DNA of 64,000 nucleotides from SAR116 cluster bacterium AG-325-I21 (GTDB lineage Bacteria; Pseudomonadota; Alphaproteobacteria; Puniceispirillales; Puniceispirillaceae), in contig QBYK01000003.1 in NCBI GenBank assembly GCA_003282865.1, forward strand, positions 1 to 64,000, given 5' to 3'. The notes beneath the pieces are model-generated. The model ran no database searches. It worked only from the letters and a program-made list of their open reading frames with translations, and was not told the origin of the DNA. A program made the translations under genes and the position numbers. This document shows, piece by piece, positions 1 through 64,000 of the stretch (positions within the stretch are counted from its first letter, which is position 1; every line of letters begins with the position of its first letter).

Positions 1-303
1 GGGGTATTACTTTAGAGTATTGGGAAGCCAATTAATTCAAAGTTAAACACTCATGACAGGCCATCCATTACACTTAGTCATTAAACATATTAGCTGGCAC
101 ACCTATGATTCATATTTTGACAGAAAAAGAAAACTTGATAACTTTGTTAAGGACTTCAATAACTCGAATGGGATAAGTTTTGCCGTTTTTGATTTTCAAA
201 AATTGTTGATTTGTCCAGGCAGTTGAGTGGAGTTTAGTCCAACTAAAAATTTGTCAAACTCAAAAGAGTTAATGAACAAGTATGTGCCAACGATAGGTGT
301 ATT

Positions 304-867
304 TTGATTTTCACTAAACACAAAAAACAAGGAGCAGAAGTTGGTAGAGCTATCAAAAAAACCTTATTAAAGGGAACTGAGGCTCATATCACTAAGGAAA
401 ACAATAAATTACCCGCTGCCGCCATAAATGATCGATACATTATCGGTTTTATAATTTACTTTTCAGCTATGTCGATAGATATGGTCTTTAAGGGCGCTTT
501 TTGGAAGAGTAAAAAACGAATGGAATTTCTTATTGAGTGTTGGCAAGAGGTCGGCATGCCAATGAATAATATTCACGATTTTTTAAAAGTAATGGGCGAT
601 CCCATTATGGAAGATATTTGGGATAAGGATGGACAATATTCCCAAGGGAAAAATGCCGCTGCACTTGTCCTTACCTCCGCATACGGGGTCTTAAATCGCG
701 AAGAATTGCAAAATGATATAATTGTCTCGGCTCAAAAAATAGCAAAAAAAAGGATTCAAAATAGTGCTGAAATTAACTCGGATCTTTTTGAGAACTCTGC
801 TTTGTCAGCAGCCATTTGTGAAGTCACAATTCAACGCCACATGAAAAAATATTACTCAGACCTTTAA
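304..867 (+). CDS. hypothetical protein (187 aa, no family recognised)
   Basis: Open 187-codon frame in an AT-rich region. The composition is protein-like, but I recognise no motif. Confidence 0.5.
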   Translation: MIFTKHKKQGAEVGRAIKKTLLKGTEAHITKENNKLPAAAINDRYIIGFIIYFSAMSIDMVFKGAFWKSKKRMEFLIECWQEVGMPMNNIHDFLKVMGDPIMEDIWDKDGQYSQGKNAAALVLTSAYGVLNREELQNDIIVSAQKIAKKRIQNSAEINSDLFENSALSAAICEVTIQRHMKKYYSDL

Positions 868-1220
868 ATAATTATGAGTTTCGCAATGAAGCGATAAACT
901 GTGAGATTAAGATGTCGCTTTCCAAAAAATTTTAGATCTTTTGATGATTTTGTTTATGTTATTGACCGGGCGTAAGCCAGTTCATGACAGGCAACGTCAA
1001 TCGTAGAAATGACATTTGGTAAGGACTAGAACGCCACTTTGGTCGGGGTGACCCTTCTGACAGGTTCCAATACGGTTAAGGTTATTAGGGAAAGTGTCTC
1101 AGATTTGCCTATGCTAATCCCCGTAATACAAAATTTTCAGCTACTTAAATCTAGATTTTTGTATGTTGTCCCAGACAATGCCTGGGACACAACAACGCCA
1201 TTGAAAATCGCATGAGGATA

Positions 1221-2399
1221 TCAACTACCAACACGTTTAATTAACAAGACACCCATTGGCTTATTGTTGATATTTCTGACAGGCTCAGTCGTTGGGCCAA
1301 AAGCAACGGTCTCAATTCCAAAGTTATCCCGGACCACAGCTCGCGCGCGGATTTTCATTCCCACAAGACGCTGGTTCAATAACACTCTGTCTGCGTTTGC
1401 AGGTAGAGATATTAGATCCCAAGTCTGGCCATCAATTGATGCTTCCCAAAATAAATTAATACTTTCAATGCCGTCGTAGTCCGAGAGACTGCTTGTACTT
1501 GCAACAAGCTCGCTTCCTTCAACAGCCTTGCCTCGCATGATCAAATCACCCTCGAGGGGGTTGTCAACATTTGCAATTACTTCACTGGGCTCGGTAACAA
1601 GTTTCTCACGAGTGCCAAAACCGTCGATATAACTAATTGAGGCGCGATAACTATAGCCCACGTCAGCTTGGAGGATCCGGAAACCCTGCGCCATTTTATC
1701 GCTGATAGTTTCCCAATCTGTTTTTGTTTTTGACCTTTGCCAGGCGTAACTTATGGCGCCTATGCCGTCTTCGTCGTTTACTCTACTTGTGTCTATAGTA
1801 AAACTCGAGCCCTCTCGGGCATCTCCGACTATTGCGGGCAACCCAACCGGAGTATCGTTCACGTTTTCGACGGCCAAGGAGGATGGACTATTGATTAACT
1901 CAGGATTACCTTGGCCATCTATGTAAGACACCTGTACACGTAGATATTTTCCAACCTGTTGATCTCTCGGCGTGAAAGCCTCGGAAACTGCCCCCGGTAT
2001 CACCATCCAGTCATCGCCGTTCTCAGATATCTGCCATTGTAATTGCACTTCACCAAGTCCGTCCCCGTCGCGTAACTGAGAACTATCGATAACTAACTTT
2101 TCGTCCTCTATTGCCCGAAAACCTGTTGGCGAGCGGACTTGATTATTTGCTTGCGCCTGTTGGACTTTTTTGGATTTGGCTGATGAAGCCTTCGTAATCT
2201 TTTTTGCAACCTTTTTCGCTGCCAATGATCTGGCTTTGGACGCGTTCAAGGCCTCGGTTGCGGCCGTCGCAGTGCTAGATTTCGTGTTTTCAGACGGGTC
2301 TACCACAGCAGGCAAGTCTGTTGGTACGCCGCCAGCAAACGCTAAAGTTGAAAAGCTCAACATGCTTGGAATGATCATCCACCTCATTGGCTTAAGCAT
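1221..2399 (-). CDS. secreted protein with three tandem Ig/cadherin-like repeats
   Basis: N-terminal signal peptide (MIIPSMLSFSTLAFAGG), a Lys/Ala-rich linker, then three ~90 aa repeats with (D/N)xxDG(I/L)..., a W, and YIDG(Q/F)G. Confidence 0.75.
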   Translation of the reverse strand: MLKPMRWMIIPSMLSFSTLAFAGGVPTDLPAVVDPSENTKSSTATAATEALNASKARSLAAKKVAKKITKASSAKSKKVQQAQANNQVRSPTGFRAIEDEKLVIDSSQLRDGDGLGEVQLQWQISENGDDWMVIPGAVSEAFTPRDQQVGKYLRVQVSYIDGQGNPELINSPSSLAVENVNDTPVGLPAIVGDAREGSSFTIDTSRVNDEDGIGAISYAWQRSKTKTDWETISDKMAQGFRILQADVGYSYRASISYIDGFGTREKLVTEPSEVIANVDNPLEGDLIMRGKAVEGSELVASTSSLSDYDGIESINLFWEASIDGQTWDLISLPANADRVLLNQRLVGMKIRARAVVRDNFGIETVAFGPTTEPVRNINNKPMGVLLIKRVGS

Positions 2400-2616
2400 A
2401 ATTGCGGGCTCCCTATATTTTGCTCAATGCAGTTGTTGTATGTTTGAAATCCAAAATCCGTAAACAAATACAACAAAATTATCCAAAATCAAATTTACCG
2501 GCGATAACGGATACAAATGTCATCCAAACTCAATTAAAAATCAATAAAAAACCAAAAAGTGACTCAATTCTTGAACTTGGATACGACTAAAATCCGCAAA
2601 GATAGAGTTTTTATGG

Positions 2617-2898
2617 TCATTCAAATGTAAACCGTGCCTTTTTTCCTGTATTCTTACATTGAGGTAATTCTCTTAGATTGAGAAATCGAGGAAATAGATT
2701 TCTTATGGACTTGACCCTTTGATTGGGCGTTTCTGAAAATCGCCGCTGTATGCCAAATGCTGATAATAAAACAGTTTTTCCAGTTGTCTCTGATTTCAAA
2801 TGGTAGTGATGTATACCGCTTAATAGCACCCTTGACAATTTGGCAGATTTTTCGCCGGTATTTTTGTCAAAAAAAATAAACTTGATCATCAAAACCAA
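2617..2898 (-). CDS. possible small hypothetical protein
   Basis: 93-codon ORF in an AT-rich intergenic region. No motif and no clear RBS. Confidence 0.2.
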   Translation of the reverse strand: MVLMIKFIFFDKNTGEKSAKLSRVLLSGIHHYHLKSETTGKTVLLSAFGIQRRFSETPNQRVKSIRNLFPRFLNLRELPQCKNTGKKARFTFE

Positions 2899-3611
2899 TT
2901 TTTTTTAAAGTCACTGTGAAACCTCGTCAAATCGTTGACTGGACTTTTTTACGTGAGCTTGTGACCTAAAAGATTTAAAATTTTATAAATTTTAAGTTTT
3001 TATTTCAAGCAAAAATTAAACAGCCAAGTCCCACCTTATTTAGGATTACAAGGATTAGCTTTTCTACGCCAGGTTTGTTGTGCTGGGAAGATGGGTAGAC
3101 AGTTTGCTAGAACACGGTTTGAGTAAATGGTTAGGAAACAAATTAAATCATATTTATTTGTTGTTTCACACAGTGACAACTTTCCTAAAGCCTCTCTCCA
3201 AAAATGAATATTATTCAATTATGGGTGGAGTATACGATAAAATTAGAATTATGTTCAGTTTTTTCTTTGTTGACGGGCAAACATTCAACTACACGGGACT
3301 CTAAGAGAACCAGCTATACCATATCAAAAATGCGCACAATTAAGGCACTGAGGCACCGACAAACAAATGAGGAAATTTATGCATTCAAAGGGTATTAACT
3401 TCATCAAAGAAAAAGCGCCTTTTTTGGCGAAATGGCTGGGGCAATCAAGTGGTCGATTCATGCATCACTTTAAATTTTCGAACAATTATCGAAAAAAGTA
3501 CGATTTAAGGACCTAAAAATGGTGCATAAGGATACTATTTCACCCAACCGCCCACCTCATTAATGACTGAGAACATTGCGTCGTATTAATTGAAGCTGAA
3601 GCGAGGAAAAA

Positions 3612-5411
3612 ATGCCTGACGATAATTTAAAAATTGTTGAGGTTCTCTCCAGAGCAAAATCTATAGCTGTTGTGGGTGCGAGTGACGATTGGAAAAGGCC
3701 TTCATTCTATGTAATGAAATATCTCCAGAAACAGGGCTATCGCATCTTACCAATCAACCCTAGGTTAGCCGGCAAATCAATACTTGGTGAGACTGTTTAC
3801 AAAAAAATTAGCGAAGTTCCGCACCCTATCGACATTGTAGATGTGTTTAGACCGCCCAAAGAATGTCTGGAAATAGCGGAGAATGCTGTTGCAATAGGTG
3901 CCTCCTGCCTTTGGATGCAAATTGGGATTAATAGTGAGGAGGCGGCCTCAATTGCTGAGGCTGCTGGTTTAGCAGTAATTATGAACAGATGCCCAAAAAT
4001 TGAACACTCACGGTTGTCCGGTCTTCTTGGAAATGGTGGGTTTGTTTCTGGTCTATTGTCAGCAAGACGTCAAACTGTCCAGAATCCACCTCGCCCGCTC
4101 CGCAATGGCGGATATATTGAATCAAATAATCCAGAGACGCTCGCGGTGCATGCCGGAACACGCCCTGATGGTGCTACCGGGGCTCGGATTACGCCTCTGT
4201 ATCAAACGGCGTCCTTTACCTTTGACGATGCAGACCATGCGGCTAGCCTGTATGATTTGCAGGAGCCAGGTAATGTCTATGGTCGGCTGTCCAACCCCAC
4301 AACTGCGGCCTTAGAACAAAAAATTGCTTCTTTGGACGGGGCTTTGGGGGCTTGTTGCGTTGCCTCTGGACATGCCGCTCAGCTGGTGGCGCTTTATCCA
4401 CTGATGGCACCAGGTCGTAAAATAGTGGCTAGCAAACAATTATACGGTGGCTCGATAACTCAATTTACCCAAACATTTAAGAATTTTGGGTGGGAAGCTG
4501 AGCTAGTTGATATTCACGATCTCAACGCAGTCGAGAGAGCAATATTGGAACCTGAAGTTGCTGTATTGTTTGCCGAGAGTCTCGCAAATCCAGATGGCAC
4601 AATCACTGATATAGAGGCCTTATCAAAACTGGCTAATGGCGCACAGATTCCACTTCTAATAGATAATACTATGGCTACTAGTGTCATGTGTAAGCCTGGC
4701 GTATTTGGCGCAGATGTTGTTTTATATTCAACCACAAAATTCATGTCTGGGCACGGGAATGCATTGGGTGGCGCGGTCGTCGATATGGGTAGCTTTGACT
4801 GGATGAGTGCACGCCACTCATCTCTTTTGACGGATCCTAACCCTGCTTATCATGGTATTAGATTCGCTGAGACATTCGGTAAGCTCAGTTATATCACGTT
4901 TTGTCATGCGAGCGTGCTACGTGATCTTGGGCCAACTATGGCGCCAATGAATGCCTTCTTAACATTAACTGGCATTGAAACTTTGCCACTTAGAATGCGC
5001 CAACATAATGAAAATGCTGCAAAGGTTGCACATTTTTTAAGAGATCATAAGGCAGTCGCTGATGTTTCATGGGCTGGATTTTCAGATAGCCCGTACTACG
5101 AACTTGCTAAAAAATACCTAGCTTTTGGGGCTGGATCGGTATTCACCTTTGTGGTTAAGGATGGTTACTACGCGGGACAAAAATTGGTTGAGAATTGTAA
5201 TTTGCTCTCTCATCTCGCAAATATTGGCGATACGAGAAGTTTAATTATTCACCCCGCAAGCACTATCCATCGCCAATTAACTGATACTCAGAGGGAACAA
5301 GCTGGCATTGGAGCGGGAACAATTCGGGTGTCTATTGGAATTGAGAATCCCAATGATATTATCGCGGATCTTGAGGGTGCACTCGAAGTCGCCAGCGGGA
5401 AAAATTTTTAA
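3612..5411 (+). CDS. CoA-binding domain protein fused to O-acetylhomoserine sulfhydrylase (Cys/Met metabolism PLP enzyme)
   Basis: N-terminus SIAVVGASDDWKRPSFYVMKYLQKQGYRILPINP...VDVFRPP is typical of CoA-binding (YccU-like) proteins. The C-terminus has TLAVHAGTRPD...TPLYQTASFTF...GNVYGRLSNPTTAALEQ...STTKFMSGHG, typical of MetY. SD-like gcgagga upstream of the ATG. Confidence 0.9.
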   Translation: MPDDNLKIVEVLSRAKSIAVVGASDDWKRPSFYVMKYLQKQGYRILPINPRLAGKSILGETVYKKISEVPHPIDIVDVFRPPKECLEIAENAVAIGASCLWMQIGINSEEAASIAEAAGLAVIMNRCPKIEHSRLSGLLGNGGFVSGLLSARRQTVQNPPRPLRNGGYIESNNPETLAVHAGTRPDGATGARITPLYQTASFTFDDADHAASLYDLQEPGNVYGRLSNPTTAALEQKIASLDGALGACCVASGHAAQLVALYPLMAPGRKIVASKQLYGGSITQFTQTFKNFGWEAELVDIHDLNAVERAILEPEVAVLFAESLANPDGTITDIEALSKLANGAQIPLLIDNTMATSVMCKPGVFGADVVLYSTTKFMSGHGNALGGAVVDMGSFDWMSARHSSLLTDPNPAYHGIRFAETFGKLSYITFCHASVLRDLGPTMAPMNAFLTLTGIETLPLRMRQHNENAAKVAHFLRDHKAVADVSWAGFSDSPYYELAKKYLAFGAGSVFTFVVKDGYYAGQKLVENCNLLSHLANIGDTRSLIIHPASTIHRQLTDTQREQAGIGAGTIRVSIGIENPNDIIADLEGALEVASGKNF

Positions 5412-5548
5412 ACTCGATTTTACAAAACCGCATTACGTTGTGGTGGCTATTTTGATCGTAATCTTCGGGCCCTCCTTATCATACGCAGTTAATCTTATCA
5501 GCTATTTGCACACGGTTTTATCGGTAATGACAATTTTAAATTTTGTCT

Positions 5549-6742
5549 CTAAATTGCTGCAAACTGTTTACGCATGCGGATAAAAAGCCAAACCAGTATT
5601 GTAAGGTTAAATACGTTCCACAAAATTCCATTCAAAAAAGCTAGTTGATAACTCCCCGATTGATCAAATATCCACCCAGACATCCACCCACCAATAGCCA
5701 TACCAAAGATTGTAAGCATCAACACAATCCCAATTCTCTGGCCAGCTTCGTGAGCTGGCAAAAACTCTCTGACGACTATAGCATATGAGGGAACTATACC
5801 ACCTTGTGATAGCCCAAAGATTGCACTCACAACGTAAAGAGATACCATTCCGTTAAATGGAAGAAATAAAAATAACGAGAGCATCTGTAAAGTTGAGCTA
5901 ATAACAAGGGTATAGTATCCTCCAAGCCGGTCAGCACAGATTCCAAAAGAAATGCGGCTCACGACCCCACACGCAAGCATCAACGAGAGCATTTCAGCCC
6001 CGATCGTAGGCCCATACCCCAACCCCACACAATAAGCGACAATGTGTACTTGGGGCATTGCCATTGCGATACAGCACCCAACACCAGCTAGTCCTAAAAA
6101 AAATTGTAGTTGTTTTCCTGAAATAGCGATTTTAGTTGTTTGGAAGTAATTCTTTATTTCTTTTGGTATGGGCCGAATTTCGGTCGGTTTTTCGCGGAGG
6201 TATAAGGACAATGGAATAACCACGAGAGATATCACTAGTGAGAGGATTAGGTATATATCACGCCAACCGCCGCTCGAGAGAATATTAGCAATAGCTGGAG
6301 ACCAGATTACGCCTGAGAGATAATTGCCGCTCGCAATTATTGCCACTGCTATTCCCCGTTTTTTGGAAAACCAATGAGAGATGTCTGCAATCAGGGGCCC
6401 AAAGCCCGCCGCAGTTCCTAACCCTAAAAAGAAGTGTGAAAATATAATTGAAAATAGGCTACCTGAGAGGGCACAAAATAAGAAATTTGCTGAAATCAGC
6501 AACGACGCAAATATTAGGGATTTTGTTATGCCAAATCGATCAACCAAATAGCCAATAAAATAGTTACCAATGGCAAATCCTAACAGAGTTAGGGTATAGG
6601 GCAAAGTTGCAACTCCGCGACCTGAACTAAACTCTGCCTCGATGGAGGGGAGAACGACAACGACTGACCAGATTCCCACATTGGCCACTAACGCAATTAA
6701 AAGTGCTATCAATAATCGTCGCCATGACTTTCCACTATCCAT
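5549..6742 (-). CDS. MFS transporter
   Basis: About 12 hydrophobic segments; GYLVDRFG and related MFS loop motifs. Confidence 0.85.
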   Translation of the reverse strand: MDSGKSWRRLLIALLIALVANVGIWSVVVVLPSIEAEFSSGRGVATLPYTLTLLGFAIGNYFIGYLVDRFGITKSLIFASLLISANFLFCALSGSLFSIIFSHFFLGLGTAAGFGPLIADISHWFSKKRGIAVAIIASGNYLSGVIWSPAIANILSSGGWRDIYLILSLVISLVVIPLSLYLREKPTEIRPIPKEIKNYFQTTKIAISGKQLQFFLGLAGVGCCIAMAMPQVHIVAYCVGLGYGPTIGAEMLSLMLACGVVSRISFGICADRLGGYYTLVISSTLQMLSLFLFLPFNGMVSLYVVSAIFGLSQGGIVPSYAIVVREFLPAHEAGQRIGIVLMLTIFGMAIGGWMSGWIFDQSGSYQLAFLNGILWNVFNLTILVWLFIRMRKQFAAI

Positions 6743-7132
6743 ATGAATCCATTAATTTTTTAGGTTATCAAAACATCATGCAGATGGATTTAAGGTCTCC
6801 ACAGCCACCTGTTTTTGGAGTCGCCTAAAGCTGAAGGAAAGCAACAAAATACGCTTTTGACAGTCAAAACCACAATTACTTTAATGTCGACAACAAACTG
6901 ATCACGATTCACTGATGCGGTCGCTATTATTATTAATTTAATATGGAGCACCTATGCAATCGATGGAGTCAGTCATCGGCTAGCCTTCATCGGTTTAGGT
7001 CGCTCACAATAAAAGATTCTTTCAGGGAGTGATGTGTTTTTTGCATTGATATTGGAAATTTATAAACCTATTACGCGGTGAATGCTTGACATAATTTTGT
7101 GGAGTAAATAACGGTTCGGCATTAAACGATTT

Positions 7133-7160
7133 TTGCTCACATCTGAAAAATGATTATAGT
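7133..7160 (+). promoter_or_regulatory. candidate sigma70 promoter of the MMPL gene
   Basis: TTGCTC-16 nt-TATAGT about 55 bp upstream of the ATG at 7215. By-eye match only. Confidence 0.3.
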
Positions 7161-7214
7161 TATTTTGTTGCCCAGCCCAATCCGGAATCTAATGCAGCGC
7201 CTGGAGTTTATCAA

Positions 7215-10200
7215 ATGAATCGTCTTGCTGATTTTGTTGTTAATCACCGTATCAAAGTTGCAATTATAACAATATTGATGGCTGTTACTGTCTTTGCTGG
7301 CATTCCGAATCTGAGGCTCGATACTGATGGTCGGGTATTCATGGCGAGTGATAATCCGGACAAAATCTTACTTGATAAATTCGAACAGGAATTTGCCAAA
7401 GACGATAACCTGGCGATCGTTGTTGTGCCTAAAAACGGTGATGTCTTTACGCCACAAACACTTGGCGCCATTGGGGAGCTTACTGAAGATTTGTGGAACT
7501 TACCCTACGTTAGGCTTGTTAATTCGATCACAAGGTTCCAAAACACCTACGCGGACGGGGATATGATGGTGGTAGAGGATTTGGTTCCTAATCCATCGAT
7601 CGTGACAGAAAGGGAAGCAACTGCAGCTAAAAAAGTTGCTTTGAACCGGATTGAGATACGTAACAGCCTCATTAATGATGATGCTACAGCGACTGCCATT
7701 TCAGTTATATTTCGCCTTCCCGGAATTGATTTAGCTTCAGAAATTCCAAATATCAGCGCTGAAGCTGAGCCTCTGCTTGAACGGTATAGAGCAGAATATC
7801 CAGCAATAACATTCAAGGCCAGTGGATCAGTAGCTATAAGCCAGGCTTTCGCTACAGCTAGCCAAAAGGATGGTGGCACGCTCACACCAGCAATGCTTAT
7901 TGCAATGCTAGTGATCGTTGGGGTGTTGCTTCGCTCGGCCACTGGGTCATTACTGATCCTGTTGCTTGCCACACTGTCTGCCCTTGTTTCGCTTGGGGCG
8001 CTTGGCTGGACAGGTATTCCAATTAATTCTGCCACTGCAGTGGCTCCACTAATGGTTGTTACTCTTGCGGTTGCCAGCAGTGTGCATGTGTTGTCCTCGA
8101 TCAGACAGACCATGCAGAAAACGGCTGACCGCACGATCTGGGCACGACACGCAATCACTGATCATGGGCTCGGCATCACTGTGGCGGTGTTTACTACCGC
8201 AATCGGTTTCCTGTCCTTAAACTTCTCAATCTCACCTCCATTTCGCCAACTTGGTAATATGGTTGCCGTTGGCATGATTGGCGTATGGGTGTTTACAATT
8301 TTTCTTCTCCCTGGATTGATTTGCTGGCTACCAATAAAACAGAATCGAAAGCCGGCGTCAGTTGACGGATTTATGGTTGCGATTGGTGAATTCGTAATCC
8401 GAAATCAAAAGCGGCTTCTTCTGGGTGTTCCGGTGATCATCATTGGTTTTGCTGCCGGCATCTCACATATCAAGCTCGAAGACGATTTTTTACGCTATTT
8501 TGATGAGAGTTTTGAGACGCGGCAGGCAACCGATCTATACGAAACTGAACTTGGCGGGTTGAATGTTTTGGAATACTCCGTTGATACAGGCATTGAGAGT
8601 GGTATCAACTCAGTAGCGTATCTAAAAAAACTCGAAGATCTGTCGGATTTCCTCCGCGCGCAGCCTGAAGTTAGTCACATACGCTCGCTTAGTGACACGA
8701 TCAAGCGATTAAACATGAACATGAATGCCGATGATCCGGCATTCTACCGCATTCCAGACACTGATGAAGAGGCATCGCAGTTTTTATTCCTTTATGAATT
8801 GTCGCTTGGATATGGAATGGACCTTACCGACCAGATCAATGTTGATCGGTCATCAACCCGGGTGTCAGCTTTTGTTGGCTACGCTACTACGCGCCAGTTG
8901 TTGGCATTGGATGATAAAATTCAACATTGGTTTGATGAGAACGCACCGGAGTTGAAAAGCCCGGTTACAGGCCAAACGCATGTCTATACTATGATTTCAG
9001 CACGTGACGTTCCCTCAATGTTGAAGGGTACTACTTTAGCGCTAATATTTATCTCCTTCGTCATCTTCCTTGTGCTTCGTAACTTAAAGTTAGGACTGAT
9101 ATCGCTGGTGCCAAACCTGTTGCCAGCAATAATGGGCTTTGGATTGTGGGGTTATTCGGTTGGTAGCGTAACGCTAGCAGTATCAATCGTTGTGGCAATG
9201 ACCCTTGGAATTGTTGTCGATGACACAGTGCATTTTATGCTAAAATACGCTAACGCGCGCAAACGAGGAGAAAGTGCAGAGGACAGCGTGCGCCATGCCT
9301 TTCGGTCGGTCGGCATGGCTTTAACCGTTACCTCGCTCGGTCTTGTTGTTGGCTTTATCGTTCTTGGGCAGTCCGGTTTTGCAGTAAATAGGGATATGGC
9401 GCGACTGACGGCGATTACACTTGCCTTTGCTATCTTAGTTGATTTTTTCTTCCTTCCGCCACTTCTGATTTTCTTAGACAGGGTAAAAACCATGAAGAGC
9501 AATGCCACTACATCCGCCTCACTGACGCTCCTATTTTGTTTTGCTGCTATGCTTTTGGTTATGCAATCTCCTAAATCAGCCAACGCTTCAAACGAAAAGG
9601 GCATTGCAATCGCTACCGAGGTTGACAACCGCGACAAGGGTTGGCGTGACGTCACTGTCGAGGGGAAAATGACCCTTAAGAACAAGGCAGGTAAGGAGTC
9701 AATTCGTCAGTTCCGTTCAACCATTTTGGAAGCAAGTAGCGCTGGCGAAGGGGACAAGTCAATCATTACGTTTTCAAAACCACGCGATGTCAGGGGTACA
9801 GCTTTGCTGACGCATTCCAAGATTGAACCCGATGATGACCTTCAATGGATTTTTTTGCCAGCTGTGAAGAGAGTAAAGAGAATTTCCTCGTCAAACCGCA
9901 CAGGCAAATTTGTTTCCTCAGAATTTTCCTATGAGGATCTGGGATCTGAAGAAGTAGCCGACAATGACCACACCTGGATTGAAGATAGGGCATGCCTGCA
10001 TGATGCGAAGACAATTTGCACGGTTGTGGAGAGCCGTCCAAAAAACAAAAAATCAGGCTATTCAAAGCGGATTTCGTTCATTGATCTTGATGAATACCGA
10101 GTACACCAGATCGATTTTTATAATCGACGTGGTGATCTAGAAAAAACATTGAAATTTCGTGAGTTTCGTCGGTATGAGAGTCGTTTTTGGCGTGCTCATG

Positions 10201-10325
10201 TGATGATTATGGTCAACCTACAGACAGGCAAATCAACACGTCTTTCCTGGGATGAGTACAGGTTTAACAGCGGCCTAACCCCGCGTGACTTTACTCCTCA
10301 GGGGCTTCCCAAAGCCAGCCGATGA
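7215..10325 (+). CDS. MMPL/RND-family permease fused to LolA-like outer-membrane lipoprotein-sorting domain
   Basis: MMPL features: two TM bundles and VVAMTLGIVVDDTVHFMLKYANAR. After ~9492 there is a signal-peptide-like segment (MKSNATTSASLTLLFCFAAMLLVMQSPKSANA) and a domain with DLQWIFLPAVKRVKRISSSNRTGKFVSSEFSYEDL, typical of periplasmic lipoprotein-sorting proteins. Confidence 0.88.
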   Translation: MNRLADFVVNHRIKVAIITILMAVTVFAGIPNLRLDTDGRVFMASDNPDKILLDKFEQEFAKDDNLAIVVVPKNGDVFTPQTLGAIGELTEDLWNLPYVRLVNSITRFQNTYADGDMMVVEDLVPNPSIVTEREATAAKKVALNRIEIRNSLINDDATATAISVIFRLPGIDLASEIPNISAEAEPLLERYRAEYPAITFKASGSVAISQAFATASQKDGGTLTPAMLIAMLVIVGVLLRSATGSLLILLLATLSALVSLGALGWTGIPINSATAVAPLMVVTLAVASSVHVLSSIRQTMQKTADRTIWARHAITDHGLGITVAVFTTAIGFLSLNFSISPPFRQLGNMVAVGMIGVWVFTIFLLPGLICWLPIKQNRKPASVDGFMVAIGEFVIRNQKRLLLGVPVIIIGFAAGISHIKLEDDFLRYFDESFETRQATDLYETELGGLNVLEYSVDTGIESGINSVAYLKKLEDLSDFLRAQPEVSHIRSLSDTIKRLNMNMNADDPAFYRIPDTDEEASQFLFLYELSLGYGMDLTDQINVDRSSTRVSAFVGYATTRQLLALDDKIQHWFDENAPELKSPVTGQTHVYTMISARDVPSMLKGTTLALIFISFVIFLVLRNLKLGLISLVPNLLPAIMGFGLWGYSVGSVTLAVSIVVAMTLGIVVDDTVHFMLKYANARKRGESAEDSVRHAFRSVGMALTVTSLGLVVGFIVLGQSGFAVNRDMARLTAITLAFAILVDFFFLPPLLIFLDRVKTMKSNATTSASLTLLFCFAAMLLVMQSPKSANASNEKGIAIATEVDNRDKGWRDVTVEGKMTLKNKAGKESIRQFRSTILEASSAGEGDKSIITFSKPRDVRGTALLTHSKIEPDDDLQWIFLPAVKRVKRISSSNRTGKFVSSEFSYEDLGSEEVADNDHTWIEDRACLHDAKTICTVVESRPKNKKSGYSKRISFIDLDEYRVHQIDFYNRRGDLEKTLKFREFRRYESRFWRAHVMIMVNLQTGKSTRLSWDEYRFNSGLTPRDFTPQGLPKASR

Positions 10326-11536
10326 CTCTGAGAACGATTATTTGCCGTGCCGCAGCTCTGATGCCGGCGGCTTTTGTTTGCCTCGTCGCTTTAAAAGCGC
10401 CTGTTGCAGCTGAAAGTGCTGTAAAGCAACGGGGCGAAGCGACCTTTGAAGCAAGCTGGTATCCACGATCAGCCGCTTTTGGTGGCCAGAAAAACAGCTT
10501 TTTTCATGTCGAGGTACAACCTGAATTATCAGTTTTTGACGATACCACTGAATGGGTCTTAAAGCCTCGGATCAGCGGTGGCACAGCGGGAGTTGGTGTA
10601 GTTGATTTTCGTGAGGCGCATGTCACTAGCCGTATTGGAGAGATGGATGTATTGGTTGGAAATACGATTCTCTTTTGGGGTAAGGTTGAGAGCTACAACC
10701 CAGTGGATGTCGTCAATAGCCTCGATTATGGTCGTGGCTTAATGCGAAGTGAAAAACTTGGTGCGCCAATGGCTCAAGTCTCTTTGCCGATAGGCTCAGG
10801 GCAGTTGGACTTGCTTGCCATCGATTTTGTTAAAAACATATACCCGGGCCAAGCGCTTCGCGAACGTGTTGGGACAAGGTTTGGGAAACAGATAATCTTT
10901 TCTGGGGGAGCCTCAAAAAATGACATTGGACAGGCGGCGCGATGGTCGGCTTACTACGGCGATGTAGACCTTGGTTTAAGTTGGTTCCGTGGCATTGGCA
11001 ATGCACCCCGTCTAACGGCACAATCCAATGGCACTTTACGGCCCGATTATAGCCGGATCAATCAAATGGCGCTGGATATCCAATATCTGTGGGGCGACAC
11101 TGCTTTTAAGGGGGAGCTTATTCACCGCAAAGGCCAATATGACAGGATTGGTACCTTTAAAAAATACCGTGCAGGGGTTTTGGGGCTGGAACATAGTTTT
11201 TACGATATTGCGAACAGTGGTAGTGATCTCGTTCTCCTCACAGAATATGCCTTTGACAGTCGAAATAGCTTATCGCATACGGGCTTTCAGAATGATTTGA
11301 CCATAGGTGCGCGCTGGCTGAAGAACGATATTGATGATACAGAGGCGTTGGCGCTCCTCAGCCAAGATCTGGATAACAAAGCGCAACTCTTAACTATTAG
11401 TATAGATAGACGGATTAATGACCGTGTTACCTTTCAAACCAGTTTGCGTCTTCCATCACGCTTTCATCGTGATCCTAACAGTTCAGTATTGGCAAAAGAA
11501 ACCGCTATTATTGCCGCGTTGACATATAGATATTAG
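10322..11536 (+). CDS. outer-membrane beta-barrel-like protein (alginate-export/DUF1302-like)
   Basis: Signal peptide, alternating amphipathic segments, C-terminal aromatic ending ALTYRY. Start overlaps the upstream stop (ATGA). Confidence 0.7.
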   Translation: MTLRTIICRAAALMPAAFVCLVALKAPVAAESAVKQRGEATFEASWYPRSAAFGGQKNSFFHVEVQPELSVFDDTTEWVLKPRISGGTAGVGVVDFREAHVTSRIGEMDVLVGNTILFWGKVESYNPVDVVNSLDYGRGLMRSEKLGAPMAQVSLPIGSGQLDLLAIDFVKNIYPGQALRERVGTRFGKQIIFSGGASKNDIGQAARWSAYYGDVDLGLSWFRGIGNAPRLTAQSNGTLRPDYSRINQMALDIQYLWGDTAFKGELIHRKGQYDRIGTFKKYRAGVLGLEHSFYDIANSGSDLVLLTEYAFDSRNSLSHTGFQNDLTIGARWLKNDIDDTEALALLSQDLDNKAQLLTISIDRRINDRVTFQTSLRLPSRFHRDPNSSVLAKETAIIAALTYRY

Positions 11537-11622
11537 GATTTACTGAATCAGTCTATGGTTGTTTATACTAATTAGAAATATAAGTTGGATAATTCAAAAT
11601 TCAGAGACTTAGGGGGCATGTA

Positions 11623-12450
11623 ATGGTACAATCAACAGCTAAAATTGACATGCCAGCTTTACAACGAGCGCGGGGTGAAATTGATCTTGCGGTGGTAGCA
11701 GGCAGGCTTGATCGGTTCTATCAATCGGGTTCATCAAAGATATTTATGCCAAAAACCTATGCAACGACTCTCGAGGCGGTGTTAGTTAATACCGCAGGTG
11801 GTCTTGCCGGAGGTGATGAATTTGATGTCAAACTGACAGCTGACGGTGACACGCATTTGACTGTTTCTACTCAAACAGCTGAACGTGTGTATAAGGCATT
11901 AGGCCCTGATAATGCGAAAATGCGGATTGAAATTACACTTACCGGATCAGCCAGCCTGCATTGGCTTCCGCAAGAAACAATTATGTTTGATGGCGCTGGA
12001 TTTTCGAGGCATTTGAATGTTAAAATGGATGAAGAGGCTAGCTTTCTTGCGAGCGAAATGATGGTTTTTGGGCGGACGGCAATGCGCGAATCGGTGAAGC
12101 AAGGGCGTGTCTTTGACCAATGGAGGATCCACCGCGGCAACAAATTAATTCATGCTGAAGCCCTGCGTCTTGAAGGAGATATTGCTGGCAAGTTAGATAA
12201 TTTGGCTAGTGGGGCTGGTTGCGTCAGTTTTGCAACAACATTATTTATCGGTCGGGACTATGAAGAAAAAGCCAATGCGGCGCGGGAATTTTTCAAATTT
12301 TATCATGATGTTAAAACGGCAATCTCGGCATGGGATGGTAAATTGGTAGTCCGGAGTGTTGGCGGTGATACGGCTCGGCTCAAAAAGGTGATGGTAAGAT
12401 TTATGTTGCATCTTCGTCGGATCGAGAACCCCCGTGTTTGGAATTGCTAG
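11623..12450 (+). CDS. ureD: urease accessory protein UreD
   Basis: LVNTAGGLAGGDEFDVKL, STQTAERVYK, LHWLPQETIMFDGAGFSR; first gene of the urease operon. Confidence 0.93.
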   Translation: MVQSTAKIDMPALQRARGEIDLAVVAGRLDRFYQSGSSKIFMPKTYATTLEAVLVNTAGGLAGGDEFDVKLTADGDTHLTVSTQTAERVYKALGPDNAKMRIEITLTGSASLHWLPQETIMFDGAGFSRHLNVKMDEEASFLASEMMVFGRTAMRESVKQGRVFDQWRIHRGNKLIHAEALRLEGDIAGKLDNLASGAGCVSFATTLFIGRDYEEKANAAREFFKFYHDVKTAISAWDGKLVVRSVGGDTARLKKVMVRFMLHLRRIENPRVWNC

Positions 12451-12505
12451 GCCCATGTTTGAGAAGCATGAAACCATTGGGTCAGAACACAAGGAGAGTT
12501 AGCTG

Positions 12506-12814
12506 ATGAAATTAACCCCACGTGAGAAAGACAAATTGCTGGTCAGTGTAGCCGCCATGGTTGCAAAAGGCCGATTGCAACGGGGCGTTAAGTTGAACTA
12601 CCCTGAAGCAATTGCCTTAATCACAGATTTTGTTGTCGAGGGGGCGCGTGATGGCCGCAGTGTCGCTGATTTGATGGAAGCAGGTGCGCACGTCATTAAG
12701 CTTGGTGACTGTATGCCCGGTGTCGCTGAAATGATTAATGATGTCCAGGTTGAGGCAACGTTTCCCGATGGCACCAAACTTGTAACTGTTCATCACCCGA
12801 TCCGCAAAGCGTAA
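12506..12814 (+). CDS. ureA: urease subunit gamma
   Basis: [46 protein letters not shown]. Confidence 0.97.
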
Positions 12815-12849
12815 CCTATTGCAGATAAAAAATGACGAAAGGAAATCTC

Positions 12850-13155
12850 ATGATCCCCGGAGAAATTATCGTTGCGGATGGCGATGTCATCCTGAATGAG
12901 GGGCGCTCATCCATTACTCTTAGCGTTGCGAATACTGGTGATCGGCCGGTGCAAATTGGAAGCCATTACCATTTTGCTGAAACCAACGCGGCACTTGATT
13001 TTGATCGAAAGAGTGCACGTGGAATGAGGCTGGATATTGCTGCTGGAACAGCGGTGCGATTTGAACCGGGCCAGTCGCGTGATGTTCAATTAATACCAAT
13101 GGTGGGTGGACGACGGGTTTTTGGCTTTAATGCCCAGATTATGGGAGATCTTTAG
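12850..13155 (+). CDS. ureB: urease subunit beta
   Basis: [48 protein letters not shown]. The start is probably the internal ATG of the listed ORF. Confidence 0.96.
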
Positions 13156-14865
13156 ATGTCAGCAAAAATTTCGCGTAGCATTTATGCTGATATGTATGGA
13201 CCCACCACCGGTGATAAAGTGCGGCTCGCCGATACTGACTTGATCATCGAGGTTGAGCGCGACCTGACGCATTATGGTGAAGAAGTGAAGTTCGGTGGTG
13301 GTAAGGTTATTCGTGATGGTATGGGTCAATCGCAAGTGACGCGAGCTGGTGGTGCAGTTGACACCGTTATTACCAACGCGTTGATCGTTGATGTGTCTGG
13401 CATCTACAAGGCCGATCTTGGGCTAAAGGACGGGAAAATTTGTGCCATTGGCAAGGCCGGTAACCCCGATACCCAGCCGGAAGTAAATATAATCATTGGC
13501 CCGGGAACTGAAGCAATTGCGGCTGAGGGGCATATTCTGACCACTGGCGGTTTTGATAGTCACATACATTTCATTTGCCCACAACAGATTGATGATGCTC
13601 TCAATTCTGGGCTGACCACGATGCTTGGTGGCGGAACTGGTCCGGCGCATGGCACCCTGGCGACCACTTGTACACCGGGCAGCTGGCATATAGGCCGGAT
13701 GCTGCAGGCAGCTGATGGGTTTGCGATGAACCTTGCCTTTGCGGGCAAGGGGAATGCATCACTTCCTGAAGCACTGGAGGAACAAGTTATCGGTGGAGCT
13801 TGTGCCCTAAAGTTACATGAAGATTGGGGCACTACACCGGCAGCGATTGATACTTGTCTTTCTGTTGCCGATGCAATGGATGTGCAAGTGATGATCCATA
13901 CTGATACTCTTAACGAAAGTGGATTTGTTGAAAACACCGTAAAGGCAATGAAACAGCGTGTGATCCATGCTTTTCACACCGAAGGAGCTGGTGGTGGTCA
14001 TGCGCCTGACATTATTAAAATTTGCGGCGAACCTTTTGTTATACCATCATCGACAAACCCAACTCGTCCCTACACAGTCAACACATTGGAAGAACATCTA
14101 GATATGTTGATGGTTTGCCATCACCTCGACAAATCAATTCCGGAGGATGTTGCTTTTGCTGAAAGCCGTATTCGGCGAGAAACAATCGCGGCTGAAGATA
14201 TTTTGCACGATATGGGGGCATTTTCGATTATCGCATCCGACAGTCAAGCGATGGGTCGGGTTGGTGAGGTTATTATTCGAACATGGCAGACCGCACATAA
14301 GATGAGAGTCCAGCGCGGACGGCTGCCTGAAGAAAGTGGTGAGAATGACAATGAGCGCGTCAAACGCTACATTGCGAAATATACAATTAATCCGGCTATT
14401 GCACATGGTATCGCCAGCCATATCGGGTCCATTGATGTGGGTAAGCGGGCTGATCTGGTGTTGTGGAAACCGTCATTTTTTGGGGTGAAGCCTGAAATGG
14501 TGCTGCTTGGTGGCAGTATAGCAGTGGCCCAGATGGGCGATCCCAATGCCTCGATTCCAACCCCTCAACCTGTTTATACCCGTCCAATGTTCGCCAGCTT
14601 TGGTCGTTCGATTGAACATTCGTCTGTTACTTTTGTCAGTGATGCAGCTCAGACCGAAGGCATAAAAACACAATTGGGTCTGGCTAAATCCACATTACCA
14701 GTTAAACAAACACGCGATATTTCGAAGGCTGATATGGTTCATAATAGCCATTGCCCTGACATTGATGTTGATCCTGAAACCTATGAAGTGCGTGCTGATG
14801 GCGTCTTGTTGACTTGTGAGCCAGCGAGTGAACTGCCAATGGCGCAGCGGTACTTTCTTTTTTGA
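13156..14865 (+). CDS. ureC: urease subunit alpha
   Basis: [41 protein letters not shown] (carbamylated Lys context), [22 protein letters not shown]. Confidence 0.98.
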
Positions 14866-15356
14866 AACGGGAGCAAAGAATGGTTCAGGTGAGCAATACT
14901 ATGTTGTTAAATGCAACTCACATACACCGCGATGTTACTCGGCGCGATGGTGATATGCTTGTCACGTTAGATTTTGAAGCTCGGTTTTTGCGTCGAAAAC
15001 GGCTTATGACAGACTGTGGAAATGGGTTTATGGTTGATCTTGCAGAGACGGTTTCGCTTGATGCGGGCGACGCGTTTGTATTGGAGGATGGACGCCAGAT
15101 TGTAATTCAAGCCAAGAGTGAAGCGGTTGTAGAAATCCGTCATGAAGCGATTGCGAAGATTGCTTGGCATATTGGTAATCGGCACACCCCATGTGAAATC
15201 AGGCCTAATCATTTAATTATTCGCTGTGACCATGTATTAGAAGATTTGTTAATTCGACTTGGGGCTAACTTGGTCAACGTTATGGCCCCTTTTAATCCTG
15301 AGGGCGGCGCCTATGGTATTGGCCGCACGCATGCCCAGGACCACAATCACTCTTAA
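14862..15356 (+). CDS. ureE: urease accessory protein UreE
   Basis: Position between ureC and ure[14 protein letters not shown] and a His-containing C-terminus. Confidence 0.9.
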
Positions 15357-15385
15357 GGGCATACAGTCAGTGATGGACAATCGTA

Positions 15386-16135
15386 ATGACAAAGCTGACT
15401 GACAATTCCAGAATGGCTTGCAATCTAGGTATCAATAGTCCCAATTCTGGTCATCAAATACAGTTATTGGCCGCAATGTTTTCTCCGTCTTTTCCTATTG
15501 GAGCGTTTTCTTATTCTCATGGAATGGAGATGGCGATCAACGCTGGCGTTATTTGTGATTGTGGATCATCGTGTGACTGGATCGAGACTTGTCTTATTGG
15601 TGGCAGCGGGCGCAACGATGCGATCCTAATGGCAAATAGCCATAAAGTGGTGTTTAAGGATTTAAAAAATGTCAAAGGTGAGAAAGTTGAACCCAATACG
15701 AAGATTAAAGAGATAAACGATCTTGCTTTTGCACTATCAGCAGGTGCTGAACGGGCGCTGGAAAGCCGTGAATTGGGTGCTAATTTTATCCGTATTGTCA
15801 AAGAAGTTTATCATGTGGATATGGAACTCTTACTTCCTGTTGCGTATCCAGTTTCTCTTGGCATAGCAACTCAACGCCTTGGTTGCGAATTACCTCTTAG
15901 CATTACATTTTTTTTGCAAAGTTTTGTAACTAATTTGATTTCGGTGGCGGTGCGGACTGTACCTCTTGGACAGTCCGATGGACAGATTATGCTGGCTCAT
16001 TTGATGCCTGTTATAACGGCTGTTGCTAAAGAGGCAACAACGGCACCACTGAATGATATTGGAGGCTACGCGTTATTGGCGGATCATGCAGCTATTCTCC
16101 ATGAAACATTAGAGCCGAGGATTTATCGAACATGA
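15386..16135 (+). CDS. ureF: urease accessory protein UreF
   Basis: [33 protein letters not shown]. Confidence 0.93.
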
Positions 16136-16806
16136 CATTTTCAAATTTAACAAATAAAGAGCAAATATCTGGTGATTTCAGACGAAAAACTGCGCGTCGC
16201 AACGGACCTCTTCGAGTGGGTATTGGTGGGCCGGTTGGAGCAGGAAAAACTAGTCTGACCGAAGCTCTATGCCGAAATCTTGCTCCGCGTATTTCCATTG
16301 GGGTGATTACTAATGACATTTATACACGCGAAGATGCTGAATATCTAATGAGGGTTCAAGCGCTGCCCATTGAGCGTATTCGCGGTGTTGAAACGGGGGG
16401 ATGTCCGCATACGGCAATTCGGGAAGATGCATCAGTTAATTTAGCAGCGGTGGCTGATCTTCGCGCTAATTTTCCAGATTTAGATGTTATTCTAATTGAG
16501 TCTGGCGGTGATAATTTAGCAGCAACATTCAGCCCTGAGCTAGCCGACCTCACAGTCTATGTAATTGATGTTTGCATGGGTGGAGATATACCGCGCAAAA
16601 AAGGCCCGGCGCTTTCAAAATCAGACATGCTTTTAGTTAACAAGATAGAGTTGGCGCCGCACGTTGGTGTAGACATTGAATTGATGCGTAAAGACACCGC
16701 GGCCGTGCGTAATGGGAGGCCCTTTGTTTTTGGCTCAATGCGAAAAGATGACGGTGTTATAGAGCTGGCAGATTTTATTATCCATGAGGGCGGAATTAAG
16801 GGTTAG
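16132..16806 (+). CDS. ureG: urease accessory GTPase UreG
   Basis: [18 protein letters not shown]-loop, [39 protein letters not shown]. Confidence 0.97.
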
Positions 16807-16876
16807 AGGTATAAAGCCTTTAAAATAAAGTAATCAAAGCTTATTGATTTTTAATGAAAACTAAAGGTGTTTAGCA

Positions 16877-17701
16877 ATGTCGTTTCAAACTGCCTTTGAT
16901 TTTGTACCTTTAGATGGCCGTCGTTCGAATGAAAAGCCGCGGAAATCTGGTATTACAATGGTGTCAGACTATCAATTGGGATTAGCTGGCCTTGCTGATC
17001 TGATCGAGGTTTCTGGTCATTACATCGATTTTTTTAAGATTGCTACCGGGACATCAAGGCTGTTTAGTAAGTCGCATCTTTTAGCCAAAATAAAGATGTT
17101 AAGAGAGAATAATATTCGTCCGTTTTTAGGTGGGCAGTTTCAGGAGTATGTGCTTCATACAATGGGGATGGAGGCAATGCCGCAGCATTTGGCTGAGGCG
17201 CGCAAAGTTGGCTTTGATATTGTTGAAGTCTCGGACAATATGGTTCAACTTGGCCAAGGATGGCGGAAACAACTTTTTGATATGATCCGTCAGCATGGTA
17301 TGTACCCAGTTGGGGAGATCGGTGACAAACGTATTAGTTCATCAATTACAGCGGTTATTGATGAGGTGAACGAGGTTTTGGAAATGGGTGCTGATTTTGC
17401 CCTAATTGAAGCGGCTGAGCTGATGCATGGTGGCACCCCAAACGAACGTTTGATAAAAACACTACGCGCGCAGGTGGATATTAGCCGTTGCATTTTTGAA
17501 TTAGCAACGCCGCGCGTTGGCAGCACCACGGTGCAGATTTATTCTGGCAAAAAATTTTTAGTGAAAACATTTGGACCAGATGTAAATCTCGGTAATGTCA
17601 CCCCCGATGTCGTTATCGAAACCGAGACAACGCGCCTTGGTCTTGGGTCGGCTGGGCCACTGGATTTTCTCGAAGATAAGGCCAGCTCAGAGGCAAATTA
17701 G
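16877..17701 (+). CDS. phosphosulfolactate synthase (ComA) family protein
   Basis: KPRKSGITMVSDYQLGLAGLADLIEVSGHYIDFFKIATGTSRL and GFDIVEVSDNMVQL; TIM-barrel layout of the family. Confidence 0.82.
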   Translation: MSFQTAFDFVPLDGRRSNEKPRKSGITMVSDYQLGLAGLADLIEVSGHYIDFFKIATGTSRLFSKSHLLAKIKMLRENNIRPFLGGQFQEYVLHTMGMEAMPQHLAEARKVGFDIVEVSDNMVQLGQGWRKQLFDMIRQHGMYPVGEIGDKRISSSITAVIDEVNEVLEMGADFALIEAAELMHGGTPNERLIKTLRAQVDISRCIFELATPRVGSTTVQIYSGKKFLVKTFGPDVNLGNVTPDVVIETETTRLGLGSAGPLDFLEDKASSEAN

Positions 17702-17769
17702 GCCTGGCTATTTTTACTAACGCTGATGAACTATGCTCAGGAAAAAGCTTTAGAGACCAACAATTGTTT

Positions 17770-18255
17770 TTAATCGCGAAAATTTTCATATTGTAATGGC
17801 AAATTTAGATCCATGGCTTTGATCATGTTCATAGTGGCTTGTAAATCATCTCGCTTTTTTCCTGAAACACGTATGTCATCACCTTGAATTGACGCTTGAG
17901 TTTTCAGTTTGGCACCTTTAATCGCCTTTACAATTTTTTGTGCAATATCCCGCTGCACGCCCTGACGTACCAAGACTGTTTGCCGAATTGCGTTACCGCC
18001 AGCTTGTTCAGGCTTTTCAAATTCCAAGGCCTTGGTGTCCACACCCTTACGGGTTAGGTGGGTAACAAGTAATTCCTCTACCTGGCGCCGTTTCAGTTCA
18101 TCATCAGCCTTGATCAGGATGGCCTCATCAGTACGCGACACTTCACATGAACTTCCTTTGAAGTCATAGCGCACCTGCATTTCCCTCGTAACTCCCGCTA
18201 GCGCATTTTCAACCGACGTGTTGTCAACTTTACTGACAATATCAAAACTTGGCAT
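17770..18255 (-). CDS. yajQ: YajQ family nucleotide-binding protein
   Basis: MPSFDIVSKVD...NA; VRYDFKGSS; IRVSGKKRDDLQ. Start set at MPSFDIV. Confidence 0.93.
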   Translation of the reverse strand: MPSFDIVSKVDNTSVENALAGVTREMQVRYDFKGSSCEVSRTDEAILIKADDELKRRQVEELLVTHLTRKGVDTKALEFEKPEQAGGNAIRQTVLVRQGVQRDIAQKIVKAIKGAKLKTQASIQGDDIRVSGKKRDDLQATMNMIKAMDLNLPLQYENFRD

Positions 18256-18358
18256 GCTACTGCCCCCTTTCAATCAATGCTGACTATAAATCTAGCAAAA
18301 GGCTGCCTGCGGGGCAAACAATTGACTTGGCCTGGCATTTTGATACTTTGTTCGGTGG

Positions 18359-19363
18359 TTAGCAATAGCGTTCAGCACCGTCCCATTGTGCCAAGGAATA
18401 GCGATCGCCATGCGCCCAGCCGATCCTTAGCACAGTTTCAATACGTTTCATATCTTCTCCCGAAAGGGGTTTTTCTGCCCCGCTTAAATTCTCGCGGAAA
18501 TGGTTAACTGACCGCGTGCCTGGGATCGGGATGATATGAGGGCCTTTGTGCAACAACCAGGAGATCGCAAGTGCGGCTGCACTCATGCCAAATTCTTTGG
18601 CTAGTTCTCGAAACCCTACCGTTGCTGCAATGTTAGCTGATAAATTTGGCTCATTAAAGCGTGGATTGGGCTTCAGGAAGGGGGCCGCTTGAGCCGTTTC
18701 AAACGAATGCGGTCGGTCAGTTAGAAGCGATCGACCAACAGGTGAAAAAGCCACAAGGGATACACCTAAATCTGCAGTAGCCTGCACAAGCCCCATTTCG
18801 GGGCTACGAACAGAAAGTGAATATTCGGATTGAACGGCGGCTACCTCATGAATAGCAGCAGCCTTATACAGCGTTGTTGGAGATATCTCACAAAAGCCAA
18901 AAGCCCGAATTTTTCCTGCTTTTACGAGCGCTGCCAGCGTTTCGGTTACCTCTTCGATGTCAGTATCGGGATCACGGCGGTGTATATAGAATAAATCGAT
19001 ATGATCAAGACCAAGCCGCGCCAGTGATTTGTCTAATTCCGCTTTAATATGGGCGGGGCTGTTATCGAAGTAACGTCGACCAGTATCTTTATCACGTTTA
19101 ATTCCAGCCTTTGTTGCGATGTGGAACAACTTGTCTTTTTGCTTGCCCTGCTTTTTCAGAAAATTTCCAATAACTTGTTCAGCTAAGCCGCTTCCATACA
19201 CATTGGCCGTATCAATGTGACTAACTCCATAATCAAGGGCAGTTCTCAGTATGTCATGTGACTGATTTTCGGTTGTCTCACCATAAAAGTTGGTAAATGA
19301 CATAGCGCCAATGCCGATTGCTGAAATTTTTCGTCCTGTTTTACCAATCTGTCTTTTTTGCAT
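18359..19363 (-). CDS. aldo/keto reductase
   Basis: IGIGAMSFTNFYG, HIDTANVYGSGLAEQVIG, LDHIDLFYIHRRDP, IPIPGTRSVNHFREN. Confidence 0.93.
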   Translation of the reverse strand: MQKRQIGKTGRKISAIGIGAMSFTNFYGETTENQSHDILRTALDYGVSHIDTANVYGSGLAEQVIGNFLKKQGKQKDKLFHIATKAGIKRDKDTGRRYFDNSPAHIKAELDKSLARLGLDHIDLFYIHRRDPDTDIEEVTETLAALVKAGKIRAFGFCEISPTTLYKAAAIHEVAAVQSEYSLSVRSPEMGLVQATADLGVSLVAFSPVGRSLLTDRPHSFETAQAAPFLKPNPRFNEPNLSANIAATVGFRELAKEFGMSAAALAISWLLHKGPHIIPIPGTRSVNHFRENLSGAEKPLSGEDMKRIETVLRIGWAHGDRYSLAQWDGAERYC

Positions 19364-19684
19364 AACGCGCTTCCTTACATATCCGTTGGAATATAGGTTT
19401 TATTGTAAGCGGCTTAATTTGAGTGATTAACGTGTAGATAAAAAAGCTAACCCAAAAGATACATGGCATTTTCGATTAATGCCTAGCAAATATTTCACGG
19501 GCTTTCCGCCTCTTCAAGTGATAAATGAAACTAATTGAGATTGTGTGGCTACTGACAATGTAGCAGTGGTGTGGTAAATTTCTCTTGTTCAACATCATCA
19601 AACATAGCTCTTTTAAGTTTTGATTACTTTTATGAACACATTGTTTTACTCAGTCGTATAACGGTCAAATGAAATGAGGTTGTT

Positions 19685-20353
19685 ATGGGATCCATGATAC
19701 GTCTTACCGCATCAGACAGACATGAATTTTCAGCTTATCTTTGTGCCCCTGAAGGACCATCTAAAGGCGGTATTGTAGTTATTCAAGAAATTTTTGGTGT
19801 CAACTCGCACATCAAAGAGGTGACTGACCGAATTGCAACTGCGGGTTATCTTGCCATTGCACCTGCTTTATTCGATCGCATTAAGCCGGACATCACTCTT
19901 CAGTATGATGATGAAGGTGTTTCAAAAGGGCGGCGATTTAAAGATGAGACAGATCCAAACAGTGAATTGGATGTTAAAGCGGCACTTGACCATGTGAGAT
20001 CGGCAGGCAATGTTGCCGCCCTTGGGTTTTGTTGGGGAGGGTCACTTGCATGGCGTGTGGCAACTGATGAAACAAGCCGCCTTGCTGCTGCAATTAGTTA
20101 TTACGGTGGCGAGCTTCCATCTCTTGCATCACGGATGGCGGCCTGTCCTTTCATGGCTCATTTTGGCATTCATGATGGATCAATCCCAGAAGAGGGGGCC
20201 CGCGCATTCGCCTCAGCTCAGCCAATGGTTGAAACTTATTTTTATGATGCCGGACACGGTTTTAACTGCGATCATCGCAGCCAATATGACGCTAGTGCTG
20301 CGCAAACCGCGTGGCGTCGTTCGATGACATTTCTCGCCAAACACATGAATTAG
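19685..20353 (+). CDS. dienelactone hydrolase family protein
   Basis: GGIVVIQEIFGVNSHIKEV; ALGFCWGGSLAW nucleophile motif; DAGHGFNCD. Confidence 0.92.
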   Translation: MGSMIRLTASDRHEFSAYLCAPEGPSKGGIVVIQEIFGVNSHIKEVTDRIATAGYLAIAPALFDRIKPDITLQYDDEGVSKGRRFKDETDPNSELDVKAALDHVRSAGNVAALGFCWGGSLAWRVATDETSRLAAAISYYGGELPSLASRMAACPFMAHFGIHDGSIPEEGARAFASAQPMVETYFYDAGHGFNCDHRSQYDASAAQTAWRRSMTFLAKHMN

Positions 20354-20457
20354 TTTTTGTTTTAACTATTTTTGATCTTGGTATTTTGAGCTTTTTTTGG
20401 ATGGGGTGAGCATGCTAGCCGCCAAAAAGATTGTTAAAACATTAAAGGTATTCTCTG

Positions 20458-20925
20458 ATGGCTGAAAAAGAAGCTCGGGCTCGGCCTCAAAGCCGCGCCA
20501 CTTATCGCCGCTTTGCATCATTTGCAACCCGTTGGCGTGATAATGATCAATATGGCCATATGAACAACGCAGTTTATTATGAGTTGTTTGACTCAGCCGT
20601 GAATAAATTTCTCATTGAAACTAGCATTCTCGATATGGCAGGTGCCAATACTGTCTTTTTGGTTGCATCATCAGGCTGTAATTATTTTGACGAGGTTGCC
20701 TACCCGAGTGAGGTAGAGATTGGCCTTTCGGTGAGTCGTTTAGGTTCCAGTGCAGTTACCTACCAACTTGGGTTGTTTATTGCTGGCGCCGAACGAACCG
20801 CTGCAACAGGCACATTTATCCATGTGAATGTTGATACTAAAACGAAACGACCATGCGCCATTGATGACTCAATCCGCGCCAAATTTGCTGATTTGGTTGT
20901 TGGCTCTGCAATTGACACGCATTGA
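20458..20925 (+). CDS. acyl-CoA thioesterase (4HBT hotdog fold)
   Basis: TRWRDNDQYGHMNNAVYYELFDSAVN. Confidence 0.9.
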   Translation: MAEKEARARPQSRATYRRFASFATRWRDNDQYGHMNNAVYYELFDSAVNKFLIETSILDMAGANTVFLVASSGCNYFDEVAYPSEVEIGLSVSRLGSSAVTYQLGLFIAGAERTAATGTFIHVNVDTKTKRPCAIDDSIRAKFADLVVGSAIDTH

Positions 20926-20944
20926 TTTCAGGGCTTTTGCTCAA

Positions 20945-21238
20945 CTATTCGACGCCTTCAATAATTCGGACATCACGAACAGCCGCATTACCGAGTGCGT
21001 CTAATGCTTTTTTGTAGCCCTGGCTATCATGTGCTTTAATCGCGGCGTGGATACTCGCAAAGGCACAAATCACTGTCCTATCTGTCCCGCCAGCTTCAAA
21101 AGCTATATTTGCGACCCCGCGGGCAAGATATTGGCCTCCACAGGCCTGAATAGCTGGTCCCGCCAGCGCGGCATAAGCCGCAAGTTTTTCTGTATCAGAG
21201 ATGGTGTGATAAATGGTGATCCAGTAAGCTTTTAGCAT
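20945..21238 (-). CDS. DUF1330 domain protein
   Basis: AYWITIYHTISDTEKLAAYAALAGPAIQACGGQYLARG. Confidence 0.88.
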   Translation of the reverse strand: MLKAYWITIYHTISDTEKLAAYAALAGPAIQACGGQYLARGVANIAFEAGGTDRTVICAFASIHAAIKAHDSQGYKKALDALGNAAVRDVRIIEGVE

Positions 21239-21295
21239 CTGTTAGTCCTGAGCAAGTGATGTTTCTCATCTTAAGTGAAATACGATATAAGCCTT

Positions 21296-22168
21296 TCAGG
21301 CTGGCGGTTCACCAATAACCGTACAGCGCTCCATGTACCGAGGTTCATCGTCAGGATAATCCATCACCGCGAAATGCATCATCGAACGATTATCCCAAAT
21401 CAGCAAATCTTTTTCGGTCCATCGATGTCTATACAAAAATTGAGGTTGAGTTGAATGATGATACAAAAACTCCAAAATGGCCTTGCTTTCGTTAACATCA
21501 AGTCCATCAATGTGTGACGTAAAGCCCGGATTGACAAACAGGCTTTTGCGCCCTGTTTCGGGCTTGGTGCGAACTAATGGATGCCGTGCGCAATTAGCTC
21601 CATCCATATCCCCTTCAACCACGACGGGTTTCGCATATTGTGTACGGGCCGCCACTTCAAAATCATGCCATGCGAAAAGCGGAGCGAGAATGGCTTTCAT
21701 TCCGTCACTCAAAGCGTCATAAGCTGCGGCCTGATCGGCAAAAATAGTGTCTCCACCCACAGGTGGAATAGTTTTGGCGTGGAGCAACGATGCCTGAGCT
21801 GGACGATTACGAAATGACACATCCGAATGCCAATAAGTGCCAGCCCCTTTTCGCCCTTTTGGCGTTCCATCTTTACCAACCTGATTAGATACGCGGTAAA
21901 TTTCTGGGTGATCAGGGTGAATATAGCGGCTCACTGTGTCTTGCAGTGGGGTTTCACGCGGATCGCCAAACAGTGGGCCAAAATGTTGTGAAAGTGCAAT
22001 GTGCTGCTCGCTGGTCAAATTCTGCTCGTGGATAACCATTAGCCCGCCAGCATCGTTCCATGCACCCACAAGATCTTGGGCTAAATTGTCACTAAATCCT
22101 GCCGAGAGATCGAGACCAAAAATCTCAGCGCCGAACCCCCGTGTTAATGGTTTTATTTGGTAATCCAT
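21296..22168 (-). CDS. TauD/TfdA family Fe(II)/2-oxoglutarate dioxygenase
   Basis: YWHSDVSF (HxD) and WDNRSMMHFAVMDY (distal His). Confidence 0.93.
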   Translation of the reverse strand: MDYQIKPLTRGFGAEIFGLDLSAGFSDNLAQDLVGAWNDAGGLMVIHEQNLTSEQHIALSQHFGPLFGDPRETPLQDTVSRYIHPDHPEIYRVSNQVGKDGTPKGRKGAGTYWHSDVSFRNRPAQASLLHAKTIPPVGGDTIFADQAAAYDALSDGMKAILAPLFAWHDFEVAARTQYAKPVVVEGDMDGANCARHPLVRTKPETGRKSLFVNPGFTSHIDGLDVNESKAILEFLYHHSTQPQFLYRHRWTEKDLLIWDNRSMMHFAVMDYPDDEPRYMERCTVIGEPPA

Positions 22169-22223
22169 TTTTGTGATCCGTCCTCACCTTTATATATTTC
22201 TGTAAAATGGCCCGGTCTTAAAG

Positions 22224-22517
22224 TTAATCTGTTGCCTCAATAATGCGAATACCTCGGATTGCCCCCCCGTCAAGTGCCGCAAGTGCCGCTGCGTAACCGG
22301 GGCTGTCATGTGCCGCGATGGCCGCGTCAAGCGAGTCAAATTCAATCAGCACAGTCCGCTCACTTAAGCCTCCCTCATAGGTTTTTTCCGGAATGCCCCG
22401 CGCCAGAAACCTTCCACCACCGGCGCTAAGCGCGGGACCGGCAAGGGCGGCGTAGGCCGATAATTTATTGTCATCAAGGACTTTCTCATATGTACTAATC
22501 CAATAAGCTTTTGGCAT
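22224..22517 (-). CDS. DUF1330 domain protein (paralog of 20945..21238)
   Basis: MPKAYWISTYEKVLDDNKLSAYAALAGPALSAGGGRFLARG. Start set at MPKAYW. Confidence 0.88.
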   Translation of the reverse strand: MPKAYWISTYEKVLDDNKLSAYAALAGPALSAGGGRFLARGIPEKTYEGGLSERTVLIEFDSLDAAIAAHDSPGYAAALAALDGGAIRGIRIIEATD

Positions 22518-22873
22518 TTTTTTATTCCATTTCACCCGCGAATTAAATCAAAAAAACATCCAGCTTTGCGGGATCAAACCTGGATATCAGCCTATTATGG
22601 GCATCGACGCTATGAAATCGCGTTAACCAATAAGAAAAGTTTGGCAGGCACTGTGCGGAATTACAACTGGAAAATATTTGCGTGTTTGGTCGGTTTTGGT
22701 AATGTATTTTCTGAAGATAGGGTCTCAAGGGGCGCATTAGACGTATCACATTCTGTGGACTTGCAAATGTTAGCAGAAACGCCGCCAGAAATTTGAATGG
22801 TAATGGATTTGGACTAACGCTGACCGTCTATACAAATCGATTTATAGCTGTAAGAAAAATGGGGGCTTAGCCA

Positions 22874-23779
22874 ATGTCTAACAATAACATCCAAGACTTA
22901 ATAAGTCCCCACGTTCAAGGCTTTTTTCACTCGTCAAGTAATACGATTAGCTATGTGGTGCAAGACCAAAATAGTAACGCCTGTGCGGTCATTGATAGTG
23001 TCCTTGATCTTGACTATGCGTCTGGAACGATTGGTTACACCCATGCAGATGTGATCATTGATTTTATCGAAACACATCAATTATCACTAGAATGGCTGAT
23101 AGAAACGCATGTTCATGCTGATCATTTGTCAGCAGCGCCGTACATTCAACAACAGCGTGGCGGCAAAATTGGAATTGCCAAGCAGATTGTTGAAGTGCAG
23201 CGGGTGTTTGGCAAAATGTTCAATGCTGGCACTGAATTTCAACGTGACGGTAGCCAATTTGATTTTTTATTCAATGATGGTAGCCAGTACACGATTGGCG
23301 GCATGTCTGTTTCTGTGATGCATACTCCGGGTCATACACCAGCCTGCATGACGCATGTTATCGGTGACGCGGCATTTGTTGGTGACACATTGTTTATGCC
23401 TGACGGCGGGACTGCCCGAGCTGATTTTCCCGGTGGTGATGCTGCCCAGCTTTATCATTCCATCCAGAGAATTCTCTCACTTCCCGAGGAAACCCGTATT
23501 TTCGTTTGCCATGATTACGGTCCCAATGGCCGCGATGTAGCGTGGCAAACCACTGTTGGTGAGGAACGCCTGAAGAATATCCATGTCGGAAACGGAGCTA
23601 GCGAGGCAGAATTTGTTGCAATGCGGGAAAAGCGTGACGCTACTCTCGCGATGCCAAGCCTGATTATGCCGTCCATTCAGGTGAATATGCGGGCAGGGCA
23701 TATGCCGGCCAATGAATCGAATGGTGAGATCTATCTAAAAGTTCCTTTGTCAGGACTTCGTAAGGAACGTTCGAACTAA
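22874..23779 (+). CDS. MBL-fold metallohydrolase, persulfide dioxygenase-like
   Basis: ETHVHADHLSAAPYIQ, HTPGHTPACMTHVIGDAAFVGDTLF, CHDYGPNGRD. Confidence 0.9.
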   Translation: MSNNNIQDLISPHVQGFFHSSSNTISYVVQDQNSNACAVIDSVLDLDYASGTIGYTHADVIIDFIETHQLSLEWLIETHVHADHLSAAPYIQQQRGGKIGIAKQIVEVQRVFGKMFNAGTEFQRDGSQFDFLFNDGSQYTIGGMSVSVMHTPGHTPACMTHVIGDAAFVGDTLFMPDGGTARADFPGGDAAQLYHSIQRILSLPEETRIFVCHDYGPNGRDVAWQTTVGEERLKNIHVGNGASEAEFVAMREKRDATLAMPSLIMPSIQVNMRAGHMPANESNGEIYLKVPLSGLRKERSN

Positions 23780-24028
23780 TAGTAGTGAGTGATATGACTT
23801 ATTGTATTTATTTATATTTTTTAATAAAGCTTTCAAAGCGGACTGCTCCAACCCAATCTTTTGAATGGGTTGCATTTGCTGGCTAGCTGATTTTTGTGCA
23901 GCGAATTACCGAAGCGCCGTTATCTGGGGGCCGCAATGTCCTCTTTTTTCTTGCTAATAGCGCGGTCCCACCCTTAGCATGAGAGAATATAGGTGAAGAC
24001 TGAAAGCCCGGATCAAGGATTTCACAAT

Positions 24029-24931
24029 ATGAGTCTGGATTATAACGCTCCACTTGATTATTTGCCGCGCATTAAAAGTTATTATCTGGGCCTTGGATAT
24101 GGCAAGCCCTATCAATGGGCTCGGCAAGATGATGTGCCATTTACCCAACTTGAAAAGCCACTGAGTGATGCCAAAATTGGTATTGTAACCACCGCGTCAC
24201 TTTTTGATCCGAAAAATGGTGATCAGGGGCCTCTCGCACCCTATAATGGCAGGGCCAAGTTTTTTATAAGTTATGCTGAACCAATATCCCCATTTCCTGA
24301 TGTGCGCGTCTCGCATATAGCGATTGACCGAGCACACACTACCGCAAGTGATACAGCGAGCTATTTTCCCCTTGCTGCGATGCTTCGCCTTGCAGATGCA
24401 GGCCATATTGGCTCAGTTTCGAAGAATTTTTACGGTTTGCCAACAAATCGGTCGCAGCGTGTTACCAAGCAAACAGACTGCCCCCTATTATTATCGCTCT
24501 GCCTGGAGGATGATGTTGACGCTGTTGTGATGGTGCCTAATTGTCCGGTATGTCATCAATCAATGGCACTAGCATCTACCCATCTGGAAGCAGCTGGTAT
24601 CCCAACTGTAATTATGGGATGTGCCAAGGATATTATCGAACATGTTGGTGCGCCTCGGTTGCTGTTCAATGATTTGCCGCTTGGCAATGGAGCTGGGTTG
24701 CCGCATGATCAACCATCGCAGGATTTGGCCGCTAGAATGGCAGTCGATTTGCTGGTTACGGCTACCGCGCCGCGCACAACACAGCAATCTTCCCTGATAT
24801 GGTCTGGTGCGGCAGATTGGAAAAAGGATTATTCCAATATTGCGCTGCTATCAGATGAGGAGATTGCCTACCGTCGCGCCGAATTTGATGCAGTGAAGGA
24901 CGATGCGGCAAAGCTCAAATCGGCCCTTTAA
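24029..24931 (+). CDS. glycine/sarcosine/betaine reductase selenoprotein B (GrdB)-like protein without Sec
   Basis: VDAVVMVPNCPVCHQSMALASTHLEAAGIPTVIMG...VGAPRLLFNDLPLGNGAGLP resembles the CxxC/EIERAGIPVVH region of GrdB. No in-frame TGA. Confidence 0.7.
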   Translation: MSLDYNAPLDYLPRIKSYYLGLGYGKPYQWARQDDVPFTQLEKPLSDAKIGIVTTASLFDPKNGDQGPLAPYNGRAKFFISYAEPISPFPDVRVSHIAIDRAHTTASDTASYFPLAAMLRLADAGHIGSVSKNFYGLPTNRSQRVTKQTDCPLLLSLCLEDDVDAVVMVPNCPVCHQSMALASTHLEAAGIPTVIMGCAKDIIEHVGAPRLLFNDLPLGNGAGLPHDQPSQDLAARMAVDLLVTATAPRTTQQSSLIWSGAADWKKDYSNIALLSDEEIAYRRAEFDAVKDDAAKLKSAL

Positions 24932-25029
24932 ACACCCATGATATTTAGGGTGTTGCTTGGGCTTGGCGATCCAGCGTTCGGTAATTTTTTTTGGTAAAGC
25001 CTTTTTCAGGCCAGTTCAAAGATTGTTTT

Positions 25030-26466
25030 TTAATTTTTTGGTTTTGGCAATTTTTCGATTTCCACTTTAAGGGCTTTGGCGGCTTCACTTTCTGGATTCA
25101 AAATATCCTGCAATTTTTGCCATGCTGTTTGTGCTTGTTCAGTGTCACCAGATAATTGGGCAAGATGTCCTTTGAAAAACAGAATTTGTGGGTTGTTTGG
25201 CGCAATCCTTTCACCCTTTGTAAGAACCAGTTTTGCTCGCTCAAGTTCGGCTTTTGTGGTTCCCATGTTCAGAATTTGCTGAAGCAGGGCAAGTTTGAGA
25301 TCAAGATTTTCAGGTGTATATTTTGCGCCATTAGTAAGCGCATCAAGTGCATTTTCTGCTTTGCCGAGCGCATTGTAGGCGCGAGCGAGGCGCATCCATC
25401 CATCAGTGTCATTGGGTTCTTCTACAAGCCGGTCATGAAGACGCTGAACCATACCGGCAATCATCTCATTCTGCTCTTCCTCTGTCATTAAGGCGGCATC
25501 AGCTAACGCTGATGCATCGGGGCCAGTCAGTTCGGCAGTGTTTGACAGATCAAGGGGTATGTTTCCCGCTTCGGCAGCACTTTTTATATTGGCGCGAACA
25601 GTCGAAATCCATGGTGCGTTCGGTTGCGATTTGGCAAGAAGATTCTGCCACAGCCGGATGGCACTTGCATTGTCGCCATCTTGAAATGCGGCAAGACCTG
25701 CGAGGAACATGGCGCGAGGCTCGCTTGGGTTAGCTTCAAGAACCGTTTTGATAAGGGCACGCGCCGGCAAGGTTATTTGGCCATCGGCAGCGCGACTAAA
25801 AGCTTCGGCAAGCATCGCCATGATGCTGGGATCGCTTTGGGTAATGTCAATAGCAGTGCGTAAGGCTCGAATTTCTGTCTCACTGTCACTAAGTGCACTG
25901 GCGGCCTGTGCTAGCGAAAGCCATGCTTTGACATTTTGCGGTGATTGTTTGGTTGCGCTAATTGCTTTTTTAAAAGCGTCGGCGGCTTCACTCTGGCTTT
26001 TATTCGCATTAGCTTGGGCTGCGGCAATTTCGGCGCTTCGGTTGGCAATTGGTTGGTCAGAGCTTCGCGGGCTGCCAAGGCCAAGATAAACGGAGGTAGA
26101 AAGTGCGGGCACCAGCAGGCTGAGCATAATAATGCGCGGCGTAAAAAAATATTGGTTTTCATGTTGCTGCTGGTCCATATCCAATGTTAAAGCCAGCAAT
26201 CGTCTATCTATTTCATGGCAGGCATTGGCATGTTCTTTGGCGCTGATAGTTCCATTCTGCTGCTCGCTATCACGTTGCTTACGTTCATTCTGTAAAAGAT
26301 CAATTTGCTGGTAAAGTTGGATAGTTTGATCGCTGCCCTGCATGTGCGTGCGGCCACGCTTAATGATCCAGAGCATTAAACCCGTCAGGCCAATGCCGCA
26401 AATAATTGTGCCAGTGATCATTGGCAAGCTGGCAAAAGACAGATTTTCTAGCATCTGTTCAATCAT
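25030..26466 (-). CDS. ccmI: cytochrome c biogenesis protein CcmI (TPR)
   Basis: N-terminal TM helix, QRDSEQQNGTISAKEHANACHEIDRRLLALT, C-terminal TPRs. Overlaps ccmH. Confidence 0.9.
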   Translation of the reverse strand: MIEQMLENLSFASLPMITGTIICGIGLTGLMLWIIKRGRTHMQGSDQTIQLYQQIDLLQNERKQRDSEQQNGTISAKEHANACHEIDRRLLALTLDMDQQQHENQYFFTPRIIMLSLLVPALSTSVYLGLGSPRSSDQPIANRSAEIAAAQANANKSQSEAADAFKKAISATKQSPQNVKAWLSLAQAASALSDSETEIRALRTAIDITQSDPSIMAMLAEAFSRAADGQITLPARALIKTVLEANPSEPRAMFLAGLAAFQDGDNASAIRLWQNLLAKSQPNAPWISTVRANIKSAAEAGNIPLDLSNTAELTGPDASALADAALMTEEEQNEMIAGMVQRLHDRLVEEPNDTDGWMRLARAYNALGKAENALDALTNGAKYTPENLDLKLALLQQILNMGTTKAELERAKLVLTKGERIAPNNPQILFFKGHLAQLSGDTEQAQTAWQKLQDILNPESEAAKALKVEIEKLPKPKN

Positions 26467-27089
26467 TTTTTGTGCCTGTCCTTTTCATTGCTGTTTGCAC
26501 TGTTGCGGGTAATCAGCATGGTCTCAATACGAGCGTGGTCTGAGGCCCCAAGGTCAGGTGAAGCGGGAATAGGAAGGCTCCGACGGGCTAGCACAATTAT
26601 CGACACACCAAGTCCGAAGAACCCAATCGGAGCAAGCCACAAAAATGCCGTACCCCTGTCAAGGGGCGGGTTGAATAACACGTAATCTCCGTATTTCTGC
26701 CGAATCTGGTCAATGATAACTTCATCACTACGTCCGGCAGAAATCTGGCGGCGCACCTCAGTCCGAAGATCACGCGCAAGATCGGCATCACTATCGTCAA
26801 TGGATTGGTTCTGGCAAACCAAACAGCGGAGCTGTTTTGAAAGAGCGCGCGCGCGCGCCTCGAGTTTTGGATCGACAAGTATTTCCTCTGGCGTGATTGC
26901 CAAGGCTGGTGTTGTTCCGACTGTGAATACCGTTGTGGTTAATGGCGTCATTATCATTACCGCCAAAAAAACACTAAAACCAGCCGCACGCCGGAGGGGC
27001 TTTGTTGGCAGAAATGGCAGATAGACTTTTATCAATCTTACTATGCGGTGGAATAAATGGGACATGGTTCCAAAATCGACGAATATCAT
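26463..27089 (-). CDS. ccmH: cytochrome c maturation protein CcmH
   Basis: LRCLVCQNQSIDDSDADLARDLR; GDYVLFNPP. Confidence 0.95.
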   Translation of the reverse strand: MIFVDFGTMSHLFHRIVRLIKVYLPFLPTKPLRRAAGFSVFLAVMIMTPLTTTVFTVGTTPALAITPEEILVDPKLEARARALSKQLRCLVCQNQSIDDSDADLARDLRTEVRRQISAGRSDEVIIDQIRQKYGDYVLFNPPLDRGTAFLWLAPIGFFGLGVSIIVLARRSLPIPASPDLGASDHARIETMLITRNSANSNEKDRHKK

Positions 27090-27646
27090 GATCCGAGGTC
27101 CTCCAATGCTGGCATAATCGTGTTATCGATGATGCCCCGCGTAATTGGGCCAGCATGCCGGAGCACAACTACCCCATCCCTGTCCAATAAATAGGTTTCA
27201 GGAACACCATAAACGCCCCACCTTATGCCGTTGCGGCCATCAATATCCATGCCAATGGCCTGAAACGGGTTGCCAAACTGCTGCAAAAATTCTGCCGTAT
27301 CTTCGCTGCGATCCTTATAGGCAATGCCAAAAATAGCAATATTTTTTGATATCATTTCGAGGGCTGGCGCCTCCACACGGCAGGGCGCACACCATGATGC
27401 AAAGAAATTTACCAACAAAGGCTGGCCGCGGAATTCGGTCAGCGTGACGCTGTTTTCGTTGTTGTGGTCTTGCTGCCTCAGCCGTGGCAGCGTTGTTTGT
27501 GGCGCTGGCTTACCAACAAGAACCGATGGCAATTGTGCGGGGTCACGGCTTCCCAATAATGTGCTGTAAAGCGCAATCGCCCCAAACAGTGCCAGGACGG
27601 CAAAAGCTAAAAGGGGCAATAAAAAGGACAGGCGAACCTTGCTCAT
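27086..27646 (-). CDS. ccmG: thiol:disulfide interchange protein CcmG/DsbE
   Basis: LVNFFASWCAPCRVEAPAL; WGVYGVPETYLLDRDG. Confidence 0.95.
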   Translation of the reverse strand: MSKVRLSFLLPLLAFAVLALFGAIALYSTLLGSRDPAQLPSVLVGKPAPQTTLPRLRQQDHNNENSVTLTEFRGQPLLVNFFASWCAPCRVEAPALEMISKNIAIFGIAYKDRSEDTAEFLQQFGNPFQAIGMDIDGRNGIRWGVYGVPETYLLDRDGVVVLRHAGPITRGIIDNTIMPALEDLGS

Positions 27647-29664
27647 CCCTTGCCGCCTCTAGAAAGGGGGGGTGCTGCCATATGAGTGTCTGATACGGCA
27701 ACGCCTGTAATAGCTGCATTTTGGCGTCTGACAGTCCGTTGACGGCCAAAAACAGCTACAAGCCCGCCAACTGCCATGAGTGCGGCTCCTCCCCAGATCC
27801 AGCTAATCAAAGGTTTGTAGTAAAGTCGCAATGTATAGCCAATTTGGGCATCGCCATCGCCGAGGACGGCGTAATCATCACCGCGCAAGGTTGGCCGGAT
27901 AGCTGCTTCAGTTGTAGTTTGCCGTTCGGCACTGTAGATACGTTTTTCAGGCCTTAAAACAGCAAATAAGTTTCCAGCTTCATCGCGATATTCCAATTGC
28001 GCGGCAACGGCCTGATAATTTGGCCCCTGAACCTGTTGTATGCCGGTAAACGTTATGTTTCGATCGGCTATTCTAATAACATCGCCGGGGTTTGCGCGCA
28101 CCACTTGTTCGCTATTGAAAAGGCTATCACCAACCGCGCCAAGCATGAAAATAACGATGCCGAAATGTGCAACCCACATTCCGATCACATCGCGTGGAAG
28201 GCGCTTTAATCTAGCGCTGAAATTGGCCGATTTGGTGGGCCTAAGCTGTAGCCAAATATCAGCTCCGATACCCGCGCTTAGCCAGCCAATAAGTCCCAAT
28301 GCAGCTAGGGGCCCAATGCCAAATCTCGCCTCAAAAGACAGCAATGCAATGCAGGCTATGGCGCCTCCAGCTAAGGCGCAGATCATAACTGGTTGTAAGC
28401 GCGTTGTTCTGCCGCGCCGCCATGCCATTACCGGTCCAATCGCCATGATCATCATTAAAATTGCCATAACTGGATTGAAGGTGGCGTCAAAATAGGGTGG
28501 GCCAACCGTAATGCGCGCGCCGGTTACCAATTCAAGACCAAGAGGGTAAAAGGTGCCAAGCAGCACAATGGCAGTGGCAACAATGAGTAACATATTGTTT
28601 GCAATAAGGGCACCCTCACGGCTTGTCAGAGTAAAATCTGCTGTGGTGAAAAGCTTTGGTCCACGCCATGCATACAGGGCTAGCGGAATACCAACAGCAA
28701 ATAACAAAATCATCAGAACAAAAACACCTCGAGCCGGATCAGATGCAAAACTGTGAACTGATGTAAGCAAGCCCGACCGAACAATAAATGTACCAACCAA
28801 CGATAAGGAAAATGCCATGATAGCAAGCAGCACGGTCCAGCTTTTGAGCTGGCCCCGTTTTTCAACGACGATCGCCGAATGTAGCAGGGCTGTGGCTGCA
28901 AGCCATGGCATCAAGGATGCGTTTTCTACAGGATCCCAAAACCACCAGCCGCCCCAGCCAAGTTCATAATAGGCCCACCAGCTTCCAAGTGCGATCCCGC
29001 AGGTAAGGGCGCACCAAGCCGCTATAACCCAAGGCCTCATCCATTTTGCCCACATCCTGTCAACCTCTCCGGTTATTAGGGCTGCAACCGCAAAGGCAAA
29101 GGCCATCGATAGGCCGACATAACCAAGATAAAGCATTGGCGGGTGGATGGCGAGGCCTGGATCTTGCAAAATGGGGTTAAGCCCCTTGCCATCAAGTGGA
29201 ATTGTCGAAAGTCGTTGGAAAGGGTTTGATGTAAACAGGCTAAAAGCCAGAAAGCTAGCACTTACCATGCCTTGAATAGCGAGAATACGTGCTTTTAAGG
29301 CAATTGGCATAGTTCGGCCACCAAGTGCCATCAACCCGCCATAAATGACCAAAATTAAAATCCACAATAGAAGTGAACCCTCATGATTGCCCCACGTGCC
29401 CGAAATTTTATAGATCATTGGCTTGGTGGAATGGGAATGATTTGCTACCAGCGCCAGCGAAAAATCCGATGTAATGAAGCCCCAGACAAGGGCAGAAAAT
29501 GAGAGAATGACGGCAAGCGTAACGCTGATCGCTGCCGCTGGTGCCACCAGCATCATTGCAATGTTTCGGCGCGCAGCCCCGAACAATGGCACCACGCTTT
29601 GTGCAAGGCTTAGGATAAATGCGGTGATCAACGCAAAATGACCAAATTCGGCTATCATAATCAC
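27643..29664 (-). CDS. ccmF: heme lyase CcmF
   Basis: SGTWGNHEGSLLLWILIL; ELGWGGWWFWDPVENASLMPWL (WWD domain). Confidence 0.97.
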   Translation of the reverse strand: MIMIAEFGHFALITAFILSLAQSVVPLFGAARRNIAMMLVAPAAAISVTLAVILSFSALVWGFITSDFSLALVANHSHSTKPMIYKISGTWGNHEGSLLLWILILVIYGGLMALGGRTMPIALKARILAIQGMVSASFLAFSLFTSNPFQRLSTIPLDGKGLNPILQDPGLAIHPPMLYLGYVGLSMAFAFAVAALITGEVDRMWAKWMRPWVIAAWCALTCGIALGSWWAYYELGWGGWWFWDPVENASLMPWLAATALLHSAIVVEKRGQLKSWTVLLAIMAFSLSLVGTFIVRSGLLTSVHSFASDPARGVFVLMILLFAVGIPLALYAWRGPKLFTTADFTLTSREGALIANNMLLIVATAIVLLGTFYPLGLELVTGARITVGPPYFDATFNPVMAILMMIMAIGPVMAWRRGRTTRLQPVMICALAGGAIACIALLSFEARFGIGPLAALGLIGWLSAGIGADIWLQLRPTKSANFSARLKRLPRDVIGMWVAHFGIVIFMLGAVGDSLFNSEQVVRANPGDVIRIADRNITFTGIQQVQGPNYQAVAAQLEYRDEAGNLFAVLRPEKRIYSAERQTTTEAAIRPTLRGDDYAVLGDGDAQIGYTLRLYYKPLISWIWGGAALMAVGGLVAVFGRQRTVRRQNAAITGVAVSDTHMAAPPLSRGGKG

Positions 29665-29835
29665 AGTTGGCTTTCTAACAGTGACAGTTCATCAAAGATG
29701 CAAGCGGCGGTTTTCAGGACCAAATATGAAAACAGGTTAGCACAAAATGGTGTGGGGTAAAATAAACGCAATAGTTAGCCGGCGGGAGCAAGACGATATG
29801 TCGCACAAGTCAAATTTGTAGGATTTTATTTAGTT

Positions 29836-30765
29836 TTAACCGTAAAATAACCAAAATAGAATTATCGGCACAGTGGCGCTGGCTATAGCTGTGCTCAAAA
29901 GAATTGCTGATGCTGTGCGACCAGTGTAGGCACCGTAATGATTTGCCAGCATAAACACATTGGCAGCAACTGGAAGACAGCTTGAGAGGATTGCCACCTT
30001 CACCCAAAGTGGCTCTTGTCCTGGTATGCCTAAAAAGAACAGCGCTACCAAAAGGGGATGTAAAATGAGCTTTAGTAAGGATATCGCCGAAACTTCAGCC
30101 GCTGCGGCCCGAACCGGTTGTCCAAAAAGGGTTGCGCCAAGGGCGAAAAGTGCAACCGGTGCGGCGGCTCCAGCCAGTAAAGTGCCGAATTGTTGCGGAA
30201 TTTGTGGCAAAATCAACCCCGATGCTGAAAATAGCAGGCCGGCAAGAACCGCAACAACCAGCGGGTTGGCAATCATGGTGAGGAAAATGCGTTTGATCGC
30301 GGCAATCGGTCCACCTTCATTGCCAGACACAAAACAGGCGGTAAGGGTTAGGAGTACAATTGTATCGGCAAATAGAATCAATGCCATCGGCAGCGCGGCT
30401 CCGTCACCAAAGGCCAGAATGGCAAGTGGGATTCCCATATATCCGTAATTTGGATATGCAACGTTCAATCCAAAAATACCGCTTTCTAAACGTCCAAGGC
30501 GAAACAAAAACTGCGCAATCAATGCCGCGGTCAAATAAATAATAATGGTGCTACTTTCATACCGCCAGATAAATCCCCAATTCAAAATGGCGGCTGGATC
30601 GCTAGCTGTAATCTTCAGAAACATAAAGGGCGGCAGGGTGACGTAAAAAGCGAATTTAGACATGGTACGTGCGCCAGCTACATCAATAAACCCTATGGCA
30701 TGAGCTCCAAATCCAAGAAAGATCAGGGCAAAAAATGGGATCGAAATATTTAAGACGTCAAGCAT
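29836..30765 (-). CDS. AEC family transporter
   Basis: Multiple TM helices; LNVAYPNYGYMGIPLAILAFG. Confidence 0.85.
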   Translation of the reverse strand: MLDVLNISIPFFALIFLGFGAHAIGFIDVAGARTMSKFAFYVTLPPFMFLKITASDPAAILNWGFIWRYESSTIIIYLTAALIAQFLFRLGRLESGIFGLNVAYPNYGYMGIPLAILAFGDGAALPMALILFADTIVLLTLTACFVSGNEGGPIAAIKRIFLTMIANPLVVAVLAGLLFSASGLILPQIPQQFGTLLAGAAAPVALFALGATLFGQPVRAAAAEVSAISLLKLILHPLLVALFFLGIPGQEPLWVKVAILSSCLPVAANVFMLANHYGAYTGRTASAILLSTAIASATVPIILFWLFYG

Positions 30766-30878
30766 GGAATAAAATGCCGCTTAGCTTATAGGTTGGTTTA
30801 TCTAGCATGGTTTCAAGGTTGCCCGCTATGCCAGAGACCGCAGGAAGTAAAATTATCAGGCGCACAGCCTATCGGGGA

Positions 30879-31907
30879 TCAGCACAGGGTACGATAGGCT
30901 GCAGTGCCGCTATCAAAAGCCTGCTCGACACGCGGTCCCCTAAGCCAGTCACCCGCAATAGCCATTTTTTTATCATCACTATAGGGTGGGGTGTTTTCAT
31001 TGGCGACCTCTGTGACCTTGGCATAAAGCCAGCGATGCGCGCTAGCGTCAAGAATGGTGGGAAGTGGCTGTCCAGAAATTTTTTCCCAAATGGTACATAA
31101 TTGGGCAATTACAGTTTGGCGATCTTCATCGCGGTATTGCTGACTCCACTTGCCGCTGGCCTGAATGGTTAGCGCAGAAGGAGTTGGTGGAATTAGGTCA
31201 GGTTGATATACGAAGCGCAAGGGTTCTGGCACTGCAAGGGAAATGCCAGCAGCCTCATTTCGTATTGGGAAAAATTGGTCTTGCGATTGGCCAAAAGGCT
31301 CGATGTCAGCTTCAAGGCCAAGCATAATGGTCCAACATGGATCATATTTTGCGAGTTCAGCGGTTGCAGCGAGATCCGGATAAATATTTGCTAGCATATG
31401 AGCTGTTTGCGGTGCAGGAGCGCTAACAATGGCTTGGCGGCCACAGGCAATCAAGCCGGCATCACTAAAGAACCCTATATTTGGTCCGATATGAGCAATG
31501 CGGGTTACTTCAATTTGTTGGCGGATTTCGAGACCGCGTGCCATGAATTGTGGTAGATCACTCATTGATTGAGTGCCAATTTGAACCGTTTTTGCTGGAT
31601 CAATACGCCAGTCCTTCAAGATGCCGGCCTTGCGAGCATCAGCCAGTAATGCGGCAAATTCATTTCCTTTTGCTGTGACAAATTGGGCACCATGGTTGAA
31701 AAGAAAGCCATTCTTCCGGCGGGTTGAAACGCGCCCACCAAGACGCCGTCCCTTATCAACCACTAACACTGATTTGTTGTCTTTTTCTGCAAGTCTGGCG
31801 GCGGCGAGCCCAGCAATGCCGCTGCCCAGAATAATCAAATCATATGTATTCCCCTCCTTTGGGCGAGGTTTTCTTTTCTGTGTTGGTGACAGTTGTGACA
31901 ATGGCAT
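30879..31907 (-). CDS. NAD(P)/FAD-dependent oxidoreductase (renalase/amine oxidase-like)
   Basis: LIILGSGIAGLAAARLAEKDNKSVLVVDKGRRLGGRVSTRR; IAGDWLRGPRVEQAFDSG. Confidence 0.88.
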   Translation of the reverse strand: MPLSQLSPTQKRKPRPKEGNTYDLIILGSGIAGLAAARLAEKDNKSVLVVDKGRRLGGRVSTRRKNGFLFNHGAQFVTAKGNEFAALLADARKAGILKDWRIDPAKTVQIGTQSMSDLPQFMARGLEIRQQIEVTRIAHIGPNIGFFSDAGLIACGRQAIVSAPAPQTAHMLANIYPDLAATAELAKYDPCWTIMLGLEADIEPFGQSQDQFFPIRNEAAGISLAVPEPLRFVYQPDLIPPTPSALTIQASGKWSQQYRDEDRQTVIAQLCTIWEKISGQPLPTILDASAHRWLYAKVTEVANENTPPYSDDKKMAIAGDWLRGPRVEQAFDSGTAAYRTLC

Positions 31908-32060
31908 TGACTGGCTACTATGACATGGATTGCGTTGGCACCTTTATCAACTGGATCTTTAATGCTCGCGGGCTCGATGATGCATATCGGACAAGTCAGT
32001 GAAACGTTGATAGTGGGTGTTTGTATAGAGAAGCTAACACATTTAATGAGTGGGCCCCAT

Positions 32061-33032
32061 ATGAAAAGTGACCCGATTTTTTCATCTTATCTTGGTATAG
32101 ATTGGTCCGGTGCCAATGCAAAAAACCATGCTGGACTGCAACTTGCTGTTGCCAAACCAGGGAAATCGGTGCCAAGACGAATGCGCCCACCGGTAGGCCG
32201 GTATTGGTCACGCTGTCAAGTTCTCGCGTTGCTAATTGAACACGCCAATGCCGCGGTTGGCAAGTTGCCGATTTTGGCAGGAATAGATTTTGCTTTTGCA
32301 CATCCTTTTAGGATTAAACAAAGCGCTGATTTAAGTGTTGATGTCGCTTTAGAGGCTGGTGGCAATGGTTATTTTCCAGGCGCTGAGGACTCCCCAAAAA
32401 CGGCTACAGAATTATGGGCTCTTGTTGAAAAGGTAAATTATAACCAGGTCGATCTATACGGTGGTGCTATGTTAAGGCACCCAAAATGGGGTGAGTATTA
32501 TCTGGCACCGCCGGACTATAAAGCGCGTTACTATGAGAGCTGCCGCCGCCTTACCGAGATTGCTTCCCAAGCGGCTGGACGCAGCCCATCGCCAACATTT
32601 AAGGCGGTTGGGGCGGATAATGTGTCTACAGGATCGCTTGCTGGGATGCGACTGCTGCATCAATTAAAACAGAATCTTGGGGAGCGTCTATCGATTTGGC
32701 CATTTGATGACATTGTTGATGGTAAAACTGATCTGGTTCTTGTTGAAATTTTCCCAAGTCTGTATTTTCACCGACTTGGCATGGTGCCAGCAAAAAAGGC
32801 TGCCGCTGACCCGGCTTTTTTGAACAGGGCCTTGGCTGCTTATGACAGCAAGGGCGTCAAACCTGATTTTATTCCGATAGGAAACGACGCTGATGAGGCT
32901 GATGCGATCATTTCTGCGGCTGCCTTGCGCTATTTCAGCATTGCCTCAGGATTTGCTTTACCAGCCGCCGGCTTGGCAATAGCACGCCGCGAGGGATGGA
33001 TTTTTGGTGTTCCTTATGATGTTTCAAGTTGA
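32061..33032 (+). CDS. DUF429-like (RNase H-fold) hypothetical protein
   Basis: YLGIDWSGAN, LVEIFPSLYF, DEADAIISAAALRYF. Start set at MKSDPIF. Confidence 0.6.
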   Translation: MKSDPIFSSYLGIDWSGANAKNHAGLQLAVAKPGKSVPRRMRPPVGRYWSRCQVLALLIEHANAAVGKLPILAGIDFAFAHPFRIKQSADLSVDVALEAGGNGYFPGAEDSPKTATELWALVEKVNYNQVDLYGGAMLRHPKWGEYYLAPPDYKARYYESCRRLTEIASQAAGRSPSPTFKAVGADNVSTGSLAGMRLLHQLKQNLGERLSIWPFDDIVDGKTDLVLVEIFPSLYFHRLGMVPAKKAAADPAFLNRALAAYDSKGVKPDFIPIGNDADEADAIISAAALRYFSIASGFALPAAGLAIARREGWIFGVPYDVSS

Positions 33033-33079
33033 AGATCATTTTGACAAAACTTTGCTGTCTAACTATGTTCCGGTTGTTT

Positions 33080-33319
33080 TTATTTGTTGCAAAGCGCTAA
33101 TTTGGCGCTCCGTCTCAGTTTTTTAATGGCATTCTCGCGTTTGCTTGCTTCTGACCTGCTGGCCGCATTTTCTTCGTAAACCAGTTGGACTGGCCTGCGG
33201 GAGGTGGTGTATTTGGCCCCTTTGCCGGCATTATGTGCGGCAAGCCGTTTCTCAAGATCAATGGTGATGCCGGTGTAAAGGCTACCATCACAGCACTCAA
33301 TGATGTAGATTTGCCATCC
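33080..33319 (-). CDS. GIY-YIG nuclease family protein
   Basis: WQIYIIECCDGSLYTGITIDLEKRLAAHNAGKGAKYT. Start set at MGWQIYI. Confidence 0.9.
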   Translation of the reverse strand, partial: GWQIYIIECCDGSLYTGITIDLEKRLAAHNAGKGAKYTTSRRPVQLVYEENAASRSEASKRENAIKKLRRSAKLALCNK

Positions 33320-33496
33320 CATGAAAGACGCTACTTTTTGCCCGTTGTTTTCAGCCAGCATAAAGCCTCAGCGAAGAATTGCCAGCCTATGGTAGTTTAG
33401 GTATGGCTGCTCCATCGTAATTTATCAGCTGTTGGACATCAGGCATGATGGCACGCTTTGAAGGGTTCGCGATATTGGCGTTGGTCCGGCTGATAT

Positions 33497-34637
33497 GTGA
33501 TGACTGATGTTGATGCAGTGGTAATTGGCGCTAGGGTGGCGGGGCTGATGTGTGCCAGCGAGGCAGGCAAGCTTGGCCGTCAGGTAATGCTGTTGGACCA
33601 TGCACGTAAGTTGGGTGAAAAAATTCGGATTTCTGGCGGTGGCCATGGTAACTTCACTAATCTTTATACCGCACCGAAAGCCTTTTTGTCGGCTAATCCG
33701 CATTTCTGTAAATCCGCGCTTTGTCAATATGACCAGCATGATTTCATCTCATTGGTCAGCAAGCACAAGATTGCCTATCATGAGAAGAAACTAAGCCAGC
33801 TATTTTGTGATCAATCAGCGCGAGGGTAGATTTCATGTTACGCATGATTACGGCATCGTAAAAGCTCCTTCACTCGTTATCGCAACAGGTGGCCTATCGA
33901 TTTCACAAATTGGAGCCACTGGTTTCGGTTACCAGATTGTACAGCAATTCAAAATAAATTATCTCAATCAAAGGCTCGGGCTAGTGCCGCTGGTTTTTGA
34001 CAACGGTCTTCTAATACGCTTTAAGAGATTGACGGGCCTCTCGCTTGATGCCGGTGTTGCTTGTGTCGGAAAAGCCTTTCAAGAGGGACTGTTACTTACC
34101 ATCTCGGGTTAAGCGGCCCGTCAACCCTACAAATCTCATCTTATTGGCGTGACACACATCCATTTTAAGTAGACCTCCCCCACCCCCAGGTCACGATATC
34201 AGTGTGCACTTAATAGTGGCAAGGCTATGCAGCCACGGCAAAATGTTTCAACCTGCCTTGCTGATATGTTGCCAAAACGCGTTGCCGCCGAATTGTGCGA
34301 TCTTGTCGGCGTTTTTGGACGGTTGGCTGATCGCAGTGATTTATACCTGCGTGAGCTTGGTCAACTGGTTAATGACTTGCAATTGACGCCCAATGGCACC
34401 GAGGGATATCGCACGGCCGAGGTTACGCTGGGTGGAGTAGATGCGAATGAATTGTCATCTGAAATAATGGAGGCAAAAGCTGTTCCCGGACTTTATTTCA
34501 TCGGCGAGGTGGTAGATATAACTGGCCATCTTGGGAGGTATATTTTCAATGGGCTTGGTCATCAGGTTTTGTTGCTAGGCATTACACTTGACATGTGCCT
34601 TAAGGTAATCTTGGTTAAACCGCTTTGTGCGTTATAG
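33497..34637 (+). pseudogene. BaiN/HI0933-family FAD-dependent oxidoreductase, degraded
   Basis: Homologous pieces lie in alternating frames: IRISGGGHGNFTN; SLVIATGGLSISQIGATGFGY; HLGLSGPSTLQISSYWRD (frame 2, interrupted by TAA); TPNGTEGYRTAEVTLGGVD...GLYFIGEVVDITG. Confidence 0.9.
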
Positions 34638-34738
34638 AGTCTAAGTTAAAAAAGAGCCTGAAGTGATCGGAGGTATAAATTTATCAGAAGGAAGGTCAGC
34701 AGAGGATTTTTGTTGAGACGGGTTCATGCCGGAGAATG

Positions 34739-35230
34739 CTACCTTGAATTGTAAGGTAATGAGGAATGATGCAATATAATTTTTAAAGCCCCATTTTTTA
34801 ATTTTTTGTATCCCCAGCTTTTGTCAACTCTAATCGTCTGACCATTTTTACCGATAAGTGTTACCCAACCCATCCAAATCGCCACGTCTTCATCCAAAAA
34901 GGCAGCGCAAGTTTCTGATTTCACCTCAAGCCAAGATTTGATCCCAAAGCCATTATCCGATGGATATGTGGGGTCATGTCCGACAAAATAGGACAGCGCA
35001 CCTTCTTTAGTTGGACGAAATGTCTGAGTACCGCCACTGAGAGTTGGTTTAAAAAGAACTGGTCCTAGTTCAAACCCATAGACATCATCTAAAAAGGCAT
35101 TAGCAATTGCTTTTGCCTGTGTAATGCCTGACTTGTCATACGTCTTAGAAATTCTAATGATGCCATTACCCCAAGCTGTGCGTGCTTGCAAAAGTTGTTC
35201 TTCATTAATTGTCATTTTAATTGTTGCCAC
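34739..35230 (-). CDS. NTF2/SnoaL-like hypothetical protein
   Basis: ARTAWGNGIIRISKTY...YGFELGPVLFKPT...FRPTKEGALSYFVG...LHHSSLPY pattern. Confidence 0.65.
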   Translation of the reverse strand: MATIKMTINEEQLLQARTAWGNGIIRISKTYDKSGITQAKAIANAFLDDVYGFELGPVLFKPTLSGGTQTFRPTKEGALSYFVGHDPTYPSDNGFGIKSWLEVKSETCAAFLDEDVAIWMGWVTLIGKNGQTIRVDKSWGYKKLKNGALKIILHHSSLPYNSR

Positions 35231-35244
35231 TTAAGTTCGTATGA

Positions 35245-36177
35245 TTATTGGTCAAAATCGTCACTGTAACGCTTGCTTAACTCAGTTATGATAGTATCTA
35301 GAAATTTGGCTGCAGCAACTGGTAGGACGCGGCCTTTCAACTGGCCCACATGCAATATGCCCGCAGGCACATCGCTCAGGTCAACAGGTCTAGCGACCAC
35401 GTTGTTCACACCATCGACACTTTCAATCATGCGTGAAGGGAGTGCAATTGGGATTTGAAATGATATTACAGGCTCTTCTGTGAGGTAGTTGTGAATGAAT
35501 TCTTGATTGTTTGACTCAACAACTATGTTTAATTCAGTGTTACGACTAATCAATCCAACATTTAGAAGCTGTCGAACCCCCGCGTCTGCGCGAGGCAGGA
35601 CTGCAGCTTGCCCTGAGCAATCGCGAAGCCGAATCGCTGCTTTTTCTGCCAATGGGTGATCTGCTGCCATGATACAATGTAACTGCTGTCGGGCTGTTAC
35701 CATTGTTTGGAAATCCACGCTTTTTATTGGTTCAAAAATCAATGCGAGGTCAACCTCAAGTGAGCGTAACGCATGCTCTGCCTCCTCGCCTGATTGACGT
35801 TGCAAATCAAATGTGACTGCAGGATGCTCATCGCGGTAACTTGCTAAGGTTTTTGGAAGAAAGTGCCGCATGGTGTCAGCCCCGCTCCCGATTCTAACAT
35901 GTCCGCGACGAATGCCTGACAAATCGGCAATTTGCGACTGGACCCGTGCAAGTTCTGCAGTCTGTGAACGTATATGTTGCACGAAAAGTTCACCTGCAGT
36001 GTTCAAGCGCACACCTGATGCGAGTCGTTCAAATAAAGGTTGTCCAATTTCGTCTTCAACTTGTAGAATGCGCCGGTTCAGCGCGGTCGATGTAATAGCA
36101 AGCTTTTCTGCTGCTTTGCGGATTGACTTTTCACGAGCGACCGCGTCAATGAACCGAAGTGATGTCATGAAGCGCAT
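35245..36177 (-). CDS. LysR family transcriptional regulator
   Basis: N-terminal wHTH: MTSLRFIDAVAREKSIRKAAEKLAITSTALNRRILQVEDEIGQPLFER. Start set at MRFMTSL; the ORF extends to 36309. Confidence 0.93.
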   Translation of the reverse strand: MRFMTSLRFIDAVAREKSIRKAAEKLAITSTALNRRILQVEDEIGQPLFERLASGVRLNTAGELFVQHIRSQTAELARVQSQIADLSGIRRGHVRIGSGADTMRHFLPKTLASYRDEHPAVTFDLQRQSGEEAEHALRSLEVDLALIFEPIKSVDFQTMVTARQQLHCIMAADHPLAEKAAIRLRDCSGQAAVLPRADAGVRQLLNVGLISRNTELNIVVESNNQEFIHNYLTEEPVISFQIPIALPSRMIESVDGVNNVVARPVDLSDVPAGILHVGQLKGRVLPVAAAKFLDTIITELSKRYSDDFDQ

Positions 36178-36396
36178 GATAACCATTCCTGAAGATACTA
36201 TTTTATCAATTATATGGATCGACAGCATATCGGTTGCTGCAAAAATTGCATCACAATAATGCAAAACTAGCAGAATTTTTTTGGTTACTAAGATGTTAGC
36301 ACGTTCCATCGGCTCGAAACCGAAGGATCGGCGGCGCCTTGGGCCTCTAAAAGTCCGCCACGATTTAATGTCCGCGTGGCTTGTGACCGTTTAATT

Positions 36397-36412
36397 TGGC
36401 GGCCCCCGGGCA
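36397..36412 (+). promoter_or_regulatory. candidate sigma54 (-24/-12) promoter of glnK-amtB
   Basis: TGGCGGCCCCCGGGCA: GG and GC doublets are correctly spaced against TGGCACGnnnnTTGCA, but the rest of the match is weak. Confidence 0.3.
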
Positions 36413-36464
36413 ATCTTAGGGTTGGTAAAAATTAAATCAGCCGGACCGCAAGGAAGGACTAGAC

Positions 36465-36803
36465 ATGAAATACATTGTTGCAATCATTCAACCGGGCAAA
36501 TTGACGGCAGTTCATGGTGCCCTACTGGACATCGACATCGCCGGCATGACTGTTACCGAGGTGCAAGGGTATGGTCGGCAAAAAGGTAAAAGTGAGATTT
36601 ACCGCGGTGCTGAATATACCGTTGATTTCTTGCCAAAAGTCAAAATTGAAGTCGCAGTTTCGGCGGAAATGGCGGGTAAGGCAGTGGAGGCCATTAAGGA
36701 GGTCGGCGCATCTGGTAAAATTGGCGATGGCAAGATTTTCACCTTTGATCTCCAGGATGCGGTACGAATTCGTACCGGCGAAACTGGCGAAGGCGCACTG
36801 TAA
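36465..36803 (+). CDS. glnK: P-II family nitrogen regulatory protein
   Basis: MKYIVAIIQPGKL, TVTEVQGYGRQKGKSEIYRGAEYTVDFLPKVKIE. Confidence 0.97.
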   Translation: MKYIVAIIQPGKLTAVHGALLDIDIAGMTVTEVQGYGRQKGKSEIYRGAEYTVDFLPKVKIEVAVSAEMAGKAVEAIKEVGASGKIGDGKIFTFDLQDAVRIRTGETGEGAL

Positions 36804-36825
36804 ACGCTCATATTAGGAGACATCA

Positions 36826-38142
36826 ATGATTAAGAATTTTTTGAAGTATGGATGGGTAGCTGGGTTAATAACGTTTGTTGCCAGCCCCGCTTTAGCGCAA
36901 GAAGCGCCAGAACATAGCGTATTTATATTAAACTCACTGCTGTTTTTGATGGCGGGTTTTTTGGTAATGTTTATGGCTTGTGGTTTTTGTATGTTGGAAG
37001 CAGGTCTCGTGAGATCAAAAAATACGACAATGCAACTGACCAAAAACATTTCGCTCTTTTCAATAGCCGCTGTTGGGTATTACATTCTGGGCTACAATCT
37101 CATGTATCCGCTTGGAACTTGGTCAGTCGATGGCGTTTTTTCTGGCGTTATTGGCGTAGCAGTAATGGAAGCTGTTGGTATATCTGCTGACAAGGCTGAC
37201 GACATCTCCTATGCTACGACAGGTTCCGATTACTTTTTCCAGCTTATGTTTTGCGCGGCTACTGCGTCAATCGTGTCTGGGGCGTTGGCGGAGCGCATTA
37301 AACTTTGGCCGTTTCTCCTTTTCACGCTCATTCTCACGGCATTTATCTATCCGCTTCAGGCGAGCTGGAAATGGGGCGGTGGTTTTCTAGACGAAATGGG
37401 TTTTTTAGACTTTGCTGGGTCTACTGTTGTGCATTCGGTCGGAGGATGGGCAGCTTTGGCAGGTGCGATAATACTTGGACCTCGGATTGGCAAATATAAG
37501 GACGGTAAAGTGGTGGCCATGCCGGGCGCTAACCTCCCGATTGCTACTCTGGGTGTGTTCATTTTGTGGTTAGGCTGGTTTGGGTTCAATGGTGGCTCTC
37601 AACTTGCCATGGGAACCGTCGGTGACATAGCGGATGTTTCAAGAATTTTTGCTAATACAAACGCAGCTGCAGCAGGCGGAGCGATTATGGCCTTGATACT
37701 AACGCAAGTCGTTTACGGCAAGGTGGACTTGACTATGGTTTTGAATGGTGCTTTAGCCGGGCTCGTTTCCATCACTGCCGAGCCTCTCACTCCTACATTG
37801 GGTGTTGCTACTATAATAGGTGCCGTTGGCGGTGTGATTGTTGTTTTCAGTGTGCCGTTGTTGGATAAATTCAAGATTGATGATGTTGTCGGAGCGATCC
37901 CGGTGCATCTTATCGCCGGGATTTGGGGAACTTTAGCAGTGCCCCTAACTAACGCGGATGCAAGCTTCGGAACGCAGATCATAAGTATAGTGATTGTTGG
38001 AGCGTTTACTGTTGTCGCATCAGCTGTGGTTTGGTATGTTATTAAGGCAACTTTGGGTATACGAGTTTCAGAAGAGGATGAAATCGCAGGGCTGGATACG
38101 TCCGAGTTGGGTATGGATGCATATCCCGATTTTTCCAAATAA
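36826..38142 (+). CDS. amtB: ammonium transporter
   Basis: GFCMLEAGLVRSKN, GSTVVHSVGGWAALAGAIILGPR, FILWLGWFGFNGGS. Confidence 0.97.
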   Translation: MIKNFLKYGWVAGLITFVASPALAQEAPEHSVFILNSLLFLMAGFLVMFMACGFCMLEAGLVRSKNTTMQLTKNISLFSIAAVGYYILGYNLMYPLGTWSVDGVFSGVIGVAVMEAVGISADKADDISYATTGSDYFFQLMFCAATASIVSGALAERIKLWPFLLFTLILTAFIYPLQASWKWGGGFLDEMGFLDFAGSTVVHSVGGWAALAGAIILGPRIGKYKDGKVVAMPGANLPIATLGVFILWLGWFGFNGGSQLAMGTVGDIADVSRIFANTNAAAAGGAIMALILTQVVYGKVDLTMVLNGALAGLVSITAEPLTPTLGVATIIGAVGGVIVVFSVPLLDKFKIDDVVGAIPVHLIAGIWGTLAVPLTNADASFGTQIISIVIVGAFTVVASAVVWYVIKATLGIRVSEEDEIAGLDTSELGMDAYPDFSK

Positions 38143-38166
38143 CAAACTCGAAATGTAGTAATACTT

Positions 38167-38197
38167 AGCCTCCACAATTTTTTGTGGGGGCTTTTTT
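38167..38197 (+). terminator. rho-independent terminator after amtB
   Basis: AGCCTCCACA-ATTTTT-TGTGGGGGCT followed by a T run. Confidence 0.85.
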
Positions 38198-38296
38198 GGA
38201 TCAAAACCTCTCAAAAAGTAATCTGCTCTATGAATAAGTCTAATTACTTTACAGTGTTTGCTTTTAATTTTAATCCTGTCAGCATGAATAGTCGAA

Positions 38297-39895
38297 ATGC
38301 TCTCTTCCAAGAGCTGTGTGCCTATGAAAGTAAAAATAGTAATGTCTTATCCGTCAAACCGAAACCGCTCAAAATCGCGGCCACTTCTTGAAGCTGTTGG
38401 TATTTCGAAAAATTTTGGCGATTTCGTTGCGAATGATGATGTATCCTTCAGCATTCATGCTGGTGAAATTCATGCGCTTTTGGGGGAGAATGGTGCTGGC
38501 AAATCCACCTTCGTAAAAATCGCCTATGGGTTGTTGCGGCCAGATATCGGGCAGTTGTTTTGGAATGGTGAGCCGGTGTTTATTAACGGGCCGCAACAGG
38601 CGCGAAAACTTGGCATTGGTATGGTATTCCAACATTTTTCCTTGTTTGATGCGCTAACTGTTGCTGAAAATATCCAGTTGGCAATGCCGCCGGGTGAAAC
38701 AATGGCATCGCTTTCTTCACGTATTTCCAGCATTTCAAAAGAATATGGTATTGGTGTTGATCCAAATGCTCGAATTTATAATCTTTCGGTTGGCCAACAA
38801 CAACGTGTTGAAATTATTCGTTGTCTGCTTCAAGATCCGAAATTGCTGATTATGGATGAACCAACATCAGTGTTAACTCCACAAGAGACAGAACAGCTGT
38901 TTTCGGTGCTGCGACGCTTTGCTGATAATGGGCTGGCTGTTTTATTTATCTCTCACAAGCTGGATGAAATCCGTGCCCTAACTAGCCGTGCAACGGTGTT
39001 GCGACGTGGGCAGAATGTTGGTTCGGTTGCCATAAAAGGGCAAACAAACAGCAAGCTTGCTGAAATGATGATTGGCAATAAAGTTAAGAATGTCGCGCGT
39101 CAGAACGCGCCGGCTAAGAGCAAGTTGCTATTTGAGGTTAAAAATCTTTACCGGCCGAAAGATTCAGCATTTTCTGTGACTTTGCGTGGCATATCGATTG
39201 CTGCAAATGCAGGCGAGATTTTTGGTATTGCCGGTATTGCCGGCAATGGTCAAGACGAATTAATGTCGGCGTTAATTGGTGAATGGAGGGGTGCTGACTC
39301 TGGGATTATTTTTCTTGATGGGGTGGATGTCAGCCAGAAAAATCCAGCTGAACGGCGTGTTGCTGACATGGGGTTTATCCCAGAAGAGCGCAACGGGCAC
39401 GCCGCGGTACCGTCAATGAGCCTTGCAGACAATGCGCTATTGACAAGTCACTCGATTGTTGAACTGGTTCGCCGAGGTGTTCTTGATCTTTCGAGCATGA
39501 AAGCCAAAGCGGGCGCGATAGTCAAAGATTTTGACGTACGTTTGCCCGTAGTGAATCCGCTGGCTTCATCTCTCTCGGGTGGCAATTTGCAAAAATTTGT
39601 CGTTGGTCGTGAGATTATCAAAGTGCCAAAAGTGTTGATCGTGTCGCAGCCCACATGGGGGGTTGATGTTGGGGCGGCAGTTTTTATCCGTAAAGCGATG
39701 CTAGATCTCGCGGCAAAAGGTTCTGCGGTGGTTATGATATCGCAGGATCTAGAAGAAATTTTTGCGATTTCACACCGGATTGCGGTGCTACATGACGGGA
39801 TTTTGTCTGATGCGAAACCAGCGGGTATTCTTACGGCTGAAAAAGTGGGCCTTTTGATGGGAGGTAGCGATGCGGTTGGAGGGGTGAACATATGA
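38297..39895 (+). CDS. BMP/nucleoside-type ABC transporter ATP-binding protein (two ABC domains)
   Basis: LLGENGAGKSTFVKIAYGLLRPD; LSVGQQQRVEIIRCLL; LSGGNLQKFVVGREI. The start may be at an internal ATG. Confidence 0.94.
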   Translation: MLSSKSCVPMKVKIVMSYPSNRNRSKSRPLLEAVGISKNFGDFVANDDVSFSIHAGEIHALLGENGAGKSTFVKIAYGLLRPDIGQLFWNGEPVFINGPQQARKLGIGMVFQHFSLFDALTVAENIQLAMPPGETMASLSSRISSISKEYGIGVDPNARIYNLSVGQQQRVEIIRCLLQDPKLLIMDEPTSVLTPQETEQLFSVLRRFADNGLAVLFISHKLDEIRALTSRATVLRRGQNVGSVAIKGQTNSKLAEMMIGNKVKNVARQNAPAKSKLLFEVKNLYRPKDSAFSVTLRGISIAANAGEIFGIAGIAGNGQDELMSALIGEWRGADSGIIFLDGVDVSQKNPAERRVADMGFIPEERNGHAAVPSMSLADNALLTSHSIVELVRRGVLDLSSMKAKAGAIVKDFDVRLPVVNPLASSLSGGNLQKFVVGREIIKVPKVLIVSQPTWGVDVGAAVFIRKAMLDLAAKGSAVVMISQDLEEIFAISHRIAVLHDGILSDAKPAGILTAEKVGLLMGGSDAVGGVNI

Positions 39896-40992
39896 TTAGT
39901 ATGACGCCGCGTAAAGATATTTCGCTATACCGTACTTTTTTAACACCGCTTGTTGCTATTTTGTTAACCCTCGTGATCGGCGCGGCTATTTTTGATTTTT
40001 TGGGATTTAACCCTCTGGAATCACTCTATCATTTCTTTGTGGCGCCTATCTCGCGCTACGATGGTATAGGGGATCTATTTGTCAAAGCCTGCCCACTTAT
40101 CATTACCGCCACCGGTCTGGTTTTTTGCTACCGAGCAAATGTGTGGAATATCGGTGCTGAAGGTCAGTTGGTGTTGGGTGCTATTTTTGCTGGAGGAGTC
40201 GCATTGGCCTTCCCGGATTGGCCAGCCATTACCCTTATGCCGGCAATGATATTGGCAAGTGTAATTGGCGGTATTTGCTGGGCGATGATTCCTGCTTTAC
40301 TTAAAGTTCGATTTAATACCAATGAAATTTTGGTGTCACTGATGTTGACCTATGTTGCCGCGTTATTCATTGACTGGCTTGTCCGTGGGCCATGGCGTGA
40401 CCCTATGTCTTTTGGCTTTCCCTTGACAAAAATGTATACCGATGCCGCGCTGATCCACAGGATCGAAGTGCCCTTTATAGGCATGTTGGGACAGTTGCAT
40501 TGGGGCGTTGTCGGTGCATTGATGTTATCATTAGTTGGGGCGTTTTTATTGTCGCGCACAATTTTGGGGTACAAGGTCAGGGTTATGGGCGATGCGCCGC
40601 GGGCGGGCCGATTTGCCGGTTTCAACCCGAATTTAATCACCATTGGCGTTATGGCCATTGCTGGCGGTGCTGCCGGACTCGCCGGTATGATTGAGGTATC
40701 CGCGAGCATGGGCCAACTTCAGCCTAATGTATCTTTTGGTTATGGCTTTACCGCAATTATTGTGGCGTTTCTGGCAAGGTTGAACCCGGTAGGCGTAATT
40801 TTTGCCGGATTGATCGTCGCCTTGGCCGAATTAGGGGGTGACAATGCACAAATTGTACTGGGGATGCCCAAGGTTGTAACCGGCGTCTTTAAGGGCATTT
40901 TGCTGTTTATGCTTTTGGCTGGTGAGACGTACAACCGCTATCAAATTGAATGGCGGCGTGTTGGTCCGCAATCAGCTTTGAGGGAGCAATAA
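39892..40992 (+). CDS. ABC transporter permease (BMP/nucleoside type)
   Basis: CYRANVWNIGAEGQLVLGAIFAGGVAL. Confidence 0.94.
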   Translation: MISMTPRKDISLYRTFLTPLVAILLTLVIGAAIFDFLGFNPLESLYHFFVAPISRYDGIGDLFVKACPLIITATGLVFCYRANVWNIGAEGQLVLGAIFAGGVALAFPDWPAITLMPAMILASVIGGICWAMIPALLKVRFNTNEILVSLMLTYVAALFIDWLVRGPWRDPMSFGFPLTKMYTDAALIHRIEVPFIGMLGQLHWGVVGALMLSLVGAFLLSRTILGYKVRVMGDAPRAGRFAGFNPNLITIGVMAIAGGAAGLAGMIEVSASMGQLQPNVSFGYGFTAIIVAFLARLNPVGVIFAGLIVALAELGGDNAQIVLGMPKVVTGVFKGILLFMLLAGETYNRYQIEWRRVGPQSALREQ

Positions 40993-40993
40993 A

Positions 40994-41905
40994 ATGGAAG
41001 CCCTCATTCTGACCATTCTTTTGACATCTGTGCCGCTAATTTTTGCTGCAACTGGCGAATTGGTTGCCGAACGCAGCGGTGTTCTTAATCTTGGTGTTGA
41101 AGGCATGATGCTGATGGGAGCGGTATCGGCCTTTGCAGCTACATCAGTTCTTGGCAGTCCTTATGTTGGTGTTTTTGCTGGAGCGGTTGCTGGGGCGGTC
41201 ACGGCAGTGGTTTTTGCGTTATTTGCGTTGGGATTGGCAACAAATCAGGTGGCAACGGGTCTTGCTCTGACTATTTTTGGGTCAGGCTTATCTGGTCTTG
41301 TTGGCGCGCCATTCGTTGGGAGAACTGTCGATGGCTTACCAGTGTTTGCGATACCGTTTCTGGCCGATATTCCCGTTCTTGGTAATTTGTTGTTTAAACA
41401 TGATATTATGGCCTATATGTCTGTTGCCTTTCTTGTAATTGTGGCTTTGTTCTTAAATCGGACCCGTGCTGGATTGGTATTACGCGCTGTAGGGAACAAC
41501 CACGACTCGGCGCATGCGCTTGGTTACCCAGTGCTTCTTGTGCGGTTCTATGCTGTTTCTTTTGGTGGTATGATGGCCGGGCTTGGAGGCGCGTATTTGC
41601 CGTTGGTTTTAACGCCACATTGGTCTGAAGGTATGACTGCGGGACGCGGTTGGATCGCTCTTGCACTTGTAGTCTTTGCATCCTGGATTCCATCACGTAT
41701 TCTAGCAGGAGCTTTGTTGTTTGGCGGTATCACAATCATGCAACTGGCTGGGCAAGCACGCGGATGGACAATTCCATCGCAAATGCTGTCTATGATGCCT
41801 TATATTGCAACGATCTTGGTGCTAGTTATCATCGCACGAAATCGGCGGTTTGCACTAATAAATTCCCCCGCCTGTCTTGGCAGAATTTATATGCAAAATA
41901 AATAG
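40994..41905 (+). CDS. ABC transporter permease (BMP/nucleoside type)
   Basis: ATGELVAERSGVLNLGVEGMMLMGAV. Confidence 0.94.
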   Translation: MEALILTILLTSVPLIFAATGELVAERSGVLNLGVEGMMLMGAVSAFAATSVLGSPYVGVFAGAVAGAVTAVVFALFALGLATNQVATGLALTIFGSGLSGLVGAPFVGRTVDGLPVFAIPFLADIPVLGNLLFKHDIMAYMSVAFLVIVALFLNRTRAGLVLRAVGNNHDSAHALGYPVLLVRFYAVSFGGMMAGLGGAYLPLVLTPHWSEGMTAGRGWIALALVVFASWIPSRILAGALLFGGITIMQLAGQARGWTIPSQMLSMMPYIATILVLVIIARNRRFALINSPACLGRIYMQNK

Positions 41906-41962
41906 CATCCTATGAATTTGGGTTTACTTAAAATATTAAACATTTGGTGAAGGGAGATTTTT

Positions 41963-43093
41963 ATGAATAACAAATATGTGATAGCGGCACTCGGTGCCCT
42001 TGTTTTAGGGGCGGTATATTGGATGGTTGTCGGTGAAAAAAGCAGCCAAGTTGCAGAAAAAGCCAGTGATAAAGTTAAGGTTGGATTCGTCTATTTGACA
42101 ACACCAGGCGATCACGGATGGACCTACGCGCATGAATTAGGACGCCAGCAGGTTGAAAAGCATTTTGGTGACAAGGTTGAAACCAGCTATGTCGAAAATG
42201 TGCCAGAGGGTCCGGATGCTGCAAGGGTCATCCGCGAATTGGCAAAAAAGGGCAATAATATTATTTTTACAACGTCCTTTGGGTATATGGATCCCACCAT
42301 AAAAGTGGCTAAAGAATTTCCTGATGTGAAATTTGAGCATATCTCTGGTTATAAGCGTGCAGAAAATGTCGCAACGGGAAATATTCGCTATTACGAAGGC
42401 CGTTATGTGCAGGGTATTGTTGCCGGTATGATGACCAAAAGTAACAAGGTTGGCTATCTGGCATCATTCCCAATCCCAGAGGTGATCCAGGGTATTAACG
42501 CTTTTGGTCTTGGTCTGCGGTCAGTTAACCCTGATGCAGAACTATCAATCATTTGGGTTAATTCTTGGTATGATCCGGTAAAAGAAGCTGATGCGGCAAA
42601 AGTTCATATCGCCGAAGGCGCCGACATTTTGGCCCAACATACAGACAGTCCAGCCATGTTGCAGGCTGCCGAAAAGGCTGGCATTTATGGGTTTGGTCAG
42701 GCAAGTGATATGAAGGCATTTGCGCCAAAGGCGCAGTTGTTTAGCTCGGTTAACAATTGGGGACCACATTATGTAAATAAAATTCAAAAGCTACTGGATG
42801 GTTCTTGGTCAACTGGTGATGGCCCCGACCATTGGGCTGGCAATGACTGGGTTGGAATGGCTGATGATTATCTAGTGTTAACATCATTTGACAACATGCC
42901 TGCTGACGTTGCCGAGGCAGCCAAAAAAGCGGCCGCTGACATCAAGTCAGGCAAAAATAAAATCTTCACAGGCCCGATCAAGGATAATTCTGGTACACTT
43001 CGGGTCCCTGCTGGAAAAACCCTGAATGATGGAGAGTTGTTCACTACGCTTGATTATTATGTTGAAGGCGTGAAGGGTAAGATTCCTGGTTGA
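41963..43093 (+). CDS. BMP family substrate-binding protein
   Basis: KVGFVYLTTPGDHGWTYAHELGRQ; YEGRYVQGIVAGMMTKSNKVGYLASFPIPEV; ILAQHTDSPAMLQAAEK. Confidence 0.94.
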   Translation: MNNKYVIAALGALVLGAVYWMVVGEKSSQVAEKASDKVKVGFVYLTTPGDHGWTYAHELGRQQVEKHFGDKVETSYVENVPEGPDAARVIRELAKKGNNIIFTTSFGYMDPTIKVAKEFPDVKFEHISGYKRAENVATGNIRYYEGRYVQGIVAGMMTKSNKVGYLASFPIPEVIQGINAFGLGLRSVNPDAELSIIWVNSWYDPVKEADAAKVHIAEGADILAQHTDSPAMLQAAEKAGIYGFGQASDMKAFAPKAQLFSSVNNWGPHYVNKIQKLLDGSWSTGDGPDHWAGNDWVGMADDYLVLTSFDNMPADVAEAAKKAAADIKSGKNKIFTGPIKDNSGTLRVPAGKTLNDGELFTTLDYYVEGVKGKIPG

Positions 43094-43138
43094 TCTTGAT
43101 CACAAAGTAAACTGAAAAAAGAAACTGAATGGGAAAAG

Positions 43139-43165
43139 GGCGTCGTTATTAGCGACGCCTTTTTT
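43139..43165 (+). terminator. rho-independent terminator after the BMP operon
   Basis: GGCGTCG-TTATTAG-CGACGCC followed by TTTTTT. Confidence 0.9.
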
Positions 43166-43285
43166 GTCATAATGAGTTTGCACCAATTGTTGTTCGTTGT
43201 TGGCCTCTGACCTAATTTTTTTGTTTGTCGGAGTGTTGTTAAAAAAAAACTGTTCTTTCGAGATGTTTTTGCGCAATATGCCCAA

Positions 43286-44260
43286 ATGACAAAACATGAC
43301 AAACCAACAATTTTTGTGACCCGACGCTGGCCGGCCGAAGCCGAAGCTGCGCTTTCCCAACATTTTTCTCCAACGTTTAATGAGGAAGATACGCCGCTTT
43401 CCGCGGCTGAAATGGCGACTGGTTTCGCTAGCCATGATGCAATTGCTCCAACAGTTTCTGATCAGATCGGTAGCGATATTATCTTAGCGGGTGCAAATGG
43501 CTCTGGTCGGCTAATTGCTAATTTTGGCGTTGGGGTAAACCATATTGACCTCGAGGCCGCCGCTGCAGCTGGCATCCATGTCAGTAACACTCCCGGTGTG
43601 CTGACTGATGCGACTGCAGATCTCGCATTGACACTGATTTTAATGCTGACACGTAGGGCTGGCGAAGGGGAACGCGAGCTGCGATCTGGGTCTTGGGATG
43701 GCTGGCGTCCAACTCATATGATGGGACGTGCTTTGCAAGGGAAAACACTTGGTATTATTGGGATGGGCCGAATAGGAAAGGCTGTTGCGCGTCGGGCGGC
43801 GCTTGGATTTGGCATGGATATTGTCTTTCAAAACCGCTCCCAAGTAACTGATACGTTTGATTATTCTGCGAGTCAGCTTGATGACGTGGATAGCGTGTGC
43901 CGCGTTGCTGATATCGTCTCTTTGCATTGCGCGGCAAGCCCGCAGACCTATCATGTTATAAATTCTGAGCGCCTTGGTATTATGAAGCAGGACGCGTGCC
44001 TCATAAATACCGCACGAGGCGATGTTGTGGATGAAACCGCGCTTGCTGAAGCCCTTTGTGAGAGGCGCATTGGTGGAGCAGGGTTGGATGTGTTTCAAGG
44101 TGAACCGCTAATCGATCCCGCACTGCTATCAGCGCCAAACACTGTTTTACTGCCGCATCTTGGATCGGCTACTGTTGAAACACGCACTGCTATGGGATTG
44201 AAAGTTGTTGAAAATGCACGAGCCTTTTTTTCGAGCAAGAGCTTGATAGACCCTGTTTGA
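43286..44260 (+). CDS. D-2-hydroxyacid dehydrogenase (glyoxylate/hydroxypyruvate reductase-like)
   Basis: LIANFGVGVNHIDLEAAAAAGIHVSNTPGVLTDATADLAL; LGIIGMGRIGKAVARRA; INTARGDVVDE. Confidence 0.94.
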   Translation: MTKHDKPTIFVTRRWPAEAEAALSQHFSPTFNEEDTPLSAAEMATGFASHDAIAPTVSDQIGSDIILAGANGSGRLIANFGVGVNHIDLEAAAAAGIHVSNTPGVLTDATADLALTLILMLTRRAGEGERELRSGSWDGWRPTHMMGRALQGKTLGIIGMGRIGKAVARRAALGFGMDIVFQNRSQVTDTFDYSASQLDDVDSVCRVADIVSLHCAASPQTYHVINSERLGIMKQDACLINTARGDVVDETALAEALCERRIGGAGLDVFQGEPLIDPALLSAPNTVLLPHLGSATVETRTAMGLKVVENARAFFSSKSLIDPV

Positions 44261-44273
44261 ACAAGGGGCGTGC

Positions 44274-45557
44274 ATGCCGTTTAAAAAGATAATATCTGAT
44301 GGATTTTCTGCGGCACTCGCGGCTGGGATCCCTGATCAAATTACCAAAGACGCTTTCCTTCAACTTGATCAACCGCCGAGCCATGTTATCGCACTGGGCA
44401 AAGCTGCCGGAGCAATGGCTGATGCGGTGCGTAATTGTGGGTATGATGGTCCTGGGATTGTCATCACAACTGATGAAAACCATCGCTATATCGATGGTTT
44501 CAATTGTTTCGCCAGTGCTCACCCGGTTCCTGATAAACGTGGGCTAGAAGCTACTAATGCTGTTGAAACGCTTGTATCTGGACTTGGTGAGACCGATCAT
44601 TTGCTGCTGCTTATCAGCGGTGGTGGTTCAGCATTATTACCAGCGCCAGCAAGTGGTATTTCCCTCAGTCAAAAAATAGCCTTGAATGACGTGTTGCTCG
44701 CCAGCGGACTTGATATCCATGCGATGAATACTGTACGGCGACTGTTTTCAAGATTAAAAGGTGGACAGTTGGCTCGGTTGGCGGCTCCGGCCCGCATAAC
44801 CCAATTTTTGTTATCAGATGTACCGGGTAATGCACCGGAGTCGATTGCGAGTGGCCTCGCCGTCGCTGATCCGGTGCCGCTCGATGATGCGCTTGCGCTA
44901 ATCCGTACCCAAAAGATTGATCGACTGGATTTTGTAATGCCACATTTGGAGTCCATTATATTTAATGATGTGGCGGGTCCGGTGCGGCCGGGTGATCCGG
45001 TTCTTGATCGGGTCACAACGCGAATTTTAGCAAGTAATGCCCAATGCCGGGAGGCGGCTGCCAGTTATGTCAAGTCCGTCATGCCGGAGCTTAAGCACCT
45101 TGATGTGCCTGAACTCGATGGTGAAGCAACAGAAATGGCCCGCCGCCTTGCAGCACTGGTAATTGAACAGCATAATCAAAATGAAAATCCAGCTAGGCCA
45201 TTTGGTTTTGTTACTGGCGGCGAGACGACTGTTACGCTTGAAATGTCTAATTCTGGCAAAGGGGGGCGCTCACAAGAATTGGCACTTGCTTTTGCGCTAT
45301 TAATGCGGGATGCCGGTTTGGGAGCTCCACAACGGTGGGTAATACTTGCGGCAGGAACTGATGGTCGTGATGGACCGACAGATGCTGCTGGCGGACTTCT
45401 TACATCAGAGCAATATTTTGACCGGGACGCCGCTAGCGCCGCTCTTTTAGAGCATGCCAGTTATGATTACCTTCGGACTTATGATCAATTGCTAACAACT
45501 GGTGCAACCGGTACCAATCTTGCTGATCTAGTTTTGGTAATTGCTCAATCTATATGA
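44274..45557 (+). CDS. glycerate kinase type 2 (DUF4147/MOFRL)
   Basis: VIALGKAAGAMADAV, LISGGGSALLPAPASGISL, MNTVRRLFSRLKGGQLA, AGTDGRDGPTDAAGG. Confidence 0.95.
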   Translation: MPFKKIISDGFSAALAAGIPDQITKDAFLQLDQPPSHVIALGKAAGAMADAVRNCGYDGPGIVITTDENHRYIDGFNCFASAHPVPDKRGLEATNAVETLVSGLGETDHLLLLISGGGSALLPAPASGISLSQKIALNDVLLASGLDIHAMNTVRRLFSRLKGGQLARLAAPARITQFLLSDVPGNAPESIASGLAVADPVPLDDALALIRTQKIDRLDFVMPHLESIIFNDVAGPVRPGDPVLDRVTTRILASNAQCREAAASYVKSVMPELKHLDVPELDGEATEMARRLAALVIEQHNQNENPARPFGFVTGGETTVTLEMSNSGKGGRSQELALAFALLMRDAGLGAPQRWVILAAGTDGRDGPTDAAGGLLTSEQYFDRDAASAALLEHASYDYLRTYDQLLTTGATGTNLADLVLVIAQSI

Positions 45558-45731
45558 TATTATTAAAAAACATACGTAAAACGGTTTACTTTTGATACAA
45601 TATTACAAGAGGCGCCGGGTAAAATCAAACCCCTGACCGACCCAGCTTTGCGATGCAGAATTGCGAATTAAACGAACTCTCCCAAGCCGTTTTCATCCAA
45701 CAGAACTCCACATCGTAAAGACTTAGAATCA

Positions 45732-45779
45732 GTTGTTCTTTTAACGCGTTGTTCTTTCAAAGCATTGTTTTTTCATAGT
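45732..45779. repeat. three degenerate tandem 16-bp units
   Basis: gttgttcttttaacgc / gttgttctttcaaagc / attgttttttcatagt. Confidence 0.5.
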
Positions 45780-45953
45780 AACGGATATGCGCAGGTGTGT
45801 ACTGTAGCATGTTCTTAAAGAAAGGAAAAAAGTAAAAATTTAAAAATTGTAAATTATTTACAACTTTTGTTAATTGAGTAATCTTATATTTGACTTGAGT
45901 CGATTTTTTTATTTAAGCACGGGACCTTTTAAGGGCAGTGATAGGAAAATAGG

Positions 45954-47405
45954 ATGCAGGAAAAAATTCTTGTTGGACATAAACTACGTCGGTTTCGGAA
46001 GACGATTGGGTTATCACAAACCGCAATGGCAGATGCGCTAGAGATTAGCCCCTCGTATTTAAACCTCTTAGAACATAATCAACGTCCGCTTACCGTCGGT
46101 TTGTTGTTTCGCCTTGGAAATAGTTTTGACATTGATCTTAAGGACTTTGCTGAGGATGATGCGGCAAGCCTATCAACAGGAATGTCGGAGATTTTTGCTG
46201 ATCCATTGTTGGCTGATGAACAAGTGCCACGACGCGAGATACAAGATATGATCACTGCCGCCCCGGGAGCGGCACGCGGGCTCATCACGTTATTTCAAGC
46301 GTACCGCAAGGTGCGGGACGAACTGGAAGCTACCGCAGGTGATGGTGTTAGTATGCAGATGAGCAATCCAATTGAAAAGGTTCGCACAACCCTGCAAAAA
46401 GCCAATAACTATTTTGCGGTTCTGGAGGATGCTGCTGATGAGTTGCGCAGCGCAGCCAAAATTGTACCGGTTAACGATTTTGGCCTGACGGGCGATAATA
46501 CGCTTATAAGTTTAGCCGCTTATGTAACTGAAACGCTCGGTCTTCGAGTACGTATAATGCCTGTTTAGGTTATGCAAAATCAGCTTCGACGCTATGATCT
46601 GCATCGTCGCGAAATATTAATCAGTGAGGCGCTGCTTGGCTCGCAAAGGCAATTTCATCTTTTGATCCAAATAGCTTTGCTTAGCCAACATACGGCGCTG
46701 GACAAAATTTGTGAAGATTATGCAGCGCACGATTTACAAACAAAATCATTGTTAAAAATCACTCTTGCCGGCTATTTTGCTGGCGCGGTAATGATGCCAT
46801 ATTCGGCATTTTTGGATTCCGCCAAGAGTCTAAAATATGATCTTGATTTATTAGGACGCCGGTTTGGCTGTAGCTTTGAACAAGTGTGCCATCGCTTAAC
46901 AACATTGAATGCGCCAAATATGCGCGGCATTCCCTTTTTTTTCATTCGTGTTGATGATGCAGGTAATATTTCCAAACGCCTTGCTGCCGCCGGAATGCAA
47001 TTCGCAACAAATGTTGGAGCCTGTTCAAAATGGACCATGCATAAGGCATTTCGTACGCCGGAAAAAATACTTACACAAGCTGCAGAACTGCCGAATGGTC
47101 AAAAATATTTTATGCTGGCGCGTACTGCTCCACCTTTGTGGTCACCCAGCTTGGCGCAGTCCCCTGAGTTTGCAGTAACACTCGGCTGCGAGTTGCACCA
47201 TGCGCGAGACATGATTTATGCTGATCAAATCGACGTTTCCAAAACTGCCCGGTTGGATGCAATTGGCGTGGGCTGCTCGGTCTGTGAGCGGATGGATTGC
47301 ACGCAACGTGCGCACCCACCAATTGGACATGAATTGCGTTTTGACGGTCCTACGCGCCGCATCGGGTTATACGATCTTGGAAACAAGGTAAATATCAATA
47401 AATAA
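45954..47405 (+). pseudogene. XRE/ScfR-type (DUF2083, ImmA/IrrE-like) transcriptional regulator interrupted by an in-frame TAG
   Basis: 45954..46568 (HTH: LRRFRKTIGLSQTAMADALEISPSYLNLLEHNQRPLT) and 46572..47405 (QVCHRLTTLNAPNMRGIPFFFIRVDDAGNISKR) share a frame and are separated by one TAG at 46566-46568. May be a functional split or readthrough rather than a true pseudogene. Confidence 0.75.
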
Positions 47406-47630
47406 GTGATGTTGTGGGATTAGTATATCAGGTCACGATGGGGAGTGTTGGGTTTGTATTTGTCGATCATGGATAATCATATTTTGTAAATGACATATGA
47501 TATTTATTTGCAATGCCTTTTGCACTGGATTTTTTGCCAGGCGAGTTTAAAAAGAATTTATGATCTGCTACCTTGTGCTGTCGTTGAAATTCATCTTTAG
47601 TTTAACGTCATCAGCGTCAAACTCTCGATA

Positions 47631-49055
47631 ATGTGCAAAAGTGGTAACGGGCCACTAGTGCAAAATAACAAACAATTTGATCGTAGATTTAATAAAAATG
47701 ACGGGAGGTTATCCATCTACGGATTAACGCCAAAAGTTGAAACGGCGATTGTTGACGCGGTGCAGAAAAGCGCTGTACAGCGTGTGCGTACATTAATGGC
47801 ACCACTACATCCCGCTGATCAGGCTGATTTGCTAGAACGGATGCCCTCTGAGATTGCGGGATCACTAATTGGATTTCTTGACGATCATCTCAATGCGGAA
47901 ACTCTTACTTACTTAAACGGAAATACGCGTGGACAAATTGTAAAAGTGTTGGGAGCAAAAGCGTTAGCGCGTCACTTGCACAAATTGTCCACTGACGATG
48001 CAATTGATATTGTTGAGAAACTGCAGAAGAATGCTCTGACTGATGTTCTCGCAGCTCTGTCCAACGAAAAACGAGTGCTTGTTGAAGAAAGTCTGTCTTT
48101 TCCTAAAGACTCAGCAGGCCGCCTTATGCAGCGTGAAATAATCACAGTGCCATCATTCTGGACTGTTGGCCAGGCCATTGATTTTTTGCGGAGTGGTGAG
48201 ATAAAAACCCTAGATTTCTACCTGATTTTTGTAGTTGACCCGGCGCGAAAACCTCTCGGTGAGGTGCCGCTAAGCAAACTGCTTTGTACCCAAAGGCATT
48301 GCCGTATTCCGGAAATCATGGAGAGTGATTTCCGTTTGATTCCCGTAAATATGGACCAAGAGGAAGTGGCAGTTCTATTCCGGCGTTACGGCATGGTCAG
48401 TGCGGGGGTAGTGGATTTGCGTAACCGCCTTGTTGGAATGATTAAAATTGACGACGTGATTGATGTGATTGATGAGGAAGCGGAAGAAGATTTGATGGCT
48501 CTTGCCGGTGTTGGCGGGGCAAGCCTGCGCTCAAGCATCACTGAAACAATGAAGGGGCGCACTGCATGGCTGCTGGTGAATTTAGTTACAGCTATTTTGG
48601 CATCCGTCGTGATCGGCGTGTTTGACGGCACTATAGAGCAGCTTGTCGCGCTAGCCGTGCTGATGCCGATTGTGGCATCTATGGGCGGGAATGCGGGTAC
48701 CCAAACTATAGCGGTTGCGGTAAGGGCCATAGCTTTGCGTCAGCTTGACACAGCTTCAACACGCAATTTTATTTTTCGTGAGTTTCTGGTTGCATTGTTG
48801 AATGGGCTGGTATTTGCAGGTCTCGCTGGCCTTGTTTCTTTGTTTTGGTTTAGCGATCCTAAAATTGCCTTAATAATGGCTGTCGCCATGTTTGCAAATT
48901 TACTTATAGCGGGGCTTAGTGGCACATTGGTACCAGTGGGATTACTACGGTCCGGTGTTGATCCGGCGGTGGCATCAAGCGTCTTTGTAACGACCATAAC
49001 TGATGTTGTCGGCTTCTCCGTGTTTCTTGGTCTTGCGGCGCTGTATTTGATGTAA
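47631..49055 (+). CDS. mgtE: magnesium transporter MgtE
   Basis: MgtE_N and CBS region, then PIVASMGGNAGTQTIAVAVRAIAL and LFVTTITDVVGF-like C-terminus. Confidence 0.95.
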   Translation: MCKSGNGPLVQNNKQFDRRFNKNDGRLSIYGLTPKVETAIVDAVQKSAVQRVRTLMAPLHPADQADLLERMPSEIAGSLIGFLDDHLNAETLTYLNGNTRGQIVKVLGAKALARHLHKLSTDDAIDIVEKLQKNALTDVLAALSNEKRVLVEESLSFPKDSAGRLMQREIITVPSFWTVGQAIDFLRSGEIKTLDFYLIFVVDPARKPLGEVPLSKLLCTQRHCRIPEIMESDFRLIPVNMDQEEVAVLFRRYGMVSAGVVDLRNRLVGMIKIDDVIDVIDEEAEEDLMALAGVGGASLRSSITETMKGRTAWLLVNLVTAILASVVIGVFDGTIEQLVALAVLMPIVASMGGNAGTQTIAVAVRAIALRQLDTASTRNFIFREFLVALLNGLVFAGLAGLVSLFWFSDPKIALIMAVAMFANLLIAGLSGTLVPVGLLRSGVDPAVASSVFVTTITDVVGFSVFLGLAALYLM

Positions 49056-49156
49056 ATTGAGTTTTGCTTTGAACAATGCCGAACGACACCTAGATCAAGA
49101 TATAGTTAAAATAACAATTGCATTATGCGCTGCAACTTATTGAGGTATGATGATTT

Positions 49157-49570
49157 ATGACGGTTCATCTTAAAAAATTATCGGTTGGTTCTGCGTCGAT
49201 TAACAGTTTGCGTGGCTTCCAGGCCCAGCGCCTTGCCAATGGTGGCAGGTTGGTCCATATCACGCGCAACCGACCCCGCCGTGCTGAGGAGTTGCTCGAT
49301 GGTGGTTCTATATATTGGATCATTAAAGGTGTGATGACAGCACGCCAAGACATCCTTGATTTTATTGAGGCCCAGCGTGCAGATGGAAGTCCAGCTTGTG
49401 GAATTGTTCTATCGCCTAAAATTGTAACCGTTGCGCCAACGCGGATGCGTATTTTTCAAGGCTGGCGCTATCTCGAGGTAGCGGACGCTCCGATTGATAT
49501 TGGGATAGATAGCGATGAAAGTATGCCGGGCGAATTAATAGCAGAATTACGTGAGCTTGGCATTTTTTAG
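49157..49570 (+). CDS. DUF1489 family protein
   Basis: GGRLVHITRNRPRRAEELLDGGSIYWIIKGVMTARQDI; FQGWRYLE. Confidence 0.88.
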   Translation: MTVHLKKLSVGSASINSLRGFQAQRLANGGRLVHITRNRPRRAEELLDGGSIYWIIKGVMTARQDILDFIEAQRADGSPACGIVLSPKIVTVAPTRMRIFQGWRYLEVADAPIDIGIDSDESMPGELIAELRELGIF

Positions 49571-49641
49571 AAATTTTCTGACTTATACTCTCGGTTCAAA
49601 AATGATTGCTGATATTAGCAGCTTTACTCATGTCTCGAAAT

Positions 49642-50193
49642 CTACTTAGTACGCCGCCATGCCCATGGTTTTGTAAATGATCCACCCCATATTCCTACTT
49701 TATTCATTTTGGCAACGTTTTCATCCTCGCTGTAGAATGCGGAATATTGGCGGTAGGCTACCGCCAGCCCTTCCCTAACAAGTGCGGCTGCAACATCTGT
49801 TTCCCCGGCATAGCAGCGCATCACAAGTCGAGAATAGCGGTCCACATCCATCAGATCGCAGCTAATTTGGGGTACAGAATCGACCAATTTTTTTAACGCT
49901 TTCTGTGCCGCGATCCCGCAATCCCATTTCCTACCATCTACGTTGTTGCATTTCTGTTTTTTTTCCGGGGCATCTACACCAAAAAGACGAATCTTCAGCT
50001 TACCGCTCCGTAATGAGTCGCCATCGGTTATTTGAGTGATTTGAATACTGCCAGAAATCGAAAACGGTGCCTTTCTATCGTTAGCTGATGACGTTTCCAA
50101 ATGGAAGATTGTAGACAACCCGATTACAAATATCGTTGCAACTTTGCTGAGTAGTAAGAACTTGCATTTCAAAAGCTGTAAAAACTGTTTCAT
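49642..50193 (-). CDS. thermonuclease (SNase)-like protein
   Basis: ITDGDSLRSGKLKIRLFGVDAPE; DVDRYSRLVMRCY; LVREGLAVAYRQYS. Confidence 0.92.
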   Translation of the reverse strand: MKQFLQLLKCKFLLLSKVATIFVIGLSTIFHLETSSANDRKAPFSISGSIQITQITDGDSLRSGKLKIRLFGVDAPEKKQKCNNVDGRKWDCGIAAQKALKKLVDSVPQISCDLMDVDRYSRLVMRCYAGETDVAAALVREGLAVAYRQYSAFYSEDENVAKMNKVGIWGGSFTKPWAWRRTK

Positions 50194-50345
50194 AGAAAAA
50201 CGTTACTATTATTGTCATTGAAATCAATGCTAAATTTTTCCTCGTGTAAGTTTTCTATGTGAATTAAAAAAGGGAATTGGACTAAATGAGATAACTGGAG
50301 AGGTATTAAAAAGCTGCGATTAAGCAGCGTTCATAACCGACCCAC

Positions 50346-51638
50346 TTAATTGACGTAGGGGTTGTCTTTAAATGGGTCATTATCGTCGGCAGCCTGGTCC
50401 TGATCCATTACCCATTCCACCTCTGGGCTAAGATTTACCGCAACACCAGTTGCCGTATCTGGGATCGCAACAAATGCACCTTGAGCCACAGCTGGAACGG
50501 CGTTTCGGACGTTCATACGATAAATAATGAACCCTGATAAAGTAAAGAGAACAAACGCTATCGTTGGCATAAATGCCTTGGGATCAATGAGGTCAATAAC
50601 AAATGCCCCTAAGGGTGACCCCACCACTGCTCCTGCGCCGTTTACCATAAGCAAACCAGATGACATGGCCACCATTTGACTTGGAGTGAGGAAGTCGTTT
50701 GCATGCGCAATAAATAGAGAGTAAAGCGAAAAGATTAAACCACCAAAAATTAGCATTAAGACCAGCAATGTGAAAAAGCTATCAGGACCAAAAAGACCTG
50801 CAATACTGGCAGTTAAACCAGCAATAATTGCTGAAACAAGAATAACAGCACGCCGATCAAATTTATCAGAGAGCCTCCCGATTGGATATTGAAATACGAG
50901 TGTGCCAAGTGTGATTGCAGTAATGAAATAACCAATTTGAGTGTTGTTTAGACCGATTAAATTCCCATAAACGGCACCCATCCCAAAAATCATGGAAATA
51001 ATTACGCCGATGAGGGTCATGCCAAGGACCGATAGGGGTGAAACTAAAATTAATCGTCGAAAACTAATTCGCTCTGGAGCATTATAATTGGGTGCGGAGC
51101 TTGCTGTAATTAAGATTGGCACAACGGCAATTGAAATCATGACGGAGGCCAATAGAAATAGACCTGTGCCACCCTCCTGGCCTAACGAAACCATTATCTG
51201 GCCCGCCCCCATACCTCCCATATTTGTAATTGTGTAGATTGATAGAAGTTGACCACGGTTCTCATTGGTGGCCTTTTCATTCAGCCAGCTCTCACAAACA
51301 ATATACATACCTGCAAAACTAAAGCCGCTAGCAAATCTCATGGCTGCCCAGGCAGAGGGGTTCAGAAAAACCATATGTATCAGAACTGTTGCGGATGCGA
51401 TTGCTGCCATCGCACCGAACACACGCACATGTCCAACATTTGCTAAAATATTTGGTACAATTATTGAACCGATAAAAATCCCAGCAAACCAACCTGACAT
51501 CACAATACTTGTTGCAAAATTGCTGAATCCAACCTCAGGGGCGCGTGTTCCTAGCAAGACGACTTGCAAGCCGCTACCAGCACTAATAAGGAATAGGCCA
51601 AAAAAAAGGGTCCAGGTTGATATGATAGCCCTCAGCAT
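50346..51638 (-). CDS. MFS transporter (YcaD-like)
   Basis: 12 TM helices; FQYPIGRLSDKFDRRAV; ESWLNEKATNENRGQLLSIY. Confidence 0.92.
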   Translation of the reverse strand: MLRAIISTWTLFFGLFLISAGSGLQVVLLGTRAPEVGFSNFATSIVMSGWFAGIFIGSIIVPNILANVGHVRVFGAMAAIASATVLIHMVFLNPSAWAAMRFASGFSFAGMYIVCESWLNEKATNENRGQLLSIYTITNMGGMGAGQIMVSLGQEGGTGLFLLASVMISIAVVPILITASSAPNYNAPERISFRRLILVSPLSVLGMTLIGVIISMIFGMGAVYGNLIGLNNTQIGYFITAITLGTLVFQYPIGRLSDKFDRRAVILVSAIIAGLTASIAGLFGPDSFFTLLVLMLIFGGLIFSLYSLFIAHANDFLTPSQMVAMSSGLLMVNGAGAVVGSPLGAFVIDLIDPKAFMPTIAFVLFTLSGFIIYRMNVRNAVPAVAQGAFVAIPDTATGVAVNLSPEVEWVMDQDQAADDNDPFKDNPYVN

Positions 51639-51835
51639 AACGCCTGCCTCTAATGTGGAACATATCGATTTAACAATGTCGTCGTGTGCGGGGCGCTCCC
51701 CGGTATCATTGACAAGGTTGCACGCTATTAAGCTCAGACAATTTCTGTTTGCTTCTTAGATCTGGCAGGAGCTTTTAGTCTGTTCCAAAAACGTTGCTGC
51801 CTCGTCGTTTTAACAACATTATTATTGATTTAGAC

Positions 51836-54745
51836 TTATTTTACCTTCTCGATTTTACTATAGTTGGACAATTGGTTGCGCACTTGATCCAGCGTTTCAT
51901 TAAGCAAAAGAACTAACTGGTCTTCATCAGCAAGATCTATCCGTGTCAGCATGAATGTTCTTAGCCTTACGGGAAGGGTATTTGTTACATGACGCGCATC
52001 GCCAAAGGTTAGACGTATACATTGATATATTTCATTAAATAGGTTTGTTGCTGCCTTTAATTCAGTAAAATCAGGGGAGTTTATTTTTTTAACCGCAAGT
52101 AGTCTATCCAGGATATCAGATGGTGATTGTCCGGTATCATTAAATAGATTTCCATTCTCAAGGCGCATTGCTTGGACCAGAAGGTCAAGATGAACAAGGC
52201 CACCATCACGTGTTCGTAAATGCCATTTTGACTTCCCATTCCGCGATTTGCGAATTCGTTTGAGCATACTGCCAACAGCTTTGCCAACAACTCTTCGATC
52301 GTGCGACTTGTTCACTATTTTGTGAATTGCTGCTTCTAACTGTTTTGCAAGAGTGGGGTCACCGGCGATAAATCGTGCCTTGGTTAAAGCGAGCTTTTCC
52401 CAGATCCATGCATCTTTCGCAAAGTAGGTCTGAAATCGGTCAATTGAGGTTGCAATAGATCCGGCTTTGCCTTCCGGGCGAAGGCGTAAATCAACTGGGT
52501 AAAGAATGCCTTCTGCAGTTGCTGTACTGAGCCAACTGACCATAGTCTGGGCAAGGCGAGCAAAATAAATGGGGGCACTGATTGGCTGCTTGCTTTCCGA
52601 CAGAGCAGATTCTGAGGCTTTATAAATGACCAACAAATCAAGGTCAGAACTTACCGTCATTTGTCTTGTTCCTAGGCGGCCAAGGCCAAGAATGTTAATT
52701 TTGCCTTCAATCCTACCATGGCGTCGAACCATATCGGCCTTTGCAAAATCCAGTATTAAGACCACGGTTGCCATTGCAATAGCGCTAAGCCCCTTTGCAA
52801 GGTCATTGCTATCAATTATCTGGCTCAGGGCCTGTACTTCAACGCGAAACTTCAGTTCACGGACTTTTATTTTGAGCTGGTCAAGTGATTCTTCAACAGG
52901 AAGTTTGTTGCAGCTTTCGCGTAATTGAGTCACCATTATGTCAGTGACTGGCAAAGGTTCAAAAAATGCCTTGTAGAGTAACAGGTCAAATAATGTTGGG
53001 TGTTGGCGTAAGTGATTGCCAAGCTGAGGAGAGAGTAAAAGAATATCGCATAACAGCCGTGTCAAATCCCGATTGTAATCAAGCAATGAGAAGATCTGTA
53101 TACTGGCGGGCAAGCCCTCAATAAATTGGGCCAGTGCAGCAAATTTATCATCCGGCGCGTCTGCTGCAGTTAAGGATATCAAAATATCTGGCATGAGTCG
53201 GTTTAATAAAGCCCTTGCGCGCTCACTGCGGGTTGCGGAAACACGGCCAGCCATCCAGCCTGATAGCGTGTCAGCGACAATTTTGGGCCGTTGAAAGCCG
53301 TTATCAGCTAACCAAGTAATTAGCGTGTCATAATCATCAATTAGAATGTTCCTAATACTCTTATTGTCATCCCCAGTTTGAGCCGGTGGGTTTAAAAGAT
53401 CATGTGCGGCATGCTCACCAACGCGATCCAAAAGGGCAGAAATTTCGACACAAAATCTGTTGGCACCGTTATGCCCCATGAAATGAGCAAATTTTTCGAG
53501 ATCTTCGATACTGCGCGGCAGGCTGTGAGTTTGATTGTCACCAATCATTTGCAGTCGGTGTTCAATGCGCCTTAACTGGTGATAAGCTTTGCCAAGCGCA
53601 TCTGATTGCTCGTCTGTAATCCAGTCTGCTTCAGCAAGCGCATTAAGAGCTAACAAGCTATTTCTAGCTCGCAAATTGGTATCCCGGCCTCCAGTTACAA
53701 GCTGAAGAACATGAATAAAAAACTCAATTTGGCGAATACCGTTTTTTCCAGTTTTTAGATTATAGCCAAGCCAGCCTTCTGTTTGTGGTGGCCGGCGCAG
53801 CATTGTTTTCATATCTTCCAGGACTGTGTAATCTAAGGTTTTTCGCCAGATAAATGGCTGAATTTGGTCCAAAAAGTTATTTCCAAGTTTGAGATCACCT
53901 GCGATGGGGCGGGCGCGGATAAATGCGGCACGTTCCCATGTGCGTGCAATCGATTCATAATAACCAATTGCCGCGTTTAAATCGATGCTGACAGCCGTTG
54001 CCCCTGGATCAGGACGAAGCCGCAAATCAACACGCCAGCCAATGCCGTCTCGCGTTGTTGAGCTTAATAATCGGATAAGGTCGCGTGTCATTTTGACAAA
54101 AAAAGGTTGAACAGCATCATGGCTATCAAAGAGAGCGTTGTTCGTGTCATGTAGCGCGATTAAATCAACGTCTGACGAAAAATTAAGCTCACCTGCGCCC
54201 AATTTGCCAAGTGCAAGCACAGTCCAACCGCAGCCAGTAAAATCCTTGGTAAAAAACTTGATTTTGCCCTGCTTGGATGCGCAACGGAAAAGATACCCAA
54301 CGGTATGTGTTAAAACGGTTTGGGCCGCATCACTAAGCCATAGCATTTGTGTTGACATGTCATGTAGGCCCGCAATATCGCCCAGCGCTATTGCCAGTGC
54401 TGATCGTTCGCGCCATTTACGGACAGCACGCATTGCGGCGGCATCGCAGTCGGCGTTTTCCATTTCGCCGATGAAAGCTACCCGTGCCAATTCAATCTGT
54501 TGAAAATTAGAGCTTTGAAGGTTACCGGTAATATCACTGTGATGGCGCAGGGCGAGACGTTGAAGATAAGGACTGAAAGCCAGCATTGCTGCTAGGTCAT
54601 CAGCGTTGTAACCGATGTCATGAGGTTTGATATTGGACCATTTTTTTTTGAGCGTTTTGGCAAATTCATCCCGAATAGTTTCGCTTGCCGGATCAATAAG
54701 GGGCAGGTGTGGGCAGATTTGGTCATAATATAGAGGGCTAGTCAT
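51836..54745 (-). CDS. glnE: bifunctional glutamine synthetase adenylyltransferase/deadenylyltransferase
   Basis: VLALGKLGAGELNFSSDVDLIALHD; ILGLGRLGTRQMTVSSDLDLLVIY; VDLRLRPEGKAGS. Start set at MTSPLYYDQ. Confidence 0.96.
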   Translation of the reverse strand: MTSPLYYDQICPHLPLIDPASETIRDEFAKTLKKKWSNIKPHDIGYNADDLAAMLAFSPYLQRLALRHHSDITGNLQSSNFQQIELARVAFIGEMENADCDAAAMRAVRKWRERSALAIALGDIAGLHDMSTQMLWLSDAAQTVLTHTVGYLFRCASKQGKIKFFTKDFTGCGWTVLALGKLGAGELNFSSDVDLIALHDTNNALFDSHDAVQPFFVKMTRDLIRLLSSTTRDGIGWRVDLRLRPDPGATAVSIDLNAAIGYYESIARTWERAAFIRARPIAGDLKLGNNFLDQIQPFIWRKTLDYTVLEDMKTMLRRPPQTEGWLGYNLKTGKNGIRQIEFFIHVLQLVTGGRDTNLRARNSLLALNALAEADWITDEQSDALGKAYHQLRRIEHRLQMIGDNQTHSLPRSIEDLEKFAHFMGHNGANRFCVEISALLDRVGEHAAHDLLNPPAQTGDDNKSIRNILIDDYDTLITWLADNGFQRPKIVADTLSGWMAGRVSATRSERARALLNRLMPDILISLTAADAPDDKFAALAQFIEGLPASIQIFSLLDYNRDLTRLLCDILLLSPQLGNHLRQHPTLFDLLLYKAFFEPLPVTDIMVTQLRESCNKLPVEESLDQLKIKVRELKFRVEVQALSQIIDSNDLAKGLSAIAMATVVLILDFAKADMVRRHGRIEGKINILGLGRLGTRQMTVSSDLDLLVIYKASESALSESKQPISAPIYFARLAQTMVSWLSTATAEGILYPVDLRLRPEGKAGSIATSIDRFQTYFAKDAWIWEKLALTKARFIAGDPTLAKQLEAAIHKIVNKSHDRRVVGKAVGSMLKRIRKSRNGKSKWHLRTRDGGLVHLDLLVQAMRLENGNLFNDTGQSPSDILDRLLAVKKINSPDFTELKAATNLFNEIYQCIRLTFGDARHVTNTLPVRLRTFMLTRIDLADEDQLVLLLNETLDQVRNQLSNYSKIEKVK

Positions 54746-54913
54746 GTGATATAGCTTATCCGAAATAGCTGGGCAGACCAGCATAAAGAACTTTGGAAAA
54801 AGTAAATAAAAAAAGGCGGTAGTGGGGACCAAGGTTCCGCAATAAGCAAATTTATGGTCTGTTGTTTGTGAATTGACAGTTGAAAAAGCTGACCAGTTTG
54901 GCGATAAGCATTC

Positions 54914-55711
54914 ATGGCAGATCAATCAGGCTATAGCAAAGCGAGTAAAAAAGGTCCATCGGGGCGCAGCTACCGTAATAAGACAGGGCTGACGCGCCGG
55001 CCAAAAAAGATGCGAGGGCGCAAGGTGTCGTCACAGCGCTGGTTAACTCGCCAGTTAAATGATCCTTTTGTCGCTGAAGCTAAATCTCGTGGCTTCCGGT
55101 CGCGAGCGGCCCTGAAATTAGAGCAGATGGATGATCGCTTTCAGTTTTTTAAGCCTGGCATGGCAATTGTTGATCTTGGTTGCGCGCCGGGTGGATGGTT
55201 GCAGGTATCGTCACTCCGTACGAATCTTGGCAAGGGAAACGCGCGGCTTGTGGGTATTGATTTGCTGGAAACTGAAAGCATTGTTGGGGCTGATATTTTC
55301 ACTGGTGATATTACGGATCCAGCAATGCTGGAGAAGGTTCTCACAGCCATTGGCGGGGCAGCGGATGGTGTACTAAGTGACATGGCGGCAGATACCACAG
55401 GCCACCGTTCGACCGATCATTTGCGCACAACCGCACTGTTGGAGACAGCATTGGATTTTGCACTGCTTGTTTTAAATCAGAATGGCTTTTTTTTGGCGAA
55501 ATGTTTTCGCGGTGGTGCAGAAAAATTGTTGCTGGATATGATGCAGCGCAATTTTAAAACGGTGCGTCACGTCAAACCTGCGGCCAGCCGATCAGAATCT
55601 GTTGAAAGCTACGTCCTGGCAATTGGCTTTCACGGTGCGGGGTGGGCTGACGATATTGCAGCCGAAGTTGAAGCTGGCAGGCGCGATGCTCATGGCATGA
55701 TAATCGTTTAA
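54914..55711 (+). CDS. rlmE: 23S rRNA (uridine-2'-O-)-methyltransferase RlmE
   Basis: SRGFRSRAALKLEQMDDRFQFFKPGMAIVDLGCAPGGWLQV; GVLSDMAADTTGHRSTDH. Confidence 0.96.
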   Translation: MADQSGYSKASKKGPSGRSYRNKTGLTRRPKKMRGRKVSSQRWLTRQLNDPFVAEAKSRGFRSRAALKLEQMDDRFQFFKPGMAIVDLGCAPGGWLQVSSLRTNLGKGNARLVGIDLLETESIVGADIFTGDITDPAMLEKVLTAIGGAADGVLSDMAADTTGHRSTDHLRTTALLETALDFALLVLNQNGFFLAKCFRGGAEKLLLDMMQRNFKTVRHVKPAASRSESVESYVLAIGFHGAGWADDIAAEVEAGRRDAHGMIIV

Positions 55712-55788
55712 TATGGTGCAGTTTTGCACTATCAATCTGCTGCCCTTTTGCTTATATTCCGGAGCCACCGGGAAACGGAAGGCAACTT

Positions 55789-57246
55789 ATGAAAATTCGC
55801 GATGCTTTTACTTTTGATGACGTGTTGCTTGAACCAGCGCACTCAACCGTATTACCAGCTAATACCAATATTGGTACGCGATTAACCAAAAAAATTAGCC
55901 TTAATGTGCCACTGATGTCTGCTGCAATGGATACGGTTACCGAGCATAGGCTGGCAATCGCCATGGCTCAGATGGGTGGCATAGGGGTAGTGCACAAAAA
56001 CTTCACCATAGAGGAGCAGGCAATGCAAATTGCAATGGTAAAGAAGTTTGAGGCGGGCATGGTGGTCAATCCTCTGACTATTGCCCCTGACGAGCCGCTT
56101 CGTGATGCACTTGACATGATGGAACAGAACCAGATCAGCGGTATTCCGGTGGTTGAAAATAACCAACGCCTTGTTGGAATATTGACTAACCGTGACGTTC
56201 GGTTTGCTACTGATCTCAACCAAAGCGTTGCTGGTTTGATGACACGCGATGTTGTAACGGTTCGCGATGGCACCGCGCCTAATGAAGCGCGGCGCTTGCT
56301 GCATGAACACCGCATTGAAAAGTTAGTTGTTGTCGATGATGCGGGTGCCTGTATCGGCCTGATTACAGTAAAGGATATGGAGAAAGCACAAAATCACCCG
56401 CTTGCATCAAAGGATGAATTAGGTCGGTTGCTAGTTGCCGCCGCGACAGGAGCTGGGTCAGATGGGGTTTGCCGAGCTGAAGAGCTTATCAATGCCGGCG
56501 CAGATGTGATTGTTGTTGATACGGCGCATGGGCATTCTGAAGGGGTTTTGGAGTCAGTGGCTGCGGTGCGTAAGCTAGCGAATCATATACAGATTATTGG
56601 TGGAAATGTAGCTACATCCGAAGGTGCGAAGGCCTTAATTGATGCAGGTGCAGATGCGGTTAAGGTGGGAATTGGCCCGGGGTCAATTTGTACCACACGA
56701 ATGGTTGCTGGTGTTGGTGTGCCTCAACTGACCGCCATAATGGATGCTGCCGAAGCATGTCATGAACAAAACATTCCGGTTATTGCCGATGGTGGGATCA
56801 AATATTCCGGTGACCTTGCTAAAGCTATTGCTGCTGGTGGTGATGTGGCCATGATCGGCTCACTGTTGGCCGGCACTGATGAGACGCCGGGTGAAGTTTA
56901 TTTATATCAGGGCCGATCATATAAATCCTATCGCGGCATGGGATCAACAGGAGCAATGGCTCGTGGATCGGCTGATCGATATTTTCAAGCAGAAATATCT
57001 CAACCATTAAAGCTTGTGCCTGAGGGCATTGAAGGTCAAGTTCCTTATAAAGGAGCGGTTGAAAATGTTCTCCATCAACTGCTTGGTGGATTACGCGCTG
57101 CGATGGGATATACGGGCAATGCGTCAATTGCCAAGTTACAAAAGAATGCAAGATTTCTTAGGATAACCGGTGCGGGGTTGGCAGAGTCGCATGTGCATGA
57201 TGTTACCATTACGCGTGAGTCGCCAAACTATCGTCCAGGGATGTAA
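55789..57246 (+). CDS. guaB: IMP dehydrogenase
   Basis: [17 protein letters not shown], two CBS domains, [26 protein letters not shown]. Confidence 0.98.
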
Positions 57247-57351
57247 GCCTATGGTATCTCGTGGATTTTAAGAGACAAAAGGGTGCGCCATTTTCCATCT
57301 TTGGTGGCCAGTTGCTTGATTTTATATTTTACGGTCCGTAATTAGCCAGAT

Positions 57352-58707
57352 GTGGAAAAACAGGCCATGACGCCAGCTGCTAGAATCGCTGCTGTGATCG
57401 AAATTCTTACCGAAATGCAAACCGCAAGCGATGCGGGAGCTCTCCGTGGTAGGCGAGCGGCACGGTGGCTGAGTGCGGCGTTTCAGCGTCGGCGCTTTGC
57501 CGGGTCGGGCGACAGGGCGGCTATCGGTAGTCTTTTCTGGAATATTCAGCGCGCAACTGCCCGTATTGGCTGGCATCTCGCCAGTCTAGACGCTCAAACC
57601 AGTCCGCGCAATATGGTGCTAGCTGCATTGGCGTTAATAGAAAGGAAGACTGCCGAACTACCGGAATTGTTTTTAGCGAATATTGCGCATGCGCCAGCCT
57701 CTTTAGACCTAACTGAAAAAAGACTTGTTTCCGAGCTTGCGGACCGCAGTTTGAACCACCCTGCGATGGCGGATTATATTACCCTTGAATGGCCTGAGTG
57801 GCTGATGGATGATGCCAAAGCTGGACTTGGTGACGCGGTAGAGCGTGAACTTGCCATATTGCTACTTGAAGCTCCCACTGATGTGCGGGTCAATCTGCTA
57901 AAATTGTCAGACCGTCGTACACTTCTTAATAAGTTAGCGGGCCGCAGTATCAAGGGTCATCCAACCCGGCTTTCGCCGATTGGCGTCAGGCTCGATAAAC
58001 GCTATCGCTTTGAAAACTTGCCAGAATGGAAGGCCGGGTTATTCGAAGTTCAAGATGAAGGGTCGCAACTTGCCGCGATGCTGTGTGATGCTCGGCCCGG
58101 CATGCAAATTGCCGACATTTGTGCAGGAGCTGGTGGCAAATCATTAATGATGGCGGCAAACATGGAGAATAAAGGCCGCATATTGGCCCTAGATTCAAAT
58201 GTTAAACGGCTTGAACGATGCGGAGAGCGATTACGCCGGGCCGGCATTCATAATGTTGAACGCAAGGTGGTGGAAGAAAAATGGTCAAATCGGTCTTGGC
58301 GCGGTAAATTTGATCGTGTAGTTGTTGACGCGCCCTGTTCAGGATCAGGCACTTGGCGACGGCAGGTTGATGCTAAGTGGCAGCTTACAGCCGAAAGGCT
58401 GGACCAGATCAAAAAGACGCAGTCTATTTTGCTCGAAAAGGCGCGGGCGATGGTCGTTCCAGGGGGACGTATTATTTACATCACCTGTTCGGTTCTCGCA
58501 AGTGAAGGGCCACAATTGATCAAAAATTTTTTGGCAAATACGCCTGAGATAGAACTTGCCAACATTGCTGATATTTGGGCTGGTGCAATTGGTAAGGCTG
58601 GTGGTGGCGTTTGTCCTCCAATTGAAGACGGAATGTTGCAGCTTTTGCCAGGGCGCGATGGTACTGATGGTTTCTTCGTTGCTATTATGCAAGCGAGATT
58701 GCGCTAA
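57352..58707 (+). CDS. rsmB: RsmB/NOP-family RNA (cytosine-5) methyltransferase
   Basis: EVQDEGSQLAAMLCDARPGMQIADICAGAGGKSL; VDAPCSGSGTWRR; IYITCSVL. Confidence 0.92.
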   Translation: MEKQAMTPAARIAAVIEILTEMQTASDAGALRGRRAARWLSAAFQRRRFAGSGDRAAIGSLFWNIQRATARIGWHLASLDAQTSPRNMVLAALALIERKTAELPELFLANIAHAPASLDLTEKRLVSELADRSLNHPAMADYITLEWPEWLMDDAKAGLGDAVERELAILLLEAPTDVRVNLLKLSDRRTLLNKLAGRSIKGHPTRLSPIGVRLDKRYRFENLPEWKAGLFEVQDEGSQLAAMLCDARPGMQIADICAGAGGKSLMMAANMENKGRILALDSNVKRLERCGERLRRAGIHNVERKVVEEKWSNRSWRGKFDRVVVDAPCSGSGTWRRQVDAKWQLTAERLDQIKKTQSILLEKARAMVVPGGRIIYITCSVLASEGPQLIKNFLANTPEIELANIADIWAGAIGKAGGGVCPPIEDGMLQLLPGRDGTDGFFVAIMQARLR

Positions 58708-58750
58708 AAACAGTGTGTGTTTGTTAAATTCTCTGACTAATATTTGAGGA

Positions 58751-60307
58751 ATGAAAGCGATGTCCGATTCTATTTTGATTATTGACTTTGGGTCGCAGGT
58801 CACGCAACTTATTGCTCGCAGACTGCGTGAGGCGGGGGTCTTCACCGAAATTTTGCCCTGCACAACTGATCCAGAAAAAATAAAAAGTGCCAGCCCAAAT
58901 GGTATTATCCTGTCCGGTGGGCCAGATTCTGTGGCGGTTGCAAATACTCCGCGTGCGCCGCAGATTGTATTCGAATTGGAGGTGCCAGTTCTTGGCATTT
59001 GTTATGGGCAGCAAACAATGTGTGCCCAACTCGGTGGGCGGGTTGAACCGGGTGCCAGTCGCGAATTTGGCCGGGCTTCACTTAATATTACTGCAAATTC
59101 TTCGTTGTTCGATGGGTTTTGGCGGGTTGGGGAACAGTATGCCGTCTGGATGAGCCATGGGGACCATGTTGCCAAGATGCCCGATGGATTTTCGGTTGTA
59201 GCAACTTCATCTGGAGCGCCTTTTGCTGCGGTTGCCCATGAAAGCCGTCGTTACTATGGCGTACAGTTTCATCCTGAGGTTGTGCACACGCAGAATGGCG
59301 CAGACCTCCTGGCGCGCTTTGCCCTAGGCATTTGTGGCTGTGCCGGTACTTGGTCAATGGCAGCTTATCGTAGCCGGGCCATTGAGGTAATCCGAGCACA
59401 GGTTAAAGATGCTCGGGTGATTTGCGGCCTCTCGGGTGGTGTTGACTCATCAGTGGCCGCGGTATTGATACATCAAGCGATTGGCGATCAATTGACTTGT
59501 GTATTTGTTGACCACGGGCTCTTACGCAAAGGCGAGGCTCAAGACGTAGTTTCGCTGTTTGGCAGCCATTATAACATTCCATTAATTCACAAAGATGCGT
59601 CGAATTTGTTTCTAGAGAAGCTTTCTGGGATTAGTGATCCAGAGGAAAAGCGGAAGATCATCGGAGCAAGCTTTATCAAAGTGTTTGACGAGGAAGCTGC
59701 TAAAATTGATGGCGCCCGCTTTTTAGCCCAAGGCACGCTTTACCCAGATGTGATAGAAAGTGTTTCAGCTGCTGGTGGCAGCGCAGTGACTATCAAATCG
59801 CACCATAATGTCGGTGGCTTGCCTGATGGTATGGCACTTAAACTTGTTGAGCCACTTCGAGAGTTATTCAAGGATGAGGTACGTGCTTTAGGCCGTGAGC
59901 TTGGCCTGCCCGAAAGCCTTGTTGGACGGCATCCGTTTCCAGGTCCGGGCCTTGCTATTCGCATTCCCGGCGATATCACGGTAGAAAAGTTGGGTATTTT
60001 GCGAGCCGCAGATGCGGTATATCTAGATGAAATTAGAAAGGCCGGTCTTTATGATGAAATCTGGCAGGCATTTGCCGTTTTACTGCCTGTCAAAACCGTT
60101 GGGGTTATGGGCGATGCAAGGTCGTATGAATATGTTTGCGCTCTGCGTGCAGTGACCTCTAGTGATGGGATGACAGCTGATAGCTTTGCGTTTAGCCATG
60201 AATTTCTAAGCCGGACTGCAACACGAATTGTTAATGAAGTGCATGGCGTGAATCGCGTTGTCTATGACGTGACATCAAAACCTCCGGGTACGATTGAGTG
60301 GGAGTGA
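58751..60307 (+). CDS. guaA: GMP synthase (glutamine-hydrolysing)
   Basis: [58 protein letters not shown]. Confidence 0.98.
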
Positions 60308-60406
60308 TTAAAAAATCAATAAAAACAATAAGTCAAATGTATTATGAAATTATTATCTTTTAGTATTATTTAAGGTTCTTTATTAATTTATTTTCACTAT
60401 ATTTGG

Positions 60407-60580
60407 ATGAACAGAATAGAGATAATAAAATTAAACGATAGGTCTGCAATTATTTACAATAAATGGACTGGTAATCATTGTGTTTTTTCTCATTTAAAAA
60501 GAATGAGAAACGACCTTAGAGTTACGGATGAAATCACCTCTTGTGAGGTAGATAAAAATGGGAAGATACGATTTCCTTAA
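60407..60580 (+). CDS. possible 57-aa small protein
   Basis: ATG...TAA reading MNRIEIIKLNDRSAIIYNKWTGNHCVFSHLKRMRNDLRVTDEITSCEVDKNGKIRFP. Below the ORF-track cut-off; no homology known to me. Confidence 0.25.
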   Translation: MNRIEIIKLNDRSAIIYNKWTGNHCVFSHLKRMRNDLRVTDEITSCEVDKNGKIRFP

Positions 60581-60837
60581 TAAGTTTAAAAGTAGTTTAA
60601 AACTTTTTAAAAAGGCATTATTAACAATGGTTTAAAAGTTTAGATTTATTGAGTAGGAATGATAGACTTAACTTAAGTCATTGAAAATATGCTGTAGAAA
60701 ATTCATAGTGATAAAATAATGACAAGTTAAGTCATTGATAAAAATAGCTCTTTTTTTATACACAATTGTTTTATTAAAATAGCCGCGTTTTAACAATGAT
60801 TTGAATTTTAATTTTTCACATGGTTCCATTTTACGTC

Positions 60838-61075
60838 CTACTTTTCTATTATAAACGAACCTATCGCGAGAATATCTATTCCCGACCCATGAAAGCATCG
60901 AATAGTTTCTTTCGGGCTCATAACAATTGGTTCACCTTGAATATTAAATGAAGTATTTACGATTATTGGGTGCCCTGTAAGTTTCTCAAATTCATCAAGT
61001 AAAAACCAATAAAGGTTATTAACCTCTTTTTCTACGGTTTGTGGTCTTGCTGTTCCATTGATGATAAATCCTCAA
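60838..61075 (-). pseudogene. 3' remnant of a carbamoyltransferase (NodU/CmcH-type)
   Basis: The minus strand reads NGTARPQTVEKEVNNLYWFLLDEFEKLTGHPIIVNTSFNIQGEPIVMSPKETIRCFHGSGIDILAIGSFIIEK-stop, the C-terminal carbamoyltransferase signature (NTSFN..GEPIV). The rest of the gene is absent. Confidence 0.85.
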
Positions 61076-61376
61076 CTGGACTTGCTGCGAGCCTTGCGGC
61101 AGCGGCGGCACTGACATTTAGAAACCCTCATGTCTATCTCGATACAGTAGTGCTTATCGGCATTATTTTTTTACAATTTAGTAGTTTGGATAAACTAGCG
61201 TTCGCAGCAGGAGCAACAACTACCAGTCTGGTATTTTTTGCAGCGCTTGGTTTTAGCGGTTACTTACTGTCAGGCATGATTTGCAAGCCGCGTGCATGGC
61301 CGATATAAATGGTGGTATTGCGGTTATAATGTTCATACCGGCTGCTTCTATGTTGCGGGCAGGCGACTGGTTTTAA
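61070..61376 (+). pseudogene. 3' remnant of a LysE/ArgO-family exporter, frameshifted
   Basis: ALTFRNPHVYLDTVVLIGIIFLQFSSLDKLAFAAGATTTSLVFFAALGFSGYLLSGMICKPRAWPI-stop; the adjacent frame continues DINGGIAVIMFIPAASMLRAGDWF-stop. Confidence 0.85.
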
Positions 61377-61430
61377 ACAGATAATCCCATGGCCAAGTGA
61401 TATCGTTACTTGGCTAACATTATCCTTTTA

Positions 61431-61643
61431 TTAATCTTCCAGATCTTCTTCCAGAATTGAAATTTGCACGTGATAGCAGGTTTCGCCATCTTCATTATCC
61501 TGGAAAACCACACCAATAAATTCGTCTTCTAACATCAACTCGGCAGAATCGTCCTTATTTTCGCGACGTGCAAGGGTCAATTTGTGATTGCCGAAGCGCT
61601 GACGTAAAAAGCGTTGTACTTTTGCGGTATCACTAGCATTCAT
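61431..61643 (-). CDS. DUF3126 family protein
   Basis: VQRFLRQRFGNHKLTLARRENKDDSAELMLEDEFIGVVFQDNEDGETCYHVQISIL. Confidence 0.88.
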   Translation of the reverse strand: MNASDTAKVQRFLRQRFGNHKLTLARRENKDDSAELMLEDEFIGVVFQDNEDGETCYHVQISILEEDLED

Positions 61644-61821
61644 GGTTAAGCCTCGTTTTTGGTTAATCTTGCCGACAATATAACTTGAGTGAGCAAGACC
61701 GTATCGCTAACCACTACCTGATCATACGTCTGCAGGCAAGCCTATGAAGCATTTTCATAATTGATGGGATAATTTTTGAGCAATTTAAATGCTTTATTAA
61801 TTGCTTAGGGTATTAGCTACA

Positions 61822-62112
61822 TTAACTATGTCGCGCAATTTGACCGCCGCCATGATTGGGCCAAGCTGGTCGGGTGGTAATATCACGGGTCTGGCATAAG
61901 CTACAACGCATCCGCCCACCGAGCTCAGGAACTGGAAAAAAAGAGCCTAGTACATTTGTTAATGGCACCGGGTCAACCGTGCTATTATGACCGCAACGAT
62001 TGCACCAACAGAAAATTGACAGCCCTTCATGAATCATATCGGCGAGAGTTGCCGGATTCTCTGGGTCATTTGATTTTATTTGTTGCCGCTTGTGCCACCC
62101 CATTTTTGGCAA
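61822..62112 (-). CDS. small protein with CxxC pairs (zinc-ribbon-like)
   Basis: CWCNRCGH ... RMRCSLCQTRD. Confidence 0.65.
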   Translation of the reverse strand: MPKMGWHKRQQIKSNDPENPATLADMIHEGLSIFCWCNRCGHNSTVDPVPLTNVLGSFFPVPELGGRMRCSLCQTRDITTRPAWPNHGGGQIARHS

Positions 62113-62267
62113 CCTTTCACAATCAGGTCACAGCCAAGAACTTGGTTGTGTTTATAGTGGTTCAAAATTAATTTGTTCATCTTTTGTTCTTATTTATAGT
62201 TATCTAACAAATTAGCTATAATCAATAGCTGAAAATTTTTTTGTTAGAGTAAGGCTTTGGTTTCTAG

Positions 62268-62597
62268 TTAGCCTGTGATTAATCTTGGCAAACGATCGAA
62301 ATACCGAGTAATTTCTTGCATTGAATTACCTTTACAAAGAATCTTGCTACGGTCGCGCAAGGTAAACTTTGGCGACTCGGTTGGATAACGCTGCAGTTTT
62401 TCAACAATATAAAGTGGTGTTTCATGGGTGCGCCGAAAAATTGAAAAGAGGGCACTGCCGGGAAAATGATCAATTGCATAATCACGCCATTCCCCGCTGG
62501 CAACACGAGTGCTATACGTTGCAAGGATCTGCCCAAGTTCTGTGCGATTAAAGAATAAAGGTTTACGAAGACTTTTGGGTCTTGATATCCGTTGCAT
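62268..62597 (-). CDS. DUF2794 family protein
   Basis: FNRTELGQILATYSTRVASGEWRDYAIDHFPGSALFSIFRRTHETPLYIVEK. Confidence 0.85.
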   Translation of the reverse strand: MQRISRPKSLRKPLFFNRTELGQILATYSTRVASGEWRDYAIDHFPGSALFSIFRRTHETPLYIVEKLQRYPTESPKFTLRDRSKILCKGNSMQEITRYFDRLPRLITG

Positions 62598-62809
62598 GTG
62601 GTTTTCCGTTAACTCATTTTTATTGGTGGCTGTTTTTATTATTCCAAGTTATGTTGAGACAGCTTTGCGGTAAGGTCAATAAAGCACTGGCATTTTGATG
62701 AAAAGAATTGCTATTACGATGCCGGGCGACGGAGCTTGCTAAACCTATTTGTAAACTTTTAGTTCTGGGTATTAGTATGATTATCACACTAATAATGATT
62801 GTTAGATAA

Positions 62810-63436
62810 ATGGCTGATATTTTCGATGAAGTTAACGAAGATTTAAAACGCGATCAAATGCAGCGATTGTGGTCCCGCTTTGGTAAATATGTGATTTTAG
62901 CGGTCTCGATTGTGGTGCTTGGTGTTGGTGGACGACAAGGCTACACAACTTGGCAGGACCATCAGGCCGCTACTGCAGCCACTGCATATCATAATGCATT
63001 GGGGGCGAGTGATTTGAAAACAGCATTAACGGCTGAGCTTGATCAATTAAGCCCGGGCTACGCAATGCTAGCAAAATTTCAGATTGCTGCAGCGCAGGCT
63101 TTAGCTAAAGATTTTGCTGCAGCTGAAGAGAGCTATCTGGCTCTTTCCGCTGACCCTGCAGTGAGACAACTCTACCAGCAAGCCGCTCTTTTGTTGTCGG
63201 TTATGAATGCACCGGTGAACCGCAGTACAGATGATTTAGCAACAAGATTGGCTGTGCTGGAAAGCCAGGCAGGCCCTTGGCAGGCTATGGCACTGGAACA
63301 AGCGGCTGGCCTAGCCTTGCGTGCGGGTGATCGCAAAACTGCTGTTGCCAAATATACAGCATTGGCTGGCTTGTCTGATATTCCAACTGGTGTGCGTCAA
63401 CGTGCCAGCCAAATGCTTAAGATCCTCGACGGATAG
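62810..63436 (+). CDS. tetratricopeptide/YfgM-like inner-membrane protein
   Basis: MADIFDEVNEDLKRDQMQRLWSRFGKYVILAVSIVVLGVGG; followed by a bamB-like gene. Confidence 0.85.
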   Translation: MADIFDEVNEDLKRDQMQRLWSRFGKYVILAVSIVVLGVGGRQGYTTWQDHQAATAATAYHNALGASDLKTALTAELDQLSPGYAMLAKFQIAAAQALAKDFAAAEESYLALSADPAVRQLYQQAALLLSVMNAPVNRSTDDLATRLAVLESQAGPWQAMALEQAAGLALRAGDRKTAVAKYTALAGLSDIPTGVRQRASQMLKILDG

Positions 63437-63493
63437 ATTTGAACAAGAGAAAGCCCATGCCTGGTTATTCATTGATATAGGGAAAAGGCTTAG

Positions 63494-64000
63494 ATGAAGA
63501 AAAAAGGTGGTTACGCACTCATTATGAAATTTCGTAAATTATTGGTAAAAAATGGAGATGTCGGTTTTGCTGTGCAAAACTTGAGACTGCGCAATGTGTT
63601 GAGTGTGGTGTCCTCATTAGTATCCAAACTGCTTTCATTAGGTCTTGTTTTGTTTGTTTTTGGGTCTGCTAGTTGTTCAGAATCTGAACTTGTCCTTGAC
63701 GGCGATCGCATTGCAATTATTACGACCAATGACATTGTTTCTCCCGATCCTTCAGCTCTTATTGAGGGAGCAGGTTTGCCGGATGTAATCGCAAATCTTA
63801 ATGCAGGACATCCAGGTTTAACACCCGGTCACACTGGCGGAAATGTGAGGGCTGATCTTCCATTTAAAAAAGTGTGGCGCACTTCTATTGGTGGTGCGGG
63901 CAATGAACTAACGGAGCTTGCACAGCCGGTTATTGCTAACGGCCAGGTATTTACAGTTGCTCCAAATGGACTCGTAACAGCATTTGATATAGAGAATGGC
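63494..64000 (+). CDS. bamB: BamB-like PQQ/beta-propeller outer-membrane assembly lipoprotein (truncated by window end)
   Basis: Signal/lipoprotein-like N-terminus (VFGSASCSES), FKKVWRTSIGGAGNELTELAQPVIANGQVFTVAPNGLVTAFDIENG; adjacent to a YfgM-like gene. Confidence 0.8.
   Translation, partial: MKKKGGYALIMKFRKLLVKNGDVGFAVQNLRLRNVLSVVSSLVSKLLSLGLVLFVFGSASCSESELVLDGDRIAIITTNDIVSPDPSALIEGAGLPDVIANLNAGHPGLTPGHTGGNVRADLPFKKVWRTSIGGAGNELTELAQPVIANGQVFTVAPNGLVTAFDIENG

Follow-up and report, generated by a model that had tools for sequence, protein, structure and literature searches.

A single in-frame TAG, probably a young nonsense mutation, interrupts an ScfR/IsaR-type regulator gene in a SAR116 genome

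The frame at positions 45954–47405 (+ strand) of the window, i.e., the whole 64,000-nucleotide stretch analyzed here, comprises 483 codons and is open except for a single in-frame TAG at 46566–46568, where the codons read CGT ATA ATG CCT GTT TAG GTT ATG CAA. The N-terminal half (45954–46568, + strand; 204 aa plus TAG) encodes an XRE-type helix-turn-helix (HTH; residues 11–64, HTH_3 4.3e-08), linker helices, and the helix and first beta-strand of an IrrE-like domain. The C-terminal half (46572–47405, + strand; 277 aa plus TAA) encodes the remaining IrrE-like domain (Peptidase_M78, 5.2e-16) and an ScfRs domain (3.6e-57). A preliminary description made from the sequence had reported two same-frame ORFs parted by one TAG, with exactly the codons that we read. 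In relatives the two pieces are one unbroken protein from end to end, at 86–92% identity over residues 1–483 in the close clade. Annotation should treat the two ORFs as one interrupted gene. The host genome (G000) is a draft SAR116 (Puniceispirillaceae) assembly (2.16 Mb, 122 contigs, 79.7% complete), and among named genomes it is closest to those of SAR116 / Candidatus Puniceispirillum.

Profile searches matched the HTH, IrrE-like Peptidase_M78, and ScfRs domains in that order, which identifies the encoded product as an ScfR/IsaR regulator and bears out the family and domain order proposed earlier; judged from these matches, the window gene is by descent a broken member of the ScfR/IsaR family. 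The ScfRs domain (PF09856) scored 193 bits vs. a curated cut-off of 24. The HTH and Peptidase_M78 segments are encoded in order, but one polypeptide with both is a feature of the intact orthologues and not of the window copy, in which the TAG lies inside the IrrE-like domain. The predicted role of the family member is the sensing of short-chain fatty-acyl-CoA, and all four predicted 4Fe-4S ligand cysteines (the GAF-like Cys plus C-x2-C-x4-C) are encoded in the window copy. A second ScfR paralogue, intact, is located on contig C18 of the host genome.

Among proteins of solved structure, the best relative is Mycobacterium tuberculosis PrpR (MccR; PDB 6CZ6, 6CYY, 6CYJ, and 6D2S), another member of the ScfR/IsaR family. 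The intact orthologue aligns with it over the sensor and C-terminal region (E = 5.8e-73), and the two share the order HTH, domain III/IrrE-like, GAF-like, C-x2-C-x4-C. Ligands of the PrpR 4Fe-4S cluster are Cys363 and 447-C-x2-C-x4-C-455 (PMC6765138); all four are retained in the window gene. PrpR differs at its acyl-selecting Phe155, which aligns with Ile140 in the window gene, where most close relatives have Val (PDB chain numbering derived from the Cys positions). No prp or methylcitrate genes were recognized adjoining the window gene.

The earlier “RamB-type” label is imprecise. Of the NCBIfam models, RamB (Corynebacterium; Paracoccus class 2) scores best with either half and with the two paralogues of the host genome, but the scores against this equivalog model (NF038139, curated cut-off 700) are far below the cut-off, at 403.5 bits for the intact orthologue and 117.5 and 256.9 for the window halves, and the ligand-selecting residue of RamB is His, not Ile/Val. 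The Rhodobacter sphaeroides propionyl-CoA carboxylase regulator PccR is likewise an alphaproteobacterial ScfR; its ligand-selecting residue is aromatic (Trp; PMC6765138), unlike that of the window gene. With Ile or Val at this site, the gene cannot be assigned the specificity of RamB (His) or that of PccR/MccR (aromatic). The host genome contains methylmalonyl-CoA mutase genes, and the isocitrate-lyase family gave only short partial matches in the ~80% of the genome covered.

The location of the stop within the fold calls for one correction to the preliminary description, which had the TAG part the HTH from the C-terminal domain. In contrast to PrpR, the window gene is broken, and the stop aligns near PrpR residue 211, inside domain III (153–324); the Pfam Peptidase_M78 match in the second half begins at profile position 17. 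In the structure predicted for the sister protein (mean pLDDT 78), residue 205 follows a strand at 198–202 and precedes a hairpin at 212–224. Alignment and model thus place the predicted cut inside the IrrE-like domain, splitting it and its three-stranded sheet after the first beta-strand. The N-terminal piece keeps the acyl-CoA-selecting residue, whereas the Fe-S ligands lie on the C-terminal piece.

The nearest sister is AG-390-P06 (G006, gene L033), which has 89% DNA identity across the gene, and the two copies pair with full support in the tree. Orthologues in other genomes of the genus (one genome per species) showed no interruption at the stop position in any that was read. The ancestral codon is Glu, GAG in most close relatives and GAA in the nearest sister, in line with the GAG/CAG that had been expected; the RVLPV-x-VM sequence ascribed to homologues at this spot also occurs literally, in L040–L042. 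Given GAG in close relatives, one G>T change is enough to produce TAG. Beyond the close clade the residue is Lys, Asp, Ser, His, or Asn, and the position is tolerant of substitution. With all orthologues examined uninterrupted, Glu shared by the close clade, and the residue variable at greater distance, one base change explains the stop. The orthologue was not found in G010, G011, and G015 (94–99% complete), each of which has another ScfR copy; as these are draft genomes, its absence hints only weakly at dispensability. Viral contigs scanned for the exact sequence pattern around the stop gave no match.

Divergence between the window and sister copies amounts to 14 nonsynonymous and 56 synonymous changes in the N-terminal half, and to 24 and 52, respectively, in the C-terminal half. 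Codon models showed no shift in omega for the N-terminal half, for which neutrality was rejected on the window branch. For the C-terminal half, omega was ~0.19 on the window branch and 0.11 on the sister branch vs. 0.039 elsewhere, and a single ratio for all branches was rejected in favor of a model in which the pair has one ratio in common (2 x delta lnL ~21). The two branches are inseparable from each other (2 x delta lnL ~0.3, pooled vs. separate), and the profile for the window branch is wide (~0.06 to 1). Because the excess is common to the intact sister, it is not attributable to the stop; taken with the motif change and the missing promoter box described below, these ratios hint that the C-terminal half had relaxed slightly, with the loosening preceding the stop. 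In addition, a motif that is invariant in the close clade, HGGTCP, reads NVGACS in the window copy alone (residues 353–358; 47010–47027, + strand). The cluster-ligand Cys357 is retained there, and three of the four changes (N, A, and S) occur in other family members, while Val354 was unseen elsewhere in the set.

Upstream of most orthologues the sequence TTGTAAA-N3-TTTAC is conserved. This promoter box is intact in the window copy as part of a TTGTAAA-N3-TTTACAA palindrome (45847–45863, + strand), a candidate autoregulatory site; a further TTTACA box found in many orthologues is absent from both window and sister. When the palindrome was used to look for target genes across the genome, the gene's own promoter was the sole TTGTAAA-N3-TTTACAA site, with a near match on contig C1 within a glnD-like gene (identified by reading the translation). 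The sequences preceding the methylmalonyl-CoA mutase genes showed no paired boxes.

We surveyed in-frame stops by comparing ~576 kb of the host assembly with the complete genome G004 (2.07 Mb), covering ~299 genes and 102,616 aligned residues. TAG is an ordinary stop in this organism, ending 82 of the 247 genes whose ends were compared. Well-flanked in-frame stops were confined to the window gene and one already truncated ABC-transporter gene, and the window gene was the only well-conserved full-length gene with such a stop (1 in ~299). The reverse comparison gave zero such stops in 294 genes. Changes of frame were found in two remnants within the window, plus a weak candidate on contig C2. 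One remnant (33464–34585, + strand) is an HI0933-like FAD-binding oxidoreductase pseudogene with in-frame stops at 34110 and 34170 and frame changes near 33820 and 34545; the gene is intact in G006 and G004. The other (61045–61373, + strand) matches residues 108–213 of a 214-aa ORF of G004, with a frame change at ~61305, and its counterpart in G006 is also shortened. The rarity of stops and the confinement of frame changes to remnants argue that the assembly is not error-ridden overall; on the same sequence comparisons, the host genome carries true pseudogenes. No tRNA with a CUA anticodon is present among those identified in the ~80% of the genome covered. A weak tRNA-SeC candidate with a UCA anticodon (L082, G000:C37:8558–8648) scored 28.0 bits vs. 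an Rfam cut-off of 29.

The preliminary description offered a nonsense mutation, readthrough, a sequencing error, or a two-peptide version, which we judge to be the right set of alternatives. We consider it likely that a genuine young nonsense mutation inactivated an ScfR/IsaR-type acyl-CoA-responsive regulator in this SAR116 lineage, and we infer both that the cell truly carries this base and that the regulator no longer works. One base change would have turned a Glu codon into TAG, so that translation would halt at residue 204 and yield an HTH-bearing fragment unable to form the acyl-CoA/Fe-S sensor domain, in a regulator that may already have been under somewhat looser constraint in the window lineage and its sister. 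That looser constraint, together with the lack of a visible copy in some species of the genus, suggests that loss of the regulator is probably tolerated. Ordinary nonsense alleles and young pseudogenes present the same picture: a lone stop breaking a frame that is open elsewhere, orthologues that are intact, and mild relaxation. Most likely, then, the locus is neither a new kind of split gene nor a recoded gene. If the mutation is real, this would be another marine alphaproteobacterium in which one mutation has removed a regulator of carbon metabolism and a second ScfR paralogue has been retained.

A serious but less likely alternative is that the TAG is a G>T artefact introduced during amplification, sequencing, or consensus calling, and that the gene is intact in the cell. 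The draft state of the assembly, the otherwise intact frame with all cluster cysteines present, and the mostly synonymous divergence from the sister are consistent with such a base error. The survey enters on both sides, as a stop in a single well-conserved full-length gene suits a rare error or a rare mutation equally, whereas the great rarity of stops in the other well-conserved genes and the restriction of frame changes to evident remnants speak against an error. The private changes of the window copy in the conserved HGGTCP motif also favor a real mutation over an artefact.

Termination at the TAG with restart at ATG 46572 is improbable as a functional arrangement; it would produce two peptides, one with the HTH and one with the sensor, which may associate. 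Coupled reinitiation in E. coli was lowered by only 5 to 70% at a gap of +2 nt, varying between gene pairs, and by 40–80% at +14 nt (PMC10666635). The gap here is just +3 nt with the ATG in place, which is short enough for some reinitiation, so some of the C-terminal peptide may be produced. That half is also still largely constrained, but its constraint fits a young stop or an error equally well. Nothing was gained for restarting, since ATG 46572 is the conserved internal Met207, present in all intact relatives compared, and none of the other genomes examined has the split form. Moreover, the cut divides the beta-sheet of the IrrE-like domain and puts the PrpR Phe155 equivalent and the cluster cysteines on different pieces. 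A C-terminal peptide lacking the HTH, its own first strand, and the ligand-selecting residue is unlikely to be part of a working two-part regulator. A split ScfR of two co-translated peptides, in which the acyl-CoA sensor is no longer physically tied to the DNA-binding part, is slightly more improbable still, and a working two-peptide form would be surprising.

Amber readthrough or recoding, in which an amino acid would be inserted at the TAG to make the full-length protein, has in its favor only a frame open on both sides and was rejected as extremely improbable, since TAG is an ordinary terminator here, no CUA-anticodon tRNA was found in the part of the genome covered (the weak tRNA-SeC candidate would read TGA), and the in-frame TAG is not conserved at the same position in relatives.

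The truncated ABC-transporter gene encountered in the stop survey (L122, G000:C7:4162–4788) encodes a BPD-type permease that has lost its 5′ part and has a TAG at C7:4384, where G004 has Gln. A DNA-level check of the stops on this contig returned no match. Near L122, a fragment of another gene contains an in-frame TGA at C7:317 and aligns with no more than residues 129–206 of its 401-residue relative; this part of C7 is a second decaying region.
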